A stretch of 64,000 nt of DNA from Planctomycetaceae bacterium (GTDB lineage: Bacteria > Planctomycetota > Planctomycetia > Pirellulales > UBA1268), in assembly GCA_947449135.1 (NCBI GenBank), contig CANFQO010000009.1, positions 1 through 64,000 of the forward strand, given 5' to 3'. How positions within the stretch are numbered: position 1 is the first letter of the stretch; every line of letters starts with the position of its first letter. The notes under the pieces are model-generated. The model was not told where the DNA came from, did no database searches, and was given only the letters and a program-made list of their open reading frames with translations. Of the stretch, positions 1 through 64,000 are shown in pieces. The translations under genes were made by a program, and so were the position numbers.

Positions 1-163
1 CGGCTGGCGGCTTTCGCGCCGTCGCCGCCGTCCCGGCGTCGGCTCCGGCTTACAGGAGCCGTGCAGAGCACGGCTCCCAATCTCCTGCCTACGCTGGTCA
101 GCAACGCCGGCTCTCGGGACACGGGCAGCCCCTCACGGATTCATCAAGGCACAGAGGGCCACA
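1..163. other. Window edge, non-coding stretch
   Basis: I see no supportable gene here. The clearest structure is a perfect hairpin at 55-77 (10-bp arms GGAGCCGTGC and GCACGGCTCC around a 3-nt loop). The rest is GC-rich sequence leading into the structured repeat that follows the phosphohexomutase gene. A gene end reaching in from outside the window cannot be excluded. Confidence 0.4.
55..77. repeat. Perfect 10-bp hairpin
   Basis: Inverted repeat with arms at 55-64 and 68-77 and loop AGA. No T-run follows on either strand, so it is not a classical intrinsic terminator. It lies about 90 bp beyond the structured 3'-end repeat and may belong to the same hairpin-rich tract, since extra hairpins also follow the copies at 10946 and 63176. 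Confidence 0.5.
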
Positions 164-247
164 TCGTTAGGCCCGGAGGGCCGGGTTAGCACCAGCGGGC
201 GGAGGCCCGCCAAGAAAAAATCGCAGGATGCGATGTTTTTCGTGAAC
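164..247 (-). repeat. Three-hairpin 3'-end repeat, copy 1
   Basis: Read on the minus strand, this begins 5 nt after the phosphohexomutase stop codon. Hairpin I has arms ATCGCA/TGCGAT, loop TCC, flanked by an A-tract and a T-tract. Hairpin II is GCGGGC/GCCCGC with loop CTCC. Hairpin III is GGCCC/GGGCC with loop TCC. Very similar copies lie at 10946, 11121 (inverted), 24921 and 63176. The A-tract/T-tract stem makes hairpin I a plausible intrinsic terminator working in both directions. Confidence 0.8.
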
Positions 248-252
248 ACGGC

Positions 253-2151
253 TCATACGCCAGCGAGCGTGCGGAGGTCGCGTTCCAGCAGGTCGAGCCG
301 CTGCGTGAGCGCAGCCTTCGTGGCGGCGAGCTGTGACGGGTTGCAGGGCTGCGCCGCGGCGAACAGGTAGAACTTGATCTTCGGCTCCGTGCCCGAGGGC
401 CGAGCCGCCACGCAGTTGGCAAGCGCCGGGAAACGGCCGGCAGAAACGTCTGCCGCTGCGAGGCCCGGCGCCGGCGTGGCGGGGTCGGCCAGGTCGAACA
501 TCACGAGGTCACCCTTCGCCCCGGCAAAGGGCACGGCTGCCGCGCCGGGCGTCGAGGTGGTGAGGCTTGAGTAATCGCGGACCCGGGCGACTGGCAGTCC
601 GCCGAGTGCCGCCGGCGGCTTTGACCGCAGGGTCGCCATGATCTCCCGCATTCGGTCCATGCCCGCGGCGCCCGGAAGCGTGATCGCCACCTGCCGTTCA
701 AGGTGGCAGCCGTGCGTGCAGAAGATCGCGTCGAGTTGCTCGTGCAGGGTCTTTCCCTGCGACTTCAGTGCGGCTGACAGTTCGGCCAGCAAGAGCGCGG
801 CGACGCTGGCGTCCTTGTCGCGGACGTGCGTGCCCGCCAGGTAGCCATGCGATTCCTCGCAGCCGAAGACAAAGTGTTCGGGGCCGGTCTGGTCGATCGC
901 CTGCCCGATCCACTTGAAGCCCACCTGCAGCGTGTCGACCGTCCTTGCCCGGTAGGCATCGGCGATGCGGCGCACAATGCCGGTCGTCACGAGCGTGGTG
1001 ATCACATGGTCGGTAGCCTTGAGAGTGCCCAGTCGCTTCCGGCAGGAGAGCACCCAGTCGACCAGCAGAGCCGCGATCTGGTTGCCGGTGAATGTCTGCC
1101 AGCCGCTGCCAGCGGCGGCCGTCAGCGGCGCGGCTGCACCGAGACGGTCACAGTCGGGATCGCTGGCCATCACGAGGTCGTCGCCGCGAGCCATCGCCTC
1201 GGCGATGGCTCCCTCGAGCACGGCCGGATTCTCGGGATTGGCTACGTGGCCGGGCACGTTCGGGAAATCGCCGTCGGGCATCTCCTGCGGGCCGTAGAGC
1301 CGCAGTTTTTTGAAGCCGGCACCGTCGAGCACTGGCACGACGGCGCTCGCGCCCACGCCATGCAGCGGCGTGTAGAGGATGGAGACGTCACGGGGGCCGG
1401 CCGTGGACTGTCGGAGCACCGCAGCGACGAATGCCGGATCAATCTCCTGCTCCACGAACTGCACGCGGCCAGTGGCGACACCGGCGTCGAAGCTCTGGCG
1501 GTGCACGGCATCGCACCGCATCACCCGGTCGATGATCCCCTTGTCGTGCGGCGGCAGCACCTGCACGCCGCCAGCCCAGTAGACCTTCACAGCGTTGTCG
1601 CTGGGCGGATTGTGGCTGGCCGTCACCATGATGCCGCAGGTGCTCTGCGTGTGGCGCACGGCGTATGAAAGTTCCGGCGTGCTGCGGAATCCACGGAGGA
1701 AGAAGATCCGGAAGCCGGCCGCGAGGAGCACTTCGGCGCACAGTTTCGCAAAGTGTTCGGAGCGGTGGCGGGTATCGTAGGCAATGGCACAGGTGGGCTC
1801 CTCGCCGGTCGGCATGACGCTCCGCACGTAGTCGGCCAGCCCCTGCGCGCTCTCGCCGATCGTGCGGTCGTTGATGGCGTTGGAGCCGACCGGATACATC
1901 CTGCCGCGGCGGCCGCCGGTGCCGAAGGGGATCACCGTCCAGTAGACATCGTCGAGTTCTTTCCAGACGGATGGCTGCTCCGCAGCCCGGTCGATGCGTG
2001 TCGCCAACTCACCGGCAAACTCCGCGTAACGGGGCTGGGTGAGCCAGTCGCGCATCGTCTGGGCGGAGTGTTCGGTGATCGTGCCTGCTGCGCGGGCGGC
2101 ATCGATGGCGGCGAGGCGGGGGGCCGAGGAGGCGGCTGGGGCGATGGACAT
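253..2151 (-). CDS. Phospho-sugar mutase (phosphoglucomutase/phosphomannomutase)
   Basis: Alpha-D-phosphohexomutase, 632 aa, interconverting hexose 1- and 6-phosphates in the cytoplasm. Family landmarks are in order: phosphoserine loop TASHNPP with the catalytic Ser near residue 179, magnesium loop DPDCDRLG starting near 331, sugar-binding loop GCEESHGYLAG near 430, and C-terminal phosphate-binding loop RPSGTEPK near 590. The length and the EESHGY loop fit the PGM2/PgcA-like branch rather than the short GlmM branch. It is divergent from a second mutase at 2317, and glgC lies 3 kb away, which suggests glucose-1-phosphate supply for glycogen. Glucose versus mannose preference cannot be decided from sequence. 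A structured repeat follows the stop codon directly. Confidence 0.92.
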   Translation of the reverse strand: MSIAPAASSAPRLAAIDAARAAGTITEHSAQTMRDWLTQPRYAEFAGELATRIDRAAEQPSVWKELDDVYWTVIPFGTGGRRGRMYPVGSNAINDRTIGESAQGLADYVRSVMPTGEEPTCAIAYDTRHRSEHFAKLCAEVLLAAGFRIFFLRGFRSTPELSYAVRHTQSTCGIMVTASHNPPSDNAVKVYWAGGVQVLPPHDKGIIDRVMRCDAVHRQSFDAGVATGRVQFVEQEIDPAFVAAVLRQSTAGPRDVSILYTPLHGVGASAVVPVLDGAGFKKLRLYGPQEMPDGDFPNVPGHVANPENPAVLEGAIAEAMARGDDLVMASDPDCDRLGAAAPLTAAAGSGWQTFTGNQIAALLVDWVLSCRKRLGTLKATDHVITTLVTTGIVRRIADAYRARTVDTLQVGFKWIGQAIDQTGPEHFVFGCEESHGYLAGTHVRDKDASVAALLLAELSAALKSQGKTLHEQLDAIFCTHGCHLERQVAITLPGAAGMDRMREIMATLRSKPPAALGGLPVARVRDYSSLTTSTPGAAAVPFAGAKGDLVMFDLADPATPAPGLAAADVSAGRFPALANCVAARPSGTEPKIKFYLFAAAQPCNPSQLAATKAALTQRLDLLERDLRTLAGV

Positions 2152-2316
2152 GAGAGGAGGACTCGGGCCTGTGGTGGGAAGCGTTCGATGTGACGATGGG
2201 CGTGCTGAATTCGTACGGCAATCTGCGTGCTGAATTCAGGCGACGGTTTTATACTCCCGGCCCAGCAAGCATCGCCACCCGAAGATCTCATTCCAACAGC
2301 CAACAGGCAGGATCAC

Positions 2317-3741
2317 ATGAGCGAACCCAGAGATACATCCGGCAGTGATCCGCTCATCGTCAGCGTCTCCGGGCTTCGCGGCATCGTGGGTGGCAGCCTG
2401 ACGCCGGAGGTGGCTGTTCGGTATGTCGCTGCCTTCGCCGAGACCCTGCCGCCCGGGCCGATCGCGATAGGCAGAGACGGCCGCACCTCCGGGCCGTTGT
2501 TGATGGCCGCGCTCACCGAGCACCTGCGCCGCGTGGGCCGCGACGTGATCGACTGCGGAATCGCGGCCACGCCTACCGTGGGGATCGTCGTGCGGCAGGA
2601 GGGAGCCGCCGGCGGCGTGCAGATCTCGGCCAGCCACAACCCTGCTCCCTACAACGGACTCAAGCTGTTCTCCGCGAAGGGACGTGTGCTGCCGGCAGCC
2701 GCCGGGGCGAGGGTGCTTGAGAGGTTTCAGTCGCTGGCCACGGCGGACGCAATGCAACCAGCTCTCGGGGCAGTTCGGGCGGGGTCCGTGCGGGTGGTCG
2801 ATGGGGGACCGGCCCACATCGCACTGGTGGCGAAGACCGTCGACGTGGAGGCGATCCGGCGGTGTCGTCCACGCGTCTGGCTCGATGCGGGGCATGGGGC
2901 CGGCAGCCGTGTGGCGCGGCCGCTGCTCGAGCACCTCGGCTGCGAGGTCGTGATCGAGGGGGGCGAACCCGACGGCCACTTCGAACATACGCCCGAGCCG
3001 ACGGCCGATAACCTTGCGGGCATGCTGCCACGGATACGTCTCGAGCATGCCGACATAGGCTTCTTTCAGGACCCCGATGCCGATCGACTGGCGATCGCCA
3101 CCGCCGAGGGGCGATACATCGGCGAGGAGGCAACGCTGGCCCTCACCGTGGAGGCCGTGCTCGCCAAGACACCGGGGCCGATCGTGGTCAACTGCTCGAC
3201 CAGCGGCATGGCGGCCATCATCGCCGCGAAGTACGGCGTGCCCTGCCATGTGTCGGCCGTCGGAGAGGCGAACGTCGTCGATAGGATGGTCGCCGCCGGT
3301 GCGATTCTCGGCGGCGAGGGGAACGGCGGTGTGATCGATCCGCGAGTGGTGCTGGTTCGCGACAGCTTTGTGGCGATGGCGATCGTCCTTGAGCGGATGT
3401 GCACAACGCGTGCGGGCGACGGTGGCCTCGCGAGCATCGACAGCCTTGCGCGGGCGCTGCCGCAGTTGGTGATGAAGAAGACAAAGGTCGATCTTTCACC
3501 GGAGACACGTGGCCCGGCGCTCGTCGCGGCGCTCGATCGCATTGGGCGAGCCTTTCCTGACGCCCAGGCGAGTCGGCTCGACGGCCTGCGACTCGACTGG
3601 GCTGGCGGTTGGCTCCTCGTGCGAGCCAGCAACACCGAGCCGATCGTGCGGATCGTCGCCGAGGCTGCCAGCGATGCGGCAGTGGATGAGGCTATTCAGA
3701 GGGCGACGGCGGCATTGTGCCCCGCCGATGCCGGGCGCTGA
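2317..3741 (+). CDS. Phosphohexomutase of the GlmM/ManB family
   Basis: Second alpha-D-phosphohexomutase, 474 aa from the ATG at 2317. The frame is open from 2227, but that N-terminal extension lacks family similarity, and GLRGIVGG of the first domain sits normally near residue 19 from the chosen start. Landmarks: SASHNP phosphoserine loop (Ser106), metal loop DPDADRLA (near 252), sugar loop GGEGNGG, and C-terminal phosphate loop RASNTEP. GlmM makes glucosamine-1-phosphate for UDP-GlcNAc; the SNTEP variant also occurs in phosphomannomutase/phosphoglucomutase relatives, so the substrate is open. Divergent from the longer mutase at 253-2151, so the window holds two different mutase branches side by side. 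Confidence 0.85.
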   Translation: MSEPRDTSGSDPLIVSVSGLRGIVGGSLTPEVAVRYVAAFAETLPPGPIAIGRDGRTSGPLLMAALTEHLRRVGRDVIDCGIAATPTVGIVVRQEGAAGGVQISASHNPAPYNGLKLFSAKGRVLPAAAGARVLERFQSLATADAMQPALGAVRAGSVRVVDGGPAHIALVAKTVDVEAIRRCRPRVWLDAGHGAGSRVARPLLEHLGCEVVIEGGEPDGHFEHTPEPTADNLAGMLPRIRLEHADIGFFQDPDADRLAIATAEGRYIGEEATLALTVEAVLAKTPGPIVVNCSTSGMAAIIAAKYGVPCHVSAVGEANVVDRMVAAGAILGGEGNGGVIDPRVVLVRDSFVAMAIVLERMCTTRAGDGGLASIDSLARALPQLVMKKTKVDLSPETRGPALVAALDRIGRAFPDAQASRLDGLRLDWAGGWLLVRASNTEPIVRIVAEAASDAAVDEAIQRATAALCPADAGR

Positions 3742-5019
3742 TCACTGTCGGACGAGCACCCGCGAGCCCTCGCCGAGGATGTCAGCAAGTTCCCCGAGAT
3801 CGCGGTCGGCCACGAGCAGGCTTGTCCCCGGGATGGCGTCGTCTGAAACCGTGGCAGGATCGGCCACGCCCACAATAGAGAGGCCATCTGCCAGTTGGAT
3901 CGAAAGCGGGCCCGACTGCGACCACGCCACCTGCGAGACGGCACCGGGCTGTTCCGCCGGGGGATCGTTGCGTTGAACTGTGACCACCGGGAGCGTGGCG
4001 CCGACGCTGTCGCGGATCTGCCTGCCGACCATCACCGGGAAACTACCGGCGTAGTTCCCGCCCACCTGGAGGCTGAGACGTCGCCGCGACACGCTCACCA
4101 CGGCGTCGAAAGGACCACGCACGACTTTCAGCGACTCACCCGGCACGAGTCGCGCCGGATCGGGGACACCGTTGATCTTCGCCAGCAGTTGCCACGGCAC
4201 GGCTAAGGGCGCAGCGATCGACAAGAGCGTCTCCCCCTGCTGAACGACATGTGGCGGCAACAGGAGGTCTTGCTGCGAATAGATCACCGTGCCCGCCAAC
4301 TGCCCAAGAAGATCCTCCAATCGCTGACTTTCCTCGAGACCGAGCGAAGGATCATCATGCCATGTTGACAGCAAGGCCAGTGCCTCGGCATAGCGGCCCG
4401 CCGCGAGTTTGTCGTGGGCATCAGCCCAGGATGAAGCAAAGGCGGCCGAGGGCGGTGCCTCCCGCCCAACGTTCGACGGTGGCGGCATCTGGCGGGAATC
4501 CTGTGGATCGAATGCAGTCGCCGCAGGCGGCGGCAGCGCAGTTCCACCGACGAGGTTGTTGGTGTCGGGAATGGCGGCCGCGGGGGCGGCTACCGGCGGC
4601 GGTGCCGAGACGGCGTTCAGATAGGTGGGAGCAGACTCGGGCGGAACTGCCGATGCCACTGGGGCAGCAGGCGGCGCCGCCGGAAAGGCAGCTGCGTCGG
4701 GGGACGGTACGGCGGGGAGGCTTCCCGGCCCGGTCAGACCAGCGGCGGGCTGGGGTGGGGCCGTAACGGCTGCCGTGGTGGCTGGTGGAATCTCAATCTG
4801 CGGCGTAAAGACCGGGGCCGACGTGAGATCGCCGCCGACCGTTGCAGCGGGAGCGACGACCGAGCCGCCCGGGCCTTTATTCACGACCGACCAGGCTCCA
4901 TAGAGGATCGTGCCGAGCAGCACGAGCACCACCAACGGTTTGAGCGAATCGCCCGAATCGTTGTCGCGTTCACGGTGGGCGTGGCCTTTTGACCGGCTGG
5001 CCATGGCATTGGGTTCCAT
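3742..5019 (-). CDS. Membrane-anchored LysM protein with dead L,D-transpeptidase-like domain
   Basis: 425 aa. A short basic cytoplasmic tail is followed by one membrane segment (LKPLVVLVLLGTILYGAW, about residues 26-43), a long Ala/Pro-rich spacer (about 60-190), a helical region, a LysM domain (HVVQQGETLLSIA, near 255) and a C-terminal stretch that follows the YkuD/L,D-transpeptidase pattern (LSLQVGG, then SFPVMVGRQ). The catalytic His and the S-x-GC-R box of YkuD enzymes are missing: the matching part reads LSIVGVADPATV, then PGTSLLVADRDLGELADIL. It probably binds glycan or peptidoglycan in the periplasm without cross-linking it. Its stop abuts the convergent mutase stop. Start at 5019; an internal ATG at 5004 is also possible. 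Confidence 0.72.
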   Translation of the reverse strand: MEPNAMASRSKGHAHRERDNDSGDSLKPLVVLVLLGTILYGAWSVVNKGPGGSVVAPAATVGGDLTSAPVFTPQIEIPPATTAAVTAPPQPAAGLTGPGSLPAVPSPDAAAFPAAPPAAPVASAVPPESAPTYLNAVSAPPPVAAPAAAIPDTNNLVGGTALPPPAATAFDPQDSRQMPPPSNVGREAPPSAAFASSWADAHDKLAAGRYAEALALLSTWHDDPSLGLEESQRLEDLLGQLAGTVIYSQQDLLLPPHVVQQGETLLSIAAPLAVPWQLLAKINGVPDPARLVPGESLKVVRGPFDAVVSVSRRRLSLQVGGNYAGSFPVMVGRQIRDSVGATLPVVTVQRNDPPAEQPGAVSQVAWSQSGPLSIQLADGLSIVGVADPATVSDDAIPGTSLLVADRDLGELADILGEGSRVLVRQ

Positions 5020-5195
5020 GTGTGGGCCGGCGCCGCTGCCGTATCCAAACGGCAGCAGATGCCGGACGAGAGGCTGGGATGGTAAAGACCCGCCCGTACT
5101 GGTGCCAGATCGCTTCGGCCCCGGGAAAACAGCAGAATAGGGGGACGTTCGAACTCGGATCGCCAGTTGAGTGGGGGGGGCGTATAGTGTCAGGC

Positions 5196-5212
5196 TCGTG
5201 GTAGACCCACGA
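5196..5212. promoter_or_regulatory. Hairpin in the glgC leader
   Basis: Inverted repeat TCGTGG/CCACGA with a 5-nt loop, about 40 bp upstream of the glgC start, inside the divergent intergenic region shared with the LysM gene (5020-5252). It could be an operator-like site or a leader hairpin; nothing in the sequence decides this. Confidence 0.3.
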
Positions 5213-5252
5213 TCACCCCGCAGGGGCGCGGACTGCGGGAGAGGAGTTTTTC

Positions 5253-6536
5253 ATGCGTTCCCAGCACGTCGATCAGATGCGGGTTCGCGATGTCGTCGCC
5301 GTCGTGCTTGCCGGTGGAAAAGGCGCACGGCTCGATCCACTGACACGCGACCGGGCAAAGCCCGCCGTGCCGTTTGGCGGAAACTATCGCATCGTCGATT
5401 TTGCCCTCTCGAATTGTCTGAACAGCGGGCTGCGTCGCGTGCTGCTGCTGACACAGTACAAGGCCAGCAGCCTGGATCGGCATATCAATGTCGGCTGGCG
5501 ACGCTTTTTCTGCCGTGATCTCGGCGAGTTTCTCGACGTGCTGCCGCCCCAGCAGCGGGTGGACGAAAACTGGTACCTCGGCACGGCCGACGCCGTCTAC
5601 CAAAACATCTACTCCCTGGAGATGGCGGCGCCCCGGTTGGTGGTCGTCCTCGCTGGCGATCACATCTACAAGATGAACTATCAGAAAATGATCGATGCCC
5701 ACGAGGAGAGCGGCGCCGATGTGACCGTCGGCGCGTTGTCAGTTCCCCGGGAGGCGGCTCGTGAATTCGGCACCATGGAGGTGGACGGAGCCGGACGAGT
5801 GCATGGATTCCACGAGAAGGTTGCCAACCCTCCCACAATCCCAGGCAGCGACGGCATGTGCCTGGCGTCGATGGGCATCTATTGCTTCTCGACCCAGTTT
5901 CTCCTCGAGCGGCTCAAAGAGGATGCCCACGAACGTACGAGCCGGCATGACTTCGGCCACGACGTGCTGCCTGCCGTGATCGGCACTCACGTGGTGCATG
6001 CCTTTCCGTTCCGCGACGAGAACCGGAAGCGAGACGCCTACTGGCGGGATGTCGGGACGATCGACGCCTACTTTGAAGCGAACATGGACTTGATAGACGT
6101 CGATCCGCAACTCAACCTCTATGATGAGCAGTGGCCGATCCGCACGCATCATCCGGCCTATCCACCACCGAAGTTCGTCTTTGCGGGTGAGGGCCCCGAT
6201 GCCCGCCGTGGAGAAGCCACCGACAGCCTTGTCTGCCCGGGCGCCATCATCTCAGGTGGCCGTGTCACTCGCTCGATCATCGGCCCCGGCGTGCGGGTGA
6301 ATAGTTTTGCCGGGGTTGAGGAGAGCATCCTGTTCGAGGGCGTCGATATCGGCCGCCACGCCCGGGTGCGGCGTGCCATCATCGATAAGGGCGTCCGGGT
6401 GCCTCCTGGCATGACGATTGGCTTCAACGCCGAGGAGGATGCCGCCCGGGGCTTGACGGTTTCGCCGCAAGGAGTGACCGTGGTAGCGAAGGGACAGGCA
6501 CTTTCGGCCGATCCACTGCCCCATGCCGTTGGCTGA
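5253..6536 (+). CDS. glgC: Glucose-1-phosphate adenylyltransferase (enteric type)
   Basis: ADP-glucose pyrophosphorylase, 427 aa: makes ADP-glucose and PPi from ATP and glucose-1-phosphate, the committed step of bacterial glycogen synthesis. The N-terminal nucleotidyltransferase signature VLAGGKGARLDPLT and the RAKPAVPFGG segment are clear, followed by GTADAV and the GDHIYKM loop, then a C-terminal left-handed beta-helix (hexapeptide-like region SIIGPGVRVN to IDKGVRVPPG). It has a good ribosome binding site, GAGGAG at 5241-5246. The neighbouring mutases can supply glucose-1-phosphate. A second, distinct glgC lies at 42746-44047. The stop is 22 bp before the protease gene, so co-transcription is possible. 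Confidence 0.95.
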   Translation: MRSQHVDQMRVRDVVAVVLAGGKGARLDPLTRDRAKPAVPFGGNYRIVDFALSNCLNSGLRRVLLLTQYKASSLDRHINVGWRRFFCRDLGEFLDVLPPQQRVDENWYLGTADAVYQNIYSLEMAAPRLVVVLAGDHIYKMNYQKMIDAHEESGADVTVGALSVPREAAREFGTMEVDGAGRVHGFHEKVANPPTIPGSDGMCLASMGIYCFSTQFLLERLKEDAHERTSRHDFGHDVLPAVIGTHVVHAFPFRDENRKRDAYWRDVGTIDAYFEANMDLIDVDPQLNLYDEQWPIRTHHPAYPPPKFVFAGEGPDARRGEATDSLVCPGAIISGGRVTRSIIGPGVRVNSFAGVEESILFEGVDIGRHARVRRAIIDKGVRVPPGMTIGFNAEEDAARGLTVSPQGVTVVAKGQALSADPLPHAVG

Positions 6537-6558
6537 GTTCCCGGTCCCATAGACTGCC

Positions 6559-7944
6559 ATGCCCAAACGCAACCTGTTCGTGCTGCTCATGATGATCGCC
6601 GTTGCCGGCGTGAGTTGGCTGGCACGGGATCGTGCTGGTCACGGCCGTCGTTTTGCCGAAGTGCTCGGGGCGATCGAGCGGTCCTATCTCGACCCGGTCG
6701 ATCAGCAGGGCCTGTTCGATGCCGCCATGCAGGGTGTGTTTTCTCGTCTCGACGAACACTCTGCCTTCGTGGCCGGCGACCAGCGGGACCGGTTGGAGAG
6801 CCTCCTCGATCAGGAGTTTGGAGGCGTGGGGCTGGAACTGGACGGGTCGGATCGCCGTCTCGGCATCATCGTCGTGAGTCCGGTGCTCGGTTCTCCAGCC
6901 TGGCACGCGGGCATTGCCGCCGGCGATCGGATCCTGGCGATCGATGGAGTTTCCACCGCGCAGATGACTCTCGAAGAGGTTTTTCGGCGTCTGCGTGGCC
7001 GACCGGGAACTTCTGTTCTGCTCTCGATCGGTGCCGCTGTGGCAGACCCTTCTGGTGAAGACGCCCCCGCTCGTGACGTCGCCTTGCTGAGGGAGGTGAT
7101 CAAAACGGAGAGCGTGGTCGGTGATCGTCGCCGGTCGGACGGATCATGGGAGTGGACGATTGAGGGCGAGCCTGCTGCCGCCATCATTCGCATCACGACA
7201 TTTGGGGAACGCACGGCCGACGAGGTCCGGCGGGCCGTGGAAGCGATCGCGAGTCGCAGGTCCGCCGCCGAACCAGAGGCTGGCAGCGATCGAAATCCCG
7301 AGGCCGCTGTGATTCTGGATCTCCGGGGCAATGCCGGCGGTCTCCTGTCAGCCGCGGTGGAGGTCTGCGACATCTTTCTCGACGAAGGCGTGATCGTGTC
7401 GACGAAGGGACGGGGAGTGCATGACGCAGGTGCAGCCGGTGACGATGCTGCCGCCCTCGACGTGAGGCGGGCCACACGCGGCGCCGCGCTTGTCGATCTC
7501 CCCATGGCCGTGCTGATCGACGGGCTTACGGCGAGTGCGGCTGAGGTTGTGGCTGCCTGCCTTCAGGACCATGGCCGGGCGATCGTGGTGGGGAGCCGCT
7601 CCTTCGGCAAGGGCACCGTGCAGTCGATCATGCCGTTGTCAGACGGCAGTGGCCTCGTAAAGCTGACCACCTCGGAGTATTTGCGGCCCAGCCGCGTCAA
7701 CATCCACCGGCGAAACGAAGAAGAGAGCGACACGACGTGGGGGGTGAGTCCGGACAGGGGCTACGAGATCACTCCCACGGGCAGGCAGATTGAGTCCCTT
7801 CAGGCGTGGCGACAGATGCGCGATGTCGTGCCGACGAAGGGCGGGCTCGCAGCGACGCCCCAGCCGCCGTCACTGGCAGTTTTGCCGAGACGCGTCGATC
7901 CGGTGCTGGCGACGGCGCTTGACGCTCTCCGCGAACGTGATTGA
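6559..7944 (+). CDS. S41 family C-terminal processing protease (CtpA-like)
   Basis: 461 aa. An N-terminal signal anchor (LFVLLMMIAVAGVSWLA, residues 5-21) is followed by a helical N-domain, a PDZ domain (GGVGLEL through ISDGDR-type motifs, residues about 90-180) and the S41 peptidase core. The Ser-Lys dyad is visible: Ser in DGLTASAAEV (near 325) and Lys in SRSFGKGTVQ (near 350). Such proteases trim or degrade periplasmic proteins from their C-termini, often cell-wall or membrane proteins. It follows glgC by 22 bp, with no evident functional link. Length is usual for the family. Confidence 0.9.
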   Translation: MPKRNLFVLLMMIAVAGVSWLARDRAGHGRRFAEVLGAIERSYLDPVDQQGLFDAAMQGVFSRLDEHSAFVAGDQRDRLESLLDQEFGGVGLELDGSDRRLGIIVVSPVLGSPAWHAGIAAGDRILAIDGVSTAQMTLEEVFRRLRGRPGTSVLLSIGAAVADPSGEDAPARDVALLREVIKTESVVGDRRRSDGSWEWTIEGEPAAAIIRITTFGERTADEVRRAVEAIASRRSAAEPEAGSDRNPEAAVILDLRGNAGGLLSAAVEVCDIFLDEGVIVSTKGRGVHDAGAAGDDAAALDVRRATRGAALVDLPMAVLIDGLTASAAEVVAACLQDHGRAIVVGSRSFGKGTVQSIMPLSDGSGLVKLTTSEYLRPSRVNIHRRNEEESDTTWGVSPDRGYEITPTGRQIESLQAWRQMRDVVPTKGGLAATPQPPSLAVLPRRVDPVLATALDALRERD

Positions 7945-8026
7945 GTGACGGCACTCTTTCAACACGGCACAAGCGTGTGTGTCAGATCGCACCACCGCCC
8001 CCGGCCCATTGCACGAGCGGCCCCGT

Positions 8027-9415
8027 TCACATCACTGCGCGGATCTCCGCCGCGAGAAAAAAGCTGCCGGCCACGCAGACCAAGCCGCGGGGAGTGGCGA
8101 GCGACCGGGCGACTCGTAGCGCCTCGGCTGGCGTCGTGGCGACCTGCGGGGCGGGCAGGCCCGCTCGCCGGCAGGCGTCCACCAACTGCGTGACCGTTGC
8201 GGCCCGGGGATTGGTCGCATAACGGGTGATGACGATGGAATCGAAGTGGCCCCGCACCGCCGCCAGCATCTCCTCGATTTGCTTGTCGGCGCTCGCGGCG
8301 AAGACGAGCACTGTCGGCTGAAAGATCCGCGCGGCCGGCGCGAGGGTCGCCACGAGGGACTCCATCGAGGCGACGTTGTGTGCCGCATCGAGGATCACGA
8401 GTGGACGCTCGCTGATGCTTTCGATTCTGGCGGGCAGACTCACGGTCCGTAGACCCTTCGCCAGCGCCCGATCCGGCACGGGAATTCCGCGCGCATCGAG
8501 GCTGCGGGCGGCCATCACGACGAGCGACGCGTTGATCGCCTGGTGCTCACCTCGCATGACGAGCGGAAAGACAAGACCGTCGCTGGAGGGCGCGCCGGCG
8601 AATGTCACCGCCACGCGGCCGGGCGCGAGCGGATCAGTCGGCGAGTCGCTCGCGTTCTGCGGCAGATAAGAGACTTGAAAATCTCGCCCCAATTGCAGGA
8701 GCGACGCCCGTCGTCGGGTGGCGGTCGCTTCGATCACCCGACGTGCCGCCGGATGGATGGCGGCCGAGATCACCGGACAGCCGCGCTTGATGATTCCGGC
8801 CTTTTCCGTGGCGATCCGGCCGATTGTGGAGCCGAGCAGATGCATGTGATCGAGGCTGATGCTGGTGATGATCGACAGCACCGGGATCGAGACGTTCGTG
8901 GCGTCGAGGCGACCACCCAGCCCGGTTTCGAGCACGGCGAGATCGACGCGGCATCGCGCGAAGTGCACGAACGCCACGGCTGTCAGCACTTCGAACCAGG
9001 TCGGCCCGCTGCCACCGCGCCGGCCCGCGGCCTGGTCCATCTGCTCGACTGCTGGGATCACCACGTTGAAGGCACGCACGAGGTCGGCTGCGGAGATCGG
9101 GCGGCCGCCCACGCAGATGCGTTCTTCAAGAGCGTCGACGTGTGGCGACATGTAGCGGCCCACCCGGTGGCCGGCCGCCTGCAGCACTGCCGCCAGCATG
9201 GCGACGGTCGAGCCTTTCCCCTTCGTGCCTGCCACGTGGACCACCGGAAACTCACGATGCGGATTTCCAACGGCAGCCAGCAACCGCCGCACCCGCGTGA
9301 GCCCAAACGTGCCCGGTGGCGCGGCAGTCGGCACCGCCCGTTCAAAGTTGATGCGACGGTCGAGCCAAGCGAGGACCGACGCCCGCGTATGCTGCTCTTT
9401 GCGTGAACCGGGCAT
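8027..9415 (-). CDS. folC: Bifunctional folylpolyglutamate/dihydrofolate synthase
   Basis: Mur-ligase-fold enzyme, 462 aa, adding glutamate to dihydropteroate or folates with ATP. Visible motifs: P-loop HVAGTKGKGST (near residue 50), the SPHVDALEERI segment after it, and the ETGLGGRLDATN omega-loop region (near 155), then DAAHN in the C-terminal domain. The open frame extends upstream to 10150, but that part is low-complexity and overlaps the divergent barrel gene, so I start at the ATG at 9415 just before the conserved helix (SVLAWLDRRINFE). Convergent with the protease gene, 82 bp apart. Confidence 0.92.
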   Translation of the reverse strand: MPGSRKEQHTRASVLAWLDRRINFERAVPTAAPPGTFGLTRVRRLLAAVGNPHREFPVVHVAGTKGKGSTVAMLAAVLQAAGHRVGRYMSPHVDALEERICVGGRPISAADLVRAFNVVIPAVEQMDQAAGRRGGSGPTWFEVLTAVAFVHFARCRVDLAVLETGLGGRLDATNVSIPVLSIITSISLDHMHLLGSTIGRIATEKAGIIKRGCPVISAAIHPAARRVIEATATRRRASLLQLGRDFQVSYLPQNASDSPTDPLAPGRVAVTFAGAPSSDGLVFPLVMRGEHQAINASLVVMAARSLDARGIPVPDRALAKGLRTVSLPARIESISERPLVILDAAHNVASMESLVATLAPAARIFQPTVLVFAASADKQIEEMLAAVRGHFDSIVITRYATNPRAATVTQLVDACRRAGLPAPQVATTPAEALRVARSLATPRGLVCVAGSFFLAAEIRAVM

Positions 9416-9661
9416 CTTCCTCAGACTCCCACAACGACGCTTGCTGCCACGGTTTGCCGGAATGTGCTTCTCGGTGCGGCTTGGTGGCCCATGACGGCGG
9501 AAATGCTCCGACGACCAGTGCCCTGCGAGTGTACCGTTGAAATGACGGTGCCGGGCCCCGCGTCGGAGGCCAAAGCGGCCTTGACCCCCGGTCGGCGTTT
9601 CCAGACCCTCCCGCGGCCTGTCCCGCCGTTGGCATCCTGCTCCGCGTCGCGTTGTGCCCCC

Positions 9662-10945
9662 ATGATGTTGTCCACCGTCGCATCGAGCCAGCCAGCCACC
9701 CGCACGTCGCGGCATCGTGCGGCTGTGTGGCGGTGGGGGGCGGTGCTCTGCGCGGTCGTGCTGTGCAGAACCGGCTGGCCGCAGGAGCCGCTGCCGGCAC
9801 CAGACGGGGCCGCCGTCGCGGCTCCCGGCGAACCGATCCTCGTCCGGCCCCCTGGTTCTGAGGCTGCTCTGCCCGCTGTGGGCGAGCCGCCGCCGATGTA
9901 CATCGCCGATCCGCTCAATGCCGACGGCTTTGCCGGCATCCCCGTCGGTGCCGCAGCGGACATGCTTCCGAACTGGCCCCGCTGGTTCGCCGGTGCCAGT
10001 GGCCTTGTCATGACGCGGACGCTCCCTGCGGGCACCGCCACCATGCAGCCGTCGGGGGGCGTACAACTCTCCACCAGCAACGCCGCAGCCACATGGCCTG
10101 GGGGCATCGATCTGCACGTGGGCCGCTGGTTTGGTCCGCGGCAGCAGCATGCCGTCGAGTTCATCTACTGGGGTGTGTATGGCATCGGCTCGGCCGCGAC
10201 CGCCACGGCGAGCCCGTCTTCTTCAATCGTCGCCATTCCTCAGGCACCTGGTGTGGTCGTCGGAGCTACGCCCGCCTCGGCGTGGCTCAACAACTCGGCA
10301 ACACAGCAGATCGGTCGCTCCGATCTCGTCAACGACGTCGAGATCAACTGGCTCTATTCGCTGTGGGAACGGCCGGAATTTCTGTCGCAGGATCCGGCGG
10401 CCCCGAGCCGTCGGATCAATCTCATGTGGTTGGCGGGTTTTCGATTCTTCGAGCTGCAGGACGTGCTGACGCAGACGAGTTTCCCCGGCGGTAGCGGCGC
10501 TCCCGGCACTCTCGATCTCGGCGTGGCCACCAACAACAACCTCTACGGCGCGCAGGTGGGGGCGAAATTCGACTGGCGATTCCTGCCGCAGGTTCGTTTT
10601 TCAACGGTGCCAAAGTTCCTGATCGCCGGCAACTCGATCACGAACACGACGACGCTCGCCACCGGCTCGGGCACAGAGGCCACGTTTGCGGGGGCTCCCG
10701 TCAACGCCCACTCGACACTGGGAGTATTTTCCTGGCTCGGGTCGGTCGATACGGGCGTGGCCTGGGACGTGACCGAACGCTGGACCCTCTCCATGGGCTA
10801 TCGTGTGGTCGGCGTGGGCAACATCGCGCAGGCCGATAGTCAGTGGCCGGCGGTGATCTCGAGCCCGGCGAGCATCACCGGCATCGACGCCGGTTCGAGC
10901 ACGGTCATCCACGGCGGCTTCGCGGGATTCGAAGGCCGCTACTGA
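9662..10945 (+). CDS. BBP7-type outer-membrane beta-barrel protein
   Basis: About 427 aa. A signal-peptide-like N-terminus (basic stretch, then WRWGAVLCAVVLC and a Trp-Pro-Gln cleavage area) is followed by a proline-rich segment and then many aromatic, alternating strands (VMTRTLPAG, GIDLHVGRWFG, HAVEFIYWGVYG, RRINLMWLAGFRFFEL, VGAKFDWRF). It ends with the typical barrel C-terminus GFAGFEGRY. This matches the BBP7 family, large in planctomycetes and thought to form outer-membrane barrels of unknown cargo. The frame is open from 9464, but only the start near 9662/9665 gives an exposed signal peptide. A structured repeat begins at the first base after the stop. Confidence 0.75.
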   Translation: MMLSTVASSQPATRTSRHRAAVWRWGAVLCAVVLCRTGWPQEPLPAPDGAAVAAPGEPILVRPPGSEAALPAVGEPPPMYIADPLNADGFAGIPVGAAADMLPNWPRWFAGASGLVMTRTLPAGTATMQPSGGVQLSTSNAAATWPGGIDLHVGRWFGPRQQHAVEFIYWGVYGIGSAATATASPSSSIVAIPQAPGVVVGATPASAWLNNSATQQIGRSDLVNDVEINWLYSLWERPEFLSQDPAAPSRRINLMWLAGFRFFELQDVLTQTSFPGGSGAPGTLDLGVATNNNLYGAQVGAKFDWRFLPQVRFSTVPKFLIAGNSITNTTTLATGSGTEATFAGAPVNAHSTLGVFSWLGSVDTGVAWDVTERWTLSMGYRVVGVGNIAQADSQWPAVISSPASITGIDAGSSTVIHGGFAGFEGRY

Positions 10946-11025
10946 TTTCACGAAAAACACGACATCGTGTCGTTTTTTCTTGGCGGGCCTCAGCCCGCAG
11001 GCGAGAGCCGGGCATCCTGCCCGGC
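10946..11025 (+). repeat. Three-hairpin 3'-end repeat, copy 2
   Basis: Starts immediately after the barrel gene stop. Hairpin I ACGACA/TGTCGT (10959-10973, loop TCG) is flanked by A5 and T5 tracts; hairpin II is GCGGGC/GCCCGC (10983-10998); hairpin III is GCCGGGCA/TGCCCGGC with loop TCC (11007-11025). Compared with copies 1 and 4, hairpin I differs at three paired positions, each time on both arms, so pairing is preserved. Confidence 0.8.
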
Positions 11026-11439
11026 AGTTGTGTGGTGCTGCCATCCGGGCGGCCCTCCTGCCCGACGTTCCTTGCGTGAAAACTGCCACTGAGGAGACGG
11101 TCGGAGGCACGCGTAAGATGGGTCAGGCCCGGAGGGCCGGGTAAGCACCAGCCGACGGAGGTCGGCCAAGCGAAAACGACACGATGTCGTGTTTTGCGTA
11201 AAAATAGATGCTGAAGAGCCGGTCGGAGGCACGCGCAGGAGTCCGGTGAATTCTGCGACTCACGAGCGATTCACGATTCGTCCAAGAGCCTCCTGTAGCA
11301 GAATCCGCCGGCGACGAGCATGCCGCAGACCGGCGAACCAGTGCGGGCTGCTCCACATGCCCCGCGCAACGGCCTCGCCAGACAGGATGACACGCTCGTG
11401 TTATTCTGACCGCGGACCAATCTGCCTCCACGAGGGCCA
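11026..11439. other. Gene-free region with repeats
   Basis: About 410 bp without a credible gene. It holds a further imperfect hairpin (CGGGC/GCCCG near 11045-11064), the inverted repeat copy 3, and two copies of the 16-mer CGGTCGGAGGCACGCG (11098-11113 and 11219-11234) embedded in a longer, diverged direct repeat of about 45 bp. The last 200 bp would contain the promoter of the pterin dehydratase gene. The pattern suggests past duplication or loss of a gene between the two inverted repeat copies. Confidence 0.5.
11121..11204 (-). repeat. Three-hairpin repeat, copy 3 (orphan, inverted)
   Basis: Read on the minus strand: hairpin I ACGACA/TGTCGT (loop TCG) with a shortened A-tract, hairpin II GCCGAC/GTCGGC (loop CTCC), hairpin III GGCCC/GGGCC (loop TCC). 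Unlike the other copies it does not follow a recognisable stop codon. It faces copy 2 head to head. Hairpin II matches copy 5 rather than copies 1, 2 and 4. Confidence 0.75.
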
Positions 11440-11841
11440 ATGTTGATGCCAACGCCCCAAGCCGCCAGCGATCTCTCCGTCAAAAAGTGCGTGCCCTGCG
11501 AAGGGGGCGTGCCGAAATACTCGTCGGCCGAGGCCGAGGCGCAGCTGGCAGCGATGCCCGCCTGGCGGCTCACGCACGACGGCACGCGGATCCGCCGCGA
11601 CTGGACGCTGCGAAACTTTCGTGAGTGCATCAAGCTGATCAATACTGTGGGGGCGCTGGCGGAGCGGGAGCAGCACCACCCCGATCTCCACCTGGAGGGC
11701 TACCGCTGCGTATGGATCGAGATCTATACGCACGCCATCGGCGGCCTTTCCGAAAACGACTTCATCCTCGCGGCGAAGATCGACACGGCGGCTCCCGTGG
11801 TCCCAACGAACAGCGAGTCAGCGAGTTCGCCTCAGGCGTGA
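11440..11841 (+). CDS. phhB: 4a-hydroxytetrahydrobiopterin dehydratase
   Basis: Pterin-4a-carbinolamine dehydratase, 133 aa. It dehydrates the 4a-hydroxy-tetrahydropterin left by aromatic amino-acid hydroxylases or acts in other pterin recycling. The family pattern is intact: EREQHHPDL with the catalytic His pair, then WIEIYTH and a downstream Asp in LSENDF. The N-terminal segment KCVPCEGGVPKYS is the usual family opening. No phenylalanine hydroxylase gene lies in the window, so the pterin it serves is unknown. Convergent with accD, 15 bp apart. Confidence 0.92.
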   Translation: MLMPTPQAASDLSVKKCVPCEGGVPKYSSAEAEAQLAAMPAWRLTHDGTRIRRDWTLRNFRECIKLINTVGALAEREQHHPDLHLEGYRCVWIEIYTHAIGGLSENDFILAAKIDTAAPVVPTNSESASSPQA

Positions 11842-11856
11842 ATGCCGGAGTAGGTC

Positions 11857-12804
11857 TCAGCCGCCGCAGTAGTCGATCGCCCGCGCAATCTCGCTCTTGA
11901 GATCCTTGCGGGCCACGATGCGGTCGATGAAGCCGTGCTCCAGCAGGAACTCGCTCGTCTGGAAGCCCTTTGGCAGTTCCACGCGGATCGTGGCCTTGAT
12001 CGTCCGCGGGCCGGCGAAGCCGATCAGGGCCCGCGGCTCGGCGAAGCAGAGGTCGCCGAGCGAGGCAAAGCTCGCGGCCACGCCGCCCATGGTCGGATTG
12101 GTGAGGACGGAGATGAACAGTCCTCCGGCCTGCGAATGTCGGGCGAGTGCCGCCGACACCTTCGCCATCTGCATCAACGAGAGGATGCCTTCGTGCATGC
12201 GGGCACCACCGCCGGAGGCACTGATGATGATCAGTGGCAGCTTGCCAGCCGTGGCCCGCTCGACGAGCCGCGTGAGCCGCTCGCCGACCACGCTCCCCAT
12301 GCTTCCCATGATGAAGGAGGAGTCGGTCACGCCGCAGGCCACGCGTCGGGCGCGGATCATGCCGGTGCCGGTGACGACCGCGTCACGCATCCCTGTTCTC
12401 TTCTGCTCGGACACGATCCGTTCGGCATAGGCCTTCTTGTCACGGAAGCCGAGGGGATCGGTGGGCCGCAGGTTGGCGTCGCATTCCTCGAATGTGCCGT
12501 CGTCAAGGAGTTGGGCAATCCGCTGCGCCGCCGACACATACCAATGAAAGCCGCACTGCGGGCAGACGTTCTGCATCTCCTCCGCTTCCTTGCGGTAGAT
12601 CGTCGCGCCGCAGCCCTCGCACTTCTGCCAGAGCCCCTCTGGCACGCCGCGTTTTGTTCGCGGGGCGGTCGCCGATTCGGCAGGCTTCGCTGGCGGCCGC
12701 GTGGCGACCTCGGCTGGCTCAGTTCCGGCGCTGGCGGAGTTGCCAGAGGCCGTGCCGACGGCTGTGGTTACGGTACTCGGTCGCGGTGAGCGGCGGCGTT
12801 CCAT
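11857..12804 (-). CDS. accD: Acetyl-CoA carboxylase carboxyltransferase beta subunit
   Basis: 315 aa. Transfers carboxyl from biotin to acetyl-CoA as part of the AccAD complex, the first step of fatty-acid synthesis. A zinc finger with two CxxC pairs (CEGC and CPQC, 17 residues between) follows the [10 protein letters not shown] motif; the crotonase-type core has [21 protein letters not shown] and [11 protein letters not shown]. Family enzymes usually start close to the zinc finger; here about 50 residues of Ala/Pro/Thr-rich sequence precede it, so the true start may be internal. No accA is visible nearby. Confidence 0.93.
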
Positions 12805-12966
12805 GCGATTGTGTCAACGCGCGTTGAAGCACGGTCTGAGAGAGGATGTCGGCGAAGCCGCTGCAACGGCGAGACGCATTGTAGCCCGGGGCTTGCCTCT
12901 CCCGCTGCGCCGAAATTGGCGGTGTGCGGCGTGGGACTCGGCTGTGTTTTTGCGGGCTGTGGCGCC

Positions 12967-13578
12967 TCAGATCGGGGTCGGCTGGTAACGATCGGCGCGG
13001 GGCATGCGGGCCCACTGGGACGCCACGGGGATTTCCCTGAGGGGCTCGCCGTGCGGATCGCGGGCCCAGAGATCACCCATCGACTCTCCCGCCACAAGCC
13101 AGCAGACGAGCCGGTCGAGAGGTTCGGGAACAACGATCGCCACGCGGCCCTCCGTGTATCGACGGAGGAGTTTTTCGAGCACCCGATCGACCCGTTCGCA
13201 GGCCTCCTCCAGCAGTTCGCCTTCGGGAGGCGCGACAGCCCACGGATTGTCCTGCCACTGCCGATAGAGCCGCGGCTGCTTCCGGCGAATGTCATCCACG
13301 AGCAGTCCCTGCCAGAGCCCCTGGTCGAGGTTATGCAGGTCTTCGATGACCCGCGGCTTGAGTCCCATGGATCGGCCGATGATCCGGGCCGTTTCCAAGG
13401 CACATTGCTCCTCTGAAGAGACGAGCGCGAGCACCGGACCGTCAGCCAGCAGGGTGGCCGCGTGTTCTGCTTCGGTGACGCCTGCCGGGCACAACGGTAT
13501 GTCGACCACGCCGCGAATCCGGCCCTGCATTTCGAAGTCGGTGGCACCGGCACGGATCACGATCAGAGAATCGGGCAT
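12967..13578 (-). CDS. Histidine-phosphatase-fold protein lacking catalytic residues
   Basis: 203 aa from the ATG at 13578 (the frame is open to 13671). The fold of phosphoglycerate-mutase-like phosphatases is recognisable along the whole length: VIRAGATDF, GRIRGVVDIPL, SSEEQCALETARII, LDQGLWQG, PPEGELLEE and a final VVPEPLDRLV strand. The residues that do the chemistry are replaced: RHG is RAG, the Arg of the SS...R..TA motif is Cys, the Glu before G-x-W-x-G is Asn, and the second catalytic His is Pro. It is therefore probably a binding or regulatory protein, not a phosphatase. It lies between accD and rpe on the same strand. Function unknown. Confidence 0.7.
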   Translation of the reverse strand: MPDSLIVIRAGATDFEMQGRIRGVVDIPLCPAGVTEAEHAATLLADGPVLALVSSEEQCALETARIIGRSMGLKPRVIEDLHNLDQGLWQGLLVDDIRRKQPRLYRQWQDNPWAVAPPEGELLEEACERVDRVLEKLLRRYTEGRVAIVVPEPLDRLVCWLVAGESMGDLWARDPHGEPLREIPVASQWARMPRADRYQPTPI

Positions 13579-13660
13579 TGAGTGGGCATTGGCTCCAGAG
13601 GAAAAGCATTTCCCGCGGCGGCAATGCCGTCGGGAAAACAGGTTCGCTGCGGCTGTGCCA

Positions 13661-14473
13661 TCAGGCGGCACTCCGGGCGAGTTGTTCGAGTTCGGTGATG
13701 GCCTTGGCGTAGTCGTGCGATCGGATCACGGCGCTGCCGGCCACGATCAATTCCGCACCGGCAGCCGCCACGGGACCGATGGTTTCGGTCGAGATGCCAC
13801 CATCCACCCCCAGCCGGAACGAGTCGCCGCGTTGGGACCGCAGCGCCGCGAGTTGGGAAAGTTTTGCGAGTGCCACAGGGTTGAATGCCTGACCGCCAAA
13901 CCCTGGCTCCACGCTCATCACCAGGACGCCGTCGCAGACGTCGAGATAGGGCTCGATCCGATCGATGGGCGTGCCCGGACTGATGGCGAGATGGGCCCGG
14001 GGACCGAGCGACGCAATGGTCTTGAGGGTCTGCCTGGGATCGGAGAGTCCTTCCAGATGAACGGTCAGGATGTCGGCTCCGGCCTGGGCGTAGGCTTCGA
14101 CACACGTCTCCGGCTGCTCGACCATGAGGTGGACCTCGAGCGGTCTCTTCGCGGCCCGTCGTACGGCCTCGACCACCACCAGACCGTAGGTCAGTTGCGG
14201 CACGAAGCGACCATCCATGACGTCGAGATGAAGGGCGGCCGCACCGGCCGATTCCAATCGCTCGACCTCCCTGGCCAAGTGTCCAAAATCGCAGAGCAGG
14301 AGGGCCGGAAGAACCACGGGACCGCGGGCATCAAGCGTGGCCGCCAACTGATCGAAGGCCTGTCCTGCCGGAGGATTCACGTGTGTGCGGAGCAGAAGTT
14401 TGTGGCGCTGGCTACCATGCCCGCTGCCGTGGCCGGCATTGTAACACGGCTGAGGAGGGGGGGCTGGTTTCAC
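13661..14473 (-). CDS. rpe: Ribulose-phosphate 3-epimerase
   Basis: 270 aa in the longest frame; the TIM barrel begins near residue 50 (VLPALLLCDFGHL), so the true start is probably downstream of 14473, possibly a non-ATG codon. Interconverts ribulose-5-phosphate and xylulose-5-phosphate. Signature elements: LHLDVMDGRFVPQLTYG with the metal-binding Asp, VHLMV, AISPGTPID, VMSVEPGFGGQAF, GVDGGIS and VAGSAV. All active-site residues I can identify are present. Divergent from putA. Confidence 0.93.
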   Translation of the reverse strand: MKPAPPPQPCYNAGHGSGHGSQRHKLLLRTHVNPPAGQAFDQLAATLDARGPVVLPALLLCDFGHLAREVERLESAGAAALHLDVMDGRFVPQLTYGLVVVEAVRRAAKRPLEVHLMVEQPETCVEAYAQAGADILTVHLEGLSDPRQTLKTIASLGPRAHLAISPGTPIDRIEPYLDVCDGVLVMSVEPGFGGQAFNPVALAKLSQLAALRSQRGDSFRLGVDGGISTETIGPVAAAGAELIVAGSAVIRSHDYAKAITELEQLARSAA

Positions 14474-14545
14474 CGCCGGGAAGGTCTGGTCGACCCATCT
14501 GCAAACGCTTTCCGTACAAAGACTTGGAGAAAGGAACGCAACGCC

Positions 14546-17500
14546 ATGGCCGCCACATCAGGAGCCGCGATCGAGGGGGTGCTTCCCAGCCGGCTGTCGC
14601 CGGCCGACCGGGAGCAGATCGAACGACGGGTGCAGCAGATCGGCCGCGGACTGTTGGAGCAGTCGCTCGCCGCCGAGCCTACGGCCGTCTCTCCGGAGTG
14701 GTGGGCGCAGCAGGCGGGAGAGTGGGCCACGCATGACGACGATCTGAAAGTGCGGCTGTTTCGGCTCGTCGACTGCATGCCGATGCTGGAGCATCCCGCC
14801 TCGCTCGACCGTCACCTCCGCGAATACATCGACGATGACGTCATCACGCGACTGCCGTCGTCGCTCCGGGTGGCGGTCCAGGCTGCCCGGAGCGGCCTCC
14901 TCGCGCCGCTGGCAGCCCGGGCGATCCGGGCTGCGGTGCTCGCTCAGGCCCGCCGGTTCATCGCCGGCTCGAATCCGGCGGAGGCGGCGCGGGCGGCGCT
15001 CGCCCAGCGCCGCCGCCACCGCGGCTTCACGCTCGACCTGCTCGGCGAGGCGGTCACGAGCGAATCGGAGGCCGATGCCTACGCCGACGCCTATACGCGA
15101 CTGCTCACCGAGCTGCCCCGCCTTGCCGCAGCCTGGCCCGCCGACCCGCTGGTGGACGACGGGCCCGACGGGCCGATGCCGCGGGTGAACGTCTCACTCA
15201 AGCTCTCCGCGCTCGACAGCCAGTTCGACGCCATCGATCCACTGGGCACCTCGCATCGCGTGCTTGCGCGTCTGCGGCCGCTGTGGCGATTGGCCCGCGC
15301 CCATGCCGCGCAGGTGCACATCGACATGGAGAGCCACGCCACGAAGGACCTGACGCTGGCCATCTTCCGGCAGATTGCCATGGAGGAGGAATTTCGTGAC
15401 TGGCCCGATTGCGGGGTGGTCGTGCAGTGCTATCTCCGCGAGTCGCTTCGCGACCTCGAGTCGCTGGCTGCGTGGGCGCGAGACCGCGGCACGCCGGTCT
15501 GGATCCGGCTCGTCAAGGGTGCCTATTGGGACTTCGAGACGGTGCATGCAGAGGCCGCCGGCTGGCCCGTGCCCGTCTGGCAGCAGAAGTGGCAGACCGA
15601 TGCCTGCTATGAGGCGGCGACGACGTTCGTCATGGAGCACGCGACGACGCTGCGGCCGGCGCTCGGGAGCCACAACCTGCGATCGCTCGCGCATGGCATG
15701 GCGGTGGCCGAGCATCTGGGCATCGACCGGCGCGGCATCGAAATGCAGATGCTTCATGGCATGGGTGATCCCGAGAAGGAGGCGGTGACCGCCGCCGGAT
15801 GGCGACTGCGGATCTACATGCCCTACGGTGAACTCGTGCCCGGGATGGCCTACCTCGTCAGGCGGCTCCTTGAAAACTCGTCGAACGACTCGTTTCTCCG
15901 TGCGGGCTTCGTGAAGCACGTGGCGCCCGCCACGCTGCTCGCGGCCCCGGGGCCGGCCGCGAACGCCGACGACGCGGGTGCTGACCCTCCGGCCTCGGCC
16001 GGGCCTCTCGCTGCGATCGGATTTCGCAACGAGCCGCTTGCCGATTTTTCGCTCGACGCTTCGCGGCGGTCCATGGAGGAGGCGGTCGCCCGACTGGCCG
16101 CCGGCTTGGCGGCACGACCGGTCGCGGTAGCAAGTGTGATCGACGGCCGCCGCGTGGAGTCTGGGGATGTGTTTCCGCGTCATGATCCGTCGGATCATGA
16201 CCGACTGATCGCACACGTGGCAGCAGCCACGCCCGCGGATGCCGACCGCGCGGTCACGGTGGCCCGCGAGGCGTTGCCTTTCTGGAATCAGGTCGGCTGG
16301 GAACGGCGGGCGGGCATTCTCGAGAAGGCTGCGGACATCATGCGACGCCGTCGGTTCGAGCTGGCCGCCATCGAGGTCTTTGAGGTGGGCAAGCCGTGGC
16401 GGGAGGCCGATGCCGATGTGGCCGAGGCCATCGACTTCTGCTGCTACTACGCCCGAGAGGCCAGGCGGCTTGCTGCGCCAGCGCGGGTGGATGTGCCGGG
16501 AGAGGAGAATACGACCGAATGGCTGCCCCGAGGTGTGGCGGTGGTGATTGCACCGTGGAACTTTCCGCTCGCGATTCTCACCGGTATGACGACGGCGGCG
16601 CTGGTCACCGGCAACACGGTGGTGATGAAACCTGCCGAACAGTCGTCGTTGATCTCGCTGCGGCTGCACGAACTGCTGCTTGAAGCGGGAGTTCCGCCTG
16701 CAGCACTGGCCTTCCTTCCAGGCCGCGGCGAGGAGGTGGGGCCACCGCTCGTGTCTCATCCCGACACGGCGCTCGTGGCGTTCACAGGCTCGCGGGCCGT
16801 TGGCTTGGCAATCCATGCCCAGGCGGCGGCAGCCTCGGCGGCTGCGGGCAGCGGGCAGGTGAAGCGGGTGATTGCAGAGATGGGAGGCAAGAATGCAATC
16901 ATCGTTGACGACGACGCCGATCTCGACGAGGCGGTGGTGGCGGTCGTGCAGAGTGCCTTCGGCTTCCAGGGGCAGAAGTGCTCCGCCTGCTCACGCGTGA
17001 TCGTGCTCGACCGCGTGCACGACGCCTTCGTCAGGCGTCTCTCCGAAGCGGTGAAGAGCCTGCGGGTGGGCCCGGCCGCCGAGCCGGGAACGCGAGTGGG
17101 GCCGCTCGTCGACGCGGAGGCGCGGGACCGCGTGCAGTCCTTCATCGAGGTCGGGCGAAAGACGGCCCGCGAGGTGGTGGCCGTCGATGCCGGGACGCTG
17201 GCGGGCCGGGGCTGGTTCGTCGGGCCGCATCTGTTTGCCGACGTCGATCCGGCGGGGCCTCTGGGGCAGGAGGAGATCTTCGGGCCGGTGCTGGCCGTGT
17301 TCCGTGCCCGCGACTTCACCCGGGCGATTGAACTTGCGAATGGTACGCCCTACGCGCTCACCGCCGGCGTCTTTTCCCGCAGCCCATCGCATCTGCATGA
17401 GGCGGCAGCGGCCTTGCAGGCAGGCAATGTCTATCTCAATCGGGGCATCACTGGAGCGTTGGTCCGACGGCAGCCATTCGGCGGTTACCGGATGTCGGGC

Positions 17501-17611
17501 AGCGGCAGTAAGGCGGGCGGGCCCGAATATCTCCAGCAGTTTCTCGTGGCTAGGACAGTTACGGAAAACACGCTGCGACGGGGTTTTGCGCCGCCTCGAC
17601 GCCAAGCGTGA
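14546..17611 (+). CDS. putA: Bifunctional proline dehydrogenase / glutamate semialdehyde dehydrogenase
   Basis: 1021 aa, oxidising proline to glutamate in two steps on one polypeptide. The first half is the FAD proline dehydrogenase barrel (VNVSLKLSAL, WIRLVKGAYWD, then PYGELVPGMAYLVRRLLENS). The second half is the NAD-dependent aldehyde dehydrogenase with VIAPWNFPLAI, FTGSRAVG, EMGGKNAIIV and the catalytic Cys in FQGQKCSACS. There is no N-terminal DNA-binding domain, so it is not a PutA-type repressor. I start at the ATG 14546, with AAGGA at 14531-14535; the frame is open back to 13289, but that part runs antisense to rpe and the histidine-phosphatase-fold gene. Confidence 0.95.
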   Translation: MAATSGAAIEGVLPSRLSPADREQIERRVQQIGRGLLEQSLAAEPTAVSPEWWAQQAGEWATHDDDLKVRLFRLVDCMPMLEHPASLDRHLREYIDDDVITRLPSSLRVAVQAARSGLLAPLAARAIRAAVLAQARRFIAGSNPAEAARAALAQRRRHRGFTLDLLGEAVTSESEADAYADAYTRLLTELPRLAAAWPADPLVDDGPDGPMPRVNVSLKLSALDSQFDAIDPLGTSHRVLARLRPLWRLARAHAAQVHIDMESHATKDLTLAIFRQIAMEEEFRDWPDCGVVVQCYLRESLRDLESLAAWARDRGTPVWIRLVKGAYWDFETVHAEAAGWPVPVWQQKWQTDACYEAATTFVMEHATTLRPALGSHNLRSLAHGMAVAEHLGIDRRGIEMQMLHGMGDPEKEAVTAAGWRLRIYMPYGELVPGMAYLVRRLLENSSNDSFLRAGFVKHVAPATLLAAPGPAANADDAGADPPASAGPLAAIGFRNEPLADFSLDASRRSMEEAVARLAAGLAARPVAVASVIDGRRVESGDVFPRHDPSDHDRLIAHVAAATPADADRAVTVAREALPFWNQVGWERRAGILEKAADIMRRRRFELAAIEVFEVGKPWREADADVAEAIDFCCYYAREARRLAAPARVDVPGEENTTEWLPRGVAVVIAPWNFPLAILTGMTTAALVTGNTVVMKPAEQSSLISLRLHELLLEAGVPPAALAFLPGRGEEVGPPLVSHPDTALVAFTGSRAVGLAIHAQAAAASAAAGSGQVKRVIAEMGGKNAIIVDDDADLDEAVVAVVQSAFGFQGQKCSACSRVIVLDRVHDAFVRRLSEAVKSLRVGPAAEPGTRVGPLVDAEARDRVQSFIEVGRKTAREVVAVDAGTLAGRGWFVGPHLFADVDPAGPLGQEEIFGPVLAVFRARDFTRAIELANGTPYALTAGVFSRSPSHLHEAAAALQAGNVYLNRGITGALVRRQPFGGYRMSGSGSKAGGPEYLQQFLVARTVTENTLRRGFAPPRRQA

Positions 17612-17792
17612 CACAGCGTTCGGGGCTCAGCGGGGCATGGCATAGCGATTCCGCTGCGAGTTCCAGCGGGGAGGCAGCCGGAAAAGACCGCGGTTTTTCG
17701 CGGGGGTTTGCGGTCGCTCATGAAACGCTCGCATTTCCCGCTACCATCTCTGAACGAGTCTCTTTTCCTGATCCCCTCCAAGGAATCTGTAG
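17612..17792. promoter_or_regulatory. putA-pst intergenic region
   Basis: 181 bp between putA and pstS. It contains an imperfect nested hairpin (GACCGC/GCGGTC at 17686-17715, inner CCGCG/CGCGG) but no clean T-run, and it must carry the pst promoter. I do not recognise a Pho-box-type direct repeat. Confidence 0.3.
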
Positions 17793-18821
17793 ATGTTGAC
17801 ACGCATGCTCACCCACGCGGCGGTTGCGTTCGCGGGAATCGTCGTGCTCCCGACGCTGGCCTGCCTTGATTCAGTCGTGGTCATCCGCACCGCATCGGCG
17901 CTCGATCAGGAAATCGACCCAGCCCTGAAGCCTTACGAAAAGGTGTCGGGTGAAGTGGCCGGTTCGCTCAAGTGTGTCGGATCCGACACGATGAACAACC
18001 TTGTCGCCCTCTGGGTGGAGGGCTTCAAGAAGTTTTATCCGAGCGTGCAGGAGGGGATTGAAGGCAAGGGCTCGGCATCGGCTCCGCCGGCCCTGACTGA
18101 GGGCACGTGTACGTTCGGCCCGATGAGCCGCGACTGGAAACCGTCGGAGATCGACGAATTCAAGCAGAAGCATGGGTACGCCCCGACCGTCGTACCGGTG
18201 GCGATCGACATGCTGGCGGTGTTCGTCCACAAGGACAACCCACTCAAGAGCCTCTCGCTGCAGGAGGTCGACGCGATCTTCTCGAAGAACCGCACCGGCG
18301 GTGCCAAGAACGAAATCCGCACCTGGGGCGACCTCGGTCTGGAAGGCGAGTGGAAGGACAAGCCGATCAGCCTCTATGGCCGCAACGCCACGAGCGGCAC
18401 CTACGGCTACTTCAAAGAGAACGCCCTCTTCAAGGGTGACTTCAAGCCGACCGTCAAGGAGCAGCCCGGCAGTTCTGCGGTGGTGCAGGCCGTAGCCAGC
18501 GACAAGTACGGCATCGGCTACAGCGGCATCGGCTACCGCACGGCCGATGTGCGGGCCGTGCCGCTGGCGGCGAAGCAAGGGGCGGCGGCAATTGAGACCG
18601 AGCCCAAGTTCGCCTATTCGGGTGAGTATCCGCTCTCGCGGTTTCTCTACCTGAGCGTCAATCACAAGCCGGGGACGGCGATCGATCCGTTGCGGGGCGA
18701 GTTCATCCGCTACGTGCTCAGCGCCACCGGTCAGGGAGACGTCCGAAAGGACGGCTATCTGCCGGTCACCGGTCCGATTGCAAAGCGGGCACTGCAGAGC
18801 GTCGGGCTCACGAGTCCCTGA
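17793..18821 (+). CDS. pstS: Phosphate ABC transporter substrate-binding protein
   Basis: 342 aa periplasmic phosphate-binding protein. A signal peptide (residues about 1-34, ending ALACL...TASA) precedes a type-2 periplasmic fold. Phosphate-binding family motifs: GSDTMNNLV near residue 67, the GPMSR segment, VHKDNPL, and the YGRNATSGTYGYFKE loop. First gene of a pst operon: pstC starts 26 bp downstream. Phosphate starvation control is expected from pathway knowledge, but no Pho box was identified. Confidence 0.93.
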   Translation: MLTRMLTHAAVAFAGIVVLPTLACLDSVVVIRTASALDQEIDPALKPYEKVSGEVAGSLKCVGSDTMNNLVALWVEGFKKFYPSVQEGIEGKGSASAPPALTEGTCTFGPMSRDWKPSEIDEFKQKHGYAPTVVPVAIDMLAVFVHKDNPLKSLSLQEVDAIFSKNRTGGAKNEIRTWGDLGLEGEWKDKPISLYGRNATSGTYGYFKENALFKGDFKPTVKEQPGSSAVVQAVASDKYGIGYSGIGYRTADVRAVPLAAKQGAAAIETEPKFAYSGEYPLSRFLYLSVNHKPGTAIDPLRGEFIRYVLSATGQGDVRKDGYLPVTGPIAKRALQSVGLTSP

Positions 18822-18847
18822 GTTCCGCGCCTGCGCCTCCGCGAGCC

Positions 18848-21580
18848 ATGAGCCCGGGTATGCCACCGCAGTCCACCTTCACGGGCCGCTCGCGCCGCCG
18901 CAAGACCCATCCGTGGGTGAGGGCTGGCGACATGCTGGCCCGCGCCGTCATCACTCTGGGAGGCATCGGCACGATCATCGCCGTGTTGGCTGTCGCCGTG
19001 TTCCTTATGGGCGTGGCGCTGCCGTTATTCTGGCCGGCGCGGCTCACGCTGGAACATGGGGCTAGTGTCGTCGCCCCGGTGGCGGGAGGGTCTGCGACGG
19101 ATTCGGCGGCCGTGCCAGTCCGGGGGGAGTCTGGCACCTTCACCGCCCTCGGTGCCGATGAGGCGGGTGTCGTGGCGTGGATGTTTGATGGCAACGCGGT
19201 TTCCGAATCAGAAGTCGCGGCCGCCCCGGGGCTCCTGCGGGTCTTCTCGATCGCCGACGGCAAGGCTCTGCTGACTCGATCGGCTGCTGAGTGTGGGCTG
19301 TCCGATGCAACCACCATTCAGATGCTTCCCGGTGGCATCCAGGCCGTGGTTGGTTTCCAGGATGGTTCCTTCCGCATCGGCCGCCTGGGTTTGGAGTCGA
19401 CGTTCCTCTCGCCCGATGCGGTGCCGCCCGCCATCGCCGGCCTCGCTGAAGGAGCGGCGGAGGTTCACGACGGTGGTCTGATCGTGCGGACGTCCAGCGG
19501 GCAGTACGGAACCGTTCGCATGGTGACCGAATTTGAATCACCCCCGTCGACCGTCCTCGATCGCCCGGTGATTGATGCCGACATCACGATGCTGTCCGGC
19601 GGCCCGCTCGTTGCCGCACTGGATGCTGCCGGCACGGTGCGAGTGGAGACGATCACGTCGCGACGTAACCTGCTCACCGATGAACTGATCACCTCTGCGT
19701 CAGGCGCCACGATCGACGTCGCTGCCAATGACTCAGGGATCGGGGACAATCGATTCAGTCCGAGATTCGTGCGGGTGTCGGAGTTGGGGGACCAGTTGTT
19801 TCTGATCGCGGCGGACGGCGGTGCACGGCGGTATGAGATTCGCGACATCGAGTCGCCGGTATTGATGGAGTCGTTCGATACGGTGCCGAACGAAGATACC
19901 GTGACCTGTGTGGTCGATATCTTCGGCGGCAATGCGATCGCCGTCGGCGACAGCGCTGGGGTGGTGCGGGTGTTTTTTGCAACCCGGGCGGCTGACGTGA
20001 CCGCCGCGGACGGATTGCAGATGGCCGAAGTGAACGTGTTTCCTGCGGTTTCTGGCGGTGGTTCGTCCACCGGCATCACCGCGATGTCGTCTTCGCCGCG
20101 TTCGCGTCTCTTGGCGGTCGCTGATGCCGCTGGGGGGATCCGCCTCCTGCAGACAACCACCGGGGCGACGGCGGTGTCGCTCCGGGGCGTCGATCCGGCG
20201 GCACTCGAGGCTCCCGCTGGGCAACTGCTGATCACGCCTCGCGAAAACAGGCTGCTCGCAACCGGCGGGAACCGGATGGCGGCATGGTCGTTGAACGCGG
20301 GCTATCCGGAAGTCTCCTGGCGGGCCCTGTTCGGTCGGGTGTGGTACGAGAAATATCCTGGGCCGGTCCATGCCTGGGAGACGACGGGCCACGAATCATT
20401 TGAGCCAAAGTTCGGCCTCGTACCGCTGATTTTTGGCACGCTCAAGGCCACCCTCTATTCAATGTTGTTCGCCACGCCGATTGCGATTCTCGCGGCGATC
20501 TTCGCCAGCCAGTTCATGCATCCCACCTGGAAGGCCCGCATCAAGCCGACGATCGAGATGATGGCCAGCCTGCCGAGCGTAGTGCTCGGTTTCGTGGCTG
20601 GGTTGATCTTTGCGCCGATCATCGAGCGGTCATTGATGACGATGTTGGCGGGTTTTTTCTGCGTGCCGCTGACGTTGCTCAGTGGGGCGTTCTGCTGGCA
20701 ACTCCTGCCGCCAGGCTGGCGGAGCCGGTATGCGGCCTGGCGGTTTCCGCTCATCGTCGCCGTCGCATTGCCGGCAGGAGTTGCGGTGGCGGGAGCGGCG
20801 GCGGCTCCCATGGAGCGGTTGCTATTCAACGGCGATGCGGCCGCGTGGCTGGACGGACGCGGCGGAAGTGGATTCGGCGGCTGGGTGCTCGCCCTGCTGC
20901 CACTCGCCGGCGTGTTGTCGGCGATGTTGCTGGGCTGGTTCGTCAACCCGTGGCTGCGGCGCAACAGCCGGGGATGGTCGCAGCATCGGGCAGCGGTCGT
21001 ATCGCTGTGCACCTTCGCCGTCGGTGTCACTCTGGCCGTCGCCCTGGCCGTCGCTGCGGCGTCGTTTTTTGACGCGCTGCGACTCGACACCCGCGGTGGG
21101 CTGTTTGGCACGTACGTGCAACGCAATGCCCTCATCGTTGCCATTGGCATGAGCTTCGCCATCATTCCACTGATCTTTACCATCGCCGACGACGCGCTCT
21201 CCAGCGTGCCCGACCATCTTCGCAGTGCCTCGCTCGGAGCCGGAGCCACTCCGTGGCAGACGGCAGTCCGCGTGATCGTCCCGGCCGCGGCCAGCGGTCT
21301 CTTCTCCGCTGTGATGATCGGATTGGGGCGGGCCGTTGGCGAGACGATGATCGTGTTGATGGCGGCGGGCAACACGCCGCTGATGGGCTGGAACCTGTTC
21401 AACGGATTCCAGACGCTCTCGGCCGCCATTGCCACCGAACTGCCCGAGGCCGCTCGGGGCAGTGCTCACTACCGAGTGCTTTTCCTGGCGGCCCTCACGC
21501 TCTTCGCCATGACATTCGTCGTGAACACGGCTGCGGAGATCGTGCGGCAGCGGTTCCGCAGGAGGTCCCATGAACTCTGA
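18848..21580 (+). CDS. pstC: Phosphate ABC permease PstC with large periplasmic beta-propeller-like insertion
   Basis: 910 aa, three times a minimal PstC (about 300 aa). TM1 lies at about residues 36-58 (VITLGGIGTIIAVLAVAVFL). Residues about 70-490 are a soluble insertion with repeated WD40/PQQ-like strands (for example LLAVADAAGGIRLLQ and AIAVGDSAGVVRVFF), presumably periplasmic. The permease core follows from FGLVPLIFGTLKATLYS, with the EAA loop ADDALSSVPDHLRSASLGAG near residue 780 contacting PstB. Long PstC forms with a periplasmic domain are known in other bacteria; the propeller may sense phosphate, redox or envelope state. The last 11 bp overlap pstA, pointing to translational coupling. 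Confidence 0.88.
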   Translation: MSPGMPPQSTFTGRSRRRKTHPWVRAGDMLARAVITLGGIGTIIAVLAVAVFLMGVALPLFWPARLTLEHGASVVAPVAGGSATDSAAVPVRGESGTFTALGADEAGVVAWMFDGNAVSESEVAAAPGLLRVFSIADGKALLTRSAAECGLSDATTIQMLPGGIQAVVGFQDGSFRIGRLGLESTFLSPDAVPPAIAGLAEGAAEVHDGGLIVRTSSGQYGTVRMVTEFESPPSTVLDRPVIDADITMLSGGPLVAALDAAGTVRVETITSRRNLLTDELITSASGATIDVAANDSGIGDNRFSPRFVRVSELGDQLFLIAADGGARRYEIRDIESPVLMESFDTVPNEDTVTCVVDIFGGNAIAVGDSAGVVRVFFATRAADVTAADGLQMAEVNVFPAVSGGGSSTGITAMSSSPRSRLLAVADAAGGIRLLQTTTGATAVSLRGVDPAALEAPAGQLLITPRENRLLATGGNRMAAWSLNAGYPEVSWRALFGRVWYEKYPGPVHAWETTGHESFEPKFGLVPLIFGTLKATLYSMLFATPIAILAAIFASQFMHPTWKARIKPTIEMMASLPSVVLGFVAGLIFAPIIERSLMTMLAGFFCVPLTLLSGAFCWQLLPPGWRSRYAAWRFPLIVAVALPAGVAVAGAAAAPMERLLFNGDAAAWLDGRGGSGFGGWVLALLPLAGVLSAMLLGWFVNPWLRRNSRGWSQHRAAVVSLCTFAVGVTLAVALAVAAASFFDALRLDTRGGLFGTYVQRNALIVAIGMSFAIIPLIFTIADDALSSVPDHLRSASLGAGATPWQTAVRVIVPAAASGLFSAVMIGLGRAVGETMIVLMAAGNTPLMGWNLFNGFQTLSAAIATELPEAARGSAHYRVLFLAALTLFAMTFVVNTAAEIVRQRFRRRSHEL
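21560..21565 (+). promoter_or_regulatory. Ribosome binding site of pstA inside pstC
   Basis: AGGAGG four bases before the pstA ATG at 21570, lying inside the last codons of pstC. It fixes the pstA start and supports coupled translation of the two permease subunits. Confidence 0.7.
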
Positions 21581-23273
21581 CAGGCAGCGACCCAGGCGGA
21601 TGCGTTCGTCCTATTCGAGCCTGACGGCCCACGGCGAACCGTGGGTATGGCTCACCGGCGGGGCCTTGGCGCTAGCGATCATGATGATCACCGGCCTGCT
21701 CGCGTTTATCGCGATCCGCGGAGCGAGCACGTTCTGGCCCGTGCCGCTCGAACTGGTTGAGTTGGCCGATGGCCGGCGGGCACTCGGCGAGGTGTCTGAA
21801 AAAGAGGAGGCCGAGGCGGCCACGGCTGCGGTGACAGGTCGCAGTGCCCGTCGGCTCGTCCGCACGGCCAACTTTGAAGTCTCAGGCAAGCATTACGAAT
21901 GGTTCGATGACGCGGCGATCGCGGAAGTGAGTCGGCCGGAATGGGCCACCGCCTTGGAGCGACTCGAGGGGGGCAGGTTTCACGGCTTCCCGGTGCGGTT
22001 GCTGCATGGCGATGAGGTCATCGCCGTCGGTCCCGAGGAGACCTGGAAGGCCTTCGAACGCGAGCATCCCGCCGTGCGGCGGCGGTGGCGGGAGGTCATG
22101 CGGATCGACAGGCACGACCGCGGCCGTCTGCAGCGCGACCTTCGTGCCGCGCGACTGGCAGTCGTGCAGGCAGGGCTCGACGCGGGAACTGCAGCCGCGA
22201 ACTCGGCGTCGGTGTCGGCCGCGCAGGCCGCGGCGGCCGCGACGGAACAGGAAGTCATCGCCCGCGTGAACGGGCGGTCTGCAGAACTCGACGCGCAGAC
22301 GGCGGCATTGCGGCGGCAGAACGAGGGCTGGGGGCTCGAGGTCGAAACTGCCGACGGCATCAAGAAGATCCTGCCGCTCGAGGGCATCGTACGGGCTTGG
22401 CAACCGAACCGGCTCTCGACGGCCGGCAAACTTGGCGTGTACGCCGGTCGATGGCAGGAGTTTCTCACCGACGATCCGCGGGAGGCCAACAGCGCCGGCG
22501 GCGTCTTCCCCGCGATTTGGGGCACCGTGTCCATGACGCTGATCATGGCGCTCCTGGTGGCCCCCTTCGGCGTGCTGGCCGCGCTCTATCTTCGCGAGTA
22601 TGCCTCACGCGGGCCTGTCACAACGGCGGTGCGGATCGCCATCAACAATCTCGCTGGCGTGCCGAGCATCGTCTACGGAGCATTTGGGCTCGGATTCTTC
22701 TGTTATGCGCTCGGTGGCAGCATCGATGAGCTCTTTTTCCGTGCCAGCCTGGTGGCGGACAAGCAGCCGACATTCGGCACCGGCGGCCTGCTCTGGGCGT
22801 CGCTCACCCTCGCGCTTTTGACGTTGCCGGTGGTGATCGTGGCCACCGAAGAGGCCCTCTCCGCCGTTCCCAACTCCATGCGTGAGGGGTCGTATGCGTG
22901 TGGCGCCGGCAAGTGGCAGACCATTCGGCGGATCGTGCTGCCCAGGGCGCTGCCGGGCATCATGACGGGCCTCATTCTGGCGATGGCGCGGGGGGCGGGC
23001 GAAGTGGCGCCATTGATGCTCGTGGGTGTGAAAAAGCTCGCGCTCGACCTGCCGATCGACGGCACGTTTCCTTTCGTCCATCCCGAGCGGGAGTTCATGC
23101 ACCTCGCCTACCTGATCTACGACGTCGGCTTCCAGAGTCCCAATAGCCAGGCGGCCAAGCCGATGGTGTTTACGATCACGTTCCTGCTGGTGGCGATCAT
23201 CGCGCTGCTCAACGTGGCTGCGATCTGGCTCCGCTCCCGGCTAAAGCGTCGGTATGTCTCGCAACAGTTTTAG
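21570..23273 (+). CDS. pstA: Phosphate ABC permease PstA with extracytoplasmic coiled-coil insertion
   Basis: 567 aa, about twice a normal PstA. TM1 near residues 28-50 (LALAIMMITGLLAFIAI), then an insertion of about 250 residues with charged and Ala-rich helices (residues about 165-245 read like a coiled coil: RLQRDLRAARLAVVQAGLDAG), then the permease core from AIWGTVSMTLIMALLV with the PstB-contact loop EEALSAVPNSMREGSYACGA near residue 430. Both permease subunits of this operon thus carry large domains between TM1 and TM2, which probably meet in the periplasm. Start fixed by AGGAGG at 21560. Confidence 0.9.
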   Translation: MNSDRQRPRRMRSSYSSLTAHGEPWVWLTGGALALAIMMITGLLAFIAIRGASTFWPVPLELVELADGRRALGEVSEKEEAEAATAAVTGRSARRLVRTANFEVSGKHYEWFDDAAIAEVSRPEWATALERLEGGRFHGFPVRLLHGDEVIAVGPEETWKAFEREHPAVRRRWREVMRIDRHDRGRLQRDLRAARLAVVQAGLDAGTAAANSASVSAAQAAAAATEQEVIARVNGRSAELDAQTAALRRQNEGWGLEVETADGIKKILPLEGIVRAWQPNRLSTAGKLGVYAGRWQEFLTDDPREANSAGGVFPAIWGTVSMTLIMALLVAPFGVLAALYLREYASRGPVTTAVRIAINNLAGVPSIVYGAFGLGFFCYALGGSIDELFFRASLVADKQPTFGTGGLLWASLTLALLTLPVVIVATEEALSAVPNSMREGSYACGAGKWQTIRRIVLPRALPGIMTGLILAMARGAGEVAPLMLVGVKKLALDLPIDGTFPFVHPEREFMHLAYLIYDVGFQSPNSQAAKPMVFTITFLLVAIIALLNVAAIWLRSRLKRRYVSQQF

Positions 23274-23366
23274 TCACATGCAGAACGCTCACCTGCCGGG
23301 GGTGATTTCGGTGTGGTACGATCATTCAGCAGTCGTCACGGACGATCGCCTTTCATTGGTAGCATC

Positions 23367-24251
23367 ATGAACATTCAGGCAGAGCCAACAGCACCGCGAG
23401 GCGGACAGCCCGAAACAGTGACGGCCACCGATCGTTTGCAGGCGGTGGCCGCGGGCCGCGATGTGCCCTCCGAAGTGCACCCCGAAGTGCTCGAAGCGAC
23501 TCCGGTCCTGGAGATCGACCGCTTCAACCTTTGGTATGGCGGCAAGCAGGCGCTCCACGGCATCACCATGCCGATCCCGAACAACAAGGTCACGGCGCTC
23601 ATCGGCCCCAGCGGTTGCGGCAAGTCGACCCTGCTGCGGAGTGTCAACCGTCTCAACGATCTCGTGCAGAGCGTGCGGATCACCGGTGACATGCGGCTCA
23701 ACGGCGACTCGATCTACGACCCCAGGATGGATGTCATCGAATTGCGGAAGCGGATGGGTATGGTGTTTCAGAAGCCGAATCCGTTTCCGATGAGCATCTA
23801 TGAAAACGTCGTCTACGCCCTGCGGATCGATGGCGAGAACAACCGCGCCGCGCTCGACGAAGTCTGCGAACTGAGCCTGCGGGGTGCGGCCCTCTGGGAC
23901 GAGGTGAAAGACCGGCTGCACGACAGTGCGATCGGGCTCTCGGGCGGCCAGCAGCAGCGGCTCTGCATCGCGCGGGCTATCGCGGCCGAACCGGAAGTGC
24001 TGCTGCTCGACGAACCTTGCTCCGCCCTCGATCCGATTGCGACCGGTAAGGTCGAGGACCTGATTCAGGAACTGCGTGGCCGGTATTCCGTACTGATTGT
24101 CACTCACAACATGCAGCAGGCCAGCCGCACGAGCGACTATACCGCGTTCATGTATCTCGGCCGGCTCATCGAATACGGCACGACTTCCGGCATCTTTACC
24201 AAGCCAATCCTCCGTGAGACCGAGGCCTACGTCACCGGCCGCTTCGGCTGA
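23367..24251 (+). CDS. pstB: Phosphate ABC transporter ATP-binding protein
   Basis: 294 aa from the ATG at 23367; the frame is open from 23313. ATPase of the PstSCAB importer. Walker [10 protein letters not shown], the PstB-typical [15 protein letters not shown] segment, signature [14 protein letters not shown], Walker [14 protein letters not shown] and the switch His in VTHNMQQA are all intact. A 35-residue N-terminal extension precedes the first strand. phoU starts 8 bp after the stop. Confidence 0.97.
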
Positions 24252-24259
24252 CAATCCCA

Positions 24260-24919
24260 ATGACGCACCACATCGAACGCCAGATCGAGCATTTGAAAGA
24301 GCGGATCCTCCGTGTCGGCACCCTCGTGGAGGAGGCGATCTCGAAATCGATCACGGCACTCATCAACCGCGACACGCAGCTCGCGCAGCGTGTCATGAGT
24401 AGCGACGAGGATATTGACCGCATGGAAGTGGAGGTCGAAGAGGAGTGCCTGAAAATCCTCGCCCTCTACCAGCCGGTTGCCGCCGACCTCCGCTTCGTGG
24501 TATCGGTGCTGAAGATCAACAACGATCTCGAACGAATGGGCGACCTGGCCCGAAACATCGCGAAGCGGGTGGCCCAACTCACCGCAGGAGAGCCCTGCGT
24601 GCTGCCTCCCGAGATTCGCACGATGGCGATGCAGGCGCAGGACATGGTGAAGGAGTGCCTCGACGCGGTGGTCAAAGGGGATCCATCCCTGGCCCGGCAG
24701 GTTCGCGAGGAGGATGACGCGGTCGATGAAGCACGGCAGAAGATTCGGCGGAGGGTGATCCAGGAAATCAAGGAAAACCCTGAAAACGTGGAGAGTCTGC
24801 TGCGGATCAATTCCGTTTCCAAGCACATCGAGCGGATCGCCGATATGGCGACGAACATCGCCGAGGACGTGATTTATATGGTGCAGGGCGACATCGTCCG
24901 GCACCGTTCCAACGACTGA
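24260..24919 (+). CDS. phoU: Phosphate transport system regulatory protein
   Basis: 219 aa, two repeated three-helix bundles with the acidic metal-binding patterns typical of PhoU (DEDIDRMEVEVEEE; ERMGDLARNIAKR; ERIADMATNIAEDV). In characterised bacteria PhoU links PstSCAB to PhoR signalling and limits phosphate uptake. Last gene of the operon, 8 bp after pstB. No phoR or phoB is in the window. A structured repeat follows the stop by one base and probably ends the transcript. Confidence 0.96.
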   Translation: MTHHIERQIEHLKERILRVGTLVEEAISKSITALINRDTQLAQRVMSSDEDIDRMEVEVEEECLKILALYQPVAADLRFVVSVLKINNDLERMGDLARNIAKRVAQLTAGEPCVLPPEIRTMAMQAQDMVKECLDAVVKGDPSLARQVREEDDAVDEARQKIRRRVIQEIKENPENVESLLRINSVSKHIERIADMATNIAEDVIYMVQGDIVRHRSND

Positions 24920-24920
24920 A

Positions 24921-25003
24921 TACACGAAAAACATCGCATCGTGCGATTTTTTCTTGGCGGGCCTCCGCCCGCCGGTGCTGACCCGGCCATCCTGGCCTAA
25001 CGC
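24921..25003 (+). repeat. Three-hairpin 3'-end repeat, copy 4
   Basis: Begins one base after the phoU stop. Hairpin I ATCGCA/TGCGAT (loop TCG) with A- and T-tracts, hairpin II GCGGGC/GCCCGC (loop CTCC), hairpin III GGCCA/TGGCC (loop TCC). Nearly identical to copy 1, except that the last pair of hairpin III is A-T instead of C-G, a compensatory change. Confidence 0.82.
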
Positions 25004-25089
25004 GAATTTGGCTCCGCTTTCCGGCTGCTCCTGCCCCGTGGTAGCCTTTTCGGGTCATTTCGCCCGTCCCGCTGCCGGAACCCGCGCCC

Positions 25090-26580
25090 ATGTCATCCTT
25101 CACTGCCATTGTCGTACCGTCACTCCATCGCGCACTGCGTGCACTGCCGGCCGTGGTGATGACACTCGTCGGACTGCTCTCCGCAGTTGCTCGGGCCGAG
25201 GATCCAGTCGCCGTGCTGATCACCGGGCCATTGTCGGCGAAGGTGGGCGATCGGGTGGCATTTGAGGTGGAACTGGTCAATCGCTCCGGCCGACCGCTGG
25301 AGAAACTGCGGGTGATCGACTACTTCGACAAGGGCTTTCATCACGACGCTTCGCTGAGCCCGATCGAACAGAAAGGCACCATCGATCTGGCTGCGGGCAC
25401 ATCTCGCCGGCTGACACTCGATTTCCTGCTCGATGAACCGGGTCGTCAATGCCATCGGGTGGAGATTCTCGATCAGGCCCACACCTTTGTTGGAGGCGCG
25501 ACCTCGTGCGTGCAAGTGACCGGCTCGCCGATCACCGTTGCTGCGCCACAGTCCACTCCGCTCCCAACGACGCCCGCGCCGCTTTCGCCTGCGGCCAATG
25601 GCTATCCCGCCACGACCTATCCTGCGGCGCCGACGGTTCCCGCCACGCCCGCGCTGCCGCCGGCAGCCATAGCGGCTCCCTTGGCTGCAGCTCCCTTGGC
25701 TGCAGCTGCGCTCGCTCCGCCAGCTGCGCCGTCATTTACGCCGCCTCCGTTGCCTGCCACCACGCCACTGGCGACACCACAGCCGCCGGTGACAGCCAGC
25801 GTTCCAACATCCACGCCCCTCCCCGCCACGCCATCACTGGAACTGGATATGGTTGGTCCGGCGGAGGTGCTGCCTGGTTCCGTTTCGGAATTCGTTGCCA
25901 CCGTGCGGAACACCGGGAGTGTGGCATCGGGACCGACGACACTCGAATTTAGCTGGGACGACGCCTTCACGCCGCTGGAAGCCTCCGAGGGCTACAAGCT
26001 GGCCTCCTCGCGGGTGTCGTGGAGCCTGACCTCGATCGAGCCCGGCGGGGAGTTGCGACGGCAGATCAACCTGCGGTCCCAGTCCACCGGTGCGGCCGGG
26101 ACTGCTGCGCGGTCCTGCGTCCGCGGCGTGCTCAGTGGGTCGGTCGGAGGGGTCATGGTGGCCGATGAATCGTGCGTGCTCATCCGTTCGAATACCCCAC
26201 GGGCCCGCACTCCCCGCGATGCCGGCCTACGGCTGACGCTGGCGGACTGCGACGATCCGGTCATCGTTGGGCACCCCACCACGCTCATCTGCACCGTCGT
26301 CAATAACGGCACCATGTCGACTGGACGAATCGACCTCACGGTCGTGCTACCGGAGCGGGCCAGCCTGGTGGGCGATCCGAGCCCGTCACGCGTGCGAATC
26401 GATGGCACGAACGTCACGTTCGACTCGATTCCAAGCATCGCTCCCGGTGGGCAGTCGACGGTGGAATTGGCCTATCGGATCCCGGGCAGCGGCACCGCGA
26501 AGGCTACGGCGATCCTCACCGGTGCCGAACTTGAAGGCTCGCTCGATTCGAGCTGCCAAACGACTTTCCTGGCGCCGTAG
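25090..26580 (+). CDS. Secreted protein with three DUF11/Ig-like domains
   Basis: 496 aa. Signal peptide (about residues 1-36, cleavage after SAVARA). Three Ig-like domains of the DUF11/CARDB kind: residues about 40-145 (GDRVAFEVELVNRSGRPLE), 255-375 (GSVSEFVATVRNTGSVASG) and 385-495 (GHPTTLICTVVNNGTMSTG). The first two are separated by about 100 residues of Pro/Ala/Thr-rich linker containing a perfect 15-bp tandem duplication (25675-25704, encoding APLAA twice). Conserved Cys residues may form disulphides. Such planctomycete proteins are taken to be envelope or surface components; no enzymatic motif is visible. Confidence 0.7.
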   Translation: MSSFTAIVVPSLHRALRALPAVVMTLVGLLSAVARAEDPVAVLITGPLSAKVGDRVAFEVELVNRSGRPLEKLRVIDYFDKGFHHDASLSPIEQKGTIDLAAGTSRRLTLDFLLDEPGRQCHRVEILDQAHTFVGGATSCVQVTGSPITVAAPQSTPLPTTPAPLSPAANGYPATTYPAAPTVPATPALPPAAIAAPLAAAPLAAAALAPPAAPSFTPPPLPATTPLATPQPPVTASVPTSTPLPATPSLELDMVGPAEVLPGSVSEFVATVRNTGSVASGPTTLEFSWDDAFTPLEASEGYKLASSRVSWSLTSIEPGGELRRQINLRSQSTGAAGTAARSCVRGVLSGSVGGVMVADESCVLIRSNTPRARTPRDAGLRLTLADCDDPVIVGHPTTLICTVVNNGTMSTGRIDLTVVLPERASLVGDPSPSRVRIDGTNVTFDSIPSIAPGGQSTVELAYRIPGSGTAKATAILTGAELEGSLDSSCQTTFLAP

Positions 26581-26838
26581 ATCGCCGTCGGGATGCGTCG
26601 AGCGGCCCGAGCCTGGCATTCCTCCCGGTCATTCTCGCTGCGACTCACCGGCGCGCTCTGCCCATGACAGAAAGCCGCAGAGTTTGTGCAATCCGCAGGG
26701 TCGGGCTGGCAACTGCCGACGGTGTCGTGGAGGCGACCGCCGATCACACGGTGGGGTTCCTCGTGCCGATGACATCAGGCAGGTCCGGGGGCGGCGGGCT
26801 CGCATGTCGTCGTCTGCGTTGCCGTCGGGAATTCCGCC

Positions 26839-28113
26839 ATGCTCGTGGTGACTTCGAACTGGTGCATTTCGGACGGCACGCTCGCCGCTGGGCCGCCACG
26901 CGGGTGCATTGGCCGATTTCGCGACGAGGTACGGCGATCGAGCCTGCGCTGTGGATTTCGTCGGGACGGCAGCTACCGTCCCGTGGACGCGGTTGATGTT
27001 GTTCTCGCCGGCGACACCTTCGACTGGCTCGTCAGCCGTGAGTGGACCGACGAGGTGCGTCCGTGGGATGGCGGCCGGCGGGCCGTGGCGACTTTGAATC
27101 GTGTTGCGGGCGTTTCACTGCAACGGGGCAATCGGCTGTTGGCGACGCTGGCAGCTTGGATGCGGCGTGGGATCAAGGTGCCGGTGGCTGACCGGCGTGG
27201 GCGGCCGCAGCCGTCTGTCTTGCGTCCGGTGCCGGTGCGGGTGGCGGTGCTCTGCGGCGATCGTGATCGTTGGCTGGAGCGGGTGGCCTCCGGCTGGACG
27301 CCTGCGGCACATGGACCGGTGATCGGCACGAGCTGGTCCGATGGCGACGTCACCGTGCGCCACGGTGCAGAACTGGACCCACTCTCCGTGGCATTCGACG
27401 GCGAACCCACACTTGGAGAAAGCCTCGCCGTCGATTTGATCGGGAGGTTTGGCGTGTCTGTCCACGACATTGCCAGGCTTCGCCCGCTGGCAGCTGGCCT
27501 GCTGCGCCGACTGGCCGGAGGATGCCCGGTCGATGCTCCGCAGCGGCTGGCCGCCTGGCTGGAGGCTCACGATCGGGGGGCAACGCTCCCCGATGCGACC
27601 AGACAGGAAGTGGCCGACGCGTGGCAGAGGGCCGTTGAGCGTTGGCACCGCGCTGCACGACGGCTTCCGCCCTACGGTGATGGTGGCGTTGATCTGGTGG
27701 GTCGGGTCGTGGAGTGGCTGGAACTCAATCCCTACGGTGCAGATCCGCCACCAGCGGCCTGGCTCGATGTGGTTCGGCCCATGGAAGTGGATGCCTGTTC
27801 CTTGGCGGTTTTGGGCCATCCGCCCGCCGACATCGCGTCGTCCGCGGCCTGGCAGCGGCAGGTGGTCTGCCTGGGGCCGCGGGCCTGTCACGCCCGCGTC
27901 GGTCGTGATGACGATCCCGGAACACCGACGGCGGTGGTCGTGATGTCCCCGGGCCGTGAAAGCCCGCAGATTGAGCGGCAGATAGACTGGATGCAGATGA
28001 CCGCCGTGAGAACGTCCGGGAATCAGGAAGACGGCCGTGGAAAGCGTGGCGTGTGGCTATCGAACGAAACGGCTGATACCTGGGCCGTTCGCGGCATCGT
28101 GGATGCCGCCTGA
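26839..28113 (+). CDS. Degenerate metallophosphoesterase-like protein
   Basis: 424 aa, no close family that I can name. The first 220 residues follow the calcineurin-like phosphoesterase layout: opening strand with WCISDGTL where active enzymes have SDxHL, an intact GDxxD box in VVLAGDTFDWL (near 58), AVLCGDRDRW where enzymes have GNHD (near 140), and VRHGAELDPLS where a metal-binding His is expected. The DxH His and the GNHD Asn and His are thus lost, so metal binding is doubtful. The C-terminal half is helical and unassigned. No signal peptide. Upstream of cutA by 21 bp, so co-transcription is likely. Confidence 0.5.
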   Translation: MLVVTSNWCISDGTLAAGPPRGCIGRFRDEVRRSSLRCGFRRDGSYRPVDAVDVVLAGDTFDWLVSREWTDEVRPWDGGRRAVATLNRVAGVSLQRGNRLLATLAAWMRRGIKVPVADRRGRPQPSVLRPVPVRVAVLCGDRDRWLERVASGWTPAAHGPVIGTSWSDGDVTVRHGAELDPLSVAFDGEPTLGESLAVDLIGRFGVSVHDIARLRPLAAGLLRRLAGGCPVDAPQRLAAWLEAHDRGATLPDATRQEVADAWQRAVERWHRAARRLPPYGDGGVDLVGRVVEWLELNPYGADPPPAAWLDVVRPMEVDACSLAVLGHPPADIASSAAWQRQVVCLGPRACHARVGRDDDPGTPTAVVVMSPGRESPQIERQIDWMQMTAVRTSGNQEDGRGKRGVWLSNETADTWAVRGIVDAA

Positions 28114-28134
28114 GACGGTGGTGTGGAGGCAACC

Positions 28135-28470
28135 ATGACGACAAGGGATGCGGTCTCGCTCGTCGAGATTCGCACGACATTCTCCAGTCGCGACAAGGCT
28201 GCCGCCTGCGCTGCCGATCTCGTTGCCCGGCGACTGGCCGCTTGCGTCCAGGTCGATGGGCCGATCACGAGCAGCTACCGCTGGCAGGACCGGATTGAGG
28301 TGGCGGAGGAATTTCGTTGCACGTGCAAGACGACCCAGCAAGCGGCGGAGGCTTGCATCGCGGCATTGACCTGTGATCATGAGTATCAGACGCCTGAGCT
28401 GATCCGCACGAATGTGACGTGCTCCGCGGCCTACGCCGCGTGGGTACACGCAAACGTTGGGATAGAGTGA
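28135..28470 (+). CDS. cutA: Divalent cation tolerance protein CutA-like
   Basis: 111 aa from the ATG at 28135, preceded by GGAGG at 28125-28129; an in-frame GTG at 28123 is less likely. Trimeric CutA1 ferredoxin-like fold: VEIRTTFSSRDKAAACA, LAACVQVDGPITSSYRW, EEFRCTCKTT and the YQTPELIRTNV strand, which fit the CutA1 pattern from end to end. CutA1 has been linked to copper and divalent-metal tolerance, but its biochemical role is not settled. Confidence 0.88.
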   Translation: MTTRDAVSLVEIRTTFSSRDKAAACAADLVARRLAACVQVDGPITSSYRWQDRIEVAEEFRCTCKTTQQAAEACIAALTCDHEYQTPELIRTNVTCSAAYAAWVHANVGIE

Positions 28471-28485
28471 GCGTCGCAGCATTCC

Positions 28486-28493
28486 GAGGGAGG
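28486..28493 (+). promoter_or_regulatory. Ribosome binding site for the gene at 28500
   Basis: GAGGGAGG six bases before the ATG at 28500. It decides between this start and the in-frame ATG at 28494, which lies directly on the site. Confidence 0.55.
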
Positions 28494-28499
28494 ATGCCG

Positions 28500-29000
28500 A
28501 TGACGGTTGCGGGCACGTGCGATGACCTCCTCGCCTTCGATATCACGTTGCATGGACGCGGTTCGGGAACGGCTGAACTGCCGTCGGTCGATACCTATCA
28601 GGATGCCTGGGGTTCATGGCCCACGCTGGTCATGCCGAACGAACTGCTGGCGGTGCCGATGGTGATCGGATTCGACGAGTCGTTCGATCTGCTCAACCAA
28701 CTGGAACGGATGTACGCGGAGCCTGACGGCTCGTTTGTCTGGACGAGCCCCCGTGACGGTCGGTGGTGGCAAGTGGACGGCAATGCCTTCGAGAAAGACG
28801 GCCGTGTGCTGTTGGTGGACCTCAAGGGGAGCTGCCCCGCGTCCCAATTCGACCGCCTGTTGGCTGCATTTGGCTGGCCGCAGCAGGCTATGATCATGCA
28901 ACTGGTGCGGGCGGCGATGTTTCTCGACGAACCGACGTTTCGTCGACACGCCCGCTGCCGCGGGACCGCCGGGGATGGGCAGACTCTGCGGCCCCGGTAA
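28500..29000 (+). CDS. Hypothetical protein
   Basis: 166 aa, cytoplasmic by composition (no signal peptide or membrane segment). Not recognised. It carries Trp/Phe-rich segments (DAWGSWPTLVMPNELL, DGSFVWTSPRDGRWWQVDG) in a mixed alpha/beta pattern and a short basic C-terminus. It follows cutA by 29 bp on the same strand, so it may be co-transcribed with cutA and the phosphoesterase-like gene. Confidence 0.6.
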   Translation: MTVAGTCDDLLAFDITLHGRGSGTAELPSVDTYQDAWGSWPTLVMPNELLAVPMVIGFDESFDLLNQLERMYAEPDGSFVWTSPRDGRWWQVDGNAFEKDGRVLLVDLKGSCPASQFDRLLAAFGWPQQAMIMQLVRAAMFLDEPTFRRHARCRGTAGDGQTLRPR

Positions 29001-29088
29001 ATGACCAGTGGCAACGATTATGCCGTCGGATCGATCGTTGACGGGGTGCGATGCCCAAAGTCAGCCGATAAACCGAAAGAGAGCCGTT

Positions 29089-29991
29089 ATGGCGAGGAAT
29101 ATTCGCGGGGAGACCATGCAGATGGGCAGTGTCGAGCGGGCTGAGCGGAGGGTTGGTGGCAGGCTGTTGCGCGGGGTGGCAACGTACGGGAACGTCTTCC
29201 GTTCGTCACTGACGCTGGTCGCATTGGGAGCGGCGCTCTTTGGCGGTGCCACCACGGTCGCTGCCGAATTCTCCGGCATGGAGCCAGTGGCCGTGAGGGA
29301 TGCCGTCGGTGGCGGCATCCATGCGTACCATGCGGGTGATTACGATCGGGCGTACGACGACCTCACCAATGCCATCGAGGCCGGCACCGACGATCCACGC
29401 AGCTACTACTTCCGCGGGCTCGCCGCCCTCAAGCTCGGCCGTACGAGCGAAGCAGAGGCCGACTTCATCACAGGAGCGGACCGCGAGGTGTCGACGGGCA
29501 GCATCCGACGCGTGTCGCAGTCGCTGGAGCGGGTTCAGGGGCACGACCGTCTCAAGCTTGAACGCTTTCGGGCACGGGCCCGACTCGGGGCGTTGCAGCG
29601 GGATCAGGAAATGTATGGTCGGCGATATTCGACGATCGAGGATGCCAGCACCGACGTTCGTCGCCGCCGCCGCCCCGAAAATGTCCGTTCAGATCTCCTC
29701 GTCCCTCGGGAGATGCCGGCTGTGAACGCACTGCCACCCGCAGGCACGGTCGAGGAAGTGCCCGCCCCGGCGGCCAGGAACGCTTCGCCTGCCGAGCCCA
29801 GCGACACCTTCGAGGATGAGCCCGCTGTCGAAGCGGACGATCCATTCGGCGTGAGGGATTCATCCCCTGACATGCCGGAAAGCAGTGCCGATGAGAGGGC
29901 TGTGCAGGACGAGCTCACCTCGGCCGAGGACGAAGACACTCTGGGCGAGAGAGCGGTTCAAAGCGAGGTCGAGGCTGTCGAGGGACGCTGA
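29089..29991 (+). CDS. Secreted TPR protein with acidic disordered tail
   Basis: 300 aa from the ATG at 29089. Hydrophobic signal segment (residues about 39-60, SSLTLVALGAALFGGATTVAA), then two TPR-like units (GIHAYHAGDYDRAYDDLTNAI, SYYFRGLAALKLGRTSEAEADF), an Arg-rich helix, and about 110 residues of Glu/Asp/Pro-rich, probably disordered sequence. TPRs usually mediate protein contacts; the partner is unknown. Planctomycetes encode many proteins of this form. Confidence 0.65.
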   Translation: MARNIRGETMQMGSVERAERRVGGRLLRGVATYGNVFRSSLTLVALGAALFGGATTVAAEFSGMEPVAVRDAVGGGIHAYHAGDYDRAYDDLTNAIEAGTDDPRSYYFRGLAALKLGRTSEAEADFITGADREVSTGSIRRVSQSLERVQGHDRLKLERFRARARLGALQRDQEMYGRRYSTIEDASTDVRRRRRPENVRSDLLVPREMPAVNALPPAGTVEEVPAPAARNASPAEPSDTFEDEPAVEADDPFGVRDSSPDMPESSADERAVQDELTSAEDEDTLGERAVQSEVEAVEGR

Positions 29992-30036
29992 CGCGGTGAT
30001 AGCGTCTGGCGAGGACACGCCGCCGTGATGGCGAGG

Positions 30037-30099
30037 ATCAACTGTCCTGCATCCACGATCAACGATCCTGCATTCGCAATCAATGATCCTGCATTCGCA
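30037..30099. repeat. Three 21-bp tandem repeats at the DUF423 3' end
   Basis: Units at 30037-30057, 30058-30078 and 30079-30099, consensus ATCAAyGATCCTGCATTCGCA. The unit nearest the gene encodes the last residues of the DUF423 protein (RMQDH and stop); the others are downstream copies, each keeping an in-frame stop. It looks like recent slippage expansion of the gene's 3' end. Confidence 0.8.
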
Positions 30100-30472
30100 G
30101 GGCGGCGGCAGCCAGCAGTGCCCAGCCGATGAGGAAAAGTACGCCCCCGATTGGCACGATCGCCCCCAGAATCTTCACGCCCGAGAGGGCCAGTGCCGCC
30201 AGGCACCCGCTGAAGATCAGTGTGCCGATGAGAAAGCACCAGCCGGCGGCAAGCAGCAGACCTCGGGCGTGCGCCGCCTGTGGCAAAGCCGCCGCCACCG
30301 CGAGCATCAAAAGTGCCAAGCCGTGATAGAGGCAGTAGCGAACGGCCGTCTCCCAGTTGTCAGCCCGGCCGGTGGCATCGAGCACGGCCTTGAGACCATG
30401 CGCTCCAAACGAGCCCGCCGCCACGCCGACACCGCCAAGAAGGCTGCCGGAGAGAAGAAAAAACCGCAGCAT
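30080..30472 (-). CDS. DUF423 family membrane protein
   Basis: 130 aa from the ATG at 30472 (frame open to 30520). Four hydrophobic segments: LSGSLLGGVGVAAGSFG, a middle pair around ALLMLAVAAAL and LLLAAGWCFLIGTLIFSG, and GAIVPIGGVLFLIGWALLAAAAL. The GSFGAHGLK motif and the YHGLALL segment fit DUF423. No function is established for this small inner-membrane family. It follows the secretin gene on the same strand with 48 bp between the chosen start and the secretin stop. Confidence 0.85.
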   Translation of the reverse strand: MLRFFLLSGSLLGGVGVAAGSFGAHGLKAVLDATGRADNWETAVRYCLYHGLALLMLAVAAALPQAAHARGLLLAAGWCFLIGTLIFSGCLAALALSGVKILGAIVPIGGVLFLIGWALLAAAALRMQDH

Positions 30473-30520
30473 GCGGGGGGCTCCAGGGGAATCGCGGGAG
30501 GACTGGCTCTGGAGAATCAC

Positions 30521-33376
30521 TCAGGGGCGGTTGACACCGAGGAGTTTGTCCTCCTCTTCCTCCTGGATGATGATCCGCGGCGTCACCATCAGCATCAGGC
30601 TGTCGGTTGTGCGGCCCATGCCCACGTTCTTGAAGAGGCGGTTGACGTAGGGGATCTTCGAGAGGATCGGCACGCCAAACTCGTTGCGGCCTTCCCGTAG
30701 TCGCTTGATTCCTCCGAGAAGCACCGTGCCTCCGTCAGGGACGCTGACGGTGGTGGTGACCGTCGTGAAGATGAATTCCGGCAATTGGATCGTGGTGCCT
30801 CGGGAGAAGGTCTCTTCCTCGCGATCAGCCTTCGCCTGGGTTTGAAGGCCGGCCTGGAGACCGCCGCCGGCATTGGCGTCGCCGTTCAGGCCTGTCTTCT
30901 CGTCGCTGCTCTTCGACTTCGTGGACCGCGTTCCCTCGAACTGAAACTGCTCAACGCGACCGATCTGCGAGAAGAACGGCACGAGCGTCAGCCGCACGAA
31001 TCGCCTGTCGCTGGAGACGACTGCCTGCACGTTCACGGCGGTGCCCTCGGAGAGCACGGTGATCACCGGCTGCTGGGCGGCGGCAAAGTCACCGACCACC
31101 GGTACGACGCTCGTGACGAACGGCCGCTGGGTGGTGTCGGAGATGAAGGCGTTCTGGCCATTGAAGAGCGTGACCTTCGGCGCCTGCATGACATTTGATC
31201 GGGTGTTGCCCTGAGCCGCCTGGATCAGGAAAAACGCTTCGATGTCGCTGAGAATCGCGAAACCAAAGTTGGCTGCCGATGTGGACGGGTCGGGCAGGCC
31301 CGGCAGCGATGGGACGGTGGCGCTGCCAAAACTGTTTTGACGAAACGGTAACGAGAAGTTGCTGGGGATTTGCTGGGCCTGCGTCTGGCCCGCGGTAGTG
31401 CCACCGGCGGTCGTGCCACCGAGGGAGCTGGAACCGAGGGCCACGCCCGGTCTGCCCGTGTTGTCGAGGCCGATCGTCTGACTTTGGCTTCCAGGCGCGG
31501 TCTGGAGGCCGAGCGAAGACGGGTTGAGGGAGCTGTTATTCTGGGTGGGAATGGCCGTCATGTTGAGCGGCGTGTGGACACCGGTCTGGATGTTGAAGTC
31601 GAAGTCGACGCCGATCCGCTCGAAGAAGGTGTCGTTCAAGCGGATAAACCGCACCTCGATCGTCACCTGGAGATCCTGCAGCCGGCGGAGCTGTTCGAGC
31701 AGGTCGGCGATTTCTTCGTGCACTTCCTGCGTCTGGCTCACGACGATGCTGAGGTTCGTGGCAAATTGTTGGATGGCGCCGGTGCCACCTACGGTGTTCC
31801 AGGTCGTCGGAGCGACCGTGTTTTGGATCAGTTCGATGAGCGACTGGAAGTCGGCCTGGCTGCCGCCGCCGGTCGGGGCGCCAAAGGGAATGGAAGGGGT
31901 CGAGCCCATCGTGGGGGCACCGCCCCCGGCCTGGAACTGTGCCAGCGATGCGGGATCGATGGCCGCATTCCCGCCCGCCCGGCTCACACCGTTGATGCCG
32001 ACCGGAGGCGGGCCGTACTCCACAGACGCGTTGCCGTTCCTCGGAAGCCGGGAGTAGCCGTCGCGGAGGGCGCCCGTGATGCCGAGGCCATCGGAGGAGA
32101 AATTCGGAATCGGGATCACGAGATCGGCCACGGGGTAGGAGACGCTATAGACATCTCCCTTCACCAGCCGCGGGCTCGTCACCTTGAGTACCTCGTCCTT
32201 GACCACGCAATCGAGGTGGAGCGGTTCGAGCAGCAGCTTGAGAGCGCTCTTCAGCGAGATCGGCTGGTCGAGGGAGATGGTCACCGGCGTATCGCTGCGG
32301 ACCGCCTCCTGTTCGAGGCCGACCATGTCGAGATGGATCGGCACGTCCGCCTGCTTGGCCAACGCGTCGAGAACGGCTGAGAGCGGCTGGTCACGGTGCG
32401 AAGCTTTCACCTTCACGCTCATCCGCTTTTGGATCTGCAATTCCGCAGGCGTCGCCCGGGCACGCCCTTCTGCCTGAAGTCGGGTGCGGTTCTTCGTCAG
32501 GTCTTCCCAGTCGCGGGTGGTCGGAAACTCGATCGGTCCGACGAAGGGAATGGAGGAACGGTCGGTATCCTCTGCCACGTCCAGAAAGCCGTCCCGCTTA
32601 TCTCCCTCGATCGACTTCTGTGTGTCGAGACGGCGGATGACGCGGCTCTGCGAGAGCAGCTGCCGCACGATCGGGTTGTCGGGAGCGAGTTGGCCGGCTT
32701 TCTTGGCGACCGCCTCGGCCTCGGGAAACCGTTGGGTGTCGATGAGCGAGTTGTATTCGTCCACGAGCATCGCGAGGCGTTGATCGACCTCGACCTTCTG
32801 GGCCCGTTCGCGGTCGACGCGGGCGTCGATCTGTGCGCTTCGCCGCTCCATCTCGAGCTCGCCCCGTCGTTTGCCGGTTGATTCCTCGATGTCGCGACGG
32901 GCGCGTTCGATTCGCTGCTGGAGCTGTGTCCGGACCTTCTCGGGCACGGCCGGATCGGCGACCTTCGCAGCCGCTTCGTCGAGCAGGGCGAGCGCATCGG
33001 CGGGGGATCGCTGCGCCGTGCGTCTGGCCTCAAGTTGCTTGGCGGCGACTTCCGCCGAGATCCGCGCCACGAGGAGATCATCGGGCACAGGGGCTGCGAC
33101 ACCACTCTCGGCGGTCTCGCGGCCTGCCTTGGCAGAACCGTTCTCTGCCGATTGGGAAATCGCGTCTTGCATGATTCGACGGGCGGCGGCCGCTTCGGCG
33201 GTGGCTGCCGGGAGTTCCTCCGAGGCATCCTCTTGCGCCTGAAGCCCCTTCGGTGTGCCCAGACCCGAAACCAGGCAGGCGAGGCCGAGCATGACCACGA
33301 ACACACGGCTTCGAATCTGAGCCGTGTGGGCCAGAAGGACTGGTTTGATGACCGACAGGTTGATCGCTCGTACCAT
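30521..33376 (-). CDS. Secretin-type outer-membrane pore protein (GspD/PilQ-like)
   Basis: 951 aa from the ATG at 33376; the longest frame continues upstream to 33658, overlapping the PAS-GAF-REC gene. N-terminal hydrophobic segment (VFVVMLGLACLVSGLG), then a long helical, charged region (residues about 60-330) likely to form coiled coil, an STN/N-domain-like unit (PLSAVLDALAKQADVPIHLDM), and the secretin core with a C-terminal VPDGGTVLLGGIK, SKIPYVNRLFK and LMLMVTPRII signature. Linkers rich in Gly/Thr/Gln lie inside the core. Secretins form outer-membrane rings for type II secretion or type IV pili; no other secretion gene is adjacent, so the system is unassigned. Confidence 0.85.
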   Translation of the reverse strand: MVRAINLSVIKPVLLAHTAQIRSRVFVVMLGLACLVSGLGTPKGLQAQEDASEELPAATAEAAAARRIMQDAISQSAENGSAKAGRETAESGVAAPVPDDLLVARISAEVAAKQLEARRTAQRSPADALALLDEAAAKVADPAVPEKVRTQLQQRIERARRDIEESTGKRRGELEMERRSAQIDARVDRERAQKVEVDQRLAMLVDEYNSLIDTQRFPEAEAVAKKAGQLAPDNPIVRQLLSQSRVIRRLDTQKSIEGDKRDGFLDVAEDTDRSSIPFVGPIEFPTTRDWEDLTKNRTRLQAEGRARATPAELQIQKRMSVKVKASHRDQPLSAVLDALAKQADVPIHLDMVGLEQEAVRSDTPVTISLDQPISLKSALKLLLEPLHLDCVVKDEVLKVTSPRLVKGDVYSVSYPVADLVIPIPNFSSDGLGITGALRDGYSRLPRNGNASVEYGPPPVGINGVSRAGGNAAIDPASLAQFQAGGGAPTMGSTPSIPFGAPTGGGSQADFQSLIELIQNTVAPTTWNTVGGTGAIQQFATNLSIVVSQTQEVHEEIADLLEQLRRLQDLQVTIEVRFIRLNDTFFERIGVDFDFNIQTGVHTPLNMTAIPTQNNSSLNPSSLGLQTAPGSQSQTIGLDNTGRPGVALGSSSLGGTTAGGTTAGQTQAQQIPSNFSLPFRQNSFGSATVPSLPGLPDPSTSAANFGFAILSDIEAFFLIQAAQGNTRSNVMQAPKVTLFNGQNAFISDTTQRPFVTSVVPVVGDFAAAQQPVITVLSEGTAVNVQAVVSSDRRFVRLTLVPFFSQIGRVEQFQFEGTRSTKSKSSDEKTGLNGDANAGGGLQAGLQTQAKADREEETFSRGTTIQLPEFIFTTVTTTVSVPDGGTVLLGGIKRLREGRNEFGVPILSKIPYVNRLFKNVGMGRTTDSLMLMVTPRIIIQEEEEDKLLGVNRP

Positions 33377-33494
33377 TGATGCTGCTTCCTGTGCGCAGGA
33401 CCGGTGTCGCAGGCGGGAGGAGTACCTGCCCCCGTGAAGGCGGGTCAAGGTCAGGTCGGGGCAGTCATGCCTCCCAGCCTTTCCAGGCTGCCAG

Positions 33495-33517
33495 AGTGGC
33501 CGTTCTGGCCACTTTTT
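33495..33517 (+). terminator. Hairpin with T-run between two minus-strand genes
   Basis: Stem AGTGGCC/GGCCACT, 5-nt loop, then TTTTT on the plus strand. Both neighbouring genes are on the minus strand, where the same hairpin is preceded by an A-run, so its role as a terminator is uncertain. Confidence 0.3.
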
Positions 33518-33557
33518 CGCAGACGCGGCACACAGCCCATCCCTCGCGATGGGGGTG

Positions 33558-35123
33558 CTAGCCGTTGCGGGCCGGGTTTCCGACCGCGGTTGGCCCGGCG
33601 GCAAGGAGCGGTGATCGCCCGAGGACCTTTTCCACCGTGTCGAGCAGTTGATCAACACGAAATGGCTTAAAGAGCACGAGATCGATGCCCGCCTGGCGAG
33701 CCTTGACGATCGAGTGGCCCGGGTCGTATCCGAATCCGGTCATCAGCACGAGCGGCACGAGGTCTCGCAATTCGCGGAGTTTGACCAGGAGTTCATAGCC
33801 GTTCATGTCGGGCAGACGGATGTCTGCGATGATCACATCGTATGCCTCGGCGCCGCAGGCCCGCACCATCGATGCCGCCTCCGTACCGTCGCGGGCCGTT
33901 TCCACGGTGCAGCCATACCGTTCGAGCAGTGCATGCGCCGCAGCCCGCACCTGTTCGTCAGCATCCACCACAAGAATGCGGCGGCCTGCCAACGTCGGAT
34001 GGCGATCGCCCTGTCGGCGTTGCGCGTGTGCCGAACTGGGCGTCATCTGCTCGCCCACTTTCTGGATTACCTGCTTGATGTCACGGGCATTGCGGAGAAT
34101 TCGCTGCAGCCGCTCGACGACGTCGGCGTCGTGGCCGATGTAGCGCTCCATGACGCTGACGGCATCGTTCAGGATGTCATCCACCGGCAGCGCCACGGCA
34201 CCATGGATGGCCTCGATGCTCTCCGCTGCGGTTGAGGCCTTCTCGGCCACGAGCAGTTCAAGCGTGTTCAGGGCGGCAGCGACGTCGCGAGAGAAGATTT
34301 CGAGAAATCGCAGGTCGGTGTCCGTGAAACCGCCTGGTTCCGGGCTCTCAACATTGAAGGTGCCGATGACCTGTTCGTGGAGCATGAGGGGCACGGTAAG
34401 CGAGCTTTTCGCCCCTTTGCAGCCCTCAAGGTAGAGCGGGTCTTTCGTGGTGTCGTTGCAGAAGTAGCTGCTGCCGGTGGCGGCGACGTAGCCGGTCACG
34501 CCGTTGTTTTCGGGACGCGCGTAGAGCACGCGAGTCTCTGCTGCGGGTTGCATGCCCACCGCGAGTAACGGCTCCAGGCGGCCCGTCTGACGATCGAGCA
34601 GCCGGATTTCGACAACGTCGAACTGCAACAGATCCTTCGAGTAGAAGAGGATGTTGCTCTTCAGCAGATCGATCCGTTCCTCGACGGTCATGTCGGCCAG
34701 TTCCGCCGGAGCGAGATCGGCGAGTTGCTGCCCCGCCTGATGGATCGCCGCGAGTTTCTGCTGTTCGAGGATGGTGTGCGTGACATCCCGCACCGCTGCC
34801 ACAGCGACGGGACCGACTGCGTCGGCGGTGCCGACCGCAGCCTGCAGGTGAAAGTAGCGGTTGTCGGCGGTTCGCAGTGTCGCCGTCGTCGTGCGGCCCG
34901 TGGAGATCGTCACGGCGAAGAGGCCGGTATCGGTCCCCAGGATCTCGGGGCGGTCGAGAGCATCAAAAAAGTTGAGGCCCCGCAGGTCGGCCTTGTGGCA
35001 CCAGTTCGCCAGAAGACCGTTAGACCAGACGATGGTGTTGTCGCCGCGAACCAGCGCGATGCCATCCGGAAGATGCTCCAGAACGGCCCCGGCATCGCAT
35101 GCCCCAGGTGGGTTCTGGCTCAT
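33558..35123 (-). CDS. PAS-GAF-receiver signalling protein
   Basis: 521 aa from the ATG at 35123 (frame open to 35315). Domains in order: PAS (about 10-120; LPDGIALVRGDNTIVWSN), a helical link, GAF (about 150-310; GVTGYVAATGSSYFCNDTT), a helical segment resembling a dimerisation helix with a lone His (EAIHGAVALPVDDIL, near 330), then a complete receiver domain (about 400-515) with acidic pocket VVDADEQVR, phospho-acceptor Asp in VIIADIRLPDMNG, and conserved Thr and Lys in LMTGFG and LFKPF. There is no HATPase domain, so it cannot autophosphorylate. It lies 181 bp upstream of the secretin gene on the same strand, divergent from sdhC. Confidence 0.82.
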   Translation of the reverse strand: MSQNPPGACDAGAVLEHLPDGIALVRGDNTIVWSNGLLANWCHKADLRGLNFFDALDRPEILGTDTGLFAVTISTGRTTTATLRTADNRYFHLQAAVGTADAVGPVAVAAVRDVTHTILEQQKLAAIHQAGQQLADLAPAELADMTVEERIDLLKSNILFYSKDLLQFDVVEIRLLDRQTGRLEPLLAVGMQPAAETRVLYARPENNGVTGYVAATGSSYFCNDTTKDPLYLEGCKGAKSSLTVPLMLHEQVIGTFNVESPEPGGFTDTDLRFLEIFSRDVAAALNTLELLVAEKASTAAESIEAIHGAVALPVDDILNDAVSVMERYIGHDADVVERLQRILRNARDIKQVIQKVGEQMTPSSAHAQRRQGDRHPTLAGRRILVVDADEQVRAAAHALLERYGCTVETARDGTEAASMVRACGAEAYDVIIADIRLPDMNGYELLVKLRELRDLVPLVLMTGFGYDPGHSIVKARQAGIDLVLFKPFRVDQLLDTVEKVLGRSPLLAAGPTAVGNPARNG

Positions 35124-35352
35124 GGAGGATGGAACTGGATTGGGCACCAACGACCCTCCGCGCACCGGTCGAACACTCAAGATCAGTATAAAATCGGACG
35201 CTGGGCTCGCCAAATGCAGTGTCGCCGTTGCCGCGTCGGTCGCCAAATCTATACTCCCCGTATACTCTTGGACGCCGGCGGATGGCACCGATCCCGCCGT
35301 GTGAATCACCGGCATTGAATCCGGCGTTAAATACAGTGCAGCGAGGCAGTTT

Positions 35353-36201
35353 GTGACCGCGAACGACCCATCCCAATCCTTCTTTGCCCGGCACCAGTTT
35401 CTGATCTACCGGCTGTTCTCGTTGGCGGGCTTGATGCCGGTCGGCGCCTTCCTGGTGGTGCACCTCCTCACCAATGCCTCGGTGCTCGCCGGTCCGGGTG
35501 TCTTCCAGTCACGAGTGGACATGATCCACTCGCTGGGGCCGCTGCTCGTGCCAATCGAGTGGGCATTCATTTTCCTGCCGATGCTCTTCCATGCCGTGGT
35601 CGGGTTCGTGATCATCGCCAACGGCATGCCGAACGTGGGCTCCTACGCGTATGTGGGCAATGTTCGCTACACGTTGCAGCGGGCGACCGGCATGATCGCC
35701 TTCGTCTTCATCATCTGGCACATCACGCAGTTGCACTGGTTGGGAACTCCGTTCGGCGGCGGCAGGTTCGATCCACACCACGCGACCAGTTCCGCGGCAG
35801 TCGTCCTGCGGCCCCTGTTGATCACCATCTTGTACGCAGTGGGTATCCTGTCGACCGTGTTTCACTTTTCAAACGGCCTTTGGACGCTTGGCATCACATG
35901 GGGCTTGTGGACGAGTCCCGCCGCGATGCGACGGGCCAACTTGATCAGCATCATGCTGGGCGTGTTGTTGGGCGGTGCCGGTCTCGGGGCGCTGGGCGGC
36001 ATGCGGCGAGTCGATGTCGAGCAGGCCAGGGCGATTGAAAATCGGATGGATGATGTGAAGCGGATGCTGGAAGGCGGTGAGGCCCCGCTGCAAGGCGATC
36101 CGTCGCACGGGCGGTCTCCAGCCGTCCACACGTCCGAACCGGCAAGCATCCCCGTCGTGCCCACGTCCGGATCCGCAGCACGCACCCCGTCAGGAGGTTG
36201 A
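35353..36201 (+). CDS. sdhC: Succinate dehydrogenase cytochrome b558 subunit
   Basis: 282 aa, GTG start. Five membrane segments with haem-ligand His candidates in VVHLLTN, MLFHAVVGF, IIWHITQLHW and STVFHFSNG: the diheme single-subunit anchor of type-B complex II. Residues after about 210 form a hydrophilic, disordered tail not expected in the minimal subunit. First gene of sdhCAB, which oxidises succinate and reduces quinone (or the reverse). sdhA begins 54 bp downstream. Confidence 0.92.
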   Translation: MTANDPSQSFFARHQFLIYRLFSLAGLMPVGAFLVVHLLTNASVLAGPGVFQSRVDMIHSLGPLLVPIEWAFIFLPMLFHAVVGFVIIANGMPNVGSYAYVGNVRYTLQRATGMIAFVFIIWHITQLHWLGTPFGGGRFDPHHATSSAAVVLRPLLITILYAVGILSTVFHFSNGLWTLGITWGLWTSPAAMRRANLISIMLGVLLGGAGLGALGGMRRVDVEQARAIENRMDDVKRMLEGGEAPLQGDPSHGRSPAVHTSEPASIPVVPTSGSAARTPSGG

Positions 36202-36255
36202 TCAACCTCTGGTCAACCTCTGATCAAACATGGCAAATCAAGGAGCCCGAGCATC

Positions 36256-38259
36256 ATGGCACAACCCAGAGTCCTCGTGATCGGTGGTGGACTGGCCGGA
36301 CTTTCCGCCACCATGCGACTGGCCGAGCTCGGCATCAACGTCGATCTGGTCAGCCTCGTCCCCGTCAAGCGATCCCACAGCGTCTGTGCCCAGGGTGGGA
36401 TCAACAGCGTCAATTCGCTCACCCGGCAGCAGGGCGACAGCGAATGGAAGCACTTCGATGACACCGTCTACGGCGGCGACTTCCTGCAGCATCAGCCCCC
36501 CGTCAAGGAGATGGCCGACTGGGGCCCCAGGATCGTCGACTTGATGGATCGGCTTGGCGTGCCCTTCAACCGCACGCCAGAGGGTTTTCGCGATCAGCGA
36601 CGGTTCGGTGGCACGCTCTTCAAGCGGACCGCCTTTGCCGGCGCCACGACGGGCCAGCAGTTGCTCTATTCGCTGGACGAGCAGGTGCGGCGCTGGGAGG
36701 TGGAGGGAAAGGTCAAGAAGTGGGAGTTCTGGGATTTCCTGGAGCCGGTGCTCGACGACGCGGGCCGATGCCGTGGCGCGATCTGCCAGGATCTCGTCAC
36801 CATGCAGTTTCGCGCCTTCCCGGCGGATGCGGTGATCCTCGCCACGGGTGGCTGTGGCTTGCTCTACGGTCGCTCGACGATGTCGATGGTCTGCACGGGC
36901 AGCGCCGTGAGCAGGGCCTACAGGGCAGGTGCCTGGTACGGCAACGGCGAGTTCATTCAGGTGCACCCGACCGCCATTCCTGGTGCCGACAAGCTGCGGC
37001 TGATGAGCGAGAGCGCCCGCGGGGAGGGGGGCCGGGTGTGGGTTCCCAAGACGCCACACGATCCCCGCGATCCCCGGGACATTCCGGAGTCGGAGCGGAG
37101 CTACTTCCTTGAGGAACGGTATCCCAAGTATGGGAATCTCGTGCCGCGGGATATCGCCACCCGTGAGATCTTCGACATCTGCACCAACGAGGGGCTATCG
37201 GTCGAGAAGGATCGGCTCTGCGTCTATCTCGATCTCACGCATGTGCCGCGGGAGACGCTCGATCGCAAGCTGGGCGGCATCCTGGAGATCTACGAGAAAT
37301 TCCAGGGTGTCGATCCGCGGGTCGTGCCCATGAAGATCTTCCCTGCCGTCCACTATTCGATGGGCGGTCTGTGGGTTGACTACGAAAAGAGCAGCTCGGG
37401 CGGTCTGGTAGAGGGTTCGCCGCGAAATCAGCAGACCAACATTCCCGGGCTGTATGCCATTGGCGAATGCGACTATCAGTACCACGGTGCCAACAGGCTC
37501 GGTGCGAATTCGCTGCTCTCCTGCATTTTCAGCGGATTGTTCTGTGCGCCGGGGGTGATCGCGGGCTGCGACGCCGGTGGCAAGAAAGCTGCGGAAGAGT
37601 CGTCGCGACTCTTCGAATCGGGCCTCCGCCGCGAAGAGGAGCGGCATCGGGCCCTGCTCGTGCGGACGGCCGGCGACGAAAACCCCTACGACCTCCACCA
37701 GCAACTCGGCAATCTCATGACCCGCGTGGCCACGGTGGTTCGCCGCAACGAGCAGTTGGTAGCCGCTTACGCCGAGGTCTGCTCGCTCGAGGAGCGGTGG
37801 AGGCGGTGCGCGGTGTCGGACTCGGGCAACTGGACAAACCAAAACGTGGTCTTCACGAAGTCGCTCGGCGACATGTTTCCGCTGGCGAAACTGATCCTCA
37901 AGGGTGCCCTGCAACGTGACGAATGTCGCGGAGCCCATTACAAACCAGACTTCGCGATGCCCGGCATCCATTCCACCGATCCGGCGGAGAAGCGGCGTGA
38001 GGCGGAGGCGTGGTGCGATCGCTTCGAGGCGAGCACCCGTCGTTGGCTGAAGTCGACAGTGGCCAAGTGTGGTCCGGAAGGCGAGCCGGAGATCTCGTAT
38101 CAGGACATCGACACATCGCTGATGCCTCCCCGTCCACGGCTCTACGGTCTGGTCGGAGGAGAGGAGATCGAGGAGGTCTGGAAGGAGCGGCAACGCGCCG
38201 CGGGTGTCGGTGGTGATGCCCAGAAGGGGTCGCCGGCCTACGCCGGAGCAACGAGCTAG
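36256..38259 (+). CDS. sdhA: Succinate dehydrogenase flavoprotein subunit
   Basis: 667 aa. Rossmann motif VIGGGLAGLSATM, covalent-FAD His in RSHSVCAQGGIN, substrate-site region HYSMGGLWVDY and the GECDYQYHGANRLGANSLL FAD contact. Oxidises succinate to fumarate at FAD; length and motifs match type-B SdhA/FrdA. Second gene of sdhCAB. A long minus-strand open frame over it (37195-38268) is a codon-bias shadow. Confidence 0.96.
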   Translation: MAQPRVLVIGGGLAGLSATMRLAELGINVDLVSLVPVKRSHSVCAQGGINSVNSLTRQQGDSEWKHFDDTVYGGDFLQHQPPVKEMADWGPRIVDLMDRLGVPFNRTPEGFRDQRRFGGTLFKRTAFAGATTGQQLLYSLDEQVRRWEVEGKVKKWEFWDFLEPVLDDAGRCRGAICQDLVTMQFRAFPADAVILATGGCGLLYGRSTMSMVCTGSAVSRAYRAGAWYGNGEFIQVHPTAIPGADKLRLMSESARGEGGRVWVPKTPHDPRDPRDIPESERSYFLEERYPKYGNLVPRDIATREIFDICTNEGLSVEKDRLCVYLDLTHVPRETLDRKLGGILEIYEKFQGVDPRVVPMKIFPAVHYSMGGLWVDYEKSSSGGLVEGSPRNQQTNIPGLYAIGECDYQYHGANRLGANSLLSCIFSGLFCAPGVIAGCDAGGKKAAEESSRLFESGLRREEERHRALLVRTAGDENPYDLHQQLGNLMTRVATVVRRNEQLVAAYAEVCSLEERWRRCAVSDSGNWTNQNVVFTKSLGDMFPLAKLILKGALQRDECRGAHYKPDFAMPGIHSTDPAEKRREAEAWCDRFEASTRRWLKSTVAKCGPEGEPEISYQDIDTSLMPPRPRLYGLVGGEEIEEVWKERQRAAGVGGDAQKGSPAYAGATS

Positions 38260-38333
38260 CAGCGGCATGACGGCGGACGGAGTGGCTTGCGTGGATCAGT
38301 GTGCGGTTTCCGTGTGCGGAGGAGCATCAAACG

Positions 38334-39251
38334 ATGATCAGGTCAGTTGAATCAACCGGGCACCACGATGGTGGTCAGCAGTCGCAATCGCCGGACGTTG
38401 CTGGTGGCAATGGGCACGCTGATGCCGCGCCGCAGGTCGTGCGGGTGCGGATTCTGCGGCAGGACGCCCCCGGTGAGGAGAGCTACTGGGAGCGATTCGA
38501 GATTCCCTATGTCGCCAACATGAACGTCATCAGCATCCTCCAGCAGGTCGCCGCGCAGGCGAAGTCACGGGATGGCAGACGAGTGGCCCCGGTGGCGTGG
38601 GACTGCAACTGTCTGGAAGAGGTCTGCGGTTCCTGCACGATGTTGATCAACGGCCGTACGAGGATGGCCTGCTCGGCGCTTGTCGACCGTCTGCTCGTCG
38701 AGTCGGCCGACGAGATTGAATTGCGACCCATGTCGAAGTTTCCGGTGGTCCGCGACCTGGTCGTCGATCGCGGCAGGTTGTTTCATTCGCTCGAGAGGGT
38801 GAAGGCCTGGGTGCCCGTTGATGGCTCCTATGATCACGGCCCCGGCCCACGGATCGCGCCGGAGAATCAGGAGGATGCCTATCCATTGGCGACTTGCATC
38901 AGCTGCGGTTGCTGCCTGGAGGCCTGTCCTCAATTCACGAAGATCGAAGCGGTTCGTCGCGAGGACGAGTCTGCGGACGAGTTTGAGGCCCGAAGAAACG
39001 CCGCCTTCGACAAGGGCTTTGTGGGTGCCCATGCCATCAGTCAGGCGATGCTGTTCAACGGCCACCCCACTGGCAAAATGATCGCCGACGAGCGGTTGAC
39101 GGCACTCACATCGCAGGGCGGCATCCAGATGTGCGGCAATGCACAGAATTGCGTCGCCGTCTGCCCGAAGAGTATTCCGCTGACCCGATCGATCGCCCGC
39201 GCCGGCCGCGCAGCAACGGTCTGGGCCATCCGGAAAATCTTCGACCGCTAG
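38334..39251 (+). CDS. sdhB: Succinate dehydrogenase iron-sulfur subunit
   Basis: 305 aa from the ATG at 38334 (frame open from 38301). About 40 extra N-terminal residues precede the ferredoxin fold. All cluster ligands are present: CNCLEEVCGSC plus a distal Cys for [2Fe-2S], CISCGCCLEACP for [4Fe-4S], and CGNAQNCVAVCPKSIPL for [3Fe-4S]. It passes electrons from SdhA to quinone. Third gene of sdhCAB, 74 bp after sdhA. Confidence 0.95.
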   Translation: MIRSVESTGHHDGGQQSQSPDVAGGNGHADAAPQVVRVRILRQDAPGEESYWERFEIPYVANMNVISILQQVAAQAKSRDGRRVAPVAWDCNCLEEVCGSCTMLINGRTRMACSALVDRLLVESADEIELRPMSKFPVVRDLVVDRGRLFHSLERVKAWVPVDGSYDHGPGPRIAPENQEDAYPLATCISCGCCLEACPQFTKIEAVRREDESADEFEARRNAAFDKGFVGAHAISQAMLFNGHPTGKMIADERLTALTSQGGIQMCGNAQNCVAVCPKSIPLTRSIARAGRAATVWAIRKIFDR

Positions 39252-39632
39252 AGTGCATCTGGGGTATGTCGAGCGGCCCAAACCGCCGGGGTCGGTGACA
39301 CGACTGTGTCCGCCGGCCAGCGGCGGACGGGCTCCGACTCGGGGGCAGGATAGCCCTACTCGCTTCGGCTTCCCCCGACCCCCGGCTCCCTTCGCGAGTC
39401 AAATAAGCCGCTACAGCTGACCGAGATGCGCCCGAGCGGACTAAGTCAGTAGCCGTCATGGATCCCGGCTTTGTGGATTCGGCGAACTGTACGTTCGTTA
39501 CCGGGGGAATTCCCGGCTGTGTTTGCCGTGGCGAGGCCGTCGTGGTAGTTTTCAGCTATAAAATCCGGTCGTTTGCTGATTCGTGTTGGGGTCTTGTGCG
39601 CGGCCTGTGAGTATTTCAGAAGAGGATTACGA
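39252..39632. other. Gene-free region after sdhCAB
   Basis: 380 bp. It holds a stem GTCCGCC/GGCGGAC (39308-39328) and a larger imperfect inverted repeat pairing GCCGGGGTCGG with CCGACCCCCGGC further on, a likely transcript end for sdhCAB. An AT-rich stretch with TATAAA at 39557-39562 could be the -10 element for the helicase gene; I found no convincing -35 partner. No gene is visible. Confidence 0.4.
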
Positions 39633-41069
39633 GTGTCTGTGAATGAGCGTGGTGACCCGCGGGCGGAGCAGGGGGACGGATTCCGTGAAGCATCTTCTGA
39701 TGTGGAACGACAGGACGTCGGCAGTTCGGCCGGCAGTTTTCGCACGATGGGGCTTTCGCCCGCCACGATGGATGCCGTTGAGCGGGCCGGTTACACGACC
39801 CCCACGCCCGTACAGGCTGGGCTGATTCCACGGGCCCTGACCGGCATCGACGTTCTGGGGCAGGCCCGCACGGGCACCGGCAAGACGGCGTCTTTCGTGC
39901 TGCCGATCTTGGAGCGCATGCAGCATCCGGGCCGGGGTGGTGGGCCGCGGGCCCTGGTGCTCGTTCCGACACGGGAGTTGGCCGTGCAGGTGCGGGATGA
40001 GTTTGAGAAGCTGGCTCATGGTTCGAAAATTCATTGCGTGGCCGTCTACGGTGGCAAGCCGATCAAGGGACAGATCGACAAACTGGCAAAGCATCCCGCG
40101 GTGATCGTCGGTACGCCGGGCCGCGTGCTTGATCACATGAGCCGGGGCACGCTGTCGTTTTCGGCACTCGAGATCGTCACGCTCGATGAGGCTGATCGGA
40201 TGCTCGATATCGGCTTCCGACCAGACATCGAGAAGATCCTCCGTCGCTGCCCCGAGAGCCGGCAGACACTGCTCCTCTCCGCGACGGTGCCTCCGCCGGT
40301 GGCCAAACTCGCCACCCGCTACATGCGGAATCCCGAAATCCTCGATTTTTCCGTCAACGAGTTGGCTGTCGAGACGATCGAGCAGGCCTATTTCACGGTC
40401 GAGCCGGTACGTAAGTTCGATCTGCTGGAACGGCTGCTTGAGCGGGAGGATCCACGGCAGGTGATCGTGTTCTGTCGGACCAAGCGGGGAACGGACAAGA
40501 TCTTTGAACGTCTCTCCCGCCGCCGCAGTCGCGGCGCCGGTCAGGGCGGCCAGACCGACGAGGTGGCCTGCATCCACGGTGATCTTCCGCAGGGGGCGCG
40601 GGATCGCGCGATGAAGCAGTTCCGTGACGGTACGGTCCGCATTCTTGTCGCCACCGACGTGGTGGGCCGCGGCATCGACGTGTCGGGGGTATCGCACATC
40701 ATCAATTACGACATCCCCGAGTTCTGCGACGACTACGTGCATCGGGTGGGCCGAACCGGCCGCATGGGCCGCGAGGGCGTCGCCTACACGTTTGTCAGTC
40801 CAGAAGAGGGGCCGCAGCTCACGCGTATTGAGATGCGGATCGAACGGCTACTCAAGCGGGATGAGATCGCGGGCTTCGAGGCGTTTGATCGCCGGCCCAA
40901 GACGGAACTGCCGCGGGTCGGGGTGGGCGAGAGTGGTCTCGCCGCCAAGGTCGGTGCTCTGGTGGCCGAAGAGGCCGCCGCGGAAGAAGCCGCTGCACCA
41001 AAGAAGCCGTCGGCGGCCGCGCTGCTCGGCAAGGGCAGGGGTCCGAAGCGGCACCGTCGTGCCCTCTGA
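39633..41069 (+). CDS. DEAD-box RNA helicase
   Basis: 478 aa from the GTG at 39633; an ATG at 39573 is in frame but gives an unlikely Cys-rich leader. Motifs in order: Q-motif (TPTPVQAGLIP), Walker A ARTGTGKT, PTRELA, TPGR, DEAD in TLDEADRML, SAT in LLSATVP, then the second RecA domain with FCRTKRGTD, ATDVVGRGIDV and HRVGRTGRMGR. It unwinds short RNA duplexes in ribosome assembly or RNA decay. The C-terminal tail of about 100 residues is Ala/Lys-rich. Which cold-shock or ribosome-assembly paralogue it is cannot be told. Confidence 0.93.
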   Translation: MSVNERGDPRAEQGDGFREASSDVERQDVGSSAGSFRTMGLSPATMDAVERAGYTTPTPVQAGLIPRALTGIDVLGQARTGTGKTASFVLPILERMQHPGRGGGPRALVLVPTRELAVQVRDEFEKLAHGSKIHCVAVYGGKPIKGQIDKLAKHPAVIVGTPGRVLDHMSRGTLSFSALEIVTLDEADRMLDIGFRPDIEKILRRCPESRQTLLLSATVPPPVAKLATRYMRNPEILDFSVNELAVETIEQAYFTVEPVRKFDLLERLLEREDPRQVIVFCRTKRGTDKIFERLSRRRSRGAGQGGQTDEVACIHGDLPQGARDRAMKQFRDGTVRILVATDVVGRGIDVSGVSHIINYDIPEFCDDYVHRVGRTGRMGREGVAYTFVSPEEGPQLTRIEMRIERLLKRDEIAGFEAFDRRPKTELPRVGVGESGLAAKVGALVAEEAAAEEAAAPKKPSAAALLGKGRGPKRHRRAL

Positions 41070-41110
41070 CAGGCCTTCGGGATCCTGCGGCGAAACTACG
41101 GACGTGATCC

Positions 41111-41866
41111 ATGGAAGGAAGCGGCAAACAGTCGGGCTCGCCGGGCGGCAACGGTCGGAAACGAGCGCTGAAGCAACGGCTGGAGAGCCTCGCTTCGTCA
41201 GGTGTTTCCAGCCTGCCCAAGCAGCGGGCCGTGAAGAAGGCTCCGGTTGCCACCGGCGGCGGGGGGCGTGTTTCTGCCAAGGCGCCAGCTGCGGCCATTG
41301 GATCGCGCATTCGGTCACTCGACGTGCTTCGCGACGAAGTGGCAGCCTGCCGCCTCTGTGAGCCGCTGGCCAAAGCTCGCACGCACACTGTGTTTGGGGC
41401 GGGCCCGGCCACGGCGAGGATCTGTTTTCTGGGCGAAGCCCCCGGCGCCGACGAGGATGCGTCAGGCGAGCCGTTCGTGGGCCGTGCCGGACAGTTGCTC
41501 ACGAAAATCATCGAGTCATGCACGCTCTCGCGGGAAGAGGTCTACATCCTCAATGTGCTCAAGTGCCGTCCTCCGGAGAACCGTCGGCCGCAGCCTGATG
41601 AAACGGCCAACTGTCGTGGCTACTTCGAAAAGCAGTTGGAGATCATCGCTCCGGAATTCATCTGTTGCCTGGGCACGACTGCCGCACAGGCACTGCTGCA
41701 GACCGATGAGACGATCGGCGCCTTGCGGAAGCGTTGGTTCACCTGGGGAACGGCGCAGGTCATCTGTACCTATCACCCCTCGTATCTCCTGCGGAATCCG
41801 CCAGCCAAACGCGAGGTCTGGGACGACATGAAACTGTTGATGGCCAAGATGGGCGTGCAGTTGTAG
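41111..41866 (+). CDS. Type-4 uracil-DNA glycosylase
   Basis: 251 aa. Removes uracil from DNA. Residues about 1-70 are basic and disordered; the catalytic domain begins at VAACRLCEPL. Family-4 signs: GEAPGADEDASGEPFVGRAGQLL with the catalytic acid, Cys ligands of a [4Fe-4S] cluster (CRLC, KCRPPENR, then ICCLG), and HPSYLLRNP at the end. It follows the helicase by 41 bp. Confidence 0.92.
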   Translation: MEGSGKQSGSPGGNGRKRALKQRLESLASSGVSSLPKQRAVKKAPVATGGGGRVSAKAPAAAIGSRIRSLDVLRDEVAACRLCEPLAKARTHTVFGAGPATARICFLGEAPGADEDASGEPFVGRAGQLLTKIIESCTLSREEVYILNVLKCRPPENRRPQPDETANCRGYFEKQLEIIAPEFICCLGTTAAQALLQTDETIGALRKRWFTWGTAQVICTYHPSYLLRNPPAKREVWDDMKLLMAKMGVQL

Positions 41867-41878
41867 GGCCCTTTTTTT

Positions 41879-41895
41879 CCGGTTGAACCGGTTTT
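41879..41895 (+). terminator. Weak terminator-like hairpin after the glycosylase gene
   Basis: CCGG/CCGG stem with loop TTGAA followed by TTTT, 12 bp after the stop. The short stem makes this a weak candidate. The 250 bp that follow (to 42120) contain a perfect 16-bp palindrome CGCGGGATATCCCGCG (42007-42022) and no recognisable gene. Confidence 0.35.
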
Positions 41896-42006
41896 GCTGA
41901 AGAATCGGGCCCGAGCCATCCGAAAACGTGTGTGGGTGGTGGGGTGGGGAGCAGCCGCTGTTGGGGTCCGAGCCGTGACGCTCGGATGACGGGGTGAGGA
42001 TGGGGC

Positions 42007-42022
42007 CGCGGGATATCCCGCG
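42007..42022. repeat. Perfect 16-bp palindrome upstream of the lipoprotein gene
   Basis: CGCGGGATATCCCGCG, about 100 bp before the lipoprotein start. It could be a dimeric-regulator site; no second copy was seen in the window. Confidence 0.45.
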
Positions 42023-42120
42023 ATTCCCGTTGTGCCCTGGGATTCCCGTCAGGGCTGTCGCTTCCGGTGGGATCCGGTGTGACCCGTGGGACGAAGGGCC
42101 CGCCATCTGGAAGGGACCGC

Positions 42121-42723
42121 ATGGTTGCATCACGATTGAAACGGGTTCCGCGGTCACGGGCTTGGGCGCTGACAACGGCGGCCGCCCTCGGGCTGGCATC
42201 GGCTGGCTGCACGATGTGCCCCGATCCCTTCGACTATTCCGGCCCGGTACCGAACGGTTCGTCGCCGCAAAACGACTTCCGGGCGCGAAGCAACGGCATC
42301 CTGCCTTTGGGCGCATCCCCAAGGCCCTGGCCGCTGATCGTCAAGAACGATGGTCGGCCGGATGCTGGGCCAGATCACGATGAGCCGATACCCACCCTTG
42401 CCGACGACGACATCCCGGCGGATCTGCAGCAGACCGTAGCCGTTGTGGGAGAGTCGACAGAGGATTTCGGTGCGGAAGGCGAGCCTGAAGCAGAGCCCAC
42501 CGACGCGGTGTCTCCCGCACTTGAGCCGGTGCCGGTCGCCGCAGAGCCGACAGACGCACCGCAGGAAGCGGTGGAAGTCACGCTTGAACAGGCGGAATCG
42601 GAAACCGAAGAAGCGACGGTCGTGCCCACGAATCTCCCTCAGTCCGAACCGGTGGTGACGACGGAGAATGGCGTCCCGTTTCAGGCTGGTGAGACTCCTG
42701 GCTGGCGTTCCCGCAACCGTTGA
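42121..42723 (+). CDS. Planctomycete lipoprotein, acidic
   Basis: 200 aa from the ATG at 42121. Basic start, hydrophobic core and lipobox (LGLASAGC, Cys at about 31) give a lipoprotein. Right after the lipid Cys comes CPDPFDYSGPVPNG, similar in style to small Pirellulales lipoproteins with a Cys-Pro-Phe-Asp-Tyr opening. The rest is Glu/Pro/Ala-rich and probably disordered. No catalytic motif. Convergent with the second glgC, 22 bp apart. Confidence 0.7.
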   Translation: MVASRLKRVPRSRAWALTTAAALGLASAGCTMCPDPFDYSGPVPNGSSPQNDFRARSNGILPLGASPRPWPLIVKNDGRPDAGPDHDEPIPTLADDDIPADLQQTVAVVGESTEDFGAEGEPEAEPTDAVSPALEPVPVAAEPTDAPQEAVEVTLEQAESETEEATVVPTNLPQSEPVVTTENGVPFQAGETPGWRSRNR

Positions 42724-42745
42724 ATCTCGCTACGGGATTGTCGGG

Positions 42746-44047
42746 TCAGGGGCGCCAACCGTCCGGCACGATGGCATCCTTCGGCACCACCGCGATCCCG
42801 TCACGTACGGTGAACCGGTCGCTGTCGGCCGACGAATCGCAACCATGGTCGTTGCTGATCCGTACGCCGCACCCGATCCGCACATTCTTGTCGACGATGG
42901 CGCCCTCGATCACGGTGCCAGCACCGATGCCCATTCTGGGCAGCCCCTTGGCGGCATTGGCAGCGATGTCATCTGCCGTCTCGAAGAAGTCGTTGCCCAG
43001 AATCACCGAGTTGCGGATCACCACGTCGCGACCGATTCGGCACCGCACTCCGATGACGCTGTTCTCGATCACCGCCCCTTCCTCGACGAGGCAGCCGTCG
43101 GAGAGCAGGCTGTGTCGCACCGTGGCACCGTCGATCCGAGATGGCGGTAGGAATCTGCCTCGCGAATAGATCGGTGCCTCCGGCATCGCCATGTCAAAGG
43201 GCGGAGCGGGACTGGCGAGATCGAGGTTGCACTGGTAGTAGGAGCGGATCGTGCCGATGTCCTCCCAGTAGCCGTCGAAGGGATGCAATTGCACTTTCTT
43301 GGCTCGGATCGAGGCCGGAAAGACCTCGCGGCCAAAGTCTTGATAGTCCGTTTTTGTGAGCAGATCGACAAGACAGTCGCGGTCGAATAGGTAGATGCCC
43401 ATGCTCGCCATCAGGCTGCGACCCTGGGCCGGAATGCCCTGCCGCTCGATCCAGGCGGGATCGGTTCGCACCATGTCGAGTTCCGCCTGAGTCTGAGGTT
43501 TTTCGAGGAAGCCCTCGACCCGTCCCTGGCCGTCGAGCCGCATGATCCCGAGTGCCGACGCGGCATCCTCATGCACGGGAATCCCTGCGATCGTGACGTC
43601 GGCGCGGCTGGCCATGTGGGTGGCCAGCATGTCGGCGTAATTCATCCGGTAGAGCTGGTCGCCCGACAGAATCAGCACATGGCGGATGTCTGGCTGCTGC
43701 AGATAGCGGAGATTTTGGCGGACGGCGTCGGCCGTACCCTGGTACCAGCCCGCATTGTCGTTTGTCTGCTGGGCGGCCAGGATCTCCACGAAGCCGCCAT
43801 TGAACGGGTCGAACGTGTAGGTCCGACGGATGTGGCGGTGGAGGCTCACGGAGTTGAACTGCGTCAGCACGTAGATCCGCTGCACGCCACTGTTGATGCA
43901 GTTGGAGAGCGGCACGTCGATGATGCGGTATTTGCCCGCCAGCGGTACGGCCGGCTTGGAGCGGTCGCGGGTGAGGGGATAGAGCCGGGTGCCGCGGCCT
44001 CCTCCGAGCACCAGAGCCAATACACGCTGCACGCTCATGATGGTCAC
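42746..44047 (-). CDS. glgC: Glucose-1-phosphate adenylyltransferase (cyanobacterial/plant type)
   Basis: 433 aa. N-terminal signature LVLGGGRGTRLYPLT followed by RSKPAVPLAGKYRIIDVPLSNCINSG, as in cyanobacterial and plant ADP-glucose pyrophosphorylases, unlike the enteric-type copy at 5253. The GTADAVRQN and SGDQLYRMNY segments and the C-terminal beta-helix (SVIGVRCRIGRDVVIRNSVILG) are complete. It makes ADP-glucose; whether both copies are catalytic subunits or one is regulatory cannot be told. The ATG at 44038 is an alternative start. Divergent distance to leuS is not shared: leuS lies upstream on the same strand. Confidence 0.93.
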   Translation of the reverse strand: MTIMSVQRVLALVLGGGRGTRLYPLTRDRSKPAVPLAGKYRIIDVPLSNCINSGVQRIYVLTQFNSVSLHRHIRRTYTFDPFNGGFVEILAAQQTNDNAGWYQGTADAVRQNLRYLQQPDIRHVLILSGDQLYRMNYADMLATHMASRADVTIAGIPVHEDAASALGIMRLDGQGRVEGFLEKPQTQAELDMVRTDPAWIERQGIPAQGRSLMASMGIYLFDRDCLVDLLTKTDYQDFGREVFPASIRAKKVQLHPFDGYWEDIGTIRSYYQCNLDLASPAPPFDMAMPEAPIYSRGRFLPPSRIDGATVRHSLLSDGCLVEEGAVIENSVIGVRCRIGRDVVIRNSVILGNDFFETADDIAANAAKGLPRMGIGAGTVIEGAIVDKNVRIGCGVRISNDHGCDSSADSDRFTVRDGIAVVPKDAIVPDGWRP

Positions 44048-44133
44048 GTCCTTGCGAATGCTAGTGCCTACCCGCCGGCCACCATGCTACGGGAAGCGGC
44101 GGCACTCGCCAAATGGCATCACTCTCACCCGGC

Positions 44134-46926
44134 TCACTTCAACACGAAATTCACCAGCCGACCAGCAACGGCGACAACCTTCGCGATCTCCCGGCCCGCG
44201 ATGAGTTCCGCGATCTTCGGATCGGCCATGGCGGCCGCCTTCATCGCGTCGGCGTCGGCGTCGGCCGGCACCGTCACGCGGCCACGGAGCTTCCCCTGGA
44301 TCTGGACCGGGATCTCGACGGTGTCATCCTTGAGCCACTGCGTTTCGACGGCGGGCCAGGCAGCGAGCGATACCGGCGCCGGCCGGCCCAGAATCTCCCA
44401 GAGTTCCTCGGCCAGATGCGGCGCAAAGGGAGCGAGTACCGTCACGAACGGCTCGAGGATCGCCCGCGGCCGGCGGTCGAGCGGCGTACAGAAATTCACA
44501 AACTCCATCATCCTCGCGATGGCCGTGTTGAAGGAGAGAGCCTGGATGTCCTTCGTCACTTTGTCGACTGTGCGGTGGATCTCACGGAGTTGTTCATCGG
44601 TCGGGGCATCGTCGCAGACCTGCGGGGCGATCGCGATCGATTCGGCCCGTTCGTCCACCACCAGCCGCCAGCAGCGGTCGAGGAACCCACGAACACCACC
44701 CACGCCGGCCGTGCTCCACGGTTTTGTGGCTTCGAGCGGCCCCATGAACATCTCGTAGAGACGCAGTGAATCGGCGCCGTGGTCGCGGACAACGCTGTCG
44801 GGATTCACCACGTTGCCGCGGCTCTTCGACATCTTGTAGGCCCGGCTCTCGACTCGGATCTTGGGCGCATCACGAAGCACGAAGTGCTCCCCCTGTTTCT
44901 CCACCTGATCGGCGGGCAACTTCACCGGGGAATCGCCCTCGGCCTGCTGTCCGGCCGTCACCCATCCACCCTTCACGCTTCGGTAGCCGGTGAACTCCAT
45001 CTCGCCAAGGATCATCCCTTGGTTCACGAGTTTTCCAAACGGCTCGGGTTGCGAGACATGCCCGCGGTCGAAGAGCACCTTGTGCCAGAATCGGCTGTAG
45101 AGCAGGTGGAGCACGGCATGCTCTGCGCCGCCCACGTAGAGGTCGACCGGCATCCAGGCCTTCTCGATTTCGGGATCGAGAAAACGATCGGAGTTGTGGG
45201 GATCGAGGAAGCGGAGGTAGTACCAGCAGGAACCCGCCCACTGAGGCATGGTGTTCGTCTCACGCCGATAGCGCTTGCCATCCCGTTCGACGAACAGCCA
45301 GTCGGGACCCGACCGGCCGAGCGGTGGCTCAGGAGTGTTGCCTGGCCGAAAGTCGGTGAGTTCCGGGAGGCCCACCGGCAGATCGCGTTCGTCGACCGCG
45401 CGGATCGCGCCTGTGGGGCGGCCGTCGGCGTCGAGTTCGTGCAGGATCGGGAATGGCTCGCCCCAGAACCGCTGCCGGCTGAAGAGCCAGTCACGGAGCT
45501 TGTAATTGACCGCCGGCCGGCCGAGCCCGGCATCCTGAAGATCCTGCGACACCCGCGTGATGAACGTCCGTGTATCGAGGCCTGTGTAGGGGCCAGATGC
45601 CGTTGCCAGACCGTCCCCCGTGAAGAGTTCGCCGGCCGCCAAAGCGGTGGCATCGGCCGGCTCGACGACCGTGACCACGTCGAGCCCAAACGTCTTGGCG
45701 AATTCGAAGTCGCGATCGTCGTGCGCCGGCACGGCCATGATCGCGCCGGTGCCATAGGAAGCCAGCACGTAGTCAGCCACCCAGACAGGAACGGGATTGC
45801 CAGAGAGGGGATGCACGACGCACGTGCCGGTAAACACCCCCGACTTCTCGCGGGCCAGGTCGGTGCGGTCGAGGTCGCTCTTCCGTGAGGCCGCCTCGCA
45901 ATACGTGCGGATCGCTTCGCGCTGCCCGGGGGTCGTCAGGCTGTCGAGCAATGGATGCTCCGGCGCAATGACCATGAAGGTCACTCCGTAGAGCGTGTCG
46001 GGCCTCGTCGTGTAGACGCGGAGGGCGTCCACGGGGTTTCGCTCAGGAAAACCGGTGTCAGTACGCTGCTTTTTCCATTGCTGAAAGGCGGTATCACCAC
46101 CGGCAGTGGGCGGGATAAAAAAATCGACCTCGGCGCCCGTGCTCCGGCCGATCCAGTCGCGTTGTAGTTTCTTGATGCTCGCAGGCCAGTCGAGGCCCTC
46201 GAGTTCGCGGTCGAGCCGGTCGGCGTAGGCGGTGATTCGCAGCATCCATTGCCGCAGCGGAATGCGGACGACCGGATGGCCGCCACGCTCGCTGACACCA
46301 CCGATCACCTCCTCGTTGGCCAGCACCGTGCCCAGCGCCGGGCACCAGTTCACTGGGGCCTCCGACTGGTAGGCGAGCCGGTGGGCGTCGCGATAGGCGG
46401 CGACGGCGGCCTCGCCCTGGCTCGCGGTGTCGGCGGGGATCGGGAGTTCCGCTATCGGCCGGCCCTTCTGGAGGGCTGTGTCAAACCAGGTGTCGAAGAG
46501 CTGCAGAAAGATCCACTGTGTCCAGCGAACGTATTCGAGGTCGGTCGTCGCCAGCACGCGGTTCCAGTCGTAGCTGAAGCCGAGCATCTTCAGCTGGCGG
46601 CGGAAGGTGTCGATGTTGCGTTCGGTGCTTTCCCGTGGCGGCGTGCCGGTGCGGATCGCATGCTCTTCTGCCGGGAGGCCGAAGGCGTCGAAGCCCATCG
46701 GGTGCATGACGCTCGTGCCCCGCATCCGTTCAAACCGGGTGACGATGTCGGTGGCGGTGTAGCCCTCGGGGTGGCCGACGTGCAGGCCGTCGCCGCTGGG
46801 GTAGGGAAACATGTCGAGCACATACTTCTTCCCCGCCCCTGGGAGCCGCGGCGTGGCAAAGGTGCCGTGAGTGTCCCACCAGGCCTGCCACTTGGGTTCG
46901 ATCTGGGACGGCTGATAACGGGGCAT
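44134..46926 (-). CDS. leuS: Leucyl-tRNA synthetase
   Basis: 930 aa from the ATG at 46926 (the longest frame opens at 46965). Class-I synthetase: HIGH-type motif in [16 protein letters not shown], a CP1 editing domain in the middle (threonine-rich region around [14 protein letters not shown]), KMSKS as [11 protein letters not shown], and an anticodon-binding C-terminal half. The leucine-specific domain is inserted before KMSKS as in bacterial LeuRS. It overlaps no gene once the start is set. Confidence 0.97.
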
Positions 46927-47079
46927 CACGTGGGGTCCGGGGGGGCTGTGCACGGATCCGTGCACGAATCAGAAACGGGCGGAAAGCGGGCCGAACTGGT
47001 CAGCCCGGGTGGGGCCGATTCTAATGGCTTCCGGGGGACGGGCAACGAGCCCGCCCATAACCGCACTCCGGATCGACCC

Positions 47080-48693
47080 ATGCCCATTCAGACCGGTTCT
47101 CCGATGGTGTTGCAGCGGCTGCTGCTGCGGGCGTGCCGCAGTGCCGGCAGCCGGCTCAAGATGGCCGACTCGCTTGGCACGCGGCTGACTGGCCGGGAAG
47201 CGTTGACCCGCATCCTGGCCGCAAAGAGCGTGCTCGATCGCGTGCTGGCGGCGGATGAAAAGATGGTGGGCGTGCTGCTGCCGCCCACGGCGGGGGCAGC
47301 GATCGTGAATGCGGCGCTGGCGCTCTCCGGCCGGGTGGCAGTCAACCTCAACTACACGGCGTCGCAGGCGATCGTGGACCTCTGCATCGACCGGGCAGGA
47401 CTGAAGCACGTCATCTCGAGCCCGGCGTTTCTCAGCCGGGTCAAACTCGACGTAGGCTCGAAGCTGCTCGACGCCGGCGACCTGCGGAAGCGGCTCACCG
47501 CATTCGACAAGGTGAAGGCCTTCGTCCATGCCACGATCACACCGGTCGGACTACTGGACAAACTCCTCAAACTTGACCGGATCAAGCCCGACGACCTGCT
47601 CGCTGTGATCTTCACCTCCGGTTCTACAGGTGACCCGAAGGGGGTCATGCTCTCAGTCGAGAACGTCGGTTCGCAGGTGCGAGCCATCGACAGAGTCCTC
47701 CACCTTTCCCCAGCCGACGTGGCGTTGGGCGTGCTCCCCTTCTTCCACGTCTATGGCTACACGACCACGCTCTGGACTCCGCTGGCCCTCGAGCCCGGCG
47801 TGGTCTATCACACTGACCCTCGCGAGGCGCAGACGGTTGGCCGGCTGGCGCGTGAGTATCACGCCACGCTGCTGATGGCCACGCCGACCTTCCTGCGTTA
47901 CTACACCCGGCGCACTCCGGCCGAGGATTTCTCGACGCTGGAGGCTGTCTTCGGCTCTGCCGAGAAGCTTCCCAAAGAAGTCTCCGACGCCTTCGAGAAG
48001 CGGTTTGGCGTACGGCCCAGCGAGGCCTACGGCGCGACGGAACTCTCGCCATTGGTTTCGGTCAATGTGCCTGTGTCACGGCACGTGCCGGGGCGGCCTG
48101 TCGATGCGAGAGAGGGCACGGTGGGCCAGCCGATCTTCGGCTGCCGCGCCCGGATCACCGAACGTGACAGCCTGAAGGAACTGCCCATCGGCGAGGAAGG
48201 CATGCTCTGGATCAGCGGCCCCAACGTGATGCAGGGCTATCTCAACCGGCCTGACCTGACGGCGAAGGCGGTGCGCGACGGCTGGTATTGCACAGGTGAC
48301 ATTGCCAAGCTCGACGCGGATGGTTTCATCACGATCACCGGTCGCCAGAGCCGGTTCTCGAAGATCGGCGGTGAGATGGTGCCGCATCTCACCATCGAAG
48401 AGGCGGTGAATGAGACGCTCGGCGCCGCCGAAGGGGAGTTGCTTGCGGTGGTGACGTCAGTGCCCGACGTTGCCAAGGGCGAACGACTGATCGTGTTTCA
48501 CGTCCCGATTCCCCGGGATCCGGAAGAGGTCGTCAAGACGTTGATCCAGCGCGGCCTTCCAAAGCTCTGGGTGCCTTCAGCCGACAGCTTTGCCGAGATT
48601 GAAGAGCTGCCGATACTGGGGTCTGGGAAGCTCGACCTAAGGCGCCTGGGCGACATGGCAAGGCAGCGGTTCGCCGCCGAGAACGCCACGTGA
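47080..48693 (+). CDS. Stand-alone acyl-ACP/acyl-CoA synthetase (Aas-like)
   Basis: 537 aa from the ATG at 47080; the frame is open far upstream to 46249, but that part is antisense to leuS. AMP-forming ligase: the ATP-binding motif TSGSTGDPKG, YGATELSPL, YCTGDIAKLDADGF and the C-terminal hinge ITGRQSRFSKIGGE with the catalytic Lys region. The order resembles the acyl-ACP synthetase half of Aas but lacks the acyltransferase domain. It activates a fatty or other carboxylic acid; the substrate is unknown. The stop overlaps the next gene's GTG start by 4 bp. Confidence 0.88.
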   Translation: MPIQTGSPMVLQRLLLRACRSAGSRLKMADSLGTRLTGREALTRILAAKSVLDRVLAADEKMVGVLLPPTAGAAIVNAALALSGRVAVNLNYTASQAIVDLCIDRAGLKHVISSPAFLSRVKLDVGSKLLDAGDLRKRLTAFDKVKAFVHATITPVGLLDKLLKLDRIKPDDLLAVIFTSGSTGDPKGVMLSVENVGSQVRAIDRVLHLSPADVALGVLPFFHVYGYTTTLWTPLALEPGVVYHTDPREAQTVGRLAREYHATLLMATPTFLRYYTRRTPAEDFSTLEAVFGSAEKLPKEVSDAFEKRFGVRPSEAYGATELSPLVSVNVPVSRHVPGRPVDAREGTVGQPIFGCRARITERDSLKELPIGEEGMLWISGPNVMQGYLNRPDLTAKAVRDGWYCTGDIAKLDADGFITITGRQSRFSKIGGEMVPHLTIEEAVNETLGAAEGELLAVVTSVPDVAKGERLIVFHVPIPRDPEEVVKTLIQRGLPKLWVPSADSFAEIEELPILGSGKLDLRRLGDMARQRFAAENAT

Positions 48694-49742
48694 CGCCCGG
48701 CGGACCATCGTTGCCGCTGACGATTCGGCTTGGCCGGTCTGACGACATGCGGGCCGAGATTGTGCTGCAGTTCGCCTGTGATCATGGGGGCGTCGGCGAG
48801 CGACTCCAGTTGGATGGCACGCTTGTGGGCCCACGCCGCGGCCGCGACATGACACTGCCGACGACCGTGAAGCTGGTCGACATCACAGGTGATCGTCCAG
48901 TCGATGCGGCCGCGGGGCGGGCCCTTGCGCGGGGCGTGTTCACAGAGCCCGCCTACTGGACGCCCGAGCTTCCCAACCTCTATCGGCTGCAGGCCCGAGT
49001 GCACCGTGGCGACCGCACCGTCGCGGTCTATGACGAGATGATCGGCCTGCGGCGGCTCGGGGTGCGGGGCCGGTCGCTCTGGTTGGAAGGCCGCCGCTGG
49101 GTGCCGCGTGGGCTGACGATTCCGACGACAGGCTTCGATCCAGTGTCGCTGCGGAGCCTGTCCGCGGCCGCCGTGATCGATGATCCTACCGAAGAGATCT
49201 GTGCGTTGGCGGATCAGGCAGGTGTGGCGATCGTCGCGCGGCTTCTAGACGCGGATCGTCAGCCCCTGGAAGCCACTCGTGTGGCCGAACGCATCGCCGC
49301 CTGGTCACTGCATCCATCGGTGGTGCTGGCGGTGGTGCCGCGGTTGGCGTCCGACGAGCAGTCAGCGGCAATCGTCGCCGTTGCCCGGCCGCTGAAGGGC
49401 ACGATGCTCATCGGCCAGGAGGTCGACGGCACGCAGTCGCCTGATGCGGTGACCGGGGCACTCGTCGACATGGTCGACTGTCTGATCGTTGATCTACCCC
49501 GCGATGGCCTGCCGCACGACGCGTGGCGGTCAGGCGGATCGTGGCGAACGGACGGGACTCCGACGGATAAGCCTCCGACAGAGAAGCCATTGCTGGCCCA
49601 GCGGGCCGTGGCCACGGGGACCGCAGCGGAGCACCGGCAAGAGTGCGATCGATTCCAGGCTTCCCTGGCGGCCTGGGGGCTCGCCCGTGGAGCCGGGCAA
49701 CTGCCCTGGGACTGGGCGGGGTATCTCTCCGCCGCGTGGTAG
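48690..49742 (+). CDS. GH2-like protein without glycosidase catalytic residues
   Basis: 350 aa, GTG start overlapping the synthetase stop. The layout follows the Ig-plus-barrel part of glycoside hydrolase family 2: YWTPELPNLYRL (near 91), GLRRLGVRGRSLWLEGRRWVPRGL (near 120-143) and HPSVVLAVV, which in GH2 enzymes precedes the acid/base NE pair. Here PR stands in that place, and the later KPLLAQRAVATG has no nucleophile Glu. The N-terminal jelly-roll domain is also absent. It probably binds a carbohydrate, or has another role. It sits between an acyl synthetase and an E1-like enzyme with no spacing. Confidence 0.6.
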   Translation: MTPGGPSLPLTIRLGRSDDMRAEIVLQFACDHGGVGERLQLDGTLVGPRRGRDMTLPTTVKLVDITGDRPVDAAAGRALARGVFTEPAYWTPELPNLYRLQARVHRGDRTVAVYDEMIGLRRLGVRGRSLWLEGRRWVPRGLTIPTTGFDPVSLRSLSAAAVIDDPTEEICALADQAGVAIVARLLDADRQPLEATRVAERIAAWSLHPSVVLAVVPRLASDEQSAAIVAVARPLKGTMLIGQEVDGTQSPDAVTGALVDMVDCLIVDLPRDGLPHDAWRSGGSWRTDGTPTDKPPTEKPLLAQRAVATGTAAEHRQECDRFQASLAAWGLARGAGQLPWDWAGYLSAAW

Positions 49743-49753
49743 CATCAAGCTCC

Positions 49754-50791
49754 ATGCAGGCCTTCGACCCCGATCGCTATTCCCGGCAGGTTCGCTTCGC
49801 TCCCCTCGGTGCCGATGGGCAGGCGCGTCTTGCCGCGGCCCGCGTGGCAGTCGTCGGCTGCGGGGCGCTCGGCAGCGTGGTGGCCATGACGCTCGTGCGT
49901 GCGGGTGTGGGCTTCGTGCGGATCATCGACCGCGATGTGCCCGAGCTCTCGAACCTGCCTCGGCAGGTGCTCTTCGACGAGGCCGACGTGGCCGCCGGAG
50001 TTCCCAAGGCTGCGGCCGCAGCCGCTCATCTGCAGCGGATCAATTCCGCCGCGGAGATCGAGCCGGTGGTCGCCGATCTCACTCCGGCCAGCGCTGCGGC
50101 GCTGCTGGGGGGCGTCGATCTCATTGTGGACGGGACCGACAATTTCGAGGCCAGGTTCCTCATCAACGAGTTTTCCTGCCGCCATGGCATCCCATGGATC
50201 TACGGCGGTGCGATCGAAGCGGAGGGCCGCGTCATGACCGTGCTGCCTGGGAAAACCGCCTGCCTGCGGTGCCTCATCCCGGAGCCGCCGGCACCCGGCG
50301 TGATGCCGACCTGCGACACGGCAGGCATCATCGGGCCAGCTGCGGTCGTGGTGGGGGCAATAGAGGCTGCCGAGGCGATCAAGCTACTCGTCGGCGCGAC
50401 CGATCGTCTGGGCAACCGACTGCTGGCATGCGATCTGTGGGAGGGAGTCTGGCGGTCGATCGATCTCTCGTCGCTCGCCGAGCACGGCTGCGCCACCTGT
50501 CGCTCAGGCGACTTTCCCTGGCTGGAGGGAAGACTGGGCACGCAGGCGGCTGCGATCTGCGGTCGTGACGCAGTGCAGGTCGCGTCGCCGGTCGGCGTCA
50601 CTATCGATCTGGCCGCGCTAGCGGCCCGGCTCGGGCCGTTCGGGGCCGTGACGGCGAACCCATGGTTGGTGCGTGCTGAGGTCGAGCAGGGGATCCAGTT
50701 GTCGGTATTCGCCGATGGCCGGGCGATCGTGTCCGGCACGCGGGAGGAATCGAAGGCCCGGGCGATTGTCGCCCGCTACGTCGGAGCGTGA
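49754..50791 (+). CDS. ThiF/MoeB/HesA-type E1-like adenylyltransferase
   Basis: 345 aa from the ATG at 49754, 11 bp after the previous gene. ATP-binding GCGALGS (residue about 33), the arginine-finger loop SNLPRQVLF, the adenylation Asp in DLIVDGTDNFEAR and the putative catalytic Cys in PTCDTAGIIGP are present; two CxxC zinc ligands (CLRC and CATC) flank the core. The C-terminal 110 residues (ICGRDAVQV, FADGRAIVSGT) match the ThiF tail of Bacillus-type proteins. It adenylates the C-terminus of a small ubiquitin-like protein (ThiS or MoaD) for sulfur transfer; no such partner gene is nearby. Confidence 0.87.
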   Translation: MQAFDPDRYSRQVRFAPLGADGQARLAAARVAVVGCGALGSVVAMTLVRAGVGFVRIIDRDVPELSNLPRQVLFDEADVAAGVPKAAAAAAHLQRINSAAEIEPVVADLTPASAAALLGGVDLIVDGTDNFEARFLINEFSCRHGIPWIYGGAIEAEGRVMTVLPGKTACLRCLIPEPPAPGVMPTCDTAGIIGPAAVVVGAIEAAEAIKLLVGATDRLGNRLLACDLWEGVWRSIDLSSLAEHGCATCRSGDFPWLEGRLGTQAAAICGRDAVQVASPVGVTIDLAALAARLGPFGAVTANPWLVRAEVEQGIQLSVFADGRAIVSGTREESKARAIVARYVGA

Positions 50792-50821
50792 GACCACGCG
50801 TTCGTCGTGATGGCCGGGGCT

Positions 50822-52159
50822 CTACGATCGGCCCATCCATGACTGGAAGCGGCCGCCGGGATCGCGTGTCGAGCGGATCTGATCGAGGCGGGTCATGTTG
50901 GGCTGTGCCGCGAAGGGAGCGGAACGTTGGCCTAGATTCTCGTCGGCCAGTTGGATACCGACGCTCCAGGGATCCCATTCCCGCACCCTGTCCGCGGCCC
51001 AGTCTGCATAGAGCGGGTCGTCGGCCTCGTGCTTCCACTCACCGTAGAGTGCGATGTAGGTCTTCGCCTCCAGCGAGTAGGCCATCGACGGTCGCGACGG
51101 CGGCGGAGACCAGTTCAGCCAGAGCATGTGGCTGGGCGCGGGGGGTAGTGTGGCAGCGACCTTCAGCAGGCCCGGCATCAGGTGATCGACCGATGCGTTG
51201 GTCCACATATTGTCGACGCCCCAGCGCATCCCGTTGGGATAGTGCGTCATCACCAGGTCGTACATGATCTTCAACGGCGCCGGGAAGAGTGGCGAGGCCA
51301 GGCCCGACTTCGCACGCAGCGGGCAGTCGAGGAGGAAGGCCACGTCTGCCTTGGCGGCTTTCCTCGAGTCGGCCATCACCGTGGCATGCACCTCAATGCC
51401 GGGCTCGCCAATGGCGAGCGCCTTGCGGCTCATGATCAATTGAAACTCGACAGTGTTCGGGACCGATGCCCCGACAGCGTCGGTCCAGCGGAAGACATCC
51501 TCCAGGTGCGACATCCTGTAGACGTGGGTGACATTGCCGATGAACCGCGGGCAATCGTGGAGCTTCAGATGAAACCGCATGACCACACCGAAGAACCCCG
51601 GCCCGGCTCCTCTCGCCGCCCAGTAGATGTCGGCGTTCTCCTCCTCGCTGGCATGCACGAGCGATCCATCGGCCATCACGACGTCGAGTCCGATCACGCT
51701 CTCGCAGGCCATCCCCAGGGCGCGGCTGTTCCAGCCGAAGCCGCCCTGCAAGAGATAGCCCCCGAGGCAGACGCCCTTGCAGTGGCCAGCCGGAAAAAAG
51801 AGGCCATATTTCTTCAGGGCGCCGACCAGCATGGAGCCTCCGCAGCCGGGGCCGACGATCGCCCGCTTGTTGGCGGCATCGATCTCGACTCCCTGCAGCC
51901 GGGAGGCGTCGATCAGCATGCCCCCTTCACGGATGTGATTCTGGGCCCAGCTGTGTCCGCCGGAGCAGATGCTGACCTTGAGGTGTTCGCGTGCCGCCCG
52001 TTTCACCGCGGCGATCACGTCGAAGACATCATTCACCTGCACCAGCACCTTCGGCCGATGCCCAGGATCGCGACTGTTGAAGCTCGTGGCCAAGACGGCC
52101 TGGTCGAAGCCCGGGTCTTCCCGGTGCAGAGTGACGCCTCTGCTTGATGTGGATTTCAT
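50822..52159 (-). CDS. Berberine-bridge-type FAD-linked oxidase
   Basis: 445 aa. VAO/PCMH-fold flavoenzyme with a BBE C-terminus. FAD-binding region: SGGHSWAQN with the His that can carry 8-alpha-histidyl FAD, GPGCGGSML, the GLFFPAGHCKGVCLGGYLLQ segment and GGFGWNSRALG; the family's final motif is present (MTRLDQIRSTRDPGGRFQSW). Members oxidise alcohols, sugars or phenolic compounds with O2. No signal peptide is visible. It starts 22 bp after the PhlG-like gene stop, on the same strand, so the two are probably an operon. Confidence 0.85.
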   Translation of the reverse strand: MKSTSSRGVTLHREDPGFDQAVLATSFNSRDPGHRPKVLVQVNDVFDVIAAVKRAAREHLKVSICSGGHSWAQNHIREGGMLIDASRLQGVEIDAANKRAIVGPGCGGSMLVGALKKYGLFFPAGHCKGVCLGGYLLQGGFGWNSRALGMACESVIGLDVVMADGSLVHASEEENADIYWAARGAGPGFFGVVMRFHLKLHDCPRFIGNVTHVYRMSHLEDVFRWTDAVGASVPNTVEFQLIMSRKALAIGEPGIEVHATVMADSRKAAKADVAFLLDCPLRAKSGLASPLFPAPLKIMYDLVMTHYPNGMRWGVDNMWTNASVDHLMPGLLKVAATLPPAPSHMLWLNWSPPPSRPSMAYSLEAKTYIALYGEWKHEADDPLYADWAADRVREWDPWSVGIQLADENLGQRSAPFAAQPNMTRLDQIRSTRDPGGRFQSWMGRS

Positions 52160-52181
52160 GCCGTGGCTCCGGTGGTCGACA

Positions 52182-53006
52182 CTAGAGGGATGCCTGTGGG
52201 CCGAACGCCGCGTAGATGTCGGGCAGAATGGCGGCGAGATGGTTCATTTCCTGGGCGCAGTGCACGAGCAGGTCGCGGGCCTGGCCGCTTGTTGGCCCGG
52301 CGATCTGGCTGATTCCGCGACCGATCGCCTTGCCAATCGTCGTGTCCATGCCCCGAGGCGCAATAAAACCGCCCCCCATCCAGAAACGTGACCGCATTTC
52401 CGATCCGCCCGCCACGGGCCGCACGTAATGCACCAGCCATCCGGCGTCGAATTGAGGAAACTCAAGGCCCGTGCGGGCACAGATCGCCGTCGCCTCTGAG
52501 GCGGCCAGTCGCGACTCGTCGATGCCGATGCTGGCGGGAGGCACGAAGCTGATCGCACCGCTGATCTTGCTGGAGCCGATGTATTCCACGATGTGCGACG
52601 TGCGGCCGACGTAGTGCGTGAGGTCAGACCGGTTGTCGCCCCAGACGGCATGGACGTGTGCTCTGGGGTGCCAGAGTTTGTAGCGCAGGGAATCGCTGCC
52701 GTGCCAGGCAAACCACCAGTCCCACATCGCGGGCGTCACTCCCGGCATCAGCGTGCGGACCGACACGCGAATTTCCCTGTCGTCACAAATAGAGTAGCCC
52801 GTCTCCACTAGCCAGTCGTCGGCATGGAGCAGGGTGCCGGCGGCATCGAACCCGGGCATCAGTTCACCACTGACTCCCCCGACGAGGACGGCCTGCTGCA
52901 CATGGTCTGGCAGTGGCCGCATCTGCTGGCTGAAGAACCGAGAATAGGGGCTCTCGGCCAGTTCGGCGGCCGAATAACCGATGGTCTGGGGGGCGTGCGA
53001 TCCCAT
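52182..53006 (-). CDS. PhlG-like 2,4-diacetylphloroglucinol hydrolase family protein
   Basis: 274 aa from the ATG at 53006 (frame open to 53048). The sequence follows the DAPG-hydrolase (PhlG) family: MPGVTPAMWDWWFAWHG, then KLWHPRAHVHAVW with a zinc-ligand His, a Glu in SHIVEYIG, and a C-terminal HCAQEMNHLA that supplies the His-x-x-x-Glu zinc pair. PhlG cleaves a C-C bond of diacetylphloroglucinol by metal-assisted hydrolysis. The active-site ligands known for the family all have a counterpart here. The natural substrate is unknown; the neighbouring flavin oxidase and the divergent multicopper oxidase suggest a phenolic compound. Confidence 0.72.
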   Translation of the reverse strand: MGSHAPQTIGYSAAELAESPYSRFFSQQMRPLPDHVQQAVLVGGVSGELMPGFDAAGTLLHADDWLVETGYSICDDREIRVSVRTLMPGVTPAMWDWWFAWHGSDSLRYKLWHPRAHVHAVWGDNRSDLTHYVGRTSHIVEYIGSSKISGAISFVPPASIGIDESRLAASEATAICARTGLEFPQFDAGWLVHYVRPVAGGSEMRSRFWMGGGFIAPRGMDTTIGKAIGRGISQIAGPTSGQARDLLVHCAQEMNHLAAILPDIYAAFGPQASL

Positions 53007-53073
53007 TGGAAACAGCCTTTTACGGGTGAGAGAGGGTCCCCGCGGCACCCCCCGGAAATTGTGCGCAAAAAAC

Positions 53074-53101
53074 TTGCTGTGGCAGGAACGGAGTGTATGT
53101 T
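53074..53101 (+). promoter_or_regulatory. Possible promoter of the multicopper oxidase gene
   Basis: TTGCTG (53074-53079) and TATGTT (53096-53101) with a 16-bp spacer, followed by an AT-rich leader (TTAATTATTAG) and the ATG at 53156. This is an unusually AT-rich island for this genome. Divergent from the PhlG-like gene, so the 150-bp region 53007-53155 may control both. Confidence 0.35.
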
Positions 53102-53155
53102 TTGTTAATTATTAGAGCTAGCGTTCTGGTTTTTTGTTGCAGAAAGGCTTTTTCA

Positions 53156-55954
53156 ATGGTTCGCCGCACCGGGTTTCGATCGGCTTTTCCTGTCCGCAAG
53201 CATGCCGTCCGTGTGGCCCGCCGGGCCAGCAGGCAGTTTGATCTGGAGCAGCTTGAGCAGCGGACGGTGATGGCGGCAGAAAACGTTATTTTCCCTACCG
53301 CATATGCATCCCAGCAGACAGATCTGCGGCCGTTGGATGTAATCAAGAGCCAGAACGGCCTGCTCGAGGCCAACGTGAAGATGGTCACGGCAGGCTTCGA
53401 CTCCAATCCGATCCTCTACGGCGGACAGGAAGTCTACAGCAGCCTCCCGGATGATGACCGTGACTACAACTCCTACGCAATGGCCTATCAGTTCGATGCC
53501 TACGGCACGAAATACTCAGCCGGCTTTCCGGGCACGATGCTGCAGATCAACAGCGGCGACACGCTCAAGCTTCATCTCATAAATGATCTTGCCGGGGACA
53601 ACGATCCCTCTGATCCGGTCTTTACGACCAATTTCCACTACCACGGCTCGCATACGCCTGACCTGAGCCAGGGGGACAATGTCTATGTCCATATCAAGCC
53701 AGGCGAAACGGTGGACGTTAACATTCCGATCTCCACCTACGAAAATAGCGTGGGTGCCAACTGGTATCACCCACACGTGCACGAGGAGACCAAGCCGCAG
53801 GTTGAGGGTGGTCTGGCTGGCATGATCATGGTCGGCGATCCGCTTGAGCCGTGGCCACAGTACAAGGACGAACTCAAGCAAGTGAACATGACCCTCTCGG
53901 AGGTCAATATCTCCGTCGATGGCAAGTACAAAGTGATGACTGGTACTGACAGCAGTTCTTATTATGGTGACGGTTACACCACGGGCTGGCAGAAGCGGGT
54001 CAACGGCCAGATGAATCCGATCATCCGCGTCCGCCCCGGTGAGACGCAGGTCTGGAACATGGGCCAGTTCGGGGCCCGCGGCGCCACGAACTTCGTCATC
54101 GCCGACGACAACCTGCAGAACCCCTGGTCGGCCACGATCCTCTCCAGGGACGGGGCCAGTGCGTTCGTCCACCCCTACACCGTGGAACTCGGCGCGAGTG
54201 AACTGCGGATGAATGACATCTCCGCGCTCACCGTGCTCAGCCCGGGCAACCGTATGTCGATGGCGGTAACCGCCCCCACGACCCCGGGCACCTACTACTT
54301 CATGGACGGATGGGGCGGCGAAGAGGCGAGACTCAACGCAAGCGGCACTGGCTACTACTACGTGCTGGCCACCCTCGTCGTCGAGGGAGATGCCGTCACC
54401 ACTGACACGCCAGTGTTTGCCCCCCAGATGGCAGATCCGCTCTGGAAGGCGACGCCGGACGTCACTCGCACGTTCTCGCTAGAGCAGTTGCCCACCATTG
54501 ATGGTATTGATCCCGACACAGGCAAGCCGATCGTCAACATCGACAATTTCTACGTCAATGGCAAGAAGTTTGGCGAAGGCGTCATGCCGCAGCTTGAGAT
54601 CGGCACGATCGAGGAATGGACGATCCTCAATGCAGGCCCGCTCAACCATCCGTTCCACATCCATCAGGGTGTGTTCATCGTCACGAAGATCAACGGCTTC
54701 CCGATCGAGCCCGACAAGATCTTCCCGAATGCCAATGCCGCCAACTACGTCTCGCCGCTGGACGTGGACATGGTGCCGGCGTTCGGCAGCATTACCATTC
54801 GATTCCGGGTACTCGACTTCCCTGGCAAGTACGTCTTCCACTGCCACATCCTCGAGCATGAGGACGAGGGGATGATGTCGCCGGTCTTCCAGTTCGGCAA
54901 CACCGAGGGCCTGAGGCTGGGCCTTGGCACGTCGTCGCCATCGACGCTCGTTCTCAACGGCAAGGGCAACACGGTCGGCACGATTCGGGCCTTCCCCAAT
55001 TACCAGGGCCCTGTGGTGACCGCCTCCGGCATCGGCACATCGACCGAGAGCAAGCAGACGCCCCCGTTCGCCGGGACAGCCGAGCAGATCAATGCATACT
55101 TCAAGACCCAGATCACCAAGGAGACGATGGCCTTCGGCACCGGGGCAAAGGCCTCGCTCGTAAAGGTCTACGAGAACGGCTCGCTCAAGCCCACGGCCGC
55201 CTTCCGTGCCTTCAAGGGCAAGGCCGGCGTCGGGGGTGTGAGCCTGGCGGTGGGAGCGCTTGGTGAGCATGGCACCGTGAACATCGTCGTCGGCTCACGG
55301 ACTGCCGGCGCCGCCAATGTCCGTCTCTTCGACGCCAAGGGCACGCTGCTTCGTGAATTCAAGGGCGTGCTGCCCGGCAGGTTTCCCCACGGCGTGAACG
55401 TCGCCGTGGGTGACGTTGACGCCGACAACTACGACGACATCATCGTCTCCGCCCGTGCTGGCCGGGAGGCGATCATCACCGCGCTGAGTGGCCGTGATAT
55501 CGTCAACGGCGTCGCCGATCCCGAGAAGTGCTTCACGTTCGTTGCTCCAGGCGGAAGCCGCGATGGCGTCAAGGTAGCCGTCGGCTTCGCGGCACCCTCG
55601 ACGGTGCCAAGCTACAAGCCGAACCTGATCACGACACCGGAAACCGGCCGGAATGTCGGCACGGTGAGTGTGTGGAACATGGCGGACATCTGCCACTGCT
55701 CCACGCACGGAAGCCACGCCATGTCGGGCATGGCCGCGATGGAGGAGACCACTGTCGACGCTCCCCCCGTGCCCGTGGCAACGTTCCGTCCCTTTGGGGC
55801 CCGACGCGGTGCCGTGAATCTCGCCACCACCTACCAGAGCCAGTTAGGCGGGCAGGCCCAGGCGGTGGTCGCGGCCTGGCAGACGCCGCGTGAGGTGGCC
55901 TTCACGGCGATCGGACTCGACAACAAGCCGCAGACGGTAAGACGCAGATTTTAA
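53156..55954 (+). CDS. Secreted multicopper oxidase with LEPR-type N-terminus and FG-GAP-like tail
   Basis: 932 aa from the ATG at 53156. An Arg-rich start leads into [12 protein letters not shown] (near 30-40), the LEPR-type motif that in planctomycetes takes the place of a signal peptide. Multicopper oxidase core (about 45-590): copper ligands [21 protein letters not shown] and [13 protein letters not shown] are complete, including the axial Met. The last 330 residues hold FG-GAP/propeller-like repeats with a calcium-type loop ([16 protein letters not shown] near 770) and a Cys/His/Met patch ([17 protein letters not shown], near 850) that could bind copper. It probably oxidises phenolics or metals outside the cell. 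Confidence 0.85.
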
Positions 55955-56031
55955 GCTCATTTTTTCGAGGTAGAGTTCGGGAGAGGGTTGTACCGTGGGT
56001 TGCCCGGCCGGAAAGGGCCAATGAGCTTGCC

Positions 56032-57000
56032 ATGAGATCCGCAATCACCAAGACACGCCACCAGCCAATGCACGGCTTCACGCTGGTTGAGCTTCTGGTC
56101 GTGATCGCGATCGTGGGCACTCTGATTGGCCTGCTCGTGCCTGCGGTGCAGCAGGCTCGCCAGGCTGCGGCTCGCAGCCAGTGTCAGAGCAATCTGCGGC
56201 AGATCGGCATCGCGATGCTCAGCTATGCCGATGCCCGTCGCGGGTTTCCATTTGCGTCGGGAAGGCCGCGGCCCGGCACGGTGGCCCATCTGGAAGGCGC
56301 GGTGGAAACCGGCATCGACTACATCCGGCCACAGTCGTGGGCCATTGCCATCCTGCCCTACATCGAGGAGGGGGCGTTGGCGAGCATGTACGACTCCTAC
56401 TGCCTCGCCTGTCCTCCCGAAAGCCAGGAGGAGAGCATCGTGGCCGCCAGCATCAGGATCTACAACTCGGGCTCGAAGATGAAAGGAGCCGTCGATTTTG
56501 CGGCGCTCATTGGTCCCGGGCCCGCGTCTCCCGATCCGGCCCATCGCCTCGACGGGTGGTTCTACAGCGCGAGCCCGCCGACAGCCGACTTCAGCGGCGT
56601 CCTGATCCCTGAGGGCCTTGGCTGGAACGATGCCACCGGGGCGTATACGACATCGATCCGCAACAAGCCGATTCGGCTGGCGGACATTACCGACGGCCTA
56701 TCCAACACGCTCGTCCTCGCCGAATGCAACGACTACACGGTTGATGGCGGCGGCACGTGGACTCAGTCTCGCTATTCATGGCCCTACATTTCCGACGTGG
56801 GCCGCTACACGGGCTTCGGAGCTGGTAGCGGGGCCTCCCCGCTCGAGACCTCGCTCAAGCCTCGGTCGCGTCTCCCAGGAGGCGTGTTCCAGGTGCTGTC
56901 TAGCGACGGTGGCGTGCGGTCCGTGGCCGAGGGCATTTCGGCCACGCTCCTGCAGTCGCTCGCCAGCCGGTCGGGAGGCGAAGTCGCCGCGATCCCGTAA
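56032..57000 (+). CDS. DUF1559 protein with prepilin-type N-terminus
   Basis: 322 aa. A 15-residue basic leader ends in Gly before [20 protein letters not shown], the prepilin peptidase site and hydrophobic helix, then a helical stretch with CQSNLRQIG, conserved in the DUF1559 family. The C-terminal half carries the DUF1559 pattern ([11 protein letters not shown], ending in [12 protein letters not shown]). Planctomycetes encode many of these; they are thought to be pilin-like surface proteins. It lies 77 bp after the multicopper oxidase gene. The stop codon overlaps the left arm of a 23-bp inverted repeat. Confidence 0.88.
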
Positions 57001-57064
57001 ATGGGGACGGGACTGATTTTTCGGCCGCCACAGGAAGGTCCAAAAATCAGTCCCGTCCCCATTT
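56999..57064. terminator. Bidirectional terminator: 23-bp perfect inverted repeat
   Basis: Arms 56999-57021 and 57042-57064 (outer bases AATGGGGACGGGACTG) around a 20-nt loop. Both arms end in TTTTT/AAAAA next to the loop, and the outermost bases overlap the DUF1559 stop and touch the ABC ATPase stop. It serves two convergent genes. The GGGGACGGGACTGATTT word is of the kind found as dispersed short palindromes in other genomes, so it may be a mobile palindrome reused as a terminator. Confidence 0.8.
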
Positions 57065-58612
57065 TCAGCCGCCGGTTGCGGCTTCCATGATCTTCTGTTC
57101 GGTCGCCTCGGCCCGTGGAAATTCCGCAGTCAGCCGGCCCTCGGCGAGCACGATGATGCGGTCGGCGAGCGTGAGCAGTTCTGGGAGTTCGCTCGACGTG
57201 AGAATCACGCCGAGCCCATCGCGACAGAGCCGGTCGATGAGCGCGTAGAGTTCGGCCTTCGCCCCGACGTCGATGCCTCGTGTGGGGTCGTCGAGCAGCA
57301 GGATCGCGGGCTTCGTGAGCAGCCAGCGGCTGATGATGCACTTCTGCTGGTTCCCACCGGAGAGGCCCGTGATGGCGGCGTGCGGCCCCGGCGTCTTGAC
57401 GCCCGTGTCGCGGATCGGCCCGGCCACGAGTTCCTCTTCTCGCTGCCGCGAGAGCAGTCCACCGCGGAGAGCCTCGGAGAGGCTGCAGAGGCTCACGTTG
57501 CCGGCCACGTCGAGATCGGGAAAGAGCCCAAGCCGCTTGCGGTCTTCCGTCACCATCGCGATGCGGGCGTCGCACGCCTCCCGCGGATGTCGATAGTGAA
57601 CCGGCTTTCCATCCAGCCGGATTTCGCCGGTCCAAGTCGGCTCGCCAGCGCCGAAGATCGTCTCCAAAAGCTCAGTGCGGCCGGCGCCCATCAGGCCCGC
57701 CACGCCGAGAATTTCGCCGGCGTGCAGATCGAACGACACGTTGGAGAGCCGATAGCCCCGCGGGTGATCCGGCCAGGGGAGCGTGAGGTCGCGAACCTCG
57801 AGCAATGTCGGGCCGCGGGTGCGGGCATGGCGAAAGTCATGGTCGGCCAGTTCGCGTCCCACCATCCAGCCGGTGATCTGGCGGGGGCTCGTGTCAGCCC
57901 GGTCAACCGTGCGGACATGCTGGCCATCACGGAGGACGGTGATCCGATCGGCCAGCCGAAACACTTCGTCCATCTTGTGCGAGATGTAGAGGATCGTGGT
58001 GCCGACAGCCAGCAGTCGCTTGATCGTGCGTTCGAGCCTCGCCGATTCCGACTCGGTGAGGGCGCTGGTCGGTTCGTCCATCACCACGATCGACGCCTCG
58101 AGCGACAGGGCCTTGGCGATCTCCACCAACTGCTGGTCGCCCACCCGCAGGCTGCCTGTCCGCGTGGCCGGCGACACCGGGCATTCAAGCATGGCGAGCA
58201 GCCGGCCGCATTCGTCGTGCATGCCGCGGTCGTCGAGCAGCCCGAGGGCGGTGCGTTTTTCACGGCCGAGAAACACGTTGGCGGCCACCGAGAGATCTTC
58301 CACGAGCGCCAGCTCCTGGTGGATGATCGCAATCCCGGCCTGCTCGGCATCCCGCGTGCCGGCAAACCGCACCGGCCGCCCGGCGATCTCGAGGTCACCC
58401 TCGTCGGGCTGGTAGACGCCCGATAGGATCTTCATGAGCGTGCTCTTGCCGGCACCGTTCTCGCCACAGATGGCGTGGAGTTCGCCACGGCGGACCTCGA
58501 GTGTCACATCGGCAAGCGCCACGACACCCGGAAATCGCTTCGTGATGCCCCGCATCACGACAGCCTGCGTCGTCGCGTCTCCCATGCCGGTAGTATCAGC
58601 GGCTGCTGTCAT
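57065..58612 (-). CDS. Sugar ABC transporter ATP-binding protein (RbsA/MglA type)
   Basis: 515 aa from the ATG at 58612. Two ABC domains in one chain, as in RbsA/XylG/MglA. The first has Walker A CGENGAGKST, signature LRVGDQQLVEIAKA and Walker B IVVMDEPTSAL; the second lacks a normal Walker A (GLMGAGRTELL) but has LSGGNQQKCIISRWL and LLLDDPTRGIDVGAK. That asymmetry is normal for this family. Last gene of the three-gene transporter, 16 bp after the permease. Confidence 0.95.
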   Translation of the reverse strand: MTAAADTTGMGDATTQAVVMRGITKRFPGVVALADVTLEVRRGELHAICGENGAGKSTLMKILSGVYQPDEGDLEIAGRPVRFAGTRDAEQAGIAIIHQELALVEDLSVAANVFLGREKRTALGLLDDRGMHDECGRLLAMLECPVSPATRTGSLRVGDQQLVEIAKALSLEASIVVMDEPTSALTESESARLERTIKRLLAVGTTILYISHKMDEVFRLADRITVLRDGQHVRTVDRADTSPRQITGWMVGRELADHDFRHARTRGPTLLEVRDLTLPWPDHPRGYRLSNVSFDLHAGEILGVAGLMGAGRTELLETIFGAGEPTWTGEIRLDGKPVHYRHPREACDARIAMVTEDRKRLGLFPDLDVAGNVSLCSLSEALRGGLLSRQREEELVAGPIRDTGVKTPGPHAAITGLSGGNQQKCIISRWLLTKPAILLLDDPTRGIDVGAKAELYALIDRLCRDGLGVILTSSELPELLTLADRIIVLAEGRLTAEFPRAEATEQKIMEAATGG

Positions 58613-58628
58613 GCTCGCCCTCGCGTCA

Positions 58629-59840
58629 TCAGGCAGTCCGCCGCGATTCCCAGAGCCGCACCAGCCCCAGCAACACAGCCGCTCCGACGCCCGCGGCAAT
58701 GCCGGCGCGGCTACCGGCCGTCATCGACACGATGGCACCGCAGAGAACCGCCAGCGTGGGGATCGCACTCAGTCCCAGAGCCCCCGGCAGCAGCTGGCGG
58801 CCACCCTTGGCGAGTTGGCCGAACTGCGCGAGCGTGACAGCGATCACCACCACGATGCCGACGATCAGTCCTTCGTAGACGTCGGCTCCCGTCTTGATGA
58901 TCTTCGATACCGCGTCGATCACGACCCGCAGGAAGATCGTGCCGAGTACCGTGCCGGGCACCGTGCCGACCCCGCCTGCCAATGAGCAGCCTCCCACGAC
59001 GGCCGCGGCGATGGCATTGAGTTCATGGCCGCGTCCCTGATTCACCGGCGCGGCCACCGATTCGTTGGCCATGTAGAACAGTCCCGCCAGCGCCGCCGTC
59101 ATGGCGCCAAAGCAGTAGGCGAACCATTTGACGTTATCGGTGCGGATGCCGGCGAGCCGTGCGGCCTGTTCGTTACCCCCGAGCGCGTGGAGATGCCGGC
59201 CGAGGACCGTCCGCGTGAGCAGAAGCCAGGTGACGATCGCGAGCACGCCGAACACTGCCACCGGAATCCAGACGTTGTCGCGGACTGTCTTGAAGAACGG
59301 GTCGGAGATATTGATAAGCGCACTTTTCGTGGGGGTGAGCGCCGCAGTGCTGCTCTCGCAGAGAGCCCGGGCAAAGCTCCGCAGGCCCACGAGGGTCGCC
59401 AGCGTGGCGATGAACGGGGGAAGCCGCACGGAGGTGATCAGCCACGCATGGAGGGTGCCGACGAGAAATCCAACCAACAGGCTCGCGGCACAGCCGGCGG
59501 CTACGGCGACGGCCCCGACCGGCTTGAAGCCCATCATCTGGGCAGGGGCGAGGGCCAGCATTGTCGTGGCACAGACGGTGCCCGAGAGCGCGATCATCGA
59601 TCCTGCCGAGAGGTCGATCCCGCCGGCGATGATCACCACGGTGGCCCCAAGGGCAAAGATGCCGAGGAGGGCCGTGTTGCGGGCGATGTCACGCACGCTC
59701 TCCAGCGGACGGTCCCAGTAGCTGTGGTTGGCGTCCACCAAGGCCGTCACCGCGATCGCCAGCACGATCGCCAGCACGAGCGCCCATTCACCCGGGCGGA
59801 GGAGGAAAGACGGCCTGTGCGAGGCGTCCGGCTGTGGCAT
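58629..59840 (-). CDS. Sugar ABC transporter permease (RbsC-like)
   Basis: 403 aa, eight to ten hydrophobic segments of the BPD-transp-2 family. Typical motifs: the ATVVIIAGGIDLSAGSMIAL segment, the GRHLHALGGNEQAARLAGI loop, and VGGCSLAGGVGTVPGTVLG. The C-terminal portion (AGSRAGIAAGVGAAVLLG) adds two extra segments beyond the usual length (about 320). Forms the membrane channel with the ATPase downstream and the binding lipoprotein upstream. Confidence 0.93.
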   Translation of the reverse strand: MPQPDASHRPSFLLRPGEWALVLAIVLAIAVTALVDANHSYWDRPLESVRDIARNTALLGIFALGATVVIIAGGIDLSAGSMIALSGTVCATTMLALAPAQMMGFKPVGAVAVAAGCAASLLVGFLVGTLHAWLITSVRLPPFIATLATLVGLRSFARALCESSTAALTPTKSALINISDPFFKTVRDNVWIPVAVFGVLAIVTWLLLTRTVLGRHLHALGGNEQAARLAGIRTDNVKWFAYCFGAMTAALAGLFYMANESVAAPVNQGRGHELNAIAAAVVGGCSLAGGVGTVPGTVLGTIFLRVVIDAVSKIIKTGADVYEGLIVGIVVVIAVTLAQFGQLAKGGRQLLPGALGLSAIPTLAVLCGAIVSMTAGSRAGIAAGVGAAVLLGLVRLWESRRTA

Positions 59841-59885
59841 GGCTGGGCTCCGGCTGGAGGATGCTCTGGGGGCGGCGAGCCTGCG

Positions 59886-61058
59886 TCAGGAGCTCGACAG
59901 GCCGTACTTCGCCAGCCACTCGCGGAATGCCGGCAGCGGCATCACCTCGACGTTTTTTGTTTCCAGCTTCTCGCCGCTGAGTGGCGACTCGCCAGCCGGC
60001 ACGATCAGCCGCAGTCCCGTGGCGTAGATGTCGCCATCGGGCTCACCCCGCCGCGGAAACATTTCCTTGACGGTCGCTTCGTCGCCCGTATGCATGGCAC
60101 GCAGCAGGCGGACGGTCTGGACACCCATTTCAAAGGGGTTCTGCACCACCATGGCGTCGATCTTTCCTTCGGCCATATGGTTCAGGGCTGCCGCCTGAGC
60201 GTCGAACGTGATGATCGTCAGCTGGTCGCGAACGCCGCGCTCCATGGCGACTTCGGCAATGGCCGGTGCGTTGTAGGCCCAGATGCCGACCAGCGACACC
60301 AGGTCGGGGTGGTTGACCAGGGCGGTGCGGACGTTGTCGCGGGCCTTGGAGAGGTCCATCTCGTCGCTCATGCGGTCGACTTCCTTGAAGCCGCCGCCGA
60401 CCGCTTCCTTGAAGCCGTTCATGCGTGCCCGTGCGTTGTCGTTGTCGGTGAAACCGGCGAACTGCACGTAGCCACCGGATGACTTGCCACGGCTTTCGAG
60501 GAGCGTCTTGGCCGCGGTGCCGAGCAGCCGGCCGCCGACCACGTTGTCGGTGCCGATGTAGAAGGGCCGCGCGTCGCGAAACGTATCCCGGTTCACGTCG
60601 CTATCGACCGTGATCACCTTCACGCCCTTGGCGGCAAGGTTCTTCATCTCTTCGACGATCGCCACATTCTCGGCCTGGATGACGGAGATCGCGACGCCAG
60701 CAACGTCAGACTGGCTGCCGAGTTGCCGGAGTTTCTCAATCTGGCCCTGTGCGGTGCCATTGTTCTTCTCCATCACGACGCGGAGCCCCTGCGACCCGAC
60801 GTCGAATTGCTTCCCGCCTTCGATCAGTCCGGCGTTGCACGCATCCCAGAAGGGATCGTCGCCGTTGGTGATGAAGATCAGCCGCTTGGGGCCCGACGAG
60901 CCACCAGCTGCTGCGGTGTCGCCAGCGGCGGGAGTTGCAGCGCCGGGAGCAGTCGCCGGCTTGCCGGAGCAGCCGGCGATTGCGAGCGGAAGCACGCCTC
61001 CCACAAGCAGGAGGGCCGCCCAACAGCGGCGAGAGACGTTCACGTTGTGACGATGCAT
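59886..61058 (-). CDS. Sugar-binding lipoprotein of the ABC transporter
   Basis: 390 aa. Lipobox LAIAGC at about residue 30 after a hydrophobic segment, then a type-1 periplasmic-binding fold: LIFITNGDDPFWDACNAGL, GVAISVIQAENV, VITVDSDVN, FYIGTDNVVGG, TIITFDAQAAAL. The fold matches ribose/xylose/galactose binding proteins; the sugar is not identifiable. First gene of the transporter operon, 45 bp before the permease. The low-complexity linker after the lipid Cys (Ala/Thr/Gly) is usual for such lipoproteins. Confidence 0.92.
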   Translation of the reverse strand: MHRHNVNVSRRCWAALLLVGGVLPLAIAGCSGKPATAPGAATPAAGDTAAAGGSSGPKRLIFITNGDDPFWDACNAGLIEGGKQFDVGSQGLRVVMEKNNGTAQGQIEKLRQLGSQSDVAGVAISVIQAENVAIVEEMKNLAAKGVKVITVDSDVNRDTFRDARPFYIGTDNVVGGRLLGTAAKTLLESRGKSSGGYVQFAGFTDNDNARARMNGFKEAVGGGFKEVDRMSDEMDLSKARDNVRTALVNHPDLVSLVGIWAYNAPAIAEVAMERGVRDQLTIITFDAQAAALNHMAEGKIDAMVVQNPFEMGVQTVRLLRAMHTGDEATVKEMFPRRGEPDGDIYATGLRLIVPAGESPLSGEKLETKNVEVMPLPAFREWLAKYGLSSS

Positions 61059-61173
61059 GAGCAGGCTCCCAAGTGGCGGGCCAAGGATCTCACTGCCGAG
61101 GGGCCGAAACGCATCGGTGATTCCCGCCCAGCAGCTTTCTGAAAACCGTTTAGAAAGTCAGGAAAGCAGACGG

Positions 61174-61713
61174 TCAGTAGCGTAATCCATTCTTCCGCAC
61201 GTGTACCAGTGGGGTCGCTTCAGGGCCGGTGCCGGCACCGACCACGCGGGCCAGAATGATCACATGGTCGCCCGTCACGCCGCCGCCTCCGCCAGCCTGT
61301 GTCACGGCCTGGCATTCAAGCCAGGCGCTCGCATCGGCGATGACGGCGGTGCCCGAACCAGAGCGTTCGATGCGGAGGCCGTCAAAGGGATTCTCACCCG
61401 GGCCAGCAGGGCGTCCAAACCGGGACACCAGCGACCGCTGCGATTCCCCCAGCACGTTGACGACGAACGGCGTGCACTGATCGATCGCGGCCAGCAGGTC
61501 TCGCGATGTGCTCACCGCAATCGTGATCAGCGGCGGCACGAATCCGCCCTGCATGATCCAACTCGCGAGCATGCCCCGGTCCGTCGCGTCGGCATCGTTC
61601 TCCGCTGCCCGCCATGTCACCACGAACAGTCCGCTGGGGATGCGTCCCAATGCAGCGGCAGTGGCCTCGGTATCAACTGGTTCATTCTGGGCGTTTGGCT
61701 GCGGTTGCGTCAT
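61174..61713 (-). CDS. Flavin reductase family protein
   Basis: 179 aa FMN-binding split-barrel protein. GRIPSGLFVVTWRA, the MLASWIMQGGFVPPLITIAVS segment and FVVNVLGESQR are the family core, ending with DHVIILARVVGAG. It resembles the flavin-reductase-like domain of diflavin proteins (NADH or reduced-flavin partner). Substrate and electron partner unknown. It lies 115 bp upstream of the sugar-binding lipoprotein gene on the same strand and may be a separate transcript. Confidence 0.82.
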   Translation of the reverse strand: MTQPQPNAQNEPVDTEATAAALGRIPSGLFVVTWRAAENDADATDRGMLASWIMQGGFVPPLITIAVSTSRDLLAAIDQCTPFVVNVLGESQRSLVSRFGRPAGPGENPFDGLRIERSGSGTAVIADASAWLECQAVTQAGGGGGVTGDHVIILARVVGAGTGPEATPLVHVRKNGLRY

Positions 61714-61906
61714 TGTCGTTGTGGTGTGAAAAGGCGTGGGCTGGGCGTTTCAGAAATTCTCAGGATTGCCCTGTTTTCCTCGGTGAACTGCGTGACATGA
61801 ATCGCAGGGGCATAAGTCGTTTCAGCACGCTTCCTACGCTGGCGGAATCCACGCTGTGATGCCGATCAATCTGTGGCTGTCCGCTGCGTGGAACTAGAGT
61901 GTCGCA

Positions 61907-63175
61907 GTGGTGGTCACGAACCGCAACCCGTGGCCGGTTATCTGGTTTCATCTGTCGCTGTGCCCGCTCACACTCTCCCGGTGTTCATTGCTGCTCCGCA
62001 TCCGCCCACCGACCGGTCCGTCGCGGTGCTGTCCTGCGCCAAGCGGCCCGTCGCGCCGTCGTCTGACGGGGCTGTGCGCAGCGGTGCTCGTCATGGCGGT
62101 CTTGCCAGGCCTACTGACGCCGGCTCCCAAGGCAGCCGCCGACCTGGTGTGGACGTCCGGACAGGACGACGCTGGCGGGAGCTACACGATCCCCGCGCCG
62201 CAGCAGGAGCCGGCTCCTGCCGGCGAGCCGGGCGGCGGACCGCAGCTGCTCCCACTGCCGTCAACGCAGCCCCGTGGGCCGGTCATCCTCGACGTGCCCT
62301 ACGAGGAAGCCCCTTCCGCTCCGGATGAATACCCGTTGCCGGGTGCCGGATTTCCCGAGGGGTTTGACGACCTCTGGGCAGCGAGGCCGTGGTCCTGGCA
62401 GATCATGCCCAACAACCTGATCTACACGAGCTACCTCGCCGGGCCGAAGGAACCGCGGATCGGCACGGTGGTCTACAACGACACCGCAAGCGATCCACTG
62501 AACCCCACGATCTCGAACGGCACCATGTGGGATACAACGCTCGGCGGCCGGGCCTCGATTCTTCGCTTTGGCTCCGACCCGGTGCTGCATCCGCAGGGCT
62601 TCGAGGTTCAGATCGAGGGCGCGGCGTTCGTGCGGCTCGACCCGCAGGAAGACCGCGATCTGCGGAGTGCCGACTACCGCTTCGGCGTGCCGCTGGTCTA
62701 CGGCATCGGCCGCTGGCAGACGAAGCTGGCCTACTACCACAACAGCGCCCACCTCGGCGATGAGGCGATGCTCAAGCACCCAAAATACGAGCGGCTCAAT
62801 TACGTCCGCGACTGCATCGTCTGGGGCAATTCCTACTATCTCTTCGACTGGATGCGGCTCTACGGAGAGGTTGGCTATGCCTTCTTCAACGCGGGCGGCT
62901 CGCAGCCTTGGGAATTCCAATACGGCACAGAATTAATCCAGGCCCGAGCGACCGGCATCCATGGTGCACCCTTTTTCGCCATCAATGGGATCTCGCGGCA
63001 GGAACTCGACTGGGGCGGGAATGTCTGCGTGCAGACGGGCTGGGCCTGGCGCGGCCGCCGGAGCGAAAAGCTCTTTCGCATCGGCTTCGAATATCTCTAC
63101 GGCTCCGATCCGCAGTTTCAGTTTGCGTTCGCCAACCAGAATCGCTACGGCGCCGGCATGTGGTATGACTTCTGA
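61907..63175 (+). CDS. DUF1207 family envelope protein
   Basis: 422 aa, GTG start. Long hydrophilic leader, a basic stretch RRRLTGLCAAVLVMAVLPG acting as the signal segment (about 50-70), a Pro-rich linker, then the DUF1207 domain (about 155-420): MPNNLIYTSYLAGPKEPRIG, TTLGGRASILRFGSD, GVPLVYGIGRWQTKLAYYHNSAHLGDE and the aromatic C-terminus RYGAGMWYDF, like an outer-membrane barrel closing strand. Planctomycete-enriched family of unknown function. A structured repeat begins directly at the stop. Confidence 0.82.
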   Translation: MVVTNRNPWPVIWFHLSLCPLTLSRCSLLLRIRPPTGPSRCCPAPSGPSRRRLTGLCAAVLVMAVLPGLLTPAPKAAADLVWTSGQDDAGGSYTIPAPQQEPAPAGEPGGGPQLLPLPSTQPRGPVILDVPYEEAPSAPDEYPLPGAGFPEGFDDLWAARPWSWQIMPNNLIYTSYLAGPKEPRIGTVVYNDTASDPLNPTISNGTMWDTTLGGRASILRFGSDPVLHPQGFEVQIEGAAFVRLDPQEDRDLRSADYRFGVPLVYGIGRWQTKLAYYHNSAHLGDEAMLKHPKYERLNYVRDCIVWGNSYYLFDWMRLYGEVGYAFFNAGGSQPWEFQYGTELIQARATGIHGAPFFAINGISRQELDWGGNVCVQTGWAWRGRRSEKLFRIGFEYLYGSDPQFQFAFANQNRYGAGMWYDF

Positions 63176-63259
63176 CTTCACGCGAAACACGGCCATCCAG
63201 GCCGTTTTCGCTTGGCCGACTTCCGTCGGCTGGCATGAGCCGGGCATCGTGCCCGGCAG
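63176..63259 (+). repeat. Three-hairpin 3'-end repeat, copy 5
   Basis: Begins with the first base after the DUF1207 stop. Hairpin I ACGGCC/GGCCGT (loop ATCCA) in an A/T-poor context, hairpin II GCCGAC/GTCGGC (loop TTCC), hairpin III GCCGGGCA/TGCCCGGC (loop TCG). A further hairpin follows at 63310-63330. Each stem differs from the other copies while remaining paired. Confidence 0.8.
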
Positions 63260-63309
63260 TCAAGCGGTGCAATGGCGCATCGTGCCGACCTTGCCTTGGT
63301 GGCCCTTCG

Positions 63310-63330
63310 GCCAGGGCTTCCGGCCCTGGC
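63310..63330 (+). repeat. Hairpin upstream of tsaD
   Basis: GCCAGGGC/GCCCTGGC with a 5-nt loop, 13 bp before the upstream tsaD ATG. It could be a fourth hairpin of the structured repeat tract, or a leader element of tsaD. Confidence 0.45.
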
Positions 63331-63343
63331 GTGGGTAGGAGGT

Positions 63344-64000
63344 ATGATTCGTCGTACCATGCCCCTGCTTGCCATCGAGACCACCTGCGACGAAACGGCC
63401 GCCGCGGTCATTGCGCGTGATCGCACGGTGCTGTCGAGCGTCGTGGCCAGTCAGGAATTGCTCCATGCGCGGTGGCGGGGCGTCGTGCCGGAGGTGGCAT
63501 CCCGCGCCCATGTCGAACGAATCATTCCGGTGATCGATGAGGCGATCACCAGGGCCGGTATAACCCGTGCCGATCTCGCCGCCGTGGCCGTGGCCGTCAG
63601 GCCGGGGCTCGTCGGCTCATTGCTGGTGGGACTGTCGGCCGGTAAGGCGATCGCGGCCGCACTCGGCATCCCGATCGTGGGCTACGACCACATCGCGGCC
63701 CATCTCTATGCCTGCCGGCTCGCGCATGGCGAACGGATGCGCTATCCGTGCGTTGGTCTCGTGGCCAGCGGCGGCCATACATCGCTGTTTCTCGTGCGCG
63801 GGCCGACCGACCTGGAGCGGCTGGGCGGCACGATCGACGACGCGGCTGGCGAGGCCTTCGACAAGGCGGCGAGCGTGCTGGGGCTCGGCTATCCGGGCGG
63901 ACCACAGATCGAGGCTGCCGCGGCGGGCGGCAATCCGAAGGCCCACCGCCTGCCACGGCCGCTAGCGAATGACCGCGACAGAATGGATCTCAGCTTCAGC
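63344..64000 (+). CDS. tsaD: tRNA t6A threonylcarbamoyltransferase, 5' part
   Basis: Runs off the window end; 219 codons visible. TsaD (Kae1/Gcp) adds threonylcarbamoyl to A37 of ANN-decoding tRNAs, with TsaB and TsaE. The opening LLAIETTCDETAAAV, PEVASRAHVERI with a metal-ligand His, YDHIAAHLYA with the second His, and VASGGHTSL are all intact. Two in-frame starts: ATG 63344, with GGAGG (63338-63342) one base upstream, and ATG 63359, which matches the usual family start better. No partner genes are visible before the edge. Confidence 0.9.
   Translation, partial: MIRRTMPLLAIETTCDETAAAVIARDRTVLSSVVASQELLHARWRGVVPEVASRAHVERIIPVIDEAITRAGITRADLAAVAVAVRPGLVGSLLVGLSAGKAIAAALGIPIVGYDHIAAHLYACRLAHGERMRYPCVGLVASGGHTSLFLVRGPTDLERLGGTIDDAAGEAFDKAASVLGLGYPGGPQIEAAAAGGNPKAHRLPRPLANDRDRMDLSFS

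Follow-up and report, generated by a model that had tools for sequence, protein, structure and literature searches.

The question raised by this locus is whether three neighbouring genes, which encode a PhlG-like hydrolase, a flavin oxidase, and a multicopper oxidase, act together on polyphenols or whether only some of them belong together, and for what chemistry. The window, a stretch of 64,000 nucleotides, comes from a planctomycete genome of 3.69 Mb that is 96% complete. The features are as follows.

50822-52159, minus strand: EncM/BBE-like FAD oxidase with a putative covalent flavin link, 445 amino acids, second gene of the cassette (PF01565, 102 bits)
52182-53006, minus strand: predicted PhlG-like zinc-dependent C-C hydrolase, 274 amino acids from the ATG, first gene of the cassette (PF18089, 189 bits)
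53007-53155, unstranded: intergenic region of 149 bp, read from the sequence, that separates the start codon of the cassette from the divergent start codon of the multicopper oxidase
53156-55954, plus strand: multicopper oxidase, 932 amino acids from the ATG (PF07731 and PF07732)

The preliminary description had put all three genes at these places, with the flavin oxidase 22 bp past the hydrolase and the multicopper oxidase reading away from a region of about 150 bp. Our measurements agree, with 22 bp between the hydrolase stop and the oxidase start and 149 bp between the divergent start codons. A consensus scan of the 149-bp region found no sigma-70-like promoter. The two minus-strand genes are probably expressed from one transcript. 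Our reading, which we give slightly better than even chances, is that positions 50822-53006 are a horizontally acquired cassette whose FAD oxidase and hydrolase act on phloroglucinol-type substrates by oxidation followed by cleavage.

In a profile search, the hydrolase matched PF18089 (DAPG_hydrolase) with an E value of 9.6e-56 and 189.3 bits, where the curated cutoff is 22.7. It shares this family with PhlG, the 2,4-diacetylphloroglucinol hydrolase of Pseudomonas (3hwp), and with the phloretin hydrolase of Mycobacterium abscessus (5xe5), and it aligns with both proteins. The AlphaFold2 model (pLDDT 93.7) matches both structures and has the same fold (TM about 0.8), at 27 to 32% identity in the structural alignment. 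The zinc ligands of PhlG had been said to be kept, and they are: H117, E141, H249, and E253 align with PhlG H129, E160, H270, and E274 and do not vary among 82 homologous sequences, nor do the equivalents of PhlG Y121 and H214. Judged from the sequence, family membership and an intact metal site are thus the firm part of the assignment. Of the substrate contacts of PhlG, which we take to be Y121, N132, and Y229, two of the three are changed in the window hydrolase. Y121 is kept, F208 takes the place of Y229, where 77 of the 82 members have Phe, and A120 takes that of N132, a position with Ala, Val, or Ser across the members. Because of these two replacements the substrate contacts differ from those of PhlG, and DAPG is not favoured as the substrate. 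The hydrolase also misses the cutoff of 600 for NF047887, the equivalog of PhlG proper, with 97.7 bits. A further difference from PhlG and the phloretin hydrolase is its conserved pairing with an FAD oxidase.

The name "BBE oxidase" that had been given to the second protein can be kept for its fold and its FAD-binding domain (FAD_binding_4, PF01565, 102 bits in the profile search), but the BBE C-terminal domain PF08031 was not detected there, even at E<=1. The AlphaFold2 model (pLDDT 92.2) gives Foldseek probabilities of 1.00 to many BBE-like structures of the VAO fold, and the closest solved relative is EncM. The two proteins have the same fold (4xlo; TM 0.87 to 0.89) and share the flavin-linking His, which as H69 is invariant among the oxidase homologues. 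The position of the second flavin link in bicovalent enzymes is occupied by C127 in the window oxidase; planctomycete and mycobacterial oxidases also have Cys there, and 29 of 30 proteobacterial members have Ala. Apart from the lack of a PF08031 match, the window oxidase differs from EncM in overall sequence (24% identity), in a QLADEN motif near the C terminus that marks its clade, and in the O2 pocket, where the alignment places Val130 at the position of EncM T139, so that this residue does not match an EncM-type N5-oxide enzyme. Oxidase activity was seen with the T139V mutant of EncM (PMC7662398). SorD (9h8u), which binds the acylphenol sorbicillin, superimposes on the window model with a TM score of 0.85. 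An O2-dependent oxidation of a side chain would be the chemistry expected of the oxidase.

Whether these genes belong together was addressed by their linkage in relatives. When 84,980 species genomes were scanned, relatives of the hydrolase turned up in 181 stretches, and the linkage set consists of 80 loci with full hydrolases, by our criteria, drawn from the best 80 of the 181 and from the order of the window organism. An oxidase homologue lies beside the hydrolase on the same strand, no more than 27 nt away (the median gap is -4, given automatically chosen start codons), in 69 of the 80 loci, which span the three phyla represented by Planctomycetota, Proteobacteria, and Mycobacterium. The other 11 comprise six loci near a contig edge, one with a broken oxidase frame (L086), and four from Comamonadaceae (L041, L045, L046, and L050), which form a side clade without the oxidase. 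Across 397 genomes of the order of the window organism, intact copies of the hydrolase are confined to seven genomes, and the orthologous oxidase (>500 bits) to exactly these seven (Fisher p about 3e-15, kinship ignored). The hydrolase comes before the oxidase in Proteobacteria and in the genus of the window organism, and the oxidase comes before the hydrolase in mycobacteria and other planctomycetes. That the partners stay adjacent in both orders is strong evidence of joint function. The hydrolase and the flavin oxidase are therefore a very strongly conserved two-gene unit, and genome comparison shows that its members are inherited together. Our literature search found no paper on this pair as such and turned up no assayed function for it.

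The conserved gene order that was to be looked for thus holds for the pair, but it does not extend to the multicopper oxidase. The translation of this gene contains all four copper-ligand motifs ([32 protein letters not shown]) and scores above the Pfam cutoffs for PF07731 and PF07732; its C-terminal part is FG-GAP-like, slightly below the Pfam cutoff, and its N terminus carries an LEQLEQR stretch of the type seen in exported planctomycete proteins. The preliminary description had all three genes oxidising, coupling, or cleaving polyphenols as one unit, and the divergent layout does recur in the sister genome G258. However, the multicopper oxidase is found in 7 of 60 genomes of the family, including four that have no intact pair (G060, G070, G184, and G117). 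In G184, from the same genus, 265 bp separate the copper oxidase from ThiF and there is no trace of the pair, so this is an empty site. In G117, hydrolase remnants with an in-frame TAG lie on two contigs; on one of them, everything between the middle of the hydrolase and the final oxidase codons is deleted, and on the other the copper oxidase frame is open beside the decayed pair. Among the hydrolase loci examined outside the genus of the window organism, none has a copper-oxidase homologue near the pair. The linkage in relatives and the empty site in G184 contradict a three-gene cluster, for which we see hardly any chance, and the multicopper oxidase is an unrelated neighbour that is not part of the cassette. 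Given its presence without the pair, the empty site, and the decay in G117, the 149 bp that the divergent genes share are best explained as an incidental result of where the cassette landed and not as the centre of a three-gene unit.

In both gene trees, which are concordant, the window and its sister G258 group with Proteobacteria and the other planctomycetes group with mycobacteria, and in the oxidase tree this split has support of 100/99. As the trees have no root or a distant one, the direction of transfer is an interpretation. Because the pair groups with proteobacterial copies, the cassette was probably acquired horizontally. Planctomycete copies fall in two places of both trees, so that vertical inheritance within the planctomycetes is not favoured and two separate planctomycete acquisitions would be the simplest reading. 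The pair does not stand out as foreign in its base composition, and thus the transfer need not be recent.

What the pair might act on is suggested by its neighbours in relatives, the counts of which are lower bounds because some genes on antisense-rich loci escaped the simple gene caller. In locus L033, a row of genes encodes a PF04199 cyclase, a cupin, an SDR, a 3-hydroxyacyl-CoA-dehydrogenase-family protein, BKACE, a FadL-type porin, two PhlG-like hydrolases, and the oxidase. The phloroglucinol pathway has been described as a PGR-DPGC-TfD-TAL cluster (PMC10470551), and each of its four gene families is represented in this row beside the pair. The description of that cluster, in the parts of the paper available to us, includes a phloretin hydrolase in mycobacteria and does not mention an FAD oxidase. 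Families of the pathway also adjoin the pair in L058 and, in part, in L042, L060, and L061. The W-x-Y feature of DPGC appears to be kept in the cyclases of L033 and L060, whose sequences read W-P-Y at what would be the place of CsDPGC Trp20/Tyr22. The SDR of both loci has by far its best solved relative in 5g4k/5g4l, which we take to be the Clostridium phloroglucinol reductase; the TR(S/N) motif that has been reported for this kind of reductase is absent from the SDR. In four other loci (L029, L030, L031, and L034), genes for a phenol hydroxylase, an FAA-family hydrolase, and an intradiol dioxygenase lie 0 to 25 nt upstream of the pair. An AtsA-like arylsulfatase lies downstream of it in L031, L036, and L039, other sulfatases do so in L020 and L060, and several proteobacterial clusters contain a CoA ligase, an enoyl-CoA hydratase, and a FadL-type porin.

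These catabolic neighbours point to a polyhydroxyphenyl substrate, most likely of the phloroglucinol type. We hold this substrate class to be the probable one, with no stronger word because the catabolic clusters come from few and partly related lineages. The idea of acylated phenols or phloroglucinols that the preliminary description had raised is therefore favoured as a class, but DAPG itself is not indicated by the altered contacts. The brown-algal setting that was offered with it is doubtful, as the closest relatives, going by their names alone, mostly resemble bacteria of inland waters. In the mechanism that we propose, the FAD oxidase would use O2 to oxidise the phloroglucinol-type (polyhydroxyphenyl) substrate, most simply from a side-chain carbinol to an aryl ketone, and the zinc hydrolase would then break the C-C bond between ring and acyl group in a retro-Claisen reaction, from which a carboxylic acid and the unsubstituted polyhydroxybenzene would result. 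In many proteobacteria these products would feed the ring-degradation and acyl-CoA genes. We regard the order of the two reactions, oxidation before cleavage, as close to an even bet.

Alternatively, the same pair could act on another nucleus, such as a resorcinol- or hydroxyquinol-type aryl ketone (2,4-dihydroxyphenyl ketone, for example), or the oxidase could act on the released product. The changes Y229F and N132A/V would suit a ring on which the hydroxyls are fewer or sit elsewhere, and the dioxygenase upstream of the pair in L029-L031 and L034 is closest to PnpC and the hydroxyquinol 1,2-dioxygenases. However, no maleylacetate reductase was recognised in these four clusters, and their FAA-family hydrolase would thus fit the dioxoadipate formed from 1,2,3,5-tetrahydroxybenzene; as the pair in L033 is accompanied by all four phloroglucinol-pathway families, we consider this alternative possible but unlikely. 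A different purpose altogether would be the detoxification of antimicrobial acylphenols made by neighbours (DAPG-like), comparable to the action of PhlG on DAPG, which breaks down an antibiotic (PMC8003664). The patchy and mobile distribution of the pair is in line with this, and so is the window genome, where the cassette stands alone and both ring-degradation routes are missing. The proteobacterial pair, situated among porin, CoA ligase, hydratase, and ring-degradation genes, speaks for catabolism, and as a general explanation we find detoxification improbable. Turnover of a phenolic lipid made by the cell itself, for instance an alkylresorcinol that a type III polyketide synthase would supply, is less probable by far. 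A match to such a synthase is present in the window genome and in three other pair-bearing genomes of the order, and alkylresorcinol synthesis has been reported for Planctomycetota (PMC10896814), but two complete genomes with the pair (G013 and G038) have no such match, no type III polyketide synthase adjoins the pair, and alkylresorcinols offer no ring ketone for cleavage.

Our preferred reading, oxidation and cleavage of a phloroglucinol-type compound, may serve different ends in different hosts. None of the genes of the phloroglucinol cluster (PMC10470551) lies around the pair in the window, and no other catabolic genes stand beside the cassette there. The genome of the window organism contains no intradiol dioxygenase, no BKACE, and a single PF04199 match, and a role of this organism as a full degrader of phloroglucinol is thus unsupported. 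As it lacks the ring routes, the cassette probably serves there to harvest the acyl acid or to detoxify acylphenols, and detoxification may still hold for the window organism specifically.

If the oxidise-then-cleave chemistry is true, the pair would be a marker of aerobic polyphenol breakdown, and it would provide a testable role for the M. tuberculosis gene pair Rv1774-Rv1775. Rv1775 has been modelled as a PhlG-like C-C hydrolase with no substrate named (PMC8562490), and Rv1774 is an FAD oxidoreductase reported to be similar to cytokinin oxidase (PMC11925245). In the passages covered, the literature on the Rv numbers offers a prediction based on structure, a remark on similarity, a mutant screen, and an expression list. 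The consecutive numbers of the two genes, which lack a "c" suffix, correspond to the oxidase-hydrolase arrangement that we find in mycobacteria, the reverse of the gene order in the window. Going by this part of the literature and by the gene numbering alone, Rv1774-Rv1775 look like the same pair. Tentatively, and with somewhat less than even confidence, we propose that the pair is an undescribed and widely exchanged module of a covalent FAD oxidase and a PhlG-like retro-Claisen hydrolase, which would open phloroglucinol-type polyphenols with oxidisable side chains, feed either reductive or oxygenolytic ring degradation, and give Rv1774-Rv1775 a function. Within Mycobacterium, the hydrolase subfamily occurs in 64 of 149 sampled genomes, and the oxidase adjoins the hydrolase in 29 of 30 further mycobacterial loci that were checked. 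Outside this genus, the subfamily extends to proteobacteria of freshwater type and to planctomycetes, where it occurs in two separate branches.

Judged from the oxidase sequences, the residue at position 127 would provide a natural contrast between a bicovalently and a monocovalently bound flavin. Across the 74 oxidases compared, this position is Cys in planctomycetes and mycobacteria, whereas it is Ala in nearly all Proteobacteria.
Window 51779-51781, (-): residue 127 of the window's FAD oxidase (P0002), candidate second flavin-link Cys

In G117, a genome of the same genus as the window, the hydrolase persists as remnants on two contigs.
L024:36-401, hydrolase remnant
L025:2826-3005, hydrolase remnant
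Both remnants carry an identical in-frame TAG, and in L024 a deletion has fused the middle of the hydrolase to the final oxidase codons, adjoining ThiF.

In four loci from other genomes, the PhlG-like hydrolase gene is doubled in tandem ahead of the oxidase.
L033:8108-9831, tandem hydrolases
L042:2124-3829, tandem hydrolases
L058:4179-5796, tandem hydrolases, the second running off the contig end
L061:2200-3426, tandem hydrolases, the second running off the contig end
Upstream of the pair in L029, L030, L031, and L034 lies an operon-like series of genes for a phenol hydroxylase, an FAA-family hydrolase, and an intradiol dioxygenase of the hydroxyquinol type, which may represent an oxygenolytic phloroglucinol route. 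The window's genome holds a match to the type III polyketide synthase family, from which an endogenous alkylphenol could possibly come.
G000:C41:9952-10239, match to this family

Other genes in the window include the following.
Window 57065-61058, (-): sugar-type ABC transporter operon (ATPase, permease, periplasmic binding protein)
Window 61174-61713: flavin reductase-like gene, upstream of that operon

A Comamonadaceae-type cluster occurs in a record titled Rickettsia typhi (L044, CALPPP020000116.1), which is probably a wrongly labeled or contaminated MAG. A side clade of Comamonadaceae hydrolases lacks the oxidase (L041, L045, L046, and L050); in these loci a FadL-type porin gene lies upstream of the hydrolase. 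L041 and L050 additionally have an ABC transporter of the branched-chain type downstream.
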